In this document: in pieces, positions 1 through 64,000 of the stretch
Layout of the letters: the number at the start of each line of letters is the position of its first letter
How positions within the stretch are numbered: the stretch's first letter is position 1
From: Tetracentron sinense
Lineage: Eukaryota > Streptophyta > Magnoliopsida > Trochodendrales > Trochodendraceae
Direction of reading: 5' to 3'
DNA: 64,000 nucleotides
Assembly: GCA_015143295.1 (NCBI GenBank)
Contig: CM026568.1
Location: forward strand, 32,248,441-32,312,440
Position numbers and translations under genes: made by a program
The notes under the pieces: model-generated
The model's input: the letters and a program-made list of their open reading frames with translations, nothing else
Database searches by the model: none
What the model was told of the DNA's origin: nothing

Positions 1-247
1 TTCTTTTCCACAAACATTTTCACAGAAGAAATAATTCTATTGAATTCTTGGATGAATTACATTGAACTTAGTAGGGAAATACAACTAAATCTCAGTCTAA
101 TCAAGTCATACCAAACAAATCTATTCAAATCTACTTTTGATGATATACAACGTATCTCATCACATCTTATTATCCTGCTCCATTCTCTATCAGTTTTCCT
201 TCCAATCAAACAAAGCCTTAGTAAAAATAAGAAGAAAGGATTCTAAC

Positions 248-736
248 CTTTTCGAGCTCTTTCCTGACTCTCATCCTCTTCTCTTCTTCCGTTTCCTCTT
301 TCCCTTCACCTTCTCCGTCCGCCATTCGACTCTGCAATTCCTCCGCTTTCCTCTCCAACTCCTTCATCTCTTCCATCTCTTTCACTCTCTTTCTCATTTC
401 TTTCTCCCAATCAAAATCATCGCCTTCGTCCCCAAATCCATTACCGTTGTTATCTTCATCGCTCGAATCGGCGTCAAAATCGATGGCGTTAGTCTTCAAA
501 TTATCTTTCCCTCGAGCACCGATTCTGAAATTCCTGGTTTCACCATCGGATTCGAAGCTCTTCGTGGCGAGAGAAGTACAGACGTTAGCGCCGTTGGTGT
601 GGTGAGACTGAGAGTCCCACTTTGCCAGGTTCAAGAGCACGTCGACGGCCACCGGACGAGTCTTACGGTCTGGTAATCCGGTCCGAGGCGGCGTCACGTC
701 TACTAACAGCGTCAAGTTGCCGAGGAGTACGGCCAT
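248..736 (-). CDS. First coding exon of an acidic coiled-coil protein, gene truncated by window edge
   Basis: The exon reads leftwards and encodes 163 residues. I chose the ATG at 736 rather than the in-frame ATG at 853 because it has A at -3 and G at +4, while the upstream one has a poor context. The exon ends at 248 in phase 0 before a GT donor (AAG then GTTAGA), so the remaining exons lie left of the window and positions 1-247 are intron. The first 40 residues are hydrophobic and basic and could be an organelle targeting sequence, which is inference. Residues about 95-115 are strongly acidic (DADSSDEDNN and similar), followed by a charged helix starting DFDWEKEMRKRVKEMEEMKE that should form a coiled coil. 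I do not recognise the family with certainty; no catalytic motif is visible. Confidence 0.6.
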
Positions 737-1138
737 ACTATACTCGATCGCCGGCGTTAAACAGTAGTCAGTAGAGAGAGAGAGAGGAGAGAGAGAGTTG
801 CTATCCACACACAAGTCTTTTGTACTGGGAGATGTGTGAGTGAGATCTCCCATTGAATTGGAGATATTTGTTCGTTTAGATTATGTAAGGACGAATATGC
901 CCATGGATTTGCCTGCAAATGAGTCGTTAGGGAGACCTTTTGGAGAGACAAATAAAGTTATTGTACGTGGCAATTTAGTCTGGAAGGAAATGCGAACGTG
1001 ACGCTAACTGAGTGTGTGAGGCGTGTGGCTTTGCCGCCGCGCGTTGCGTCAAGGAATTAGTGTTGAATTTGGAGACGGAACTCGGAAGCTTGATGATATG
1101 TCAAATGCGTCGCGTGTACGAGTAGCAGTGTCGTGAGT
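737..1138. promoter_or_regulatory. Upstream region of the left-edge minus-strand gene
   Basis: This stretch contains the likely 5' leader of the left-edge gene, including a GA-rich tract at about 773-797. I see no convincing TATA box in a clear position and no other gene. Confidence 0.3.
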
Positions 1139-1312
1139 AAGGGTGCAACTACACCCCCACCTCTTGTGTGATTAGCGGTGTGGGCGTGAGGCCTTCCCTG
1201 GAGGTCTAGGATCTAATCCCACACCTGGGTAAGAATCAGCAACAGCTCCACTGCCCAAGCCCTTATTAAGTGACTCTACTGAGAATTTCTATCACAAAAA
1301 AAAAAAACCTAA
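1139..1312 (+). mobile_element. SINE-like tRNA-derived element, degenerate
   Basis: A Pol III A-box-like stretch (TTAGCGGTGTGGGCG, about 1172) is followed by a B-box-like stretch (GGATCTAATCC, about 1208), and the element ends in an A-rich tail at about 1296-1307. The layout matches plant SINEs. I found no target duplication, and both boxes deviate from consensus, so this is a tentative call. Confidence 0.4.
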
Positions 1313-2420
1313 CCTTGTACTGAAAAAGGGTAATTTAAGCATTTTAAAATATTTAAATAATGATATCATCAAAATTCATCCACAAAGTAATGGTAAACTT
1401 AAGGGAATGGATATCTGTTACAGACAACCAAAATTGAGGGGAGGACTGTGTAATTTCAAAAATTAGAGGGGAGGTTTTTGAAATTTCACTAAACCTCAAA
1501 GGAGGTGAGTGTAATTCACCCAAAACAGAACCCAATCGGAACCTAATCCGTTACATGAAAAAAGAATATAGTATATAACTAATATAAATAAAAAAAATAC
1601 ATAATAAATAATTAGAATTAAGCTAAAATCAAAACAAAATAAAAACACAAGACGTTTTTTTAAAAACTAAGTCACTCCTCTTGTCTCTCATAATCTCAAC
1701 TCTCAACTCTCTAACTGATCCAATGTTATCAGAACCGAACCGGTTATTGAACCGATTGAGTGATCGGTTCCCAGTTTGACATTATCCTTTTTTACTATAA
1801 AAATTAATTTTTCATTTTTATTCATTTCTGACCGGTTCGGTTCTTCCAATTTTAACAAAAACGGTCGGTTTTGTAAATATGTCCGATTTTGGGGGGGGTT
1901 TGGGAACCGGTGAGGGGACCGGTTCCTAATTTTTCCGGTTCGACCAGCTGGTCCGGTTCTGACAACAGTGGACTTGATCAAAAAAAAAAATTCTCTACTC
2001 TCTAGTAAAAAGTTACTGGGCTAATTCATCTCCTGGTCTCTTCTATCTCGTCTGAAAAACAAGGGCTTAAAACATCCATCTAGTAAACTCTGTCTCTCTC
2101 TCACTTTGTTCGAATTTTCAACAAGTGACTTGAGTGCTTTAATTATAATCATAGATTTGCAGATATTGATTAAAAATTATTCTAAGACTCTTGAATGATG
2201 ATATTAGGCTTATGTTATGTGTGAATGATATTATACGTGTGAACATGTCTTGAACTCTCGAAATGTCTTGCACTCTTAATTCACATGTCTTGAATTCTAT
2301 TCTTGATTGTCTCGATGTGGTACTTATTTTAGTGTAAATGTATCAACGATAATATGTCATTTTATTGCTGATTTTTAATTTAGGTACTAATATATTACTT
2401 TTACTAATTTTTTTACATAT
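1313..2420. repeat. AT-rich intergenic DNA with CCGGTT-rich repeat at 1720-1970
   Basis: Between about 1720 and 1970 the motif ACCGGTT or its complement occurs repeatedly (for example GAACCGGTT, GACCGGTTC). Arrays of this kind are common in plant transposon fragments. No coding potential is visible. The flanks 1313-1700 and 1980-2420 are AT-rich, with nothing recognisable. Confidence 0.4.
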
Positions 2421-3880
2421 ACATAGGATAGGGCTAGGAGGGCCGGCCGTCCATTAAGCCATCAAAGCCTTTGCTTTAACCCCATTAAAAAAAAAAAAAA
2501 AAAAAAAAACTCCATTTAGAATATTTTAAAAAATAAAACGCTCATTTAGAATATTAAAAAGGCCCCATATATAATTAAATTTTTTTTAATAATATTAAAA
2601 AATAATTTTAAAAAGCCCCATTTAAAATTCTCGCTTTAGGCCTCCAAATGGCTTGGGCCTGCCTTTGGCTAGGGTTGGACCAAACCTGCCCAAGTTGCAT
2701 CCCTAGTCGTAATCCGTGAGCCATGAAGAATTAGCCATCCATGAGGGGTGAGGTACTAACACTGGCTTTCACTGGAAGGTAAGCTGCTTGCAACAGCAAT
2801 TGGGTTTTTAATACAATCCGTGTTTGGTAAAGGATTTCGACTGATTTGGTTCAGCAGCACCGCCTAACCAATAACCTGACTATTAGACAGTCCCCAGGTT
2901 CATCACTCTCAAATGTAACACCTCCTCATCTCCCCTCGAATGAAATTGTTACTCAAAATGGTCCAGACCAACTTGCTTAAGATGGTCATCTCTGTAGTAG
3001 GGCCCCTCAGCTCAGTCCTGTACTTCCTTGTAAGTACATCCTTTTTTTAGGCATGCTAGCCCCACACTCAGGCATTGCCTACTCCCAGCCAAAAACAAAC
3101 ACCCTGATAAAGCAAGGACATTTGTTGATTTTTAGTTGAAAGCAAAGCCACGTGTTGACTTTTGGTTGGGTAGGGAATGGTTGAGAGTAGGGCTAGCATG
3201 GCTCTTCTTTTTCTTTTTCTTTTTAAACTTGTATGGTAACAGGTTAAAAGAATAATGCACCTGATGAGAAACCCATGACAATTACTTCTAGACCAGTGCT
3301 ATATGAGACTGGGAAGAAGGAAATAATGATGCAAAGGCAAAGCTATTAACTGCAATATCTCCATCTCTAGGTGAAAAACATAACTGCTAGAAGTAAGAGT
3401 TTCATCTACTGGGTGCACAAGGCCCAAATGCAGAATTTTCTGACAATCTTAGTATTCTGCTGAAAATAAACCCACTTATTAATAGGGTCATCAAGCTTAC
3501 CTTATGCTCCGTTTGTTTTGAGGTAAAATAGGGGAAAACAAATGAATTTCACGGAAAATATCATTTTTCAAGTGTATTTTCTTTAGGACAACTGGCATTT
3601 TCTGCGAAATTCATTTGTTTTCCTCTATTTTACTTCGAAACAAACGAAGCATTAGTTACAAATAATAGAAGAAAAAAAAGGGATGATGATCAAAGGGGGA
3701 AAAGGATGCCTATTGAAATCTAACTACAGAAAAGTCCTTAATAATGCAACTTGATATCACAAGTTACTGATTGTTGCTAGGTGGAAATAAATGAAAAGGG
3801 CACAACCACAACATGCTAGTCTGGGCTACAATCACATCTACATACTAGTCTGGGCTTGTTCTTCAAAATTCACAGGGCCA
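2421..3880. repeat. Intergenic DNA with degenerate A-rich repeat fragments
   Basis: 2430-2700 holds a run of A residues and three near-repeats of GCCCCATTTAAAAT/CTCATTTAGAATATT type, ending in GGCCTCCAAATGGC. This looks like a decayed transposon end but I cannot classify it. An imperfect inverted repeat lies at about 3506-3654, pairing GTTTGTTTTGAGGTAAAATA with its complement near 3640, and resembles a small foldback MITE. The remainder is the 3' flank of the helicase gene. Confidence 0.35.
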
Positions 3881-3901
3881 ATGGCAGGAAAACAAAAGAA
3901 A

Positions 3902-20492
<16,591 letters not shown>

Positions 20493-22189
20493 CGCCGCGA
20501 TGGAGATGGAGATGGAGATGGTCTGGTCCTCTGCGCTCGCGGGGCTGAGAGAGCGAAGGAATTAGGGTTTCGTTTATTCTTCACTTTTCAGTATTTTTCT
20601 TGATTCTGATAACAGGACGTCGGGGTTGGATTTGGGGAACTGTGAGTGGTTTTTTTTTGGGTCAAATTTGTGTTGAGCACTCTACTAATCTACTTCACCA
20701 TCTTTCACCCAAAAAACACAAATCTACTTTACCATTAGAAAATGTATCTAATAGCGTGGGGTAGGGCTGAACTCTAGCCAAGTTGGGTCGTCGGTAAAAC
20801 AGCAAATGCCCTAATCTTAACCCCCAACAGCCCTCCATTCGTCAGCCCTTTTGGAGTGGTTCATTGGATTAAGCGGTAACTTAAGGTCCATCTTGTGTGT
20901 GAGGGGTTTTTTTTTTTTTTATATTATCTTGTGTGTGAGTTAGGTGTTGTGTTCCTTTAACCAAAAAAAAAAAAAATTATCCCCATATATTAATTTTGTA
21001 TTGAAGTATTAATTTTATACAATTTTTATGTATTATAACTATATATATAAAAATCACATAAATTTATCAAAATATTCGTGCGAATCAAGTTTGAGCTTGA
21101 GGTCGGCCAAGTTTGTTTCAATTTGAACTCAAACCTGAATATTTGAGCATGTTCAAGTCAAGCTCATCTCAGATACAGGTCTAATCGAGGGTAAAATTTG
21201 GTGTATTGACGAGTCACTTTATGATGATGTTCTCTTGGTTCAACTATAGGAAGTGGCATGTTTTGATAGCTAAATATACAAGCATGAATAATCAATAACG
21301 CATGAACATCGATTTATGTAATTTTAAGATTATGACCTTCCAAACCGATCCTGTTGCTTGTGAATAGTCTCTTTGATTACATAATGAATATCTAATCACC
21401 CTATTAATTTTGGATTGACTTTTAGGGTTTATTTGAGTAGCAAAATTAAATGCAGGAGAATTCTAAGGCACTAACATTGTAACATCTATGAATTAGAAAG
21501 CCTATGCATGGACTTAAATTATTCTTATTTGTTGAGGTTGTGGAATTTCGTAGAAGTAATAAACTTCAAGTTCATTGTTTGGATGCATGAAAATTCACTT
21601 GATAATTATTTTACTTTAAATAATCTTTAAAAAATCAAGAAAAATGAATTGTGAAGTTGTAAAAGATTTGCACCTTGCAATATTCAAATTCTAGGTGGAT
21701 ACTACCAATCTCACAAAATGCAAACATTGGTGTCATTTTCAATTCACACGTTAATTGAAATTCATAGGGACCAAAAGCTTACGAACACCGGAGTTGGGAT
21801 TCTTATTCACTAATTCCAATTAGATATTAGAAAAGGAGGAACCCTCTTTCACCTAGGGTGGCAATGTTCTCCGATAATGCATGGTTACAGTTGGGTTCAG
21901 CGCCTACCTAGTACCCCTCTTCAAAAACGGGATTGAGAAAACAAATCCAAGCCGAACCAAATAAGGGATCCTTCGATATTAACATTTAGCACCCCAAGCT
22001 AACCCCTTTGAAATAAGTAAGCAATAGTTTGTCCAAGAATGCTAGCATCACTCTTAGGATTTCATACTCTTGAGTATAAAAAATGAAGAAAAAAATAATT
22101 TCTTTCACATGTGAAGAGACATGTAAATTAAAGCAACAACACGTGTAGTTTCAAAAGTAAACTTAATTAAAAAAAATTATGAGAGTAGA
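20493..22189. other. Helicase 5' leader and AT-rich intergenic DNA
   Basis: 20493-20600 is the probable 5' leader, with tandem GATGGA units at about 20499-20522. The rest is AT-rich with T and A runs near 20907 and 20965. I see no gene and no element with defined ends. Confidence 0.5.
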
Positions 22190-22197
22190 GCTAGCAC

Positions 22198-22627
22198 AGG
22201 GGTGGAGACGGGGGCAAAGGGTAGCTTCCCCCTTGAACTTTTGAAAAAAAATTATTATGTTATTTTATTATTTGATAGGGCATAGCCATTGTGCAAGGGG
22301 GCAGTTGTCCCCTAAACTTTTGAAAAAACAATATTTTATACAATGTTATGTAATTATTTAATAGCATGTAGCCATGAAGGGAAGGGACAGCTTCCCCTTA
22401 ACGAAGCAGAAACAATACTCGTGGGTATGTACGAACTGTATAAACGAGCTAGCCCATGACCTTGGTTCTAAAAAACAATTGGGAGCTACGCCCCTGAAAA
22501 CCCCCCACTCCATAGACCCAAAATATTCCATATTTCTCTAATCATTCTCTACAAATTCATAAACAATTACAAATATTTCAAATGAATAATTCTTTGCTCA
22601 TTACAAGAAAATTCTGGCTCTACCCTT
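22198..22627. mobile_element. MITE with 8-bp flanking repeat
   Basis: The inner ends AGGGGTGGAGACGG and AAGGGTAGAGCCAG (other strand) are inverted, and the element is flanked by GCTAGCAC at 22190-22197 and 22628-22635. If the terminal C and G are counted with the element, the ends become CAGGGGTGGAG/CAAGGGTAGAG with a 6-bp duplication instead. Inside, a segment of about 100 bp with CTTCCCCCTTGAACTTTTG-like sequence is repeated roughly two to three times. It is probably a non-autonomous hAT-type element. Confidence 0.65.
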
Positions 22628-24853
22628 GCTAGCACTCACCATAGTCATAAATAATTTATTGGAAGGGAGCAATAGTTTGTTAATGGTCAATTTTTATCAC
22701 TAGCACATTGTCGCATACCCAATTAGATGATACACAATGCATGGAACATATATATATATATATATATCCACATATGGTATTAAATTAGGGTTTCTAATCT
22801 TCCAAGACATTAGAGCCCGTTTGGTTCGGATTCTCTTGGGTGATTTAATCGCACATTGTCGCATACCCAATTTGTCAACCAAAATCGTGTTTGGCTGGTT
22901 TTTCGAATCGATTATGCGCGTAATCACTTCCACTTAAAACCGATGTTTCCAAAATCAGTGTTAGGGTGATTACTGATGCGAGAGAAATCAATTGCACTCA
23001 CCAATTCTGTGGGATGATTTTTGACAGAAATATTGATTCGTAAATAACACCCCCCCCAAAACACATATGAGCCATCATTCTTTGACTTTTGAGAAAAAAC
23101 TCCTCTCTTCAAGCTCTGCGACCTGCCCAAGAAGACATCGTCGGTACAAGTACTCCTCAAGCTCGACCTCCTCCTCCTCCTTCTTCTTCTTCTTCTTCTT
23201 TGTCCATGGTAGGGTTGCAACAAATCTCACCTTCTCGATTCTTCTTTATCTTCTCTCTTCCTCTTAGATTTCTTCATCTTTTCTCTACCTCTTCCATGAT
23301 TTCTCTTCGAATGAGTTTTTTCATCTTCTATCTTCTTCTTCTTTTCCAAATCTGTGTTTAGGGTTTTATAATTTGGGGGATTTCTTATTTACTTCTTCTT
23401 CTTGTATTTAATTATTGACATTTACCAGATCTAGGGCCATGTTGCAACCATTAATCGTTGATGTAATAATAATAATAATATTAATATTAAAACCCCTGTA
23501 ACCCTACTACTTTGGAGCTATTTGGATAAACATGGCATGCATAGCTCCATAGAGTCTCAAATTACTGTACTAATTTTGTTTATGCCTTAGTATAAATTTG
23601 AATGAATTCTTGAAACACCACGAATACATTCAACAACAAATTGACAATCACATTCATTATTTGAACATATGAGGAGATGAAAACATTCATTTTTCTTGCT
23701 TTGTTTGTGACTTTGTGGTTTCAATCCAGCCCATGGAGTCTGGTCTCTCTTGAAATTCACATTTTTTTCTTACTAATCTTTACAAATACTGATTAGCTTC
23801 CATCATGTGCCCTTGAAATTTATGGTTCATATATTTCATTTATTATTAATCACTCTCTTTTTCGTTCCACACAACTAAACTACTTGGAAAAATATGAAAG
23901 ACTTTGACATAATGCAACTTATGCTCTTTCTCTTTGGTTTCAGGTTGTGGTTACTGTGAGCGAAAAATTCGTTTTATCAAATTTCCTCATTTGTTGTATG
24001 GAGTTTATTGTTTTTTGTGGGGGATTATCTTTCCAGTCTGAGTAAACTCAGACTGTTAAATTACCTTCCCTTTATTGGGGAAGAACTTCTGATTAAGATG
24101 AAGAATAAAAGAAGAACAGATACTTGAATAAATATATTTTTTTATTTATTCAATGGAGTTGCCTAATTCTCATGTAGGTGTTACAAGTGCCTCTTTGAGG
24201 TCTTTATATGCAAAAAAGAAAAGAGAATGAGGTGGCCATTTTATGAGGCTCACCTGATGTTCTCCATAGCAGAGGAGATCTTCTTCTTCCTTGCTTGCTT
24301 GCTGCTGTACTTTGCTGTTTGAAGGAGATGAGAGAATTTTTCTCTTTCTTCTGGGTGTTTTCCATATTCGTTCGTGTATCTTCGTGTGTGTTTCTTGTGA
24401 AAAACACATTTTATATATTTAAGAGAGAGTCCTTTTTGGAACTCCCTTTTTGACTCCCTTATTTTAGGAAAGTCCAGATGGGATTTTCTATTAGAGGATG
24501 TCAGCTTATGGGTCTTCCTTATCTGGGAGAGTCCTCAAGTTCAAGAGAATCATCTTCTTTTGAGGACTCTTGTACCGGGTTTCCTCTTTTTTTAGGGGGA
24601 ATCCTAGTACCTTTCAAAAAGAAGGATGTTAATCTCATCCTTTCCTAGAATAAAGGATATAGTCCTAATCCTAAAATAATCATGGGGTGTCACGTGGCAT
24701 CACATGAGATTTTAAAAGAGGGGATCCTTATCTTGGGATTCCCTACAACCTGACAGAGAATCTTTTTTATTAAGGATTCTTTGCCTCCCATGACAGTCAA
24801 ATACTGACTGTCAGTTGGGACAGACTGGCCTAAGCCAGTCCACGTATCAGGAT

Positions 24854-25117
24854 GAGACCATAAGTCTCAACCACGGATCACAAGGTGAGACCATGGGTCT
24901 CAACCACGGATCACCAGGTGAGACCATAGGTCTCAATCACGGATCACGAGGAGAGACCACAGGTCTCAACCACAGATCACCAGGTGAGACCATAAGTCTC
25001 AACCACGAATCACAAGGTGAGACCATGGGTCTCAACCACGGATCACAAGGTGAGACCATGGGTCTCAACCACGGATCACTAGGTGAGACCATAGGTCTCA
25101 ACCACGGATCACAGTCT
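24854..25117. repeat. 33-bp tandem repeat, eight units, each with a GAGACC/GGTCTC palindrome
   Basis: Units start at 24854, 24887 and every 33 bp to 25085. Each contains GAGACCATGGGTCTC or a variant, a dyad with 6-bp arms, then CAACCACGGATCAC. The array keeps one frame open because the unit is a multiple of three, but this is not evidence for a protein. It lies in the presumed U3 of an LTR, where enhancer repeats are common. Confidence 0.9.
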
Positions 25118-25156
25118 TACCCGTGGTCTATAGATTAGATCCCGGACATTATATTT

Positions 25157-25455
25157 GATCTGTGAGGACTTGTCCTCAAGAATTGGACATGTGTCAACCT
25201 TATGGAGGCTGGTACTAAATATGATCCACGGAGGTTTTAGCCTCATGGATAGACACATGTCAGTCTCTCGGAGGCTGTCACCAAAGTTGGACCCGTGGAG
25301 TTTTGTCCTCACGGATGAATATGTGTCAACCTCTCGGAGGCCAACACTAAAGGATGGATCCGTGAGGTTTTGGTTCTCACGGATGTGGTATGTGTCAGCC
25401 CATTTGGGAGCTACCACTCAGGGTGGATCCATGGGGTTTATCTTCACGGATCAAC
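25157..25455. repeat. About 67-bp tandem repeat, four to five units
   Basis: Units begin with GATCYRYGRGG-like sequence at 25157, 25223, 25290, 25357 and 25426. Each contains a short inverted repeat around ATCCGTGAGG...CCTCACGGAT and a spacer with ATGTGTCAACCTCTCGGAGG. It directly follows the 33-bp array in the same presumed U3. Confidence 0.85.
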
Positions 25456-26023
25456 TCTGTTGTTGCTTAGCTGGGCAGTATAGTGTCAGCCATCAGCATT
25501 TAATGCTGACAGCTAAAGGTATTGCGCGTGCCACAGACACGCGTGAACTTAACCGTCTCTCCGAGAGGCTGAGATCAGGTGTGTGCAATTGCACACACTT
25601 TTGGGTGATGAACGGTGAAAATTTCACTGCCCACAATTACATATTCTAGCTGACAATTTTTTTTATAGGGCTTGTGTTTTGGTAGTCACTCTTATTATTA
25701 TAGAGCTTGTGTTTCGATAGATGATTCAGTTCAAGCTAATTGTATTATAAGGATATTATTGATTCAATTTGTGTCTATAATATAGGGCTATTATTGATTC
25801 AGTTCCTTTGAAAATATAGGGCTTATTGATTCAGTTCCTTTAAAAATTATCACATCTATCGTGGAAATAACATGCATTATTTGAACACATTTTCTCCATT
25901 TGTCTTATATGAATCTGCTAATTTTGGGGATCTACCTAATTATAAACTTGATGACATGTCATTATTGAGTCTTATGCGAAAGATCATGTCATTACTGAGT
26001 TGTGATTTTCATTTCTAGAGGAC

Positions 26024-26916
26024 ATGGATAACACTTTGCAACTTAATGGTAGTAAGAAGTCGGGGCAAGCACAGTGGTCCAGATATTTGGATCAAATCTT
26101 TATAGAGTGAGTGGTGGATGAAGTATTGAAAGTGAATAGGCCAACTACGTCTTTCAGCAGGATTGGGTGGAAAAACATTAGAGAAGAGTTCAACAAAAAA
26201 AACTGGTAGAAAGTACCAACACTGGCAGTTTAAAAACCACTTAGCAACTCTTAAGGCTAAGTGGAGTTCTTAGAATAAACTTGTTATCTAGACGGGCTTT
26301 GGGTGGGATCCAATAAGAAAGGTCGTTACTGCTGATGAAGAATGATGAGCAGATCTGATAAAGGTACAGTGCTAGTAATTTTAATGGTTAATAATCAAAT
26401 GGTATTACTGACAATCAACACTTCATGGGAATCAATATTGGTAGACCCAACATATGAGAAGTTTAAAACTAACATATGCCCAATGTATAAGGAGATGACA
26501 ATAATTTTTGGAGATACGTGTGCAACCGGTTGGGCTGATCTTGGGACGAGAGAGAGCGAGAAGAGAGAAGATGACCTTGATGCAGTTCTGTGTACACAGG
26601 TGGATCAAACTCCCATAGATGATGGACATAATGATAGGGCTGTGACGCAGATAGAAGATGATCAATTTTCACTTCTCGTAAGCGACGTATTGATTCAGCA
26701 ACTCCTAAGCCGAAGAAAAAAGACACTTTGGTCGAGGTGACACATAAGAGGATGGAACAAAGTACTTCCTCGGGAGTTACTCCATCTCCTGTTAGTCTAG
26801 AGGATCATTTTTTCATGACAAGTTGTATGCACTTGATTAATGGAATTGAGGATCCTAACTTTTGTCGTAAGGGTATCTTCAATGCAATAGGGATCTTCTC
26901 TGGCAACGAACATTGA
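26024..26916 (+). pseudogene. Broken ORF1 of PIF/Harbinger, Myb/SANT-like DNA-binding protein
   Basis: From the ATG at 26024 the frame has a TGA after about 28 codons, then a frameshift near the A run at 26200. In another frame it reads FKNHLATLKAKWSS and, after two stops, TGFGWDPIRKVV, which is the LKxKW...GFGWDP pattern of the plant Myb/SANT-like (L10-interacting) domain. A further stop replaces a Trp codon near 26340. Downstream an open stretch (26342-26740) includes DPTYEKFK and a long acidic tail. The order and content fit PIF ORF1. It is inactive. Confidence 0.75.
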
Positions 26917-27299
26917 AGGGAGACTTTTATAAACATGAGGCCCGAACATCGTTTAACATGATTTGAGTCATTTGAGCAGTCTTAATTGATGCATGGATGT
27001 CGTGGTTATGTATTTGGAAAAACTTGTGTTATTTTCTTATAGTCTTTCCTTTGTAGGAAACATGGATGTTGTTGATGCTATGTGAACCTTTTATTTGGAA
27101 ACTAATATTTTTGTGTGGAATATGTTGTTTTTATGCTACTTTGGTTTGAAACATATTTCGTTATTTTATTTAGCTTGTTCATTTATATGCAATTGTTTCA
27201 AAATTAATTAGGTAATATGAACCAATTTAACTGTAGCTATATGTGTGCACAACGCTATCATTCATTATACATGTCTAAAATTTCATGCAGAGATTCAAT

Positions 27300-28392
27300 A
27301 CTATCAGGATATGACTTCTTACCTAAAGTGTTTGATGGGAACCCAATTAGGTGTTATAAATTTTTCAGATTGATTAAATAGTATTCTTAAGATTATGTTC
27401 AATACTCAAGGAAAGAGGATGGTTGAAATATACAAAAGAAGCATGTGTGTTGAATAACAAGTTGTCATATTTGTTTGAGTATTGGACATAATGAAAGAAA
27501 TCGGTTAATGCAATAACGTTTCTAACATTTGGAGAGACAATCAGTCGACATTTTCATAATGTCTCAAAGGCAATGATTAAATTTTCCCGCGAAATAATAA
27601 CTCCTCAATCCTCAGTCCGTTCCTCTACAAATTTTGAACAATAAAAAGTATCATCAATGATTCGATGTAAAACACTTTGATTGTATATTATTATATTCTC
27701 ACTCTTTTTTATAGGTTAGACATAACATGTTTTAATGTTTTACCTAAGATTGAATAAGAGCAATTGATGGAAGAAATATTAAAGCAATAGTTCAATCCGA
27801 AAAACAAATTTCTTACCGCAGAAGAAAGGGAGTTATTACACATAACGTAATGGCTGTGTGTTCATTTAACATACGCTTTACGTATATTCTTTCTGGGTTG
27901 GAGGGAACTGCAAATGAATCTAGAATTTTAATTAGATGTTCACAACAACAAAAAGAAATTCCTGCATGCCCCTGCAATTAATAAAAATCTTAAAAGAGAA
28001 CATTGTGGATACATATATTTTTATTTGAAACTAAATATAATTTTGATTGCAATAAAATATTATGTTATTGGTGCTGGCTATCATAATACGAGGGGATTTC
28101 TTGCACCTCATCGTGGGATATGATATCATTTACAAGACTATAGAAGTGGTAGGGGTCTATCTAATGCAAACGAGTTATTTAATCGTGCACATTCCTCATT
28201 AAGGGAACACTGCTTTAACGTATTGAAAACACAATTTTCTATGTTAAAGCGTATGACTCCATACCAATATCTGAGACAGATATTGTAGTGGTTGAGTGTA
28301 TCTCCACAACTTTATTCGTTAAGATGCTCAAAAAGATGACCTGTTCGAAAAGTATGAAGTAGACGAATTGGTAGTTGACAACAACGCGTAAT
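27300..28392 (+). pseudogene. Broken DDE transposase (ORF2) of PIF/Harbinger
   Basis: Fragments in different frames match the transposase order: GHNERNR near 27484, GETISRHFHN near 27530, AIDGRNIKAIVQSEKQ near 27763 with the first catalytic Asp, KGVITHNVMAVCSF near 27825, EGTANESR near 27901, GFLAPHRGI near 28093 and ELFNRAHSSLRE near 28172. The second catalytic residue, normally Asp in GTANDSR, is Glu here, and the segment around the third acidic residue has lost several codons. Many stops and frameshifts interrupt it. Confidence 0.85.
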
Positions 28393-28727
28393 CTCGTGGA
28401 AGTACTTCAACTGTGGATGAATAAGTGCATCAACAATAACAACCAGAGATGGGAGCCTATAGGGATAGCCTCACCGAATGAATGTGGAATACATATATAA
28501 GTGACAATTATGTTTTTCACTAGACCTTGACAGATTTAAATGTTTTGGATAATAGAACGCCGTAGCATGATCACTATACTTTGTTATTATATGGAGAAGA
28601 TGAATTATATTTTTTGTATTAACTCTTATATGTCTTTGACAATTTATTATTTATTGCAGTAACATTACTCTTGAATTTAGTATTTTTAAATAAGTGCATT
28701 GATGTGTGGTTGAAATTATACAGTATT

Positions 28728-29114
28728 ATGTCGAAAAGGGGTTTCCAACACTTGATATGTCCATGTGGTATGAGTTATATGCGAGTCCATGAGGCTAAAA
28801 CAAAGCAAAACTATGGTTGTTTATTTTATAGATGTCCACTTTGGCATGTAAAAATTATATCTCTATTATTTGTAATTTCATTGCATTTCCTTAAATCATT
28901 ATTTGTATTTTGAATGCAGAATCACTCTGGATCTTTCATATGGGTTGATGAAGAAGATGATGGTACTCAGAGCACAACAGTCCAACATAACAATAATATG
29001 ATGAAGGAACGAAGGAGATACCGAATGCTCCTGTATGCATCATGTGGATGCATAATAATTTTAGTTGTTATTGCTTTTTTTATGTCACTGTTATGGCTTA
29101 TTGTATTCAAGTAA
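28728..29114 (+). CDS. Small GRF-type zinc finger protein with C-terminal membrane segment, inside the PIF element
   Basis: Two exons, 28728-28847 and 28920-29114, join in phase 0 through a 72-bp intron (donor GTAAAA, acceptor TGCAG) to give 104 residues with no stop. The N-terminal half has the GRF layout: CPCGM at 11-15, NYGCLFYRCP at 28-37 and SFIWVDEEDD at 45-54 just after the splice. The third metal ligand, usually Cys before the FFxW, appears to be replaced by Gly or Ser. Residues about 73-104 begin with a basic cluster (ERRRYR) and continue as a long hydrophobic stretch, likely one membrane helix. Small GRF proteins with such tails are common in plants, with function unknown to me. Whether this is cargo of the transposon or a host gene it engulfed is open. 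I judge expression unproven. Confidence 0.55.
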
Positions 29115-29458
29115 ATACATATGTCACTTTTTATGGTTTGTAACTATTATCTTCAAAGTAGAGACATGTATCACTTTTATGATAACAATTGTTTACAAAT
29201 AGAGTATTTTTTGTTAACTTTCAAGGGATGAATAACATTTTCAGAATTTTAGATAAACAATCAATTTTATGTTTATAGTATGATCTAAACGCAATTATTT
29301 TGCACATAATTGATTTCCTACAAATAATTGATTATAAACAAGATGCAATCCAAACATGATTATTTATAACAACGCTTTCAGCAGACAACGCTTATTCATG
29401 ACAGCGTTTTCTGTATAATCAATTGTGATTGCAATAATCCGAACCAAACATGCTCTTA

Positions 29459-30239
29459 GTAATTATAAAAATTGATGGACATAAATTTCCTTACATATTG
29501 TCAAACTCTCTTAAACAAAGTGTGTTCTCGGAGCTCCATACATCTAGAGCTCCCCATCATATTTAAACTCATCATTACTATGGATGTTGCATGTTCTCAA
29601 GAGACTTGGAAGGAATACTCCTTATTTTGATCATATAAGATATCTTGCCATGAATGTAGCAAGTTCTCATAGGTGCCACAAAAAATGTTATGTATGTTGT
29701 AGGGTCCCATGTGGTTTCAGAGTGGATGCTCCATCCCTAGTATTGGATGAGGATAATTAGGGTACGGGCAATTTGGATGAATATTGTCGTCCTAAAAGCA
29801 TTGGAGACTCTCAAAGTCTAGCAAGGCCTCAGATTCTTGGTTAGGGAAATCAATTTATGTGAGTTTCATCCCGTAGAACCAGATAATTTGGACGATGAGC
29901 TAGTTTATTAAGAGGTGTGATGAGAGCACGTCCGAGTGAGAAAAATTGACACTAGTTGGCTTGTGCAACTGGCAGTGTATAACTGTATATCCCACGTGTG
30001 TTTAGGATTTCATTCCCTTCAATGTCAGTGGTAGTTGATAGACCCAGCATGTTTAGCCTACTTCTAAATCGAGTACTCAGCTCTCCAACCCACCAATCAC
30101 TACTAATCAAACCTAATTGGAGTTATAGTCTAACCGTATATCAACTGCCAAAAAAAGTGAGAACAACTATATCCCACTTGGGCTACTAATGCCCTAATGG
30201 TCTTCAAACCAGATCTCGAGGGATAATGGGGCTCTTGTG
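29459..30239. other. Intergenic DNA without recognised features
   Basis: AT-rich sequence with scattered short open frames only. I see no repeat with defined ends and no coding similarity. Confidence 0.4.
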
Positions 30240-30595
30240 GGTGAGATTGGATTACAACCAATCACGATTGAACTCAGGAAGAGTTCAATCGCACCCACAA
30301 GTGAACACGTGTCCCTTTTAACCCCTATTAACCCTGGTTAAGATCTGATAATTCTTAGAGTTCAATAATCTAACCTTAGTTTTTAGATTTTTAAAAATAA
30401 TTAACCATATGTTTAAAATTTTCTGACCACGTGGTTAATTTTTTTTCTGAAAAACAATGTTAGATTGTTGAACTATAAGGGTTAGTAAATCTTAGCCATA
30501 GTTAAGAGGATTAAAAGGGACACATGTTGACATGTGGCTGTGATTGAACTCTCCCCGAGTTTAATCACAATTGGCTATGATCTGATCTCCTCGTG
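30240..30595. mobile_element. Foldback MITE with long imperfect inverted arms
   Basis: The left arm from GTGGGTGAGATTGG through GTGTCCCTTTTAACCCC (about 30240-30330) pairs imperfectly with the right arm ending at about 30595. Inner segments CTAACCTTAGTTTTTAG and its counterpart also pair. Related single arms occur at 34365-34455, so this is a dispersed family. No target duplication was determined. Confidence 0.6.
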
Positions 30596-30624
30596 GGTTA
30601 ACTTTGTCGGGATAGAATCCTTAA

Positions 30625-30967
30625 TGTCACGCGCATATATTTAGTCCCACACCAGTCATGTACTTGGTGTTATTGGGTCATTGGTGTGGAAGTAGACAAC
30701 ATCTAAAGTAGCTAGTTATTTTGGTTGGCAAGTGCTCCGTGATAAGTGGTATCATAGCCAACCCAGGGACATTAGGGGTTAGGATGGATTCACAGCACGT
30801 TGAGACTCAAAAGGTGGATCCCCTTGACGGGGGTGTCAAGGTTTAGGCGGGGGAGCCTGTCACGCGCATATGTTTAGTCCCACACTAGTCATATATTGGG
30901 TCATTGGTGTGGGAGTAGACATCTTCTAAAGTGACTAGTCATTTTGGTTGACAAGCACCATGTGACA
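30625..30967 (+). mobile_element. TRIM: miniature LTR retrotransposon without coding region
   Basis: Two direct repeats, 30625-30745 and 30859-30967, both start TGTCACGCGCATAT and contain TTTAGTCCCACAC and GGGTCATTGGTGTGG; the second ends TGACA. Immediately after the first is TGGTATCATAGCC (30747-30759), one base from the TGGTATCAGAGCC primer site for initiator tRNA-Met. Immediately before the second is a purine-rich GGCGGGGGAG. The internal part is only about 110 bp. Flanking 5-mers CTTAA and TTAGA do not match well, so the insertion is old or the ends are slightly off. Confidence 0.85.
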
Positions 30968-31435
30968 TTAGACTCTTGTCTGAGAGATGTGTTGTAGATA
31001 TAGGTTGAAAAATCTTTAGATTGAGGTACTTGTTTGGTGAGGAATGCGCTTCAACCTGTTTCCTTCATTTTTATTATCATCATTCCTTTCTTCCTTTTTT
31101 TTGGTTCACCCATCCAGTCTTTTATCATCTCCTCACATTTATCTTTTACGTGCTTCCCCGAATTATATTCTCTCAATAATGACTAGGGAGTTTGCACTTT
31201 GCAAGTTTTAGCTTCAAGAACCTCGCATTGTGATGGTGGATTGGTGGGGTAACCAAAGAGGGTTACGTTGCTATTTGCTAGCGACAAGCTCTTCATGGAA
31301 GGAAGCAAATCGTCCGTGTTCTTCCCTATTTTCTTCTCTGTGGCCATGAGTGTTTAAAGAGGCAACAGATGTCTGGTAGATGCTCGGTTTCCCATTTCGG
31401 GCACCACTTTGCACGACGCCATGGTAAGGCATTTA

Positions 31436-31809
31436 CGTAGGAGAGTGAGAGCATGCATTGCACATTCCATTGAGTGGTACACGGTGCACACACACCTTCA
31501 AAGCTCGTCACATGTCATCTTTGACATTCATTAACTGTGATTAAGATTTACTCATCCCTAAGGTTAAATATCTAGCCTTAGTTTTTAGAAAAAATATTTA
31601 AACAAAAAAATAACCTTGCTTATGATTTTGTTATTCATGTAGTTAAATTTTTTTGAAATATTTTTTCTAAAAGCTAATGTTAGATATTTAACCTTAAAAA
31701 TGAGTGAATTTTAACCACAATTAAGGATGTCAAATAAAACATGAGGTGAGCTTAGGAGGTGTGCATGTACCACCCAACATAATGCGCATGTATGCTATCA
31801 CTCCCCTAC
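31436..31809. mobile_element. Tourist-like foldback MITE, copy 1
   Basis: Long imperfect inverted arms run from CGTAGGAGAGTGAGAGC on the left to GCTATCACTCCCCTAC on the right, and TTA flanks both sides (31433-31435, 31810-31812). Inner arms contain GTGCACACACACC and TTAACTGTGATTAAG. The copy at 46903-47277 is almost the same length and has the same arm structure. TTA duplications suggest mobilisation by PIF/Harbinger transposase. Confidence 0.7.
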
Positions 31810-31835
31810 TTAAGTGCAAAGAGTAGTCTTTTTTT

Positions 31836-32025
31836 GGAACTCAGAGTGTCCCCAACCCTTTGGGTCAGGACTAATCCCCGAGGGTGCGACTTGAGCTCGC
31901 AACCCGCCACACTAGGTAAGTCCGGGTAAACCCGTGCGAGGTTGGTCACAAAGGGGGAGTGAGAAATGGAACCCAGGACCTCCCACTTGGGGAAAGGCCC
32001 AGGAACCATTGGTCTCTTATCGTTT
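31836..32025 (-). mobile_element. SINE, same family as 44166-44374, inverted
   Basis: Its 3' portion (CCCCAACCCTTTGGGTCAGG, then CTAATCCCCGAGGGTGC) is the complement of the 3' part of the SINE at 44166-44374. The B-box-like GGGTTCCATTTC lies at about 31976-31965 on the minus strand, and a T run at 31829-31835 is the complement of the A tail. I found no clear target duplication, so boundaries are approximate. Confidence 0.75.
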
Positions 32026-32103
32026 AAACATAAGATCTCTTGTCTTGTACAAATTTAAAAATAACAATTATACAAGTATAAGGGCATCAGATTACCTCTG
32101 GTG

Positions 32104-32262
32104 CACGCCCGAGGCGTCCATTCATCAAGGGCATGTGGTGATAAAAAGGGGAGAGATATCAACTGGGGAGAAGTCAAAAAATAGGGGAGAAAATGAATTG
32201 ATTTCTTCCCTATTTAGCGCCACATGCCGCATGTTGAATGGACGCCTGAGGTTGAGCCTCGT
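32104..32262. mobile_element. Palindromic MITE, family F, copy 1
   Basis: CGAGGCGTCCATTCA at the left is the inverted counterpart of TGAATGGACGCCTGAGG at the right. The core GAGATATCAACTGGGGAG followed by AAGTCAAAA matches, in reverse, the core of the element at 47631-47827. Exact ends are uncertain. Confidence 0.6.
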
Positions 32263-34310
32263 GTCACGATCAACTTTTTGATTTTGCGGAACAACCGTGC
32301 GGCGCTTCAATCATCTCATGATCTCGGCCAACCTTACACCATTACACTATCGTTCACTGAACCGACCCAACGTCTTGTGCTACAATGCTACGACAAGGTA
32401 CGATCCACTACCGAGTCTCATCCGCTAAGTCACGCTCAGCTGGTTTACGCATTACTTCATCGTGTCGCACCCGACACTCGTCCAACACATAAGGTTCCCA
32501 CGTCACCGAAGTTCCGTCTCGCGCATCTCTCATGATGTTAAGGTTTCTCGATCAAGCCGAACATCCAACACGGTCCGATACTCTCGAACACGACTATCGG
32601 TCATCCCCATGCATCACGAATAGCTTGGGAGCATCACTGCCCCGTTTACCGAGCATTGAGGGCATAACGCCCACAATGCAATCATCGGTCCTATGACCGA
32701 GTATCCCAACTATACCTCGCATCCCTCCTAGACGATCATGATGCATATCGCACGCTTAAAGGCCGAACTAGGGTGAAACCATTTGCCCGAAGGCTCTTGC
32801 GCAGTGTTAGAATATCTGTCTCCTTTGCACCACCCTTAGATGCTCCAACAACCATCTAAGGAGACTCAAAGATCCCTTTTAGGATCCTAGAGCCCCCCTA
32901 ACTCCTTTGTGGTTGCTCATTAAGTGGGCCCAGATGTGTCACAAGGAAATGTAGAGCTACGTCATTCTCCTCAAGGTGGATGATAAACCTTTCACCCTTA
33001 ACCAGAAGGAAACATCACCATTGCTGCTGGAGTCATACTGGTCTTTTACAGAACAATATATTGAATATCTACAAACTGTCTGTATCATTGAAGTCGTATT
33101 AACTTTCTTTTCGAATGAAGGTACTATCGGTCATACTTTCAACATACTATGTGGGCCCCACAACACTCGCCCATATGTGTCTAACCAAGCACCAAACTCA
33201 AGCTTCACTCCATAACTTTTCATGTGCACTTCACCCAAACCACAATACCTCGTACACAACATCAAGACATCTCCATATTTCTTTACTTCGGTACCTTAAC
33301 ACTAAGGCACTAACCTTATACCACACTGCGCTATTACGTGCATAGTGCATCACCTATCTTCTAGGCACCGCATTGACTTCCCTTGCCTATGGCCATCCCG
33401 GCCCATTATCACACTCATGGCAGAACTCAACAACTTTGACCGTGACACCCGGGCGTGTACCAGAGGTAATCCAATGGTAAGAGATCCAGAGCTTCAAACA
33501 CCAAGTCATGGGAAAGAAGGCATGTCCTTATCTGATACGTTGAAAGTAGTTTGTAGTTATAACTACTTCTGGATTGATAGAAGGTAAAAGCTGGATTGAT
33601 AGAATCAGTGTTAGGATCCAGTCCGATCACGGAAGATTTACGTCCTAGTATTGGTTCGCCAGCTTAGATACGGTTCTGCCTCCCCTCAATGGGAGCATCG
33701 GAAATCATAAAAATAATCATGGTATATAGAGTCTCAAAGTCAAGTGGGGTCAGTTCGATGGTTAACTGCACACACAGGAGCGTACTCTAGTATCATGCCC
33801 CAAGCATGACAACCGTCCACATGTTTACCTTTCTGTTCACATGCACGCATGTGAACAACACCTACCCCACCCCTACCAAGCAGATATCGTTTAAAGAAAT
33901 CATTTATTGTGAAAAATTACCAAAAATATATATATAATATTTATTATATAGGTTTGGTAACCGCGAATGTTGTTAATGTTCACACAAGATGAACAAAATG
34001 CGACATTTCTTAACATTTTAGAGAAGTTATTTTTTTGGGTAATGACATGCTTGTAATTATACTTTTTTTTTAAAATAAAATATCACCATTTTTTTTTTCT
34101 TTTCATAATTACAAGAATATCATAAAATCATTACTTTTTTCACCCTTTACGTTATTGCTATTAACACTCTATTTGTTAATATATATTCTCCTTATAAGTT
34201 TATAAAATATTAGTACAAAACACATGTCTTTTTCTAATTGAAAACAATTAACATTTTTTTTTGCCTTTAAAAAGTGAGTTTAAAAAAAAAAAATGCAACT
34301 AGCATTACTT
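32263..34310. other. GC-rich then AT-rich intergenic DNA, possible retrotransposon remnant
   Basis: 32263-33660 is notably richer in GC and CpG than its surroundings and begins TGTCACGATCAAC, as many LTRs do, but I could not find a matching CA end, target duplication or coding domain. 33890-34310 is AT-rich. A nearly palindromic GTTCACATGCACGCATGTGAAC lies at 33835-33856. Confidence 0.35.
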
Positions 34311-34329
34311 GTGACTAGCGGTGGCACAT

Positions 34330-34930
34330 GCGATGCACGTGAGAGCGAGCGGAAGGAGTTAACTATAGTTAATAAGAGTTAAAAGGGACACATGTTAACT
34401 CGCAGGTGCGATTGAACTCTCCCTGAGTTTAATCGCGATTGGTTGTGATTCTATAGATGAGCAAGAGATAGTTTGGGAATTAAAGTAAATTATTAAATCA
34501 AAGATGTGTTTTATATAAGGGTAGTTTGAGAATTTTAGAAAAATCAGGCTATGCCCGCCTCTCGCATTATAATAGTAAAGATAATAATTCCCAAAATCAA
34601 GTAAACTACATACAAGAGCTTTAGCTCAAAAGAGAACCCAAGCTCCAAAAATATGCATTGAGATTTACGAATTATAAATATTAAATAAGAAAATTTTGTT
34701 CACATAAATATATTTATGTGATTTCGGAAATGCTCCTTTCAAGGCATGCTTATGGGGAGATCAGGTATCTCTTAACCAGATATTTCGTCCCTCTTTTTAA
34801 CACATATTAATTGTGGTTAAGATTTATTCATTTAACCTTAATTTTTAGAAAAAATAAATATTAATATTTATTTGTTTGAACTAAATCAAGCTTAACTAGG
34901 GATGAAATGGGAATACATTTAATTATATGA
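34330..34930. repeat. Partial foldback-MITE arms upstream of the kinase gene
   Basis: 34365-34455 matches the right arm of the element at 30240-30595 (AAAAGGGACACATGTTAACT and GATTGAACTCTCCCTGAG). 34800-34865 resembles the inner TTAATTGTGGTTAAGATT arm of the Tourist-like family. Neither has a complete partner arm. Confidence 0.5.
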
Positions 34931-34960
34931 TTATGTAAATCAAGTGTGCTAATCACTGCT

Positions 34961-34970
34961 CTATATAAAT
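34961..34970 (+). promoter_or_regulatory. Probable TATA box of the D6PK-like kinase gene
   Basis: CTATATAAAT lies in AT-rich DNA about 830 bases before the start codon. With a leader intron (donor after 35353, CAG then GTAATC; acceptor at 35730 or 35733, CTACAG/CAG) the spliced leader would be roughly 400 nt. A (CT)n tract at about 35258-35272 is in the leader. Confidence 0.5.
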
Positions 34971-35622
34971 GTAACAAAATGCGTAAAAATTCTAGAAGGT
35001 AAAGGTGGGCTTTCTCTCTCCTACCTTTTTAGTTTGGTTGACAAGAACAAGAAACGAGAGGAGATAGCGCTTATGGGAAATATCCACAGATAAGGACGGG
35101 TTGCTTTGCTTGTGAGCTTGGTTTGGTTTCGTCTAGACTTCAAGACAGCCAAACGGCGACATACAGAAACGTTTTATTTTTCGGGGAACTCAATTTCTTA
35201 TCTCCCATCTTCTCTTGTTTCGATCGGATCTAAAGAACTTAAAAGGCAAACAAGACTACTCTCTCTCTCTCTGAGCTTTGTTGGGGTCTCGTTACGTTTT
35301 TCCAGTAATGAAAGATCCCCCACTTTGCATTTGGATATCTATTATTTGATCAGGTAATCTTTCTTTCTTCAGTTCTTTCTTTTCCGGGTAGATTTTGGTT
35401 TTTGGATTCTTTAAAGACCTGTTAATGGAGGTCTATGTATTTATTTTTATGGGTACCGTGTGATTATTGAGATCTTTATCTTTCTTGGCTAAAAAGGTCT
35501 GATTTTGATCGTCATTTGATTACACTACTCTGGTTGACATCTTGTTTAGCGTTATTTCGCGTAATCTTTGGGATTTTATTTTACCGTCTGGATTGGTGGT
35601 GGTGGCGGTATCTGTAACGGCT

Positions 35623-35665
35623 CTCTGCATATTCAAAGAATTATAATTTGAAAGAATATGCAGAG
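35623..35665. repeat. Perfect 12-bp inverted repeat in the kinase leader intron
   Basis: CTCTGCATATTC (35623-35634) and GAATATGCAGAG (35654-35665) are exact complements around a 19-base AT-rich loop. It lies within the inferred 5' leader intron. It could form an RNA hairpin; no function is evident. Confidence 0.8.
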
Positions 35666-35790
35666 ACGGTCATTAAAATTTCAAATTGATGTATTTGGTC
35701 TGAATTATTGCAACGGGTTGGTTTCTACAGCAGAGCCCGTGTATTGTTTGATCTGGTCGAAGGGGGTTTGAGTTAATTATACTGAATTTG

Positions 35791-38700
35791 ATGGCTACGG
35801 CTTCAGGATCCACCTCCCGGAATAATCTATGTTCTCAATTGAGTTATGGTGTAGCTGTGGCAGTGCCAGTATCGAATTGCTCGAGGGAATCGCTCGGTGA
35901 TGGAGTTGCTTCTTTATTAAAGCCTCACGATTCTGCTTCTGCAACAAGCTGTAATCTTTCTGCTGCTTTGGGGAAACCTCACCCCCTTAAGAAGGCATCT
36001 GGGTCTTTAAAACAGTCCACAAATGAAGAAGTCTCATCGGCTTCCTATGCAACTGCTGTGGACGATGGGATGAACTCAGTTGCCTCTCCAATGGCTTCTG
36101 TAAAACACCAGAAGCATTCCCCCAAAATGGCCCATGGGCATTTGCAAGGGGAAGAACTAGCCACTCCCTTGGAGAAATCCTACAATTCTACCAAGGAGCC
36201 GTCCGTAATTGGAGGCGAGAATGATGGTCTTGCAAAAATGGTGGAAACAGCTTCTGGGGAGCAGGTTTTAACAGAAATAGCTCCGGAATCCGAAACTATC
36301 ACCAAACTTTCCATTGATGATTCTGAGGACAGTAACTCAAGCTGCTTGTTGAAGCCTGTGGACTTTGTTTTAGGCCCTTGTAAAGAATATTTTGGGCAAC
36401 TGAACAACCAGTCAGAATCTCAATCAGCCATCACCCATTGTCAAAGTCCTGATAACAGTTTCTACACCGCCACCCCGTACACAGAAGCTGAGGACAGCTT
36501 TGTCAATACCGAAGTTAGCGACTGTGACAGTAGTGTAGAGAAGACTGGGGGAAGTGCCAAAGTTAGCAACTCCTGTGATTTTGTGGAGAGTAGGAAGACA
36601 AGCATATGTAGAGGGAGCACAGGCAGTGATGTTAGTGATGAGAGCAGCTCTTGTAGCTTTAACAGTTCTGTATACAAACCCCACAAGGCAAATGATTCGA
36701 GATGGGAAGCGATTCAAGCTGTTCGATCTAGACATGGGATGTTGGGGTTAAACCACTTCAGGCTTTTGAGGAGGTTGGGCTGTGGAGATATAGGTAGTGT
36801 TTACTTATCGGAGTTGAATGGAACTCAAAGTTATTTTGCCATGAAGGTTATGGATAAAATAGCTCTAGAGGGTAGGAAGAAGCTTCTAAGGGCTCAGACA
36901 GAACGAGAAATTCTGCAATCGCTGGATCATCCCTTCCTTCCAACTCTGTATACACACTTTGAGACGGAGAAATTCTCTTGCTTGGTGATGGAGTTTTGCC
37001 CTGGGGGAGACCTACATGCACTCCGGCAAAGACAACCCGGGAAGCGTTTTCCTGAGCATGCAGCCAGGTATAATCCATATTCCTATTCTTTTCCTATCAA
37101 GTAACAGAGAATTGACTAAAGTAAATAAAACTTGGCTGGTTTGAGGAATAGGAATACCTGCACAATGATTATTGATGTTGCTTCGGGCTATAAGGGTCGG
37201 CTGATACATTGGTGTCTTGAGAGTATAGAAGAAACATGTCAATCTTGACTCAGCCCTAGACTGACAAGAAGATTTGCTAGTTCAGTGAACCTCTCTATGT
37301 CCCAGATGCGCATGTAATGGTGCGTAAGAAGAATCACCTTCTTCCACCAAAACCCCAAGAAACAAGATCAAATATAATTTGAACATATAAAATTGACATT
37401 ATCATTTTCTTTATTTGAATCCCTTGGGCAAATCAGATCCTAGAAGATATTTACATTCTTGCCATGATCGTGAATCTCCACTTTTTGACAATGCTGACAT
37501 GGCCTTTACCTTTATGCTTATCTCTATAAATTCCTTCAGTTCCTGCCAAACCAGATTTGCCTAAGGTTCTTCCTTGTAATTAAACTTGAATCCAACTATG
37601 GCCACCACAAGAAAAAGAGTTCTTTCTTCCTTCACTGCTACACACAATAACACAATGGTCTTCCAACTCCTTCAAAATCAGTAAGCCATTGTAAATGGAG
37701 CAAGCAAAAACAGCCCTATTTGATCCCCACTTCTGACCTTGATATTCTTCCCCTTGTTAGGGATACAAAGCTTTGTTAAACATTTTTAAAATTTCCAAAC
37801 AAGTCTCCAGTTATTCTTCTTTTGTGTTCCTCCAAAACACTAGACAGAAAACTACTGACTATCTGAAGATGGCTATGGTTTCAAATAGTTTGTAGTAGCT
37901 AGAATAAAAAGAAAAGACTGAGTTTTGGCTCAAATTCTGGATATGGGTTTTGTTGGGAAGTTGGTATGGATCTTACCCGGATCCTTGATGACCCGGTGTG
38001 CGACCCGAGTGACCCGATTAATAGGCAATGTGTGGGCTTCGCCCCCGGCCGAAATTTTGACCCGTATTTTTGACCCGTTTTGTCTTCTCGTTGTAACCCT
38101 AGATATATAAAGGGTTTTTTCGACGGTTTCAGACGAGGGTTTTTAGAGAGAGCTTGTGTACACTGTTTTTCTCCCGTGTTCTTAGTGGATTTCTTGCCGC
38201 CGTTTTCTCCCGTGGACGTAGGCACCTTGCTGAACCACTTATATTTTGGCTCTTTTGTGCGATTGCTTGGTTTCTTGTTTTTCTTATTTCTCTAGATTTG
38301 TCGAACTAGTTATAACAAAGACGATTTTATTTTATAGGCCCTCCATAATTAAAGATTTCCATGGAATCAATCCATCTGATTTCTTCTCTAGTTGGGATGC
38401 TATAATTTATGGCAGCAACTGGGATTATTTTGTATAACCTTAGGTAGCTATTGGGAAGCCTGCTTATTAGATTGCAGTTCTATCTACCAGGCATTGTATA
38501 TGGGGGTTACCCCTTTAAATCTTAATATATAATTCCTCATGGTTGAAAACACAAACTCACACTCCTTTTTTTCAGGTATTATCTTAGGCGACATGTAGAA
38601 AGAGCTATGGGACTTCTACTCGCACACCCCACATATTCTCAAATTTTATCTGCTGCACCCACTTTTTATATAAAACTCCTACCAACTCTTCACAAGCCTT

Positions 38701-40278
38701 TTTACTTCAACACCATGGCCCATAATTTCTGCAAGCTTCCTGCTGACCAAGAATGACCTCCACGGATCCATCCCCCACTCCGCCTCTTCTTCTCCTATTT
38801 TCTATGTCAGATCATTATAATAACTTAACCAACAATCCATCTTCCTAAGTTCTCTGATATTTAAACCCCTATCTTTTGGGGACAAACAGCTCATTTTCTT
38901 GGCTTCCTGATACATTTTGAGTCTTTCTGTCAGTTTAAGGTGAATCCTGTTTGGACGTTTTAGTTTGAAAGTGAACTTGACTGGGAACCTTTACCCCCGC
39001 CCCCTCCCCCTCCCCCTTTTTTTTCTGGTTTAATAGAGAGGAGGCTGCCCCTAAATCCGCATGATTCTTTCGTCAATACCATGCATTTTCATTTAGACCC
39101 TATAAAGCAAGTAAAACCATAAAGCATGGAGTTATGCATTGTGGGTACAATACATACGTATGATGAATGCATACAATGGCCATTACATAATGTGTATTAT
39201 GAAAGGAAAGAGAGACATTTATAAATTTATTAGCTCACCCTGTCCTGAACTCATCATGACGTGTACAACTTCTACGTATCACAATTTACAAATAATATTG
39301 ATGATATAATTTTATAGCAATTCGACTGAAAGTCTAAAAGTTGGTGCCATATTCAAATTGACATTTGGATTTCTATGGAATCAAGTAGAAGAGGTATTAC
39401 TGGCTTTGATTTCAGTGGATTAACATCTGGAGTAATGGTGCAGATTTTATGTGGCAGAGGTTCTCCTTGCTTTGGAGTACCTACACATGCTTGGGATCAT
39501 TTACAGAGACCTTAAACCGGAGAATGTTTTAGTGCGTGATGATGGGCATATAATGCTCTCAGATTTTGACCTCTCTCTAAGGTGTGTGGTCTGCCCAACA
39601 CTAGTGAGGTCCTCTAACACAGTCATGGATTCATCAAAGAAGAACTCCGCGTACTGCGTCCAGCCTGCTTGCCTCGAGCCAACTTGTGTAATCCAGCCAT
39701 CTTGTATACAACCGACATGTTTTACATTACGCTTCTTATCAAGCAAGCCCAAGAAAGAAAGAAAAGCCAAAACAAAAAACGAAGTCTATCATCAAGTGAG
39801 CCCACTTCCAGAGCTCATTGCAGAACCTACTAGTGCTCGATCTATGTCATTTGTGGGTACACATGAGTACTTAGCCCCTGAGATCATCAAAGGTGAAGGC
39901 CATGGTAGTGCTGTAGATTGGTGGACATTCGGGATCTTTCTCTATGAGCTTTTGTTCGGGAAGACTCCGTTCAAAGGGTCAGGAAATCGTGCTACCCTTT
40001 TCAACGTGGTAGGACAACCCCTAAGATTTCCAGACTCACCTACCGTGAGCTTTGCTGCAAGGGACTTGATCAGAGGTTTGCTTGTGAAAGAGCCACAGCA
40101 TCGCCTTGCATATAGGCGTGGGGCTACAGAAGTTAAGCAACATCCATTCTTTCAGAGTGTGAATTGGGCACTTATCCGGTGCACTAGTCCACCAGATGTG
40201 CCGAAGCCGTTCATGATGGACGTCCCATCAAAGATGGAAGTGCCAAAGGCACCACAGAATGAACAGGTGCCGGGGGTC

Positions 40279-40321
<43 letters not shown>

Positions 40322-40323
40322 AA
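35791..40323 (+). CDS. AGCVIII serine/threonine kinase, D6PK-like, two coding exons
   Basis: Exons 35791-37067 and 39444-40323 join in phase 2 (AG|GTATAA ... GGTGCAG|A) to give 718 residues. A frame beginning at TTG 35788 adds nothing; ATG 35791 is the start. The first 320 residues are Ser-rich and low in complexity. The kinase domain has the Gly loop GCGDIGSV (330-337), Lys352 in [13 protein letters not shown] (446-453, catalytic Asp448), and DFD (466-468) in place of DFG, the AGCVIII hallmark. An insertion of about 90 residues (469-558) carries the repeated Cys-Pro pattern [16 protein letters not shown] and a basic [11 protein letters not shown]. The activation segment is [14 protein letters not shown], and the protein ends NYLEIDFF, a hydrophobic FF-type tail that PDK1 can bind. 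D6PK-type kinases act at the plasma membrane and phosphorylate PIN auxin carriers; that role is from the family, not shown here. The N-terminal part is longer than in Arabidopsis D6PK as I recall it. Confidence 0.93.
37951..38317 (+). mobile_element. Copia-like LTR fragment in the kinase intron
   Basis: The segment starts TGTTGGGAAGTTGG, has TATATAAAGGG at about 38103, the CCCGTGGACGTAGGCACC stretch typical of many plant Copia LTR R-U5 regions, and ends GTTATAACA. I found no target duplication, so it may be truncated. It lies in the sense direction inside the 2376-bp intron of the kinase gene; the rest of that intron shows nothing recognisable. Confidence 0.6.
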
Positions 40324-42594
40324 TTCTTGTAATTGAGTTCTTATGTACCTGTTTCCATGGCCTTATGTCTATTGAGCTTGAACCTTTTTTTACATGGCAA
40401 GGAGATCAGAATTTGTAATTCCTCCATAGCCGCATGTAACTAATCTTTCTTTTCGCTAGGCATGATAAACACCGCTGAGAACTGTATTAAAATTTAAAAT
40501 GAATAATGAAGTTGCTGTTATTTTAATTCTTACATTTTCACTGCTCTTTTATGTTATGCGTCCAACTGGAAGTTGTTTTTCTGTGTCGGTGAACTCATAC
40601 TCAAATATGCATAAAATTTTGCATGCTCATTGTAGCAAAAGATCAGATGCATCTATCTACCTAATGCTCTATTGTATTTGGAGATAATGGAAAGGATATC
40701 AAAGATGGGGCTAAGGAGTGGTAGAATAGAACATTACTTAATTCAACTGCTATTTACTACCCTTATTTTTAGGGTCTGCCACCAGTTAACCGAATAAATT
40801 TATTCTACATCGTTGAAGTTCTGTTTGGTGTCATGATATTGAAGATGGGGCTACAGAGTGGTAGAAGAACAGTACTTTCATCCTTCTCCTTTGTTCAACG
40901 TTTGAGTTATATTCTAACTTTTTTATGTAAAGGTATGAGTTTTGTTAGTCCTAAATATCTACGCTAGAATTGTCTAGCACTTCCTTGCTAGCATTTCTTA
41001 CTGGCCCTCTAAAGATAAATATTTAATTAGAGTTTCATATGCAAATTGAGTGTAAAAAGTATGCATGATGAAGACAGGCCAGTGGACCTCAAAGTGTACA
41101 ACCGTAGGCCCAAGAAAACTCATGACAATCCATAAAGCCAATAAAATAGACCCACAAATCTGAAAATCCAACCATGCATTAAAGGGGTCTTCTAGAAAGA
41201 CCAAGACTCTTTTTGGAAGTTGATAGAATACTTTAGAAAGTCAAAAAAGTTATTAAGGAATTTCTAAAATGTCAAGAATTTTTTAGAAAGTCAAGTCTAA
41301 AGAGTTTTCTAGAAAGTTAAGAGTCTTTAATATTCTTTAGATAGTCAAGAGTCATTTAGAATATTCTACAAAGCCTAAGGGTCTAGAAAGTCCAAGAGTT
41401 CTTAGTTGGTTCTAGAACCTTAATGTCTTAGCTTTTATGTAGAATGTTCTATTAATGCCTATTAATAGAAGACCCTATGACAATGTAAGCATGGTAGAAT
41501 TGAAGTGAATGAAAGTTCTTCTTTAAGTAAGGTGCGACTCCTTGCATTAGTGGTGTGACTCCATCTTCGGATGCCTAAATTGGTGAGACTCCAATCCTAG
41601 GTATTCCATAGAAGTAGTGAGACTCTACTTCTCTTCTTTCTTTCTTCTTATTTCATTTCTCTTTAAACTTCTTATTTCCTTTATTATAATCTAGTATCAT
41701 TCTTCCTTCGTCCTACATCAATGCAACTTTGCTTTCAAGGAGAAATCCTATATTTTTGTCATGCTTATTAAAGTTACATGAATGGACAATTATTCTAATG
41801 AGGTTTTCATACATTAAATACGTTCTGTTCGAGTCAAAGGTTCTGCAACAAGTTGTCACACAACCTTGAGCTACTTTCCCTCATAAAGGAGCTCCTTGTT
41901 TATCTTTATTGCTCCTTACGCTGAGATAAGGATGACTTAGGGAACCCGTGATTTTGAAAATACCCATAATTTTTTAACTAAGTAGATCCTTGTGAAGCAC
42001 ATTATGGAATTACAGATTAAGTTTTATCGGTCAGGGGATTCTGATTTAATACCCTCTTCAGGAAAGAGTCACACCTTGCGACCAAAGACGACATGGTCCA
42101 CCCCATGTAAGCAATGGGAGATTGATCCATAATTGCATTTTCTTCACTGCAACAGATGTTAGGCCTTTTCTGACCCAGTGTAAATGGGCATTGCAAGAAA
42201 AAAAAACATATAGCAGACATCATGGGCTGTTATCATTTCACAGTCTTGGCAATCATGGCAGGAAGAATTGTGATCAACATCAACGACCTAAAAGCTATGA
42301 AAGAATAACATAAAGGGCCACATTGAGCTCAAAAACATATGGTTGATTTGTTGGGATTCTGAAGCCTTGGCTTGCCTATTTAAATGCATTGGATGATCTG
42401 ACGGAAGGTAAGATAGCCAGGGGGGTCTTTGTCCTTCTCTGAGAGAGAAAGATAAAGACCTCTTCTCTTGTTGTATGATATATTTTCCTCTTTTATTCTA
42501 TGTTATGATAATTCATTTCTAGGTGTTTACAATGCTAATATCTGACACAATGTGGTGTAAGACACAGATCCAATAAACACCTCACTTTCAAATT
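40324..42594. other. Intergenic DNA with TCTAGAAAGTC-type repeats at 41200-41420
   Basis: Both neighbouring genes end here, so this holds two 3' regions. 41200-41420 repeats TCTAGAAAGTCAAGAGT-like sequence about eight times; the TTCTAGAA cores resemble heat-shock elements and also the U3 of some Copia LTRs. 41530-41640 repeats GTGTGACTCCA/GTGAGACTCCA. A solo LTR somewhere in 41050-41730 is possible, but I could not define its ends. Confidence 0.4.
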
Positions 42595-43629
42595 TCAATT
42601 GAATTTTCCTGGAAAGCACCCACACTCAAAGAAGTTCCTTTCAAGAAGTGGAGTTATTGCCTGTCTCCGGCCACTTGATGCCGAGGAAGAAGGTTCCAGT
42701 CCTGTTTTTTGTTGGCTTTCGACAACTCTTTTGCCATCAAAAACAATGGTGACCTCGCAAAAATCTGGCGCATGCTTCTGGACAAATTCACTTTTTCGCA
42801 GTCCCTTCCTCGATTGCCTGCAAAGACAATCCAACTATCAATAGATTAGTCTCTTTTAGCATCCCTTCCTATATCAGGAGTTCAGGACACTGTCGACAAA
42901 GAGGATGCTGCGCTCACGAGGAAGAGAAAGGCAAGGGGACCTGGAGGAGGGGGAACGTTTGGTTCCCATGACGAGGGTGGTAATGTTAAGGACTGGAATG
43001 AGGTCCAGAATTGCTTTGGCAGTCAGATTGCTTTCGATAAGCATCGTGTCCACTACCACCTGTAACACAGCCAAACACTCCTTATTATTCCTACTGACGT
43101 CTTTTATGATCTCGGAATTGAATCACATGAGAGCCCACCTTGGCATCGGTGCACAAGCTAATGTACTTCTGCAAGAGGTTCCTTCTCCTGGTATTCTCTT
43201 CCCTCATGTAAGTCTTAACCTGTTCTCGGCTCACTTGGTTCCTTGATATCCTTCCAACTTCCATCAATAACACCACATCTCGTTATGCAAATATTAATAG
43301 ACATCGTTACTAAGATGTACTGTTCTAGTTTAGTTCAGTTAAATAAAAATAAAATGAATCTGACGCTCACCAGGAGTAGGGATGAAATCGATGGAAGCGA
43401 AGACATGGACGAGGAAAATTCGAGTTCCAGGGAGAAGAGCATGCTCAAGTGCCCATTTCAGGACTTCAAAATCGTCTTTTCCTACAGCAACATAAACGTC
43501 CTTAGCTCCATCTATACTGCTGCTTGTAACGCTGTTACTATTCTCTCCTATCTCTACTATCTCCGGCGACATCGCCGGCCAGTTGTGATATTGTTGCTCC
43601 TTCTCCGACCCAGAATTCATTTCTTCCAT
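42595..43629 (-). CDS. Universal stress protein (USP/UspA) domain protein, four exons
   Basis: Exons on the minus strand are 43629-43371, 43257-43139, 43059-42941 and 42817-42595, total 720 nt, phases consistent, 239 residues. After about 40 Glu/Ser-rich residues the USP fold starts with DVYVAVGKDDFEVLKWALEH, then IFLVHVFASIDFIPTP, the helix EQVKTYMREENTRRRNLLQK and the strand-helix pair VVVDTMLIESNLTAKAILDL with LNITTLVMGTKRS. The last exon gives KSEFVQKHAPDFCEVTIVF and a Ser-rich tail. The MGTKRS segment occupies the position of the ATP-binding G-2x-G-9x-G(S/T) motif, but the motif is not fully present, so ATP binding is doubtful. The composition resembles the plant adenine-nucleotide-alpha-hydrolase-like proteins that have only this domain. 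The exon 2 acceptor (GGAAG) is weak but keeps frame and family resemblance. Confidence 0.85.
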
Positions 43630-43910
43630 ATCTTAGCTTTCCTCAATAAAGTAACTAATAAGAGAGAGATCAGCGAGGATATCAAAGGGAAGTTATTATC
43701 GTTTAGGGAGTTTTATGAAAGCAATAAGTCGTTGGTCTCAAAGAGCCTCGAAAGGAAAAGTGATTTTCTATTGTCAATGTTTGCTTGCTTTTGGATACGT
43801 CACGGTACCACTACCGCCTCCTTGGCGCCTTCCCTTTTCTTTTATGTGCTCTGCCCCTCCAATTTTTCGGCTTCTATTCCTTTGGATTGACTGGGACATG
43901 TTGCACACTA

Positions 43911-43922
43911 AGGCATATATAG
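43911..43922 (-). promoter_or_regulatory. Probable TATA box of the USP-domain gene
   Basis: CTATATATGCC on the minus strand lies about 290 bases upstream of the start codon, with no better candidate nearer. Confidence is modest because the transcription start is unknown. Confidence 0.4.
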
Positions 43923-44165
43923 CAGCGTACAACATATTCCGTTGATCGGGGGAGTTTAAAATAATCGAATCTGGTGGGTATTTGGTGGTGTAGGTCATAT
44001 CTTAGGTCTTATCCTTCAGGTGGTGGCCAGGTGTCAGCTTATCCTTGTTCTGTTAATTGTAGCTACTTTTGTCATTTCGATATCGTTGAAGGGCATATTT
44101 GGTAGTCAGCGAAGCCATGCATTAAGAGAATTAAAATACGTGTATGCAAACAAATCTTATTAACC

Positions 44166-44374
44166 CTGAAGGGGTGGACTAGTGGTTTCAGGACTTACGC
44201 CTCATGAAATGGAAGGTCCTAGGTTCGACTTCTCACTCTCTCTTTGGGGCTAGTCTTGCACGATATTTTCTCAGACTTACCTGGTGGTGTGGTAGGTTGC
44301 AGGCTCTCGTTGCACCCTCAGGGATTAGTCTTGACCCAAAGGGTTAGGGACATCTTGCGTTTACAAAAAAATAA
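44166..44374 (+). mobile_element. SINE with perfect 18-bp target duplication
   Basis: A-box-like TGGACTAGTGG (44176) and B-box-like GGTTCGACTTC (about 44223) begin the element, and an A-rich tail ends it. The exact 18-mer AAACAAATCTTATTAACC flanks it at 44148-44165 and 44375-44392. It shares its 3' half with the inverted SINE at 31836-32025. Confidence 0.92.
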
Positions 44375-44392
44375 AAACAAATCTTATTAACC

Positions 44393-45810
44393 AAAGTATC
44401 TGAAATCAACTAAGTTAAAAAAAGAGATTTGTTAGAAAAATTCTCTTTAATTTTGGGATAAATGTTTAACGTAGACCCATATGTATATTATACTAACAAG
44501 GAAAAATTCTCTACCTCTTTCTATCTCTTGTTTTTTCTTTTTTTTGAAAAAATTGAGTCCATTTTGCGTTAGTAACTATTCAATGGTTAGAAGGTTATAT
44601 TCTTAGCATTGGGAGCGGGGCAAATGGCATACATCTCAACCAACACACTGAAATAGTCAATGGAGTGAATTCCTTATCACCCAAATATAAGGCTACACAC
44701 TATGACACAAGCAAAACAAGTATATTTTGTGTGTATATTGGTAAAAGCACTCTTATACAATGAGATGATTTCGCTCTTGACAACTTATACTTTTATTTGA
44801 GTAGCACTTCAATACCCCCCTAGTGTATGGAAAGCTTAAGTACTTTAGAATCGTGGCCGCTCATATGGCCACGATTCTAATTGGTTACTGACAGTAACAG
44901 GTCACAAGAACAATGTGAAAAATCAAAGAACCAAGCAAAAATTAAGGGATAAGTGTGTCTTCATATGAATATATCCAAACCGTCCATCTTTAGATTGGAC
45001 GGTTCGTATCTAAAGGCATTGTATGTTTAGATACCTTATGGGTATTGAAAAAAAACCCCTTTTACCTTGTATATTGGTTGGGACACACAAGATTTGCGCC
45101 AACTTGCACACTCAAAACAGATCCAATACTATATGATAACACGACCTAAAAATTTGAAAAATAGAAAACAGATCAAAGGGTCCTTTTCCAAATTGATCAC
45201 TTAATTGCAAATTGACATGTGACAGTGAAACTATTGTTTTATTTTTAAATATATTTCAATTTCCAATTGTGTTGAATTTTGATTGGTGTGATCATTATGA
45301 AAGAGGACCTTAGGGTCCTCTAATCAGAACTCTAAAAATTTATCCCTTTTCTTCTCGCCACTCTCTCTCTCGTCTTATGATATCAACTTAAACCCACTTG
45401 TCTCTCTCTTTTGGTAGACACCTTAAATCAAATATTTTTTAATTTGGAAGGTACCTCAACTCAAACATATCTATTTGACCCATGTATGCGGTTTTAAAAG
45501 GTACAAATTAATCAAGATAATAACATTAACATTAAAATTAATTTGGTCGTTCCACACTTCCACTCTTGTGCTGTATTACTGGTTCCAAAACCAGACGAAA
45601 GAGGATGGTCGCATCAAGTAGTCCACCACGGTAAAAAGAACCAAATCAAATCCTATAACATGCATCATGAATTGTTATTTTTGTTTATATACATTTTTTT
45701 AAAAAAGCAAAGTTTCCCACCTAAATTTCGAGGAGTGGAATCACAGTTCTTAAAAAAAAGCTTAAAAATGTGTGCACAAAATTGTTTTTTTTCTAGAGTG
45801 CAATAGAAGA
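44393..45810. repeat. Intergenic DNA with two perfect hairpins
   Basis: TTAGAATCGTGGCC at 44845-44858 is exactly complementary to 44867-44880 around an 8-base loop. AACCGTCCA and TGGACGGTT flank TCTTTAGAT at about 44986-45012. Both are typical of transposon or LTR debris. Otherwise the stretch is AT-rich with no gene. Confidence 0.6.
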
Positions 45811-45817
45811 AGAGTGA

Positions 45818-45994
45818 ACCCCGGGGTGTAGCCCAGTGGCTAAAGGATGAACTGTAAACCTGGAGGTCTCAAGGTCGATTCCAAGGCTCCCCTCGATATT
45901 GGTTGTATGGGGTGAGGGTAGTCTTTAATAGCACTTGGGACTAGTATTAGTCTTTAAGGCTCAAGATACCCACGTTTGTCAAAATAAAATAAAA
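45818..45994 (+). mobile_element. SINE, tRNA-derived, second family member
   Basis: GGGTGTAGCCCAGTGGCTAA (A-box region, 45824) and CAAGGTCGATTCC (B-box region, about 45870) are followed by an AAAATAAAATAAAAT tail at about 45981-45995. Flanks AGAAGAGTG and AGGAGAGTG differ by one base and may be the target duplication. Confidence 0.75.
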
Positions 45995-46139
45995 TAGGAG
46001 AGTGGGGTTAGCACTCTCCTTTCTTAAGAACCACTTGAGCTCGTCGGATATAGGAGGGGTGCTCTCTCCACGCGTGGGATCCTATAAGCAATGGTTCTCC
46101 CTGTAACGAACTATTGCTCTTTTCTCTCACAAATCCCCT

Positions 46140-46290
46140 TCAACCTGCCATGAGCTCTGGTTAATTTTTTTTTCAGCTTCCGTGGTTAATTTATTTTTCC
46201 TAAAAGCCAAGCGTATACGGGTTAACTTAGGGGTAAGTGAATCTTTACCACAATTAAAAGGGAGTTAAAAGAATGAATGTGCCAAGAAAA
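46140..46290. repeat. Partial foldback-MITE arm
   Basis: TGGTTAATTT...CCTAAAAGCCAA and TTTACCACAATTAAAAGGGAG match one half of the foldback families at 30240 and 31436. The partner arm is missing. Confidence 0.45.
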
Positions 46291-46902
46291 GGGGAGCCCA
46301 AATGCCCCTCCTCGCATCACCGAAGAGGAGGTGATAATTTGCCTCCTCAAATAAATGACATTATCACACACAAAAAGGGTCATTTGCCAAATTAATCCCA
46401 AGCTCTTTTTTTAAACACGCATGCAAGTACATTAATGTAATATCATTTCTTGGATAATGCTAGTATCACTTCCTTTCTCAAATATATGGCATTAGGGTTA
46501 GTTTGGTCATTTGACAACTAAGTTGATTTTTTTTAAAAAAAAATTCCCACTTTTTTTACATGCATAATGCATGTGCGTACATTGTAATATCCTCTCTTCC
46601 TCAAATATAGGCATTAGGATTAGTTTGGTAACTTGCCAATTAAGTTGAAATTTTTATTTTTCTCTAATGTTTAAAACTTTTAATTACAAACTAGATTATA
46701 ATTTGAGACTGGTACATAAACCACGAGCCTACGTTCAAACTAGTTTTCTAATACAATGAATTTACAAAATAAAATTCTTATATTTAATATCTATATTTTA
46801 TTTTTACAATCTTAAGGTACAGAAAAGACATATTTTAGGGGCAATGGATTTCCTCTACCGGATGCCTGACTGCCTGAGTACTAAGTGTGAACAGGTATTT
46901 AA

Positions 46903-47277
46903 CTAAGGAAGTGATAACAAGTATGTACGCGTTTCGCTGGGCAATATGCGCACACCTCCCCAGCTGACCACATGGTAACTAATGGTTAAATTTACTAATT
47001 CTTATTGTTAAATAATTTAACCTTCATTTCTAGAAAAAAAAAAGTAATAAGAAAGTCTTGGTTATATGATTCACTCACATGTGGTTAATTTTTATTAAAA
47101 TCCTGATTAAATTATTTAACCTTTAAACTTAGTTTAAGTGAATTTTAACCACAGTTAATAGATGTCAAAAAAAAAATAAAAATAAAAATAATAATAATAA
47201 TAATAATGACAAGTTAAGAAGGTGTGCGCACATCGCCCAACAGCGCACATATGACATACCTGCTATTACTTCCTTAG
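46903..47277. mobile_element. Tourist-like foldback MITE, copy 2
   Basis: CTAAGGAAGTGATAAC on the left pairs with GCTATTACTTCCTTAG on the right, and TAA flanks both ends (46900-46902, 47278-47280). The arms GGGCAATATGCGCACACC and GGTGTGCGCACATCGCCC also pair. An (AAT)n run at about 47188-47206 lies inside. Its length (375 bp) nearly equals that of the copy at 31436. Confidence 0.72.
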
Positions 47278-47630
47278 TAAAACACATTAGGCAACGAGTC
47301 TATGTCCCGAATATAATACTCGGCATTTGCCAAATTGCCTTTTTTAGGAGCTCTAGTTCCGTCATTATATTAAGGAAACAAAAACTGTCGTCTCCCAAAA
47401 ATAGTTCCCTTCAAGTCACCTTATACCGAGTATAGAGGTGGGAGGTCCAGATTTACTCAGGCTGGATGCAGAGTTAAAATACTTTGGACTAACCGGTAAC
47501 ACCCTTTAACTTTGGTTAAATAGTTTTAATAGATTAAATTTTATCATTTGATTTTATTGCAATTACAGTTAAGAAAGTAAAAAGAGACACCCAGCCAATA
47601 GGAGAGCCTAGGCAGAGTAAATCCTAAGGG

Positions 47631-47827
47631 AAAAGATTGGCTCCGATGGATGCCCGATCTGGGCGTGCTCGGGCATCTACAAATCATGCGACACCTTACG
47701 ATAATTTGAGGGAGAAGTCATTTAATTTTCTCCCAATGATTTTGACTTCTTCCCAATTGATATCTCCTCCATTTTAAACACCTCATGCCCCATGATTTGT
47801 GATGCCCGAGCTTAGAGCCAATCTTTT
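47631..47827. mobile_element. Palindromic MITE, family F, copy 2
   Basis: AAAAGATTGGCTC (47631-47643) is exactly complementary to GAGCCAATCTTTT (47815-47827), and inner segments GGGCATCTACAAATCATG and CATGATTTGTGATGCCC also pair. The core matches the inverted core of the element at 32104-32262. Confidence 0.7.
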
Positions 47828-47879
47828 GCCAAATCTTAAAAGTAGTGATGAGCGTATCCTTCAATACATTATCTAACGT

Positions 47880-48187
47880 ACCACCGTGTCCTCGTATCCC
47901 TTTTAACACCTTTTTAATCCTGATTAAAAGTTTAACTAAATTAAAATTAAGATTTTTATTTATTTTTACTTAATTTCAGGAGTGACCGGGGATGAGTGAA
48001 TATTAACCACAGTTGATTAGTATTAAAAAGTGGGGCGTGGACCAGGACGGCGTATCGTCGTTTTAAGTTAAGCAATTTCCAATCCTAATTCCTAATAAAT
48101 CATAAGAGGAGATAAGGAGAAGTTATTGAGAAGGACGCACTTAACCAGTCTAATTAACAGGTACCACCTCCAACTCCACAGCCGCCC
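47880..48187 (+). promoter_or_regulatory. Upstream region of the RS-rich protein gene with a degraded MITE
   Basis: 47880-48030 holds another degraded foldback arm pair (CCCTTTTAACACC ... AACCACAGTTGATTAG). 48040-48187 is the likely promoter-proximal and leader sequence. No clear TATA box is visible. Confidence 0.4.
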
Positions 48188-51100
48188 ATGGGGGATCCTC
48201 AATACCAATACCACCAGCAGCCACCGCCTCAAGGGGCGTGGTATTCAGGGCAGTTTCAGTACCATCCGTCGCAGTCGCAGACGCAGACGCAGACGCAGAC
48301 GCAGTCGCAGTGGGTTCGCCACTCCGATCATCATCACATTCTTCCCCCTCCTGCTTATCCTACACCCCACCAAAACCCCATCCCATCTTATCCTGCATAC
48401 CCTCCCCCTCCTCGCCCCCATATGCCTCCTCCCCAATATCATTCTCATCCTCCTCAGCTGTCTCAAGCTTATCCCCAGCCCAATCAGGTCCTTTCTATCA
48501 CTTTAATATTACTTTGATTCTTCATTTGGATCTTCACATTTTTAGAGTTTTTTCTTCAATTTTATGATTTTCATTTCGAATTTCATTTTCCCTTTTACGA
48601 ACTTGGTGTCTGAAATCTGAATTGCAAAGCGGAATCAGTTTTCCGCATAATTCTATATTTACTTCTGTACTATCTGGAGCTAGGGTTTGGTATCCTATAT
48701 ATAAGATGTTCTCGAATTCTTTATTTTCCCCTCCTTACTTTCAAGGTTGAATTTCAATTGCCAAGGCTTTGGTATATCATCCATAGTGTCAGGAACCGCT
48801 GGATTTGGAATTATATATAAGTATAATATTCATATTCTTTTTCCGCCTTCAGATTGGCATTGTAATCAGGTCTCACTGACATCTTTTGCTGTCATTTATG
48901 GTTCCTTGTTCCACTGTTATTACATTTCCTTCACCAAAGATATGGAATTTTACACAGAGGCTTACGATTCCCATATTACATTGTAATATATCTCATTTTT
49001 AACTGTTATCGTTGAAAGTGAAGTACAAGTTACTCATCTTTTCCTCTATGATATGCAAAATGATTGTTGGGATCATGTGAAAAATAAAATGAAATACAAT
49101 CTTTGCTCATATTCCTTTGCTGATGAGTTCTTTTGAGGTTGCATTGATAAGCATAAAAAAGCACTGATTATATTTTCAAGGAGAATGATGGGTAATTGTA
49201 ATTTGTTTTGAGGATTGCTTGATCTCTCATCTCAATCTGTTTCAATAACAATGAGTTAGCTCTAATTCTCTTTTGATCGTTGTGGAGTTAGCTATAATGA
49301 GTCCTTGGTGGATGGTTACACGGAGTTTGTTATTGGTTGTTTTGGCCACAAGGAAATCCAAAATATAGTAAAATATTGAACCCAACGTAAAGAAAAAGGA
49401 ATCTCTGAGAAAGGCTTAAATTATAGGGCCGGGTACTAGTATTATGAATAGTTATATATAATTTAGATTGGAAATACATAATATAGAGATGGTTGGTATC
49501 AAATCAAACATTAAAACATAATGATGCAGATCAGTAACATTTGGAAGTTGTCAGCGAAGAAACTGGGTCAAACCTCAAATATGTGGATTCATGCAAGATA
49601 TATAGGTGATGGTGCCTCCATACCCAATTTGTAGAACACATGGTCTCAAACTCTCACCCCGTGGGAAATGATTGTAAAATTGTAATGGTCCATTCTTATG
49701 TTATCATTATGAAGATTGTAGAGTATTCTGAAAGAAGACGTGCACACTTCTTACCAGGTCTAATATATCGATTGTAATTTGTGTCGCAAGCCTGCAAGGT
49801 TCCACTGACCTAGAACCAGCCCATTAAATCCCATTGGTTGCATTCAATTCCAACAAGGCCCCTGATTTTTTTATTTATCAAGACTCTTTAATCCACAATG
49901 AGGTTTTTTCTTTTCCGGCTTTGGATTTCTCTCCTGCATGGGACAGGAGGATACCTTTAGATTGCACCATCTATTTCAAATCAAATTTAAGCTTTTAAGT
50001 GCAAAACTTATGTTTTCCATTTGATGTTCAGTTTTCCTATGAGCGAATGCTTAAGCTTCTACTTTGGTTGTAATCGTCATGGGTGCTAATGGATGTCGAG
50101 TTAAGGCATCGGGTATGACAGATTTCATGATAACTTGGCCATTTTTTTGTCTTGAAACTCTTGTATGCACTTGTAGCAAAGATTTTGAGGTTGTTTGTTT
50201 CTGCTCAAGATATCTCCTTTAAAATTGTTTTTTCTCCTTGAAATATGAGGTAGACATCTAGAGTAGTGATACTGTAATAGTGACAGTATGGACTCTTTTA
50301 ATATATTGGAAGTGTATTCATTTATTGAGCCTATATAGACCCTTACCTAGTAAAATTCATGTCAAGCATCTCTCTATTTCATAGAGCATTGTATATGTAT
50401 ATTTTTCTCGTTAGCAATAAATGGGATCAATATTTGTTGTGCTACTTTTATTCTGTTTTTTGGAGACCAGCACAATAGGTAGTGCTTTGGTTCTTATTCT
50501 AAATTCCCTGAAACTGGATGGTGTATAACAAAGTGATGCAGAATTAGGCCTTTTCCATTATATGCGTTATCTATCGACTAACTTTTGAGTTTTTTCTAGG
50601 CATGGGGCAATCCAAATTGGGCCCATCACCAAGGTTGGGAATACCCAGGTTAGTTGTGAATATGCAACTTATTACTTCGCCATTCATTGGGGTTCCCCCC
50701 CCCCCGGCAACATCTAAAAGTAGATGCCATCATTTTTCCTCCCTTTGTAGTGTTTACTTGTTGCCAACTTGCCATATCTTTCCTGTGACTTAAACCAATA
50801 TCTGAGTAGATTTCTGGTTATTGAATCCTTTTTGACCCTTTTTGTATAAATATATTTTACTTGTTTTACACGTGAAGCATAAGAAGAGTTAGCTAATTCT
50901 ATTTCTCTATGTAACTTTCTGGAGAACTTTCTCTCAACTTTATGATTTATTTAAGGCCCATAAGTTCCTTAACAAAATGGTGCTTGTTATATTTAAGGGG
51001 TATTAATTTATTATGTCATGGAGATTCAACTCTGGACCTAGCTTTCTGGTGGCCTCTTCCCCCCCCCCCTCCCCATAGTGGTTCCTGAAAAAGGTACCTC

Positions 51101-54100
51101 TCAATTTTCATTAAAGGAAAAAGTAAAGCTGTCCATAGGTGATACAGCTGCATGAAACACTAATTGTTTCCAGGTTGTATAGAATTACGCGCGTTGATTG
51201 CATTGTCGTACCTTGAGAGTTTCCTTCTCAATATATGTGAGAGAAAGGATGGAGAATTCAAGTAGATGGTATTGTTCTAGATCTCCGAGCTGAGGTTCAC
51301 GGCAATGAGGCCTCCTTCATCAGCCATCTGACTTCATTTTGAAAATCAACCTTCATTGTGGAGGACTCTCTATGAGGAGTGATTTCATGACATAGAGCTT
51401 GTACTTTGGGATTTGCACTTGATTGCCCTTTTAGGCGAGCATGCGAATATCACCTAGAGAAGAATTATTGCTTGGTGTTTTGGGGGTACATATTTGTTAA
51501 CAAAATATGAACCTGGAGAAGAATTATTGGGAAAACTATTATAGAATTATTTAATACTTCTGTATCTATGCTTTGATTAGACTTTAGAGTACTTCTGTAG
51601 TCTGTACCTATACTTTGATTGTATAATTTCAATAACGCACATGAGTTGTTTGTACTGGGCACATACATGAGTTGTCTAACTTGCCCCCCCAGAGAACCTG
51701 ACACGTGAAGAAAACTATATAGATACGTTGATAATATGTGAGAATATTGATATAGTAGGAAAAATATAAAGATTGAATATCTATTAAAATATCTCTAGAT
51801 GGTCATCAATTGTTATTGAAATAAACACAACAGTAACAGAACATAAGAGAATAGGTGAATCAGGTACTCATCTGATTGTCACGTTGACATGCTCAATTGA
51901 TTGCGCGATGTCTAACCCCAGATTTGTCAAAATAAATGAGCTATTACATAAAATCTTTCCTATCAGATTCATGAGCACAAGTTTATTAAAAAAGAAGTTC
52001 CTTGTTGAATACATGTTTTTTGCTAGACACTTTTGTTTCCCCTGTAGTTAGCCTGGTCATTCTCTCACTCTCTCTACTAATGCTGTCATTGATATAAACC
52101 ATAGCCTGGGGATGGTTTGGTGAAGCATATTGGATGATGGTCGGGGTGCAGCTACCTGCCTTTTGGCTTTTTATATTGATGGATAAGGAATAAGTTGTCC
52201 GGTTTACTCTTACTGATAAAAATTTATAGTGTTGGGAGGAAATTAAGACTAGAGCTTACTAAGGTCTTTGAAAAATGCTTGTGCCTTCCATTTATTGGCA
52301 AAGTTTTTATTTATTTATTATTTTTTGCAAGATTTGAGCATCAGGGATCTGCCAAATGAATTCTGTTGGGCCTTGAGTGAAAATTATGGATCTCAGATTC
52401 GAAAGTGGCTAAACAGCCAGTCAACCACACAACATTGTTGAAGAGAAAAGAAAGATGCAATCTGTCTACCTAGTCAACTTGGACTAATAGATATTTGCAA
52501 ACTTGTTCATCTGAGCTGTACTTTTTATCTTGTATGTTTTAATGGGTTTTCTTTTCTTAATTCTTACAGATAGTACTGCATTTTTTCTGAGCCTGCCTTT
52601 GATATTCTGCTAATATATTGCTTTGATTGGTAATTGTCTCTATTACGGCAGATAGAAACATTCCCCATAACAATGAGGAAGATTGGGCTGCCAGGGCTAG
52701 AGCATGGGCCTCCGCTAAAGTAGCAATTGAAAATCAGCATCCGCTGTCACAGTTTGCACCCGTTGACAGACCAGAAGAGCACAATCTTGTATATCATGAT
52801 CAGTATCAACAAACTGTCGATCCTCATTACACAGATGTTCGTCAATCATCACTTCCTACACCTAGTCATCAACAGTTCCTAGCTTCTGCTGCAAATCCTC
52901 ACAGATCACCAGTAAATCATCTGCAGGAGTCCACATCCTTCAGCTCTGGACCATCCTCTTATGTTTCAGATGGGCATTTATCTTATATTGCTAGAGATGG
53001 AGTTTTGGCTGCAGATTCAAATCCTGTATATCCTCGTCACGAAAGTGTTCCTGCGAGCTCATCCGTTTATCAGCAGGAGGTACCTTCTAGTTATTCTTCT
53101 GTTACAGGTAATGCTTTACTTAGCAATTGAATTTGCATGTGAAGCTTGTACTCAAGAACTGCTGCTATAGAACTAGTTATGCTTATTAATTGCATCCCTG
53201 CATTGTGCCAGACTCACAGCCACTGGCATATCTAGTTAATTGATTCGAGTTTGGACCTTTTTATGGGGCTTTTGTCAAGATTCAATTTTATACTATTTAT
53301 GAGTTTTAGGCCATTTGGATCTGCATTTCATTCTTAATAAAATTCCTGTTATTAATAAAAATAGACCTTTTCATCTGCATATATATCCAAATTGAATGTG
53401 TAGCTACATTTTTTTCTTGATTCAAATAATCATTCCTTTCATCTTTAGTTCCTTACGTTCTCCTATCATGGCTCTTCAGCTGATATTTGAACCACGGTCT
53501 GGAATCCCTTTAAGTTGGCTTGCAATGAAAGTAAAGAGACGTCACTTATCAATTTATATGCATAGAAGCATTTTGTTACCAAAATTGAGAATTTAAAATC
53601 CTAGTTCTACTTTTCTGTTAATGGATGCTAAGTATACTTTGTCACTGCAGCTTAGATGAACTAATCTGCTGCTTCCTCTTGCATAATTTTAACCATTGAA
53701 CCTATCACAAAGTGGAAGGATGGTGCATTGCATCTGTGCATGAATTACACTTTTAGAATAATATTGTCAGTAAAAAATTATTAACTGAAGTATTGAGAAT
53801 AAACACCATGGTAGCGAAGAAAATCCTGTGCATTAGTCAAGATGGGGAGCTAAATGATCAAACTCTCCCATACTTCTTTGTTGTCATTTTTTTGAGGCAC
53901 TTCAAATCTATTGTCCTGTTTCCAGGCCTGAAGCTGTACCTTGAATCCAGTGCAGCATATTGGCCTCAGGTTTTTGTCTTTTTGCTACCAAAGCTGGGAT
54001 TTTTCCAAGCGACTCCCATATACAGGGATTATTCTACTGGCACCATAGTCACAAAAAACTGCATTTTTTTTTTTTAAAAGCCCGTTTAAAACGCGCATTA

Positions 54101-57100
54101 ATACCTTGCCGTAGTTTGAATAAAACACGTATTATAGTTTTAAACTCGTTTAAAACGAATAATAAGAAAAAAAAACACGTTTAAAACAAATAATATGAAA
54201 AAAAAACTGATAATCTTGAAATTTTTTGGGAATGAAGATTATACAGATATTGACGACTTTGATGCTTTTTAAAGGGATTGATGAATATAAATGAGTGGTT
54301 TTATTAATATACGTATTTTAGTCTTGTTTTTAATCTTGATAATTGATGTTTTAATGAAATTTAATGCCTTGATGGAATGAATTTGATGCTAAAATGATGT
54401 TATGAACTTATTATTGTTGATTATAGTTACTCTTTTTGTACATTATCTCACGAAATTGTTAGATATATTAATTAGTATCGTTACTAACTTTTATAATTAT
54501 AAATTTTTTCTCCGTTTTTTTCCCGAAGTTTTCCCGTATTTTCCTAGATTTTTTTGAATTTTTCCGTACTTGACCATTGCTGAATTATTCCCGAACCCCG
54601 ACTTTGTGAGACATCACCCACTATTGCTCTATCAGATTATGTGATGGCTGTTAGATGGAAATAATTTAGACATCTTTTTGTTAAATTTTTTGTCGTGCTT
54701 GTTACCAATGGCACAGTTCATATAGTATAAATGCCGCACAAGATGTGGTGGGGCAAGTTCCCTACCGTTAAAAAATGAAATAGTTATAAAAAAAGAAAAA
54801 AAACCCTCTCTAAATGAAAACAACGTAGTTATAAATATTCAACACCTCCCCACCCCCACTCTCTTGTTTATCTATCTTTTTTCTTTCATATTGGGATTTG
54901 TTAGATGTCTCTTTAGGAGACACATTCCCTTGCTTCATTATTTTTCCTAGTTGGCCTTGGTAGTGGTGTCTTTTCTTCCATCTCGGATCATAATTAATTG
55001 GAGTTACTTGAACCGTTGAACGAGGGAAGAAAGTGTGTACATATTGAACCTAGTACCAAAATATGCTCAAATTGGTTTCTGATTGGAAGTGAATTATCAT
55101 TTGTGGCATTTCAGGATCCACAATACTAGTTTTTATACTTACAAAAGATTCACACATACACATATTATGTATAGACTTTCTTTATTCGATTTGTTGGTAA
55201 AAGCATATCTCTATTGTATGGCATTGGCTCATTGCAATCTAAGGAAACTATGGTAAAGTACTCATCATCAATATTTTGCGAAGCTTTATGATTTATAGTG
55301 TCCTGGTATCATGTCACGTTTAGCCTATACAAATTGTCTATGAAATTTCTTCATCAGTTGCAGAACATGAAGAATGTGTCTCTAAGACCGTTGAGAGGTA
55401 GATGACATCTCCCACTATGTTATAGAAACTTATGACTTTATGGGAAATGGAAATCTTATGGCTGCTCAGTGGGATAATTGTGGATGGCAGTGGAGAGAGT
55501 TAAGTTGTTTTCACTATTTATACTGTTCAAATACTAACATGATGGAGCAAGGAGCCCATATGTTGATTCTCTATCTGATGTTCTCTTAGTCACAGTCACA
55601 AAATTCTGTGACTTTTTTTTTTTTGACAAAGTCTTGATTTGATCCTAATTTTTCATCAAATGTTTAATGCATGATTAAATCGCAACATTTTTTTTAAAAT
55701 CAAATAGTTTAAAAGAAGTTGTGAATTAAACTCGATTTTTTAACATATTGGCTCAAGAAATATGTTGAAAAATTGTAATAAGTTTATTTTAATAGTTTTT
55801 CTTGTCTTTTTTGAACTTTTTTTATTTATTTTCCCTAGCTGAATCGAATTTTTCCGTAGCCAAGTAATCCCTGAACTCCTACTTGGTGAATATGCTTTTA
55901 GTGGAAGGCGACTTTCCTCAAAATTACCAGATAGGTAAAGCTGTGAGGATAAATTCTTGCAGAGTGGCGTATGTGTTTGATGGAATTTTGGATTCGATTG
56001 TCCTTCCTCCATATCCTTCAAAAGGCTAACAAGCTAGCAATCACTAAGGAGGCTGGCAAAGTTGTTTCTTGTGGATTACACCTACATTCCTCTACTGTAG
56101 GTTACATTTTTCTTTTGTATCATATAATTTGTCTGCTTTTGATTTTTTTTTCTTTCTTTCTAATATATGTCGTGTTGAACCGACTGTTGCTTTTTCCATT
56201 GTGGTTGAAAATTCTCTATATAGTTACTTTTATCCTTTACTAGCTAATAGTCTACAACATTACAAGCATATGAGGATGGTGTCACCTGGTTGCGTAACTG
56301 ATACATATTCCTCAAGGTAGAATCAAATTGCTGCAAATATGACTGTTATCAAATACTAATTTTGTTATGGCCTTTTGAGGTTGGAATAACTGTTGCATGT
56401 GTCAGTGGCACTGCAAAATGTACCAGGTACTACTATGAATTCGGCCTTTAGGGAATTTTATTGCTTAATCTCTTTGTTCCTTCTTGTATTATCTTTATAT
56501 TTTACAATATATAAATTTGTGTTGTTGAGGAGGACAGAAAACTTTTTACTGGATTTTATGATTTCAGGTTGGTTGGTTATTGTGGATGTTTGGTAGCAAA
56601 TTTGATAGTCTCATAGAATTCCAGATTCTTGTGTTTCTATTAGTGCATAAAATTATGCAGAAGGTGGAATTTTTTCTGCATAGGTGCTGAGGAGTGGGAT
56701 GTTTGGTGGTCGATTCAAGCTGCTGGTGCTACTGGATCTTTCAGTTGTTTTACTTTGCACTCTAATTGCAGGTAAAGGGGAGGCTGGGGATCAAAAAGAG
56801 CAATTGTACAAGCCATCTTTTTTGCCCATATCTTCAGCTCATGTGCACCCGACACATCCTGCTATTGGTAGATCAACGTCGATGGAACAGCCTCATTTTA
56901 CATATGGCGATCAATCTGTTGAATCCTTAATTGATCCAAGTGATCGGCCCTTAGAATTTGCATCAAGGTTTACTCATGGCCATGATCCACATCCAGAATC
57001 TAGCTACTCTCATCCTAATCTAGTAGGACCTGTAGGCAGCGTGGACCCTATTGCAGGCCCCTCTATTCATGCTTGGACTTCTTCTGTTGCACCAGGGGTG

Positions 57101-60100
57101 GTCTATCCTCCAATTCCACCAATCCCATCAGGGCAACAGGTCTTACTTCTGTCTGTATATTTTCCTGCATTTACAGAGCCTTGATGTAAAAATGCTAATC
57201 CTTGCGTCCTTTTACAGTTTGATCCTTCCTTTGCCACATCTTCTCCGGTTTCTGGACAAGCTGCACCAGTCTTTGGGAGAATTCCTGGACCAAGCTTTCG
57301 GCCAACTATTCCAGCTGTTGGTGCACCCTTTGGTCTTGGTGCAGGAGCTGCACTTCATCTTACGGCAGCCTTTCCTGGTGATGTAAATGGGGGTTATAAT
57401 GTTTCTGAACGACCTAGAAAGGTAAACATGCTTCTACACGAGCATTTATGGTTAAGCAAACACATAATTGCTATTGACTTTCATAACCTGGAAATATTTT
57501 TCCAGGCTTCAGTACCCAATTGGCTTAGAGAGGAAATAATCAAGAAAAAAACTATCATCCCTAGTTCTGTTCAAGAACATCCTGAGGAGGATCATTTTCA
57601 ACCCATTGGAGACGAAAATACTGATAAATCTCTAAGGAAAAGTTATCGGACAGACAGCAAAAACGTTGATTCTTCTAGATCAACTGAAGATGATGATGAC
57701 GACGAGGTTTTTTTTTAATATTTCCCTTCTTGATTCTGATCTATTTTCATTTCCACTATTTGTGATTCTCTTTTGTGGAAAATCAACATTCTTTTCTTGG
57801 TAAATGAGTTTATTATTATTATTATGTTTTTTTTAGGTGAGATGTTGTTTGTTAGTGCATACTCCATCTGGCTTTGTTTCAATTGAACTTTTCTCGGATA
57901 CATAATCGAGGTCTTCTCTTATTTGCTCTCTATGTAGGATGATGTGGAAGAAGCAAAGATAGCTGCAATCAACCAGGAAATAAAGCGTGTCCTAACTGAA
58001 GTTCTTTTGAAGGTTGTAAGTTGTAACTGCTTATAAACGAATGGCCATGTATTATTTTAATTGTTGTGGTTCTAAGTTTTACATTTTTGAACAGGTTACT
58101 GATGAGTTGTTTGATGAAATTGCAACAAAAGTTCTTAGTGAAGATGATCTGACTGTTGAAGGTAAACATTATATTTCTTAACTTTTTAATTTGTGTAACA
58201 GCTGAAGCATTCAAACTGTGTTGTGATTTCCCTAAACTTGTTATATGGCATCCCTTTGCCTTGCTGCAGTTGACCACAGCAGTAATGCTTCAAATCATAA
58301 GGTTGTACAATCTCCTCCATCGGTTCCAACTCCCAAGGCTTCTGCGAATGTTCTAATTCCAGTTAAAGCCAAGGAAACTGAAGCAAAAGATTTTAGTGGG
58401 AAATCTAGTTCCAGCTCCCCTGGAGATGTATTGGGTCTTGCAAATTATGCCTCTGATGATGATGATGCTGAAGAAATTGACAGTTCCAATGTGCCAAAAA
58501 CTAGGCAAACAGGCGCTGCTCATCAGCAATCAAGCATTCAAAAGCTTTCAGAAGATATAGCTGAGGCAGTTGAGAATGGCAGTTCACAAGCAGAAACTGA
58601 GGGGCACAGTGGAGGTCAAACAAATATGGAGAGTGATCTCAAAACTCGTCCAAGTGGACCCATACATAATCACATTGCTGTAGATGTTGGGTTGAGTGAT
58701 ACTGGGGTGGATAAAGAGTTGGATCTTGAGAATGATGGCTCCCCATCTTCTGTCAAGGGGGTCTTTGGAAACTGGGGAGATAAGATTAATGTTGACAGTG
58801 GAAAGATGGTGAGAGGCTCAAATGCTTTTGAGTTGAAGGATACTATTGGGGAGATGGCCTCTATGAATCCTGAACTGCTTAGTAGGAATGTTAGTATTAA
58901 AAGGTCAATGACGGATGATTCTCAAGGTAAAGAAGCCAGAATCAAATCAGACAAGAAAGATGGACATGAAAGTAACAGGAGTTCCGCTGGTAAAGACTTT
59001 TTAAAGCAGGTAGAAAGTGGTAAGGTAAAGGTAGATGAGAAACATTCGGATTCCAATGATCATAGGAGATGGGATGAAAGGCATGCAAGAAAGGAAAAGA
59101 CTAATGAAATGAATGGTTCGAAGGAGAGAGTGAAAGAGCAAGGTGTTAAACCTGGGGAAAAGGCAAAGGAATCTGATTTTAGAAAAAAGTCTATTCATGT
59201 TAATAGTAAGGATGACAGAAAAGAATCTGATCGAGTTAAGAGTTCTAGTGCCAAAGAAGATAGTAACAGGAAAAGAGAACGAGTGAAAGATGAAAAGGGT
59301 GATAGATTGAGACATAAAGTTGAACGGGACTCAAGCAGGCACAAGAGACAGCGTTCTTCTTCAGTTGGCAGTAGGGGTAGAAATAGCAAGGACAATTTAG
59401 TGGGTGGTCATGCCAGTAATTCAAGTGATGAAGCTTCTGATGATTCAAAGAAAAGGTACACCAATACAAATCTCTCTCTCTCCTTTCGGTTATGCAGTTC
59501 TTCATATTCAGTTGCGTACTGCAGGAAGCTGCGTTCAAAAAGACGCAGTTTGTCACCATCACCTATCAGGTCTAGGAGAAGGTACTTTTCGCCATTATTT
59601 CATTATTGTTTTCCATTATTTATTGACTTGATATAGATTTCATCATTTTCATGAGATTTGAATCATCAGATCATAAGTAATTTTGAACCAATTGCTATTG
59701 ACATTTTTTTGGGTTCAATTTTCTGGTTGCAATAAATGGCAGTTGCTTACTTAACTTGTTTGTTGAAGCATTCATGTTGTAGTATTTTGTTGATATCATA
59801 CACTGAAGTAGGGTACTTAAATCGTCATTAATATAACCAATCTTATGCATGAGTTGATATTCTTTTGTTTATTATTTTAATTTCTATACATTTCCCTTTT
59901 CTGGTAATGAAGCTTGGAGAGAATACAGGTAAAGATTAAAGAAGTTAGTAAACCGCCTTCAAAGATGCACGTGACTATAGTATATTAGCTCATCAGTGTC
60001 CAGGCAGAAAGTAAATTTTGGTGTTCTCATCCTTGGCTTATCAATTTTGGCCTTGAACCCTGGAAATCCTAATTACAAGAATGAACTTGGCAGTGCTAAA

Positions 60101-61271
60101 TTTGAACCTAGAATGGAGTATCATATATGTGAATAGTTTTGTCAACTTTCTTTGGTAGCCTAACTGAAGACCACACTCCTGCAATTAATAAACTGAATTC
60201 GTTGCATGATCTAAAACATTCTGCAGAGGCACAAATCTAGTGAATACTTTAAAAAAGTACATAACAAAAGAAAACAAGTGTATTATTGGTTTGTGCACGC
60301 GCGCGCGCGCACACACACATATATATTCACCTAATGTTGATAAGGTCCACTTTTGTGATAATACCATCATTTGTACTCTCCTTGGTTGGTTATTCTATGA
60401 TGATTCTAAATTTTTTAAGAGGGTTGGGAAATGAAATATGTCTGTTCAACTGACAACTTTGCATGACGGTATGGATATAATGGAGAACACATAGTGATGG
60501 AGAACACATAGTGATGGCTAGAGGTTTTTTGCAAAATAGGGGGTTCTGCTCTATGGAGCCAGTTTGCTCAAATTTCTTAAGATCACCAAAAGATTATTTG
60601 CATTCATGTTCATTAAGAAATGAGAACTGATAATTTTGGGTTGAAAGCTTGTTTCATACAATAATTCTCAGTCCAAATACTCCAAACACAAGGTGCACAT
60701 TATCCATTTTCTTTATGCTGTTAATACCAATATACTCGGTAAATAGACAAAGATGAAATACTTCGAGGAGACTTCAGTATAGGCTATATCTTTTGAGAAT
60801 GATCTTCTCTTTTTGGAGGTTACTTGGCAATATTTATATCTATGAGATGTTAGTTATCTCGTGGAAGCAGAATAATTTATGCAACAGGCCGGTTCTTATG
60901 AAGTACTGACTCTATGCAAGGCTAAGCTTTTTCCTATTGAATTATGCTTTTTAACTCATCAGATCAGTATGATGAATTTTTGATTTCTAGACAAGTTTCG
61001 AGGTCTCCACATAGCAAGCATTCTCAACGCAGGCATTCTCCTTACTCTTCTCTCGAGAAAACCAGGTATGTTGACACACAGGTTGTTTTTAGGAATAAGA
61101 TTGTGTTAACTATGTTTTGAGGCATACACATGCATCACAACAATGAACACCTCAGGTGAATAAGCATCATTTTTTGAACCATGAAAACATTTCTTTTATT
61201 TAAATACGATTTTATTTAATTGCAGGGGGAGGAAATCGAGGTCCAACTCACCCGTCCATCGGCGAAGATGA
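48188..61271 (+). CDS. Pro/Gln-rich and RS-rich nuclear protein, probable splicing-associated factor, 12 exons
   Basis: Exons: 48188-48487, 50600-50648, 52652-53107, 56772-57139, 57218-57421, 57506-57706, 57938-58015, 58095-58161, 58270-59455, 59525-59581, 60991-61065, 61226-61271. They sum to 3087 nt (1028 residues) with phases consistent throughout. The N-terminus is Pro/Gln/Tyr-rich with a SQTQTQTQTQSQ run; then NEEDWAARARAWASAK (about 121-136), a second Pro-rich region, VPNWLREEIIKKK (462-474), a predicted helix AAINQEIKRVLTEVLLKV next to TDELFDEIATKVLSEDD, DVLGLANYASDDDD (627-640), and a basic, Arg/Ser/Asp/Glu-rich tail ending in SPSPIRSRRR and HRRR. The tail fits an RS-type nuclear protein of the spliceosome or mRNA processing. 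I know similar unnamed proteins in plants but cannot assign a function. Exon 7 could end at 58012 instead, removing one Val. Splice sites are GT-AG; intron 3 (3.7 kb) contains two hAT MITEs. Confidence 0.85.
48270..48306 (+). repeat. 6-bp tandem repeat in exon 1 encoding Ser/Thr-Gln
   Basis: CGCAGA/CGCAGT units, about six, encode alternating Gln with Ser or Thr in the first exon of the RS-rich protein. Being a hexanucleotide it changes length without shifting frame. Confidence 0.8.
54044..54612. mobile_element. hAT-like element, family D, copy 4, in intron 3 of the RS-rich gene
   Basis: The left end CATAGTCACAAAAAACTG and the right subterminal run (TTTTTCCCGAAG, GAATTATTCCCGAACCCCG, ACTTTGTGAG) match family D copy 1. 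The terminal bases at the right are altered, so the end is approximate and no duplication was recovered. The stretch TTTAAAACG recurs at the left. Confidence 0.6.
55591..55894. mobile_element. hAT MITE, family D, copy 5, in intron 3 of the RS-rich gene
   Basis: Ends CACAGTCACAAAATTCTGTG and (other strand) CATATTCACCAAGTAGGAGT are flanked by CTCTTAGT (55583-55590) and CTTTTAGT (55895-55902), seven of eight identical. The interior is AT-rich with no frame. Confidence 0.75.
60295..60325. repeat. Compound (GC)n(AC)n(AT)n microsatellite in an intron
   Basis: GCACGCGCGCGCGCGCACACACACATATATAT-type sequence lies in intron 10 of the RS-rich gene. Alternating purine-pyrimidine DNA of this kind can adopt the Z form; likely length-variable. 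Confidence 0.85.
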
Positions 61272-63159
61272 TGATGTGAAAACACAATTTCCTGAGTATT
61301 TTAGGCTTTTCAAGTGTTAGAAGTTTCTGGTAATGGAGAGACTTTGGCATCCACTGTGTGCTGAAAGTGGAAATATCATGTGCAAATCAGATCAGTGGCT
61401 ATGGCTGCTGGATATTGGAAAAAGTTAATTTGTATGTCAAACAGTGCCATGTTATGTGGGAAATTAGAAGGTTCCTGTAACACAATCTGAAGGATAAAAA
61501 CTTGGGTGGCATATTCCGGTTAGGTTGATGATGCTTGTATCCTGATCCTGACTGTCTTGAGTTTTGAATGAAAATTGTACTTCTGTCTATTTTCCTTCCA
61601 TGTAATCTTAACAACAGGGCTTGAAACAGTCAACAGCATTTAGAAGGCGAAACAATAATTTTAACAGATCAGCAGATAATTTCTTGTGTTAGTGTGATTT
61701 AGTAAGAGCTCTCTTAACAATTACTACAACCTACTGCATTTTAAGTTTTTGCAAAATCCCAACACTGCAAGGGAGCAAACATAAAGTTTGCTTATCAAAT
61801 TGGGGGGACTCTTTGGCCATTGTTAGTCTAGTCTAGATGATCTGTTGCAGAGTAAGAAGAAGAAAATTCAAACAATGGACAACCTTGCTCAGATCTTCAC
61901 GTTGAAAGAGCCGTTATGGATTGAAAGGATATAAGAGAAGGAAAAGAAGAAATGATAGTAATGCAACAAAAGTTGGGTATGAACCGTTGATTGGTTCGAG
62001 TGTTTTTTTCTTAGTTTAACGAAACAATTCGAATCAAAGAGGGAGCAATGGAGATCCCAATGGCAGCTGACACCTCCACGACGCCAAACCTAACATGTCC
62101 CAGTTGGGGTCACATGGATTTGGGTTGGTGGTGGGAAGTGGGAACCTGCCCAACTGGGTCCACGACTGCTTCCATATATTTTCGCTTCGGCAGACTCCAC
62201 ACTGGCATCATTTTTTTTTTTGGTAAACTCAGTAACAGCACAAGGTGAGTACTGAAGGCAAAGAACACTGGCATCATTTCAGTTTAGTCTATTGTGGATA
62301 TTGTAATGACTATTAAAATGCACCCACATTCCAAAGTTCATTTCTTGACGATTAATAAGAAACATTTACATTACCATTACTTAGCTTTTGCAATTTCTAG
62401 TGAAGACCTCCAATTAATTTGCGGTCAGCCTTCCTGTATATGCTAATATAGAGTTATAATGTTTTCAGGACGCTTGAACTTTAGCTTCTACTTGGCTTGT
62501 TCCAATGATGCGACAATAGCTGCGATGGTAAAGATGGAGAATCATGCAGCAACTTCGGTTCTATCCGAGCAGCCAAGCTTTTATGAGGGTAATGACACGA
62601 GCCTTTGAACCCGAGATGAATCTCACCGTTCATTTCTTGGACAGAAACATCTTCATGAACGGGCGTACTAAGGCCGGTGGGAAAAAGAAAACGTGAAACA
62701 ACTTGTATGAAGAAGGGTTGTCCAAATTCTCCATAACAGTTGGATCAGTGGAAGGAACAAGAAGCTTAAACACCAGGTGTTGTCAGGCTTATGGGAGTAC
62801 GAGGTTAGCACAAGAATGATCTGCAGAGCTGGCGTAGGATTAAATTGAGAAATACATTCTTTCTGAAACCTTGTTGGTGCTTTCTAATTTATTAAGAAAT
62901 TAAGGTCAACTTTGGGTTTTCCATAGAAGAGAACAATTTGAAACTCATCCATCTTTGTCTTTATTTTTGTATTAAACATGCCTTGGTTTCATCGCCCCAT
63001 TCTTTGGGAAAATATTAAAAATAGAGAGCAGTCCATAATCACCATGACAAACACCTATAACGTTGAAATACTTCAAATCGTCTCCCCCCGGCGCGGTTGT
63101 TGATTCCTAGAGAGCAATCCATGCAGATGATCTAATCCAAAAGATTTTGATTCCTTGCA
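61272..63159. other. 3' region of the RS-rich gene and intergenic DNA before the PADRE gene
   Basis: 61272-61600 is the likely 3' UTR, with no strong AATAAA near its end. 61600-63159 contains scattered short frames but no domain that I recognise. 62030-62280 is relatively GC-rich (GGGTTGGTGGTGGG and similar) and could be a decayed exon; I cannot support that. The PADRE gene promoter must lie in the last part. Confidence 0.45.
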
Positions 63160-63768
63160 ATGCTGAAGAGGGTTGTTCAATTATTTGCAGTGGTCCGATA
63201 TGTCCAGAGAGAATCCAGAAGAAGGAAAGAACTTGGAGGAGCTTCAATATCACTGGACTTGAGCTTACGACCGAAGGATTTGACTGTCAGGATTGTTCAT
63301 GCAGGTGGGCTCGTGGAACTTTATCATGATACAATTCCTGCATATCAAGTGATGGAAAAATATCCAGGGATGTGCCTTGCATTGCCACAAGTCTTCAAAC
63401 AGCCCCATGAGTCCCTAGTCCATCCAGAAGAAAAGCTGGTTCCAGGCCAGAAATTCTACTTAGTCCCATATACCACAGTAAGGAAACTGAAGCGTAGAAA
63501 CCCGGAGAAGGTGACATTAAAAGAAACAGAAGCTGAGGAGGTTTCTGGTGGGATTACAATGGTTGATGTAGGTGGATGTAATCCTGAGGAATCCGTTTGT
63601 TCTGCGAAAGATTTCTATGCCTCTAGAGAAAAGTGGTCTAAATGTGCTCACAGAAGATGTGGAAGAGAAGAGAAGAAGCCTTTTACACCCCCCATCAAGA
63701 AGGCAAGAATGTGTCAGCAATTGGGGTGGCAGCCTAGCCTCACTTCTGTACAAGAGCTGTCACCATGA
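63160..63768 (+). CDS. PADRE (DUF4228) domain protein, single exon
   Basis: The frame encodes 202 residues from ATG 63160 to TGA 63766-63768. Residues 1-26 are basic and hydrophobic (MLKRVVQLFAVVRYVQRESR). Residues 41-117 form the PADRE domain: LTVRIVHAGGLVELYHDTIP, then AYQVMEKYPGMCLALPQVF, HPEEKLVPGQKFYLVPYTTV and the basic RKLKRRNPEK. The rest is charged and ends with a Lys-rich patch, KKPFTPPIKKARM, possibly a nuclear signal. PADRE proteins are plant-specific and often induced by pathogens, abscisic acid or salt; that is family knowledge. The usual MGN start with a myristoylation site is absent, and a TTATTTGCAG sequence at about 63180-63189 could be an acceptor for an upstream exon, so the first ten residues are less certain. 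Confidence 0.8.
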   Translation: MLKRVVQLFAVVRYVQRESRRRKELGGASISLDLSLRPKDLTVRIVHAGGLVELYHDTIPAYQVMEKYPGMCLALPQVFKQPHESLVHPEEKLVPGQKFYLVPYTTVRKLKRRNPEKVTLKETEAEEVSGGITMVDVGGCNPEESVCSAKDFYASREKWSKCAHRRCGREEKKPFTPPIKKARMCQQLGWQPSLTSVQELSP

Positions 63769-64000
63769 CTTTCTGCAACGGACCTTTTCTTCTTGTTACA
63801 ATATGGTTTGGTATGTAGAATCCTCACAAGCAGTTTAAATGCTGGTTTTTGTATGTTGGCCTCAAATAAAATCTACAAGGGAAAGCATGTAGAATTTGTA
63901 CTTGTTTCTGCTAAGGAAACTAGCAGGTGATTACAATGAATGGCCTCTACTTGTATTCTATATTGCTGTTATTTTTTTTTATCTGTGCTAGTGTATATTT
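63769..64000 (+). other. 3' flank of the PADRE gene
   Basis: Probable 3' UTR; a polyadenylation-like AAATAAAATC occurs at about 63866. Nothing else is visible before the window ends. Confidence 0.5.

Follow-up and report, generated by a model that had tools for sequence, protein, structure and literature searches.

PIF/Harbinger transposons are described as carrying two genes, both required for movement (PMC2836001), and in plant lineage M (MtMaster, DcMaster) ORF1 lies upstream of the transposase, between ends that start with G(N)5GTT and are flanked by a 3-bp duplication (PMC2213677). No third gene is given for this lineage in the available part of that source, whose main text lacks the words "zinc," "ORF3" and "third." Extra genes occur in Harbinger elements of non-plant hosts, namely a TET/JBP gene in rust fungi (PHISTA) and a SET gene in oomycetes (HarbingerS), each encoding an enzyme that modifies DNA or histones (PMC12730594), and the Pack-PIF elements of maize and rice enclose gene-derived DNA between PIF ends (PMC8903248). 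As far as the accessible portions of the open-access literature extend, we found no report of a GRF gene in Harbinger elements: "GRF," "zinc" and "third" are absent from the available text of PMC9179366, the corresponding part of PMC6059424, on At4g04775, makes no mention of transposons, and in that of PMC11734081 the GRF domain appears solely in a list of NLR protein domains.

The element described here occupies positions 22813-29455 (6.6 kb) of the window, i.e., the whole 64-kb stretch of DNA that was analysed, to which all coordinates refer. Its left terminal inverted repeat (22813-22832, + strand) pairs with the right one (29436-29455, - strand) at 18 of 20 bases, and a TTA target-site duplication adjoins each (22810-22812 and 29456-29458), which confirms that, as an earlier note on this DNA had claimed, matched ends and TTA duplications surround one PIF/Harbinger element. 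The assignment to this superfamily follows from the inverted repeats, the 3-bp duplication of TWA type (TTA), a DDE_Tnp_4-type transposase and a Myb/SANT-like ORF1. The left repeat agrees with the G(N)5GTT motif that begins the ends of plant elements, and the gene order is that of lineage M (PMC2213677). Like PHISTA and HarbingerS, the element holds a gene beyond the usual set, but PHISTA has TA duplications and is described without a Myb/SANT protein (PMC12730594); like Pack-PIF, it has PIF ends around additional gene sequence, but Pack-PIF elements are non-autonomous and hold captured gene fragments (PMC8903248).

Pfam profiles recover ORF1 followed by the transposase on the + strand, both as pieces in split frames, so that the broken Myb-like ORF1 and broken DDE transposase reported previously are both present. 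ORF1 is represented by a first part at 26072-26206 (+; Myb_DNA-bind_3 profile positions 1-46, E 1.9e-5, one internal stop) and, in another frame, by a second part at 26193-26342 (+; positions 42-91, E 1.9e-8, two internal stops), both exceeding the Pfam cut-off. The transposase pieces, one at 28073-28288 (+; DDE_Tnp_4 profile positions 82-148, E 4.8e-5, two stops, one of them the final codon) and a stop-free one in a different frame at 27790-27951 (+; positions 10-66, E 0.037), score 23.5 and 14.1 bits, each below the cut-off of 24.8, and the change of frame between them may be an intron. Pfam profiles gave no family match in the presumed gene stretches 26339-26740, 26662-26916, 27488-27639 and 28321-28520; with one transposase piece, a PDB search returned no match, and viral and genome contig collections, which are not meant for plants, held no relative. 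Together, the presumed transposition-gene stretches contain at least 14 stops or shifts across 553 codons, a minimum-path count and hence a lower bound. In both the Myb block and the final transposase block, with 4 disablements each, shuffled sequences average 4.6 and 4.7 (200 shuffles each), so that the count is at its ceiling there; ORF1 has 7 disablements against a shuffle mean of 11.7, and the other two blocks have 1 and 2 against 2.0 and 3.8.

Downstream lies a third frame (28728-29114, +) of two exons and 104 amino acids, without an internal stop. Exon 1 (28728-28847) begins with the ATG at 28728 and encodes most of a GRF zinc finger; exon 2 (28920-29114) encodes the end of the GRF domain, an acidic linker, a basic stretch and a hydrophobic tail, and closes with a stop codon ending at 29114. 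The inferred GT..AG intron between them (28848-28919, +, 72 nt) has a length divisible by three and contributes one in-frame stop when retained. Because splicing lifts the score against Zn_ribbon_GRF (PF06839) from 19.3 to 25.7 bits (a gain of 6.4), we regard the two-exon reading as sound; the spliced match (E 1.3e-5) is 0.2 bits short of the cut-off of 25.9. The unbroken two-exon GRF-type frame with a hydrophobic tail announced in the earlier note is thus found inside the ends, but its claimed distance of 300-400 bases from the transposase needs correction: the ATG lies about 440 bases past the last Pfam transposase match and about 230 past the transposase C-terminus as placed by eye.

Within the window the GRF protein matches itself alone, and it has no relative in viral contig, genome contig and plasmid collections, which are not meant for plants. 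A PDB search with its first 52 residues returned NEIL3 (7jl5) as the sole row (whole-sequence E 0.076, domain i-Evalue 7.9). When the full frame was the query, NEIL3 ranked fourth of 13 rows (E 0.37); the other 12 rows, creatine/arginine kinases aligned to residues 38-75, were taken as chance matches. The best 19-residue mean hydropathy, 3.19 at residues 85-103, was reached in 0.22% of cases when 5000 stop-free frames were drawn at random from the local composition (P 0.002). By hydropathy, the frame has the C-terminal hydrophobic stretch of tail-anchored proteins, with putative helix formation and membrane insertion. The intact protein might conceivably have been a tail-anchored membrane protein with its GRF finger facing the cytosol or nucleoplasm. 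Small plant GRF proteins that end in a hydrophobic C-terminus and are annotated as "At4g04775-like" appear similar to the third frame in size and layout.

GRF zinc fingers bear a central G-R-x-F signature and four zinc ligands. In the weak alignment to NEIL3 (7jl5), the third frame has G-C-L-F at the signature site and Ser in place of the last Cys, which both NEIL3 repeats keep; the second NEIL3 repeat itself carries K for the signature R, showing that this residue varies. The codon at the signature site is TGT, as expected from a C-to-T change at CpG in an Arg codon, and observed/expected TpG+CpA is 1.46 in 28500-29455 as against 1.16-1.22 in four other measured stretches. However, observed/expected CpG around the third frame (0.54) is no lower than in the kinase exon (0.41) or in a probable nested insertion described below (0.40), and methylation-driven decay is therefore not clearly shown. 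Judging from the sequence, the Arg of the signature seems to be gone, as does one of the zinc ligands, so that the protein of the present copy probably binds zinc poorly, and the frame looks like a former gene that is decaying along with its element and is probably dead too.

We consider it fairly probable that these are the remains of an old plant PIF/Harbinger element, now immobile, whose ancestor had a small third gene downstream of ORF1 and the transposase and in the same orientation. This ancestor would have moved by cut-and-paste, with the ORF1 protein and the transposase acting on its ends, and the GRF frame would have travelled with it; most speculatively, the GRF finger of the intact protein might have contacted nucleic acid or proteins encoded by the element itself, perhaps as an accessory factor. 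In the present copy, the GRF frame seems to decay like the neighbouring genes. It is highly improbable that the two ends belong to different MITEs and enclose unrelated genes: PIF-type ends are common in plant genomes, and these two disagree at 2 of 20 bases, but identical TTA trinucleotides flank them, and they enclose both genes that are the hallmark of the superfamily, in the same orientation. Moreover, the search for coincidental pairing, which the earlier note had named as grounds for doubt, found no other end within 5 mismatches on either strand of the 64 kb, the next-best matches to the left end beyond its own pair having 6 mismatches (3 places); the ends are the sole close pair of their kind in the window, which contains no second copy. 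Nor, among the 25 of 31 inverted pairs listed, does any closely bracket the GRF frame as a separate nested element would. A one-off, Pack-PIF-like capture, in which the present copy or a small subfamily took up a host GRF/tail-anchor gene as a mere passenger, seems unlikely to us: the inferred intron is what a DNA-level capture would retain, and PIF elements of maize and rice do contain captured gene pieces, but the Pack elements of PMC8903248 are non-autonomous, whereas here the remains of ORF1 and the transposase adjoin a frame that is whole from ATG through stop.

The open frame itself had been taken earlier as a sign of selection or of later acquisition, and selection on a working host gene, domesticated inside a dead element, would indeed keep it open. 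The contrast between 0 disablements in 104 codons and at least 14 in 553 leans toward a younger or kept frame, but not significantly (Poisson P 0.07, conditional P 0.09, which like all P values of this contrast precede correction for picking the third frame as open). The lean is stronger when only the Myb pieces serve as reference (4 disablements in 91 codons; P 0.01 and 0.047); for the DDE pieces by themselves (2 in 124) the values are P 0.19 and 0.30. The other yardsticks are the Myb block (P 0.02 and 0.07), the transposase blocks (P 0.06 and 0.09) and the Pfam-matched pieces only (6 in 215; P 0.055 and 0.094). A frame this clean would thus arise by luck in 7-9% of cases (1-30% by the other yardsticks), and the lack of stops does not establish the earlier conclusion. 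With the apparent loss of the signature Arg and a zinc ligand also speaking against it, we regard domestication as improbable.

Under the favoured reading of an ancestral third gene, the frame is unproven as a trait of the family rather than of the present copy, a single copy having been seen, and that copy, being dead, provides a lead only. The third gene or passenger is real, and possibly new for a known kind of element. A plant PIF/Harbinger lineage in which a tail-anchored GRF protein regularly serves the life cycle, e.g., by tethering the element's DNA or its transposition complexes to the ER or nuclear envelope, is a tentative and somewhat doubtful extension. Small GRF/tail-anchor genes are abundant in plant annotations, and would be transposon-derived if the third gene were a standing one; if recurrent, a third protein anchored in the membrane would add a new component to a well-studied superfamily and could account for a set of plant GRF proteins that is poorly understood.

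About 1.6 kb of the element (about 24016-25635, boundaries tentative) is probably a later nested insertion, with TGTGGG...CCCACA ends, higher GC and a 33-bp tandem array at 24853-25113. Judged by eye it is tentatively solo-LTR-like; no convincing target duplication was found for it, the sole 4-base match needing shifted ends. Without this piece the element measures about 5.0 kb (5023 bp), as against 4048-5519 bp for lineage M elements with both genes (five among the rows listed in PMC2213677), to which it is likened by layout.

The element at 22813-29455 is bounded by terminal inverted repeats of 20 bases each, agreeing at 18 of 20 positions, with TTA directly outside each repeat on both sides. 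When both strands of the 64 kb were searched with the left end, no match with five or fewer mismatches was found besides the right end, and the next-best matches were three places with six mismatches. Both ends also conform to G(N)5GTT, the starting motif with which plant PIF/Harbinger elements have been mined (PMC2213677). All family-profile matches inside the element lie on the plus strand. A Myb/SANT-like domain comes first, its two pieces lying in different frames (E 1.9e-5 for one and 1.9e-8 for the other); a DDE_Tnp_4 transposase, likewise in two pieces (E 0.037, then 4.8e-5), comes next, and the small third frame last. Four stretches resembling, by eye, the remaining parts of ORF1 and transposase gave no family match. 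The PIF/Harbinger assignment is firm, and the earlier note's observation of a GRF zinc finger frame inside such an element is borne out by the inverted ends, the TTA flanks, the Myb and DDE pieces and the GRF match. A 22-base exact direct repeat (22703-22724 and 22851-22872), one copy stopping 88 bases outside the left end and the other beginning 38 bases inside it, is unlikely to have arisen by chance and is perhaps filler DNA from break repair.

The third frame runs from an ATG at 28728 through a donor at 28848 and an acceptor before 28920 to a stop ending at 29114, and encodes 104 residues. Its score against the Pfam GRF zinc finger is 19.3 bits unspliced, nothing for the second exon alone and 25.7 bits spliced, covering profile positions 2-44 of 45 at 0.2 bits below Pfam's cut-off; this rise in score on joining the exons supports the predicted intron well. 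Residues 85-103, at the C-terminus, have a mean hydropathy of 3.19, and this strongly hydrophobic end is likely a tail anchor: T-rich DNA yields moderate hydrophobic stretches cheaply, and among 5000 random frames of the same T-rich composition 68% reached 1.6 somewhere, but only 0.22% reached 3.19. Because none of 500 shuffled versions was free of disablements (stops and frame shifts), the frame appears to descend from a real gene; we are largely confident that this was a GRF/tail-anchor gene situated within the ends, and the element likely had a third gene.

Whether selection kept the frame intact in this copy is a separate matter. The earlier note had argued for selection, or later acquisition, from the contrast between this stop-free frame and its broken neighbors, and the contrast is indeed present, but it is suggestive and no proof. 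Counted as the fewest stops plus frame shifts, in blocks drawn by eye of which only part have a family match, ORF1 (26024-26916) holds at least 7 disablements in 298 codons and the three transposase blocks at least 1, 2 and 4 in 51, 84 and 121 codons, 14 in 553 when pooled. At the pooled rate, 2.6 would be expected in the 104 codons of the third frame, where none was seen (Poisson P 0.07, conditional P 0.09). With only the Myb block as yardstick P is 0.02 and 0.07, with only the three transposase blocks it is 0.06 and 0.09, and with only the Pfam-matched pieces (6 in 215 profile positions) 0.055 and 0.094; these last comprise Myb, with three stops and one shift (4 in 91; alone, P 0.01 and 0.047), and DDE, with two stops (2 in 124; alone, P 0.19 and 0.30), its change of frame being left uncounted because an intron may cause it. 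That the counts are lower bounds works in favor of selection. However, the frame came to notice through being open, its splice sites were picked with the frame in view, and open runs survive elsewhere: 75 codons in the transposase (27754-27981) and 133 codons, without a family match, in the ORF1 region (26339-26740).

Residue losses in the third frame also speak against selection. In a weak alignment (domain i-Evalue 7.9, whole-sequence E 0.076) to 7jl5, a chain that we take to hold the NEIL3 GRF domains, G-R-Q-F-Y is paired with G-C-L-F-Y and Q-C-G-F-F-E-W with H-S-G-S-F-I-W, so that the signature Arg is replaced by Cys and the last Cys, presumably a zinc ligand, by Ser. The lost Cys is the stronger point, because the second NEIL3 repeat has Lys at the Arg position yet retains the Cys; a GRF finger without its fourth ligand would be unlikely to work. 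The Cys codon, TGT, is what would be expected where a methylated CpG has undergone a C-to-T change, and TpG plus CpA around the frame reaches 1.46 of expectation, versus 1.16-1.22 in four other stretches measured. The case for methylation-driven decay is nevertheless mixed, because CpG around the frame (0.54) is not below that of the kinase exon (0.41) or of the nested piece, a probable later insertion (0.40), and is near that of the rest of the element (0.61-0.63). In the transposase, a Gly at 28070-28072 stands where we would place the Asp, presumably catalytic, of a V-D-A-G-Y motif, and judged against that motif the catalytic Asp seems lost.

The PIF/Harbinger superfamily needs two element-encoded proteins (PMC2836001). 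The ancestor would most likely have transposed by a cut-and-paste route in which the ORF1 protein and the transposase worked on its ends, with the third gene carried along. The layout of the third frame, in which a GRF finger is followed by an acidic linker, a basic stretch and a C-terminal anchor, suggests that its protein, if it had a task, would have been tail-anchored with the finger free for nucleic acid or partner proteins. Medicago lineage M has the same order, ORF1 then transposase, with 4048 to 5519 bp in five two-gene elements among the rows listed (PMC2213677); our element measures 6643 bases, or 5023 without the nested piece. Further genes are described in Harbinger elements of rust fungi (a TET/JBP dioxygenase plus a third protein) and in oomycete HarbingerS (a SET methyltransferase; PMC12730594), and Pack-PIF elements of grasses carry gene pieces (PMC8903248). 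A survey reports two ORFs in most superfamily groups, its main text being without the word GRF (PMC4482050). Domains listed as enriched in Asteraceae include both GRF-type fingers and transposon domains (PMC10359422), which fits a link between the two but is no demonstration of one. Among the open-access papers that our literature searches listed, none reported a GRF gene in a Harbinger element. Plant annotations contain many small GRF proteins that end in a hydrophobic stretch; if many of these sit in PIF elements, the finding gains weight.

The nested piece (about 24016-25635, boundaries tentative) has a GC content of 0.436, versus 0.29-0.36 across the rest of the element, and contains a tandem array of 33-bp units (24853-25113; 7.9 copies, 89% matches). 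Its TGTGGG...CCCACA termini suggest a solo LTR, a reading that is tentative because no convincing target duplication was found at its ends. Outside the element, two regions (9526-10522 and 16437-17414) share six families of direct repeats that are set about 6.9 kb apart and are 82-95% alike; the two may be the long terminal repeats of an old retrotransposon. They are flanked by two pieces which, judged by eye, resemble the two ends of a single DEAD-box helicase gene on the minus strand (20485 to 3870). Between the element and a kinase-like gene at 35752, the stretch 30243-34454 holds several repeats of 44-96 bases, some inverted and some direct, that are 79-89% alike; other small mobile elements are likely there.
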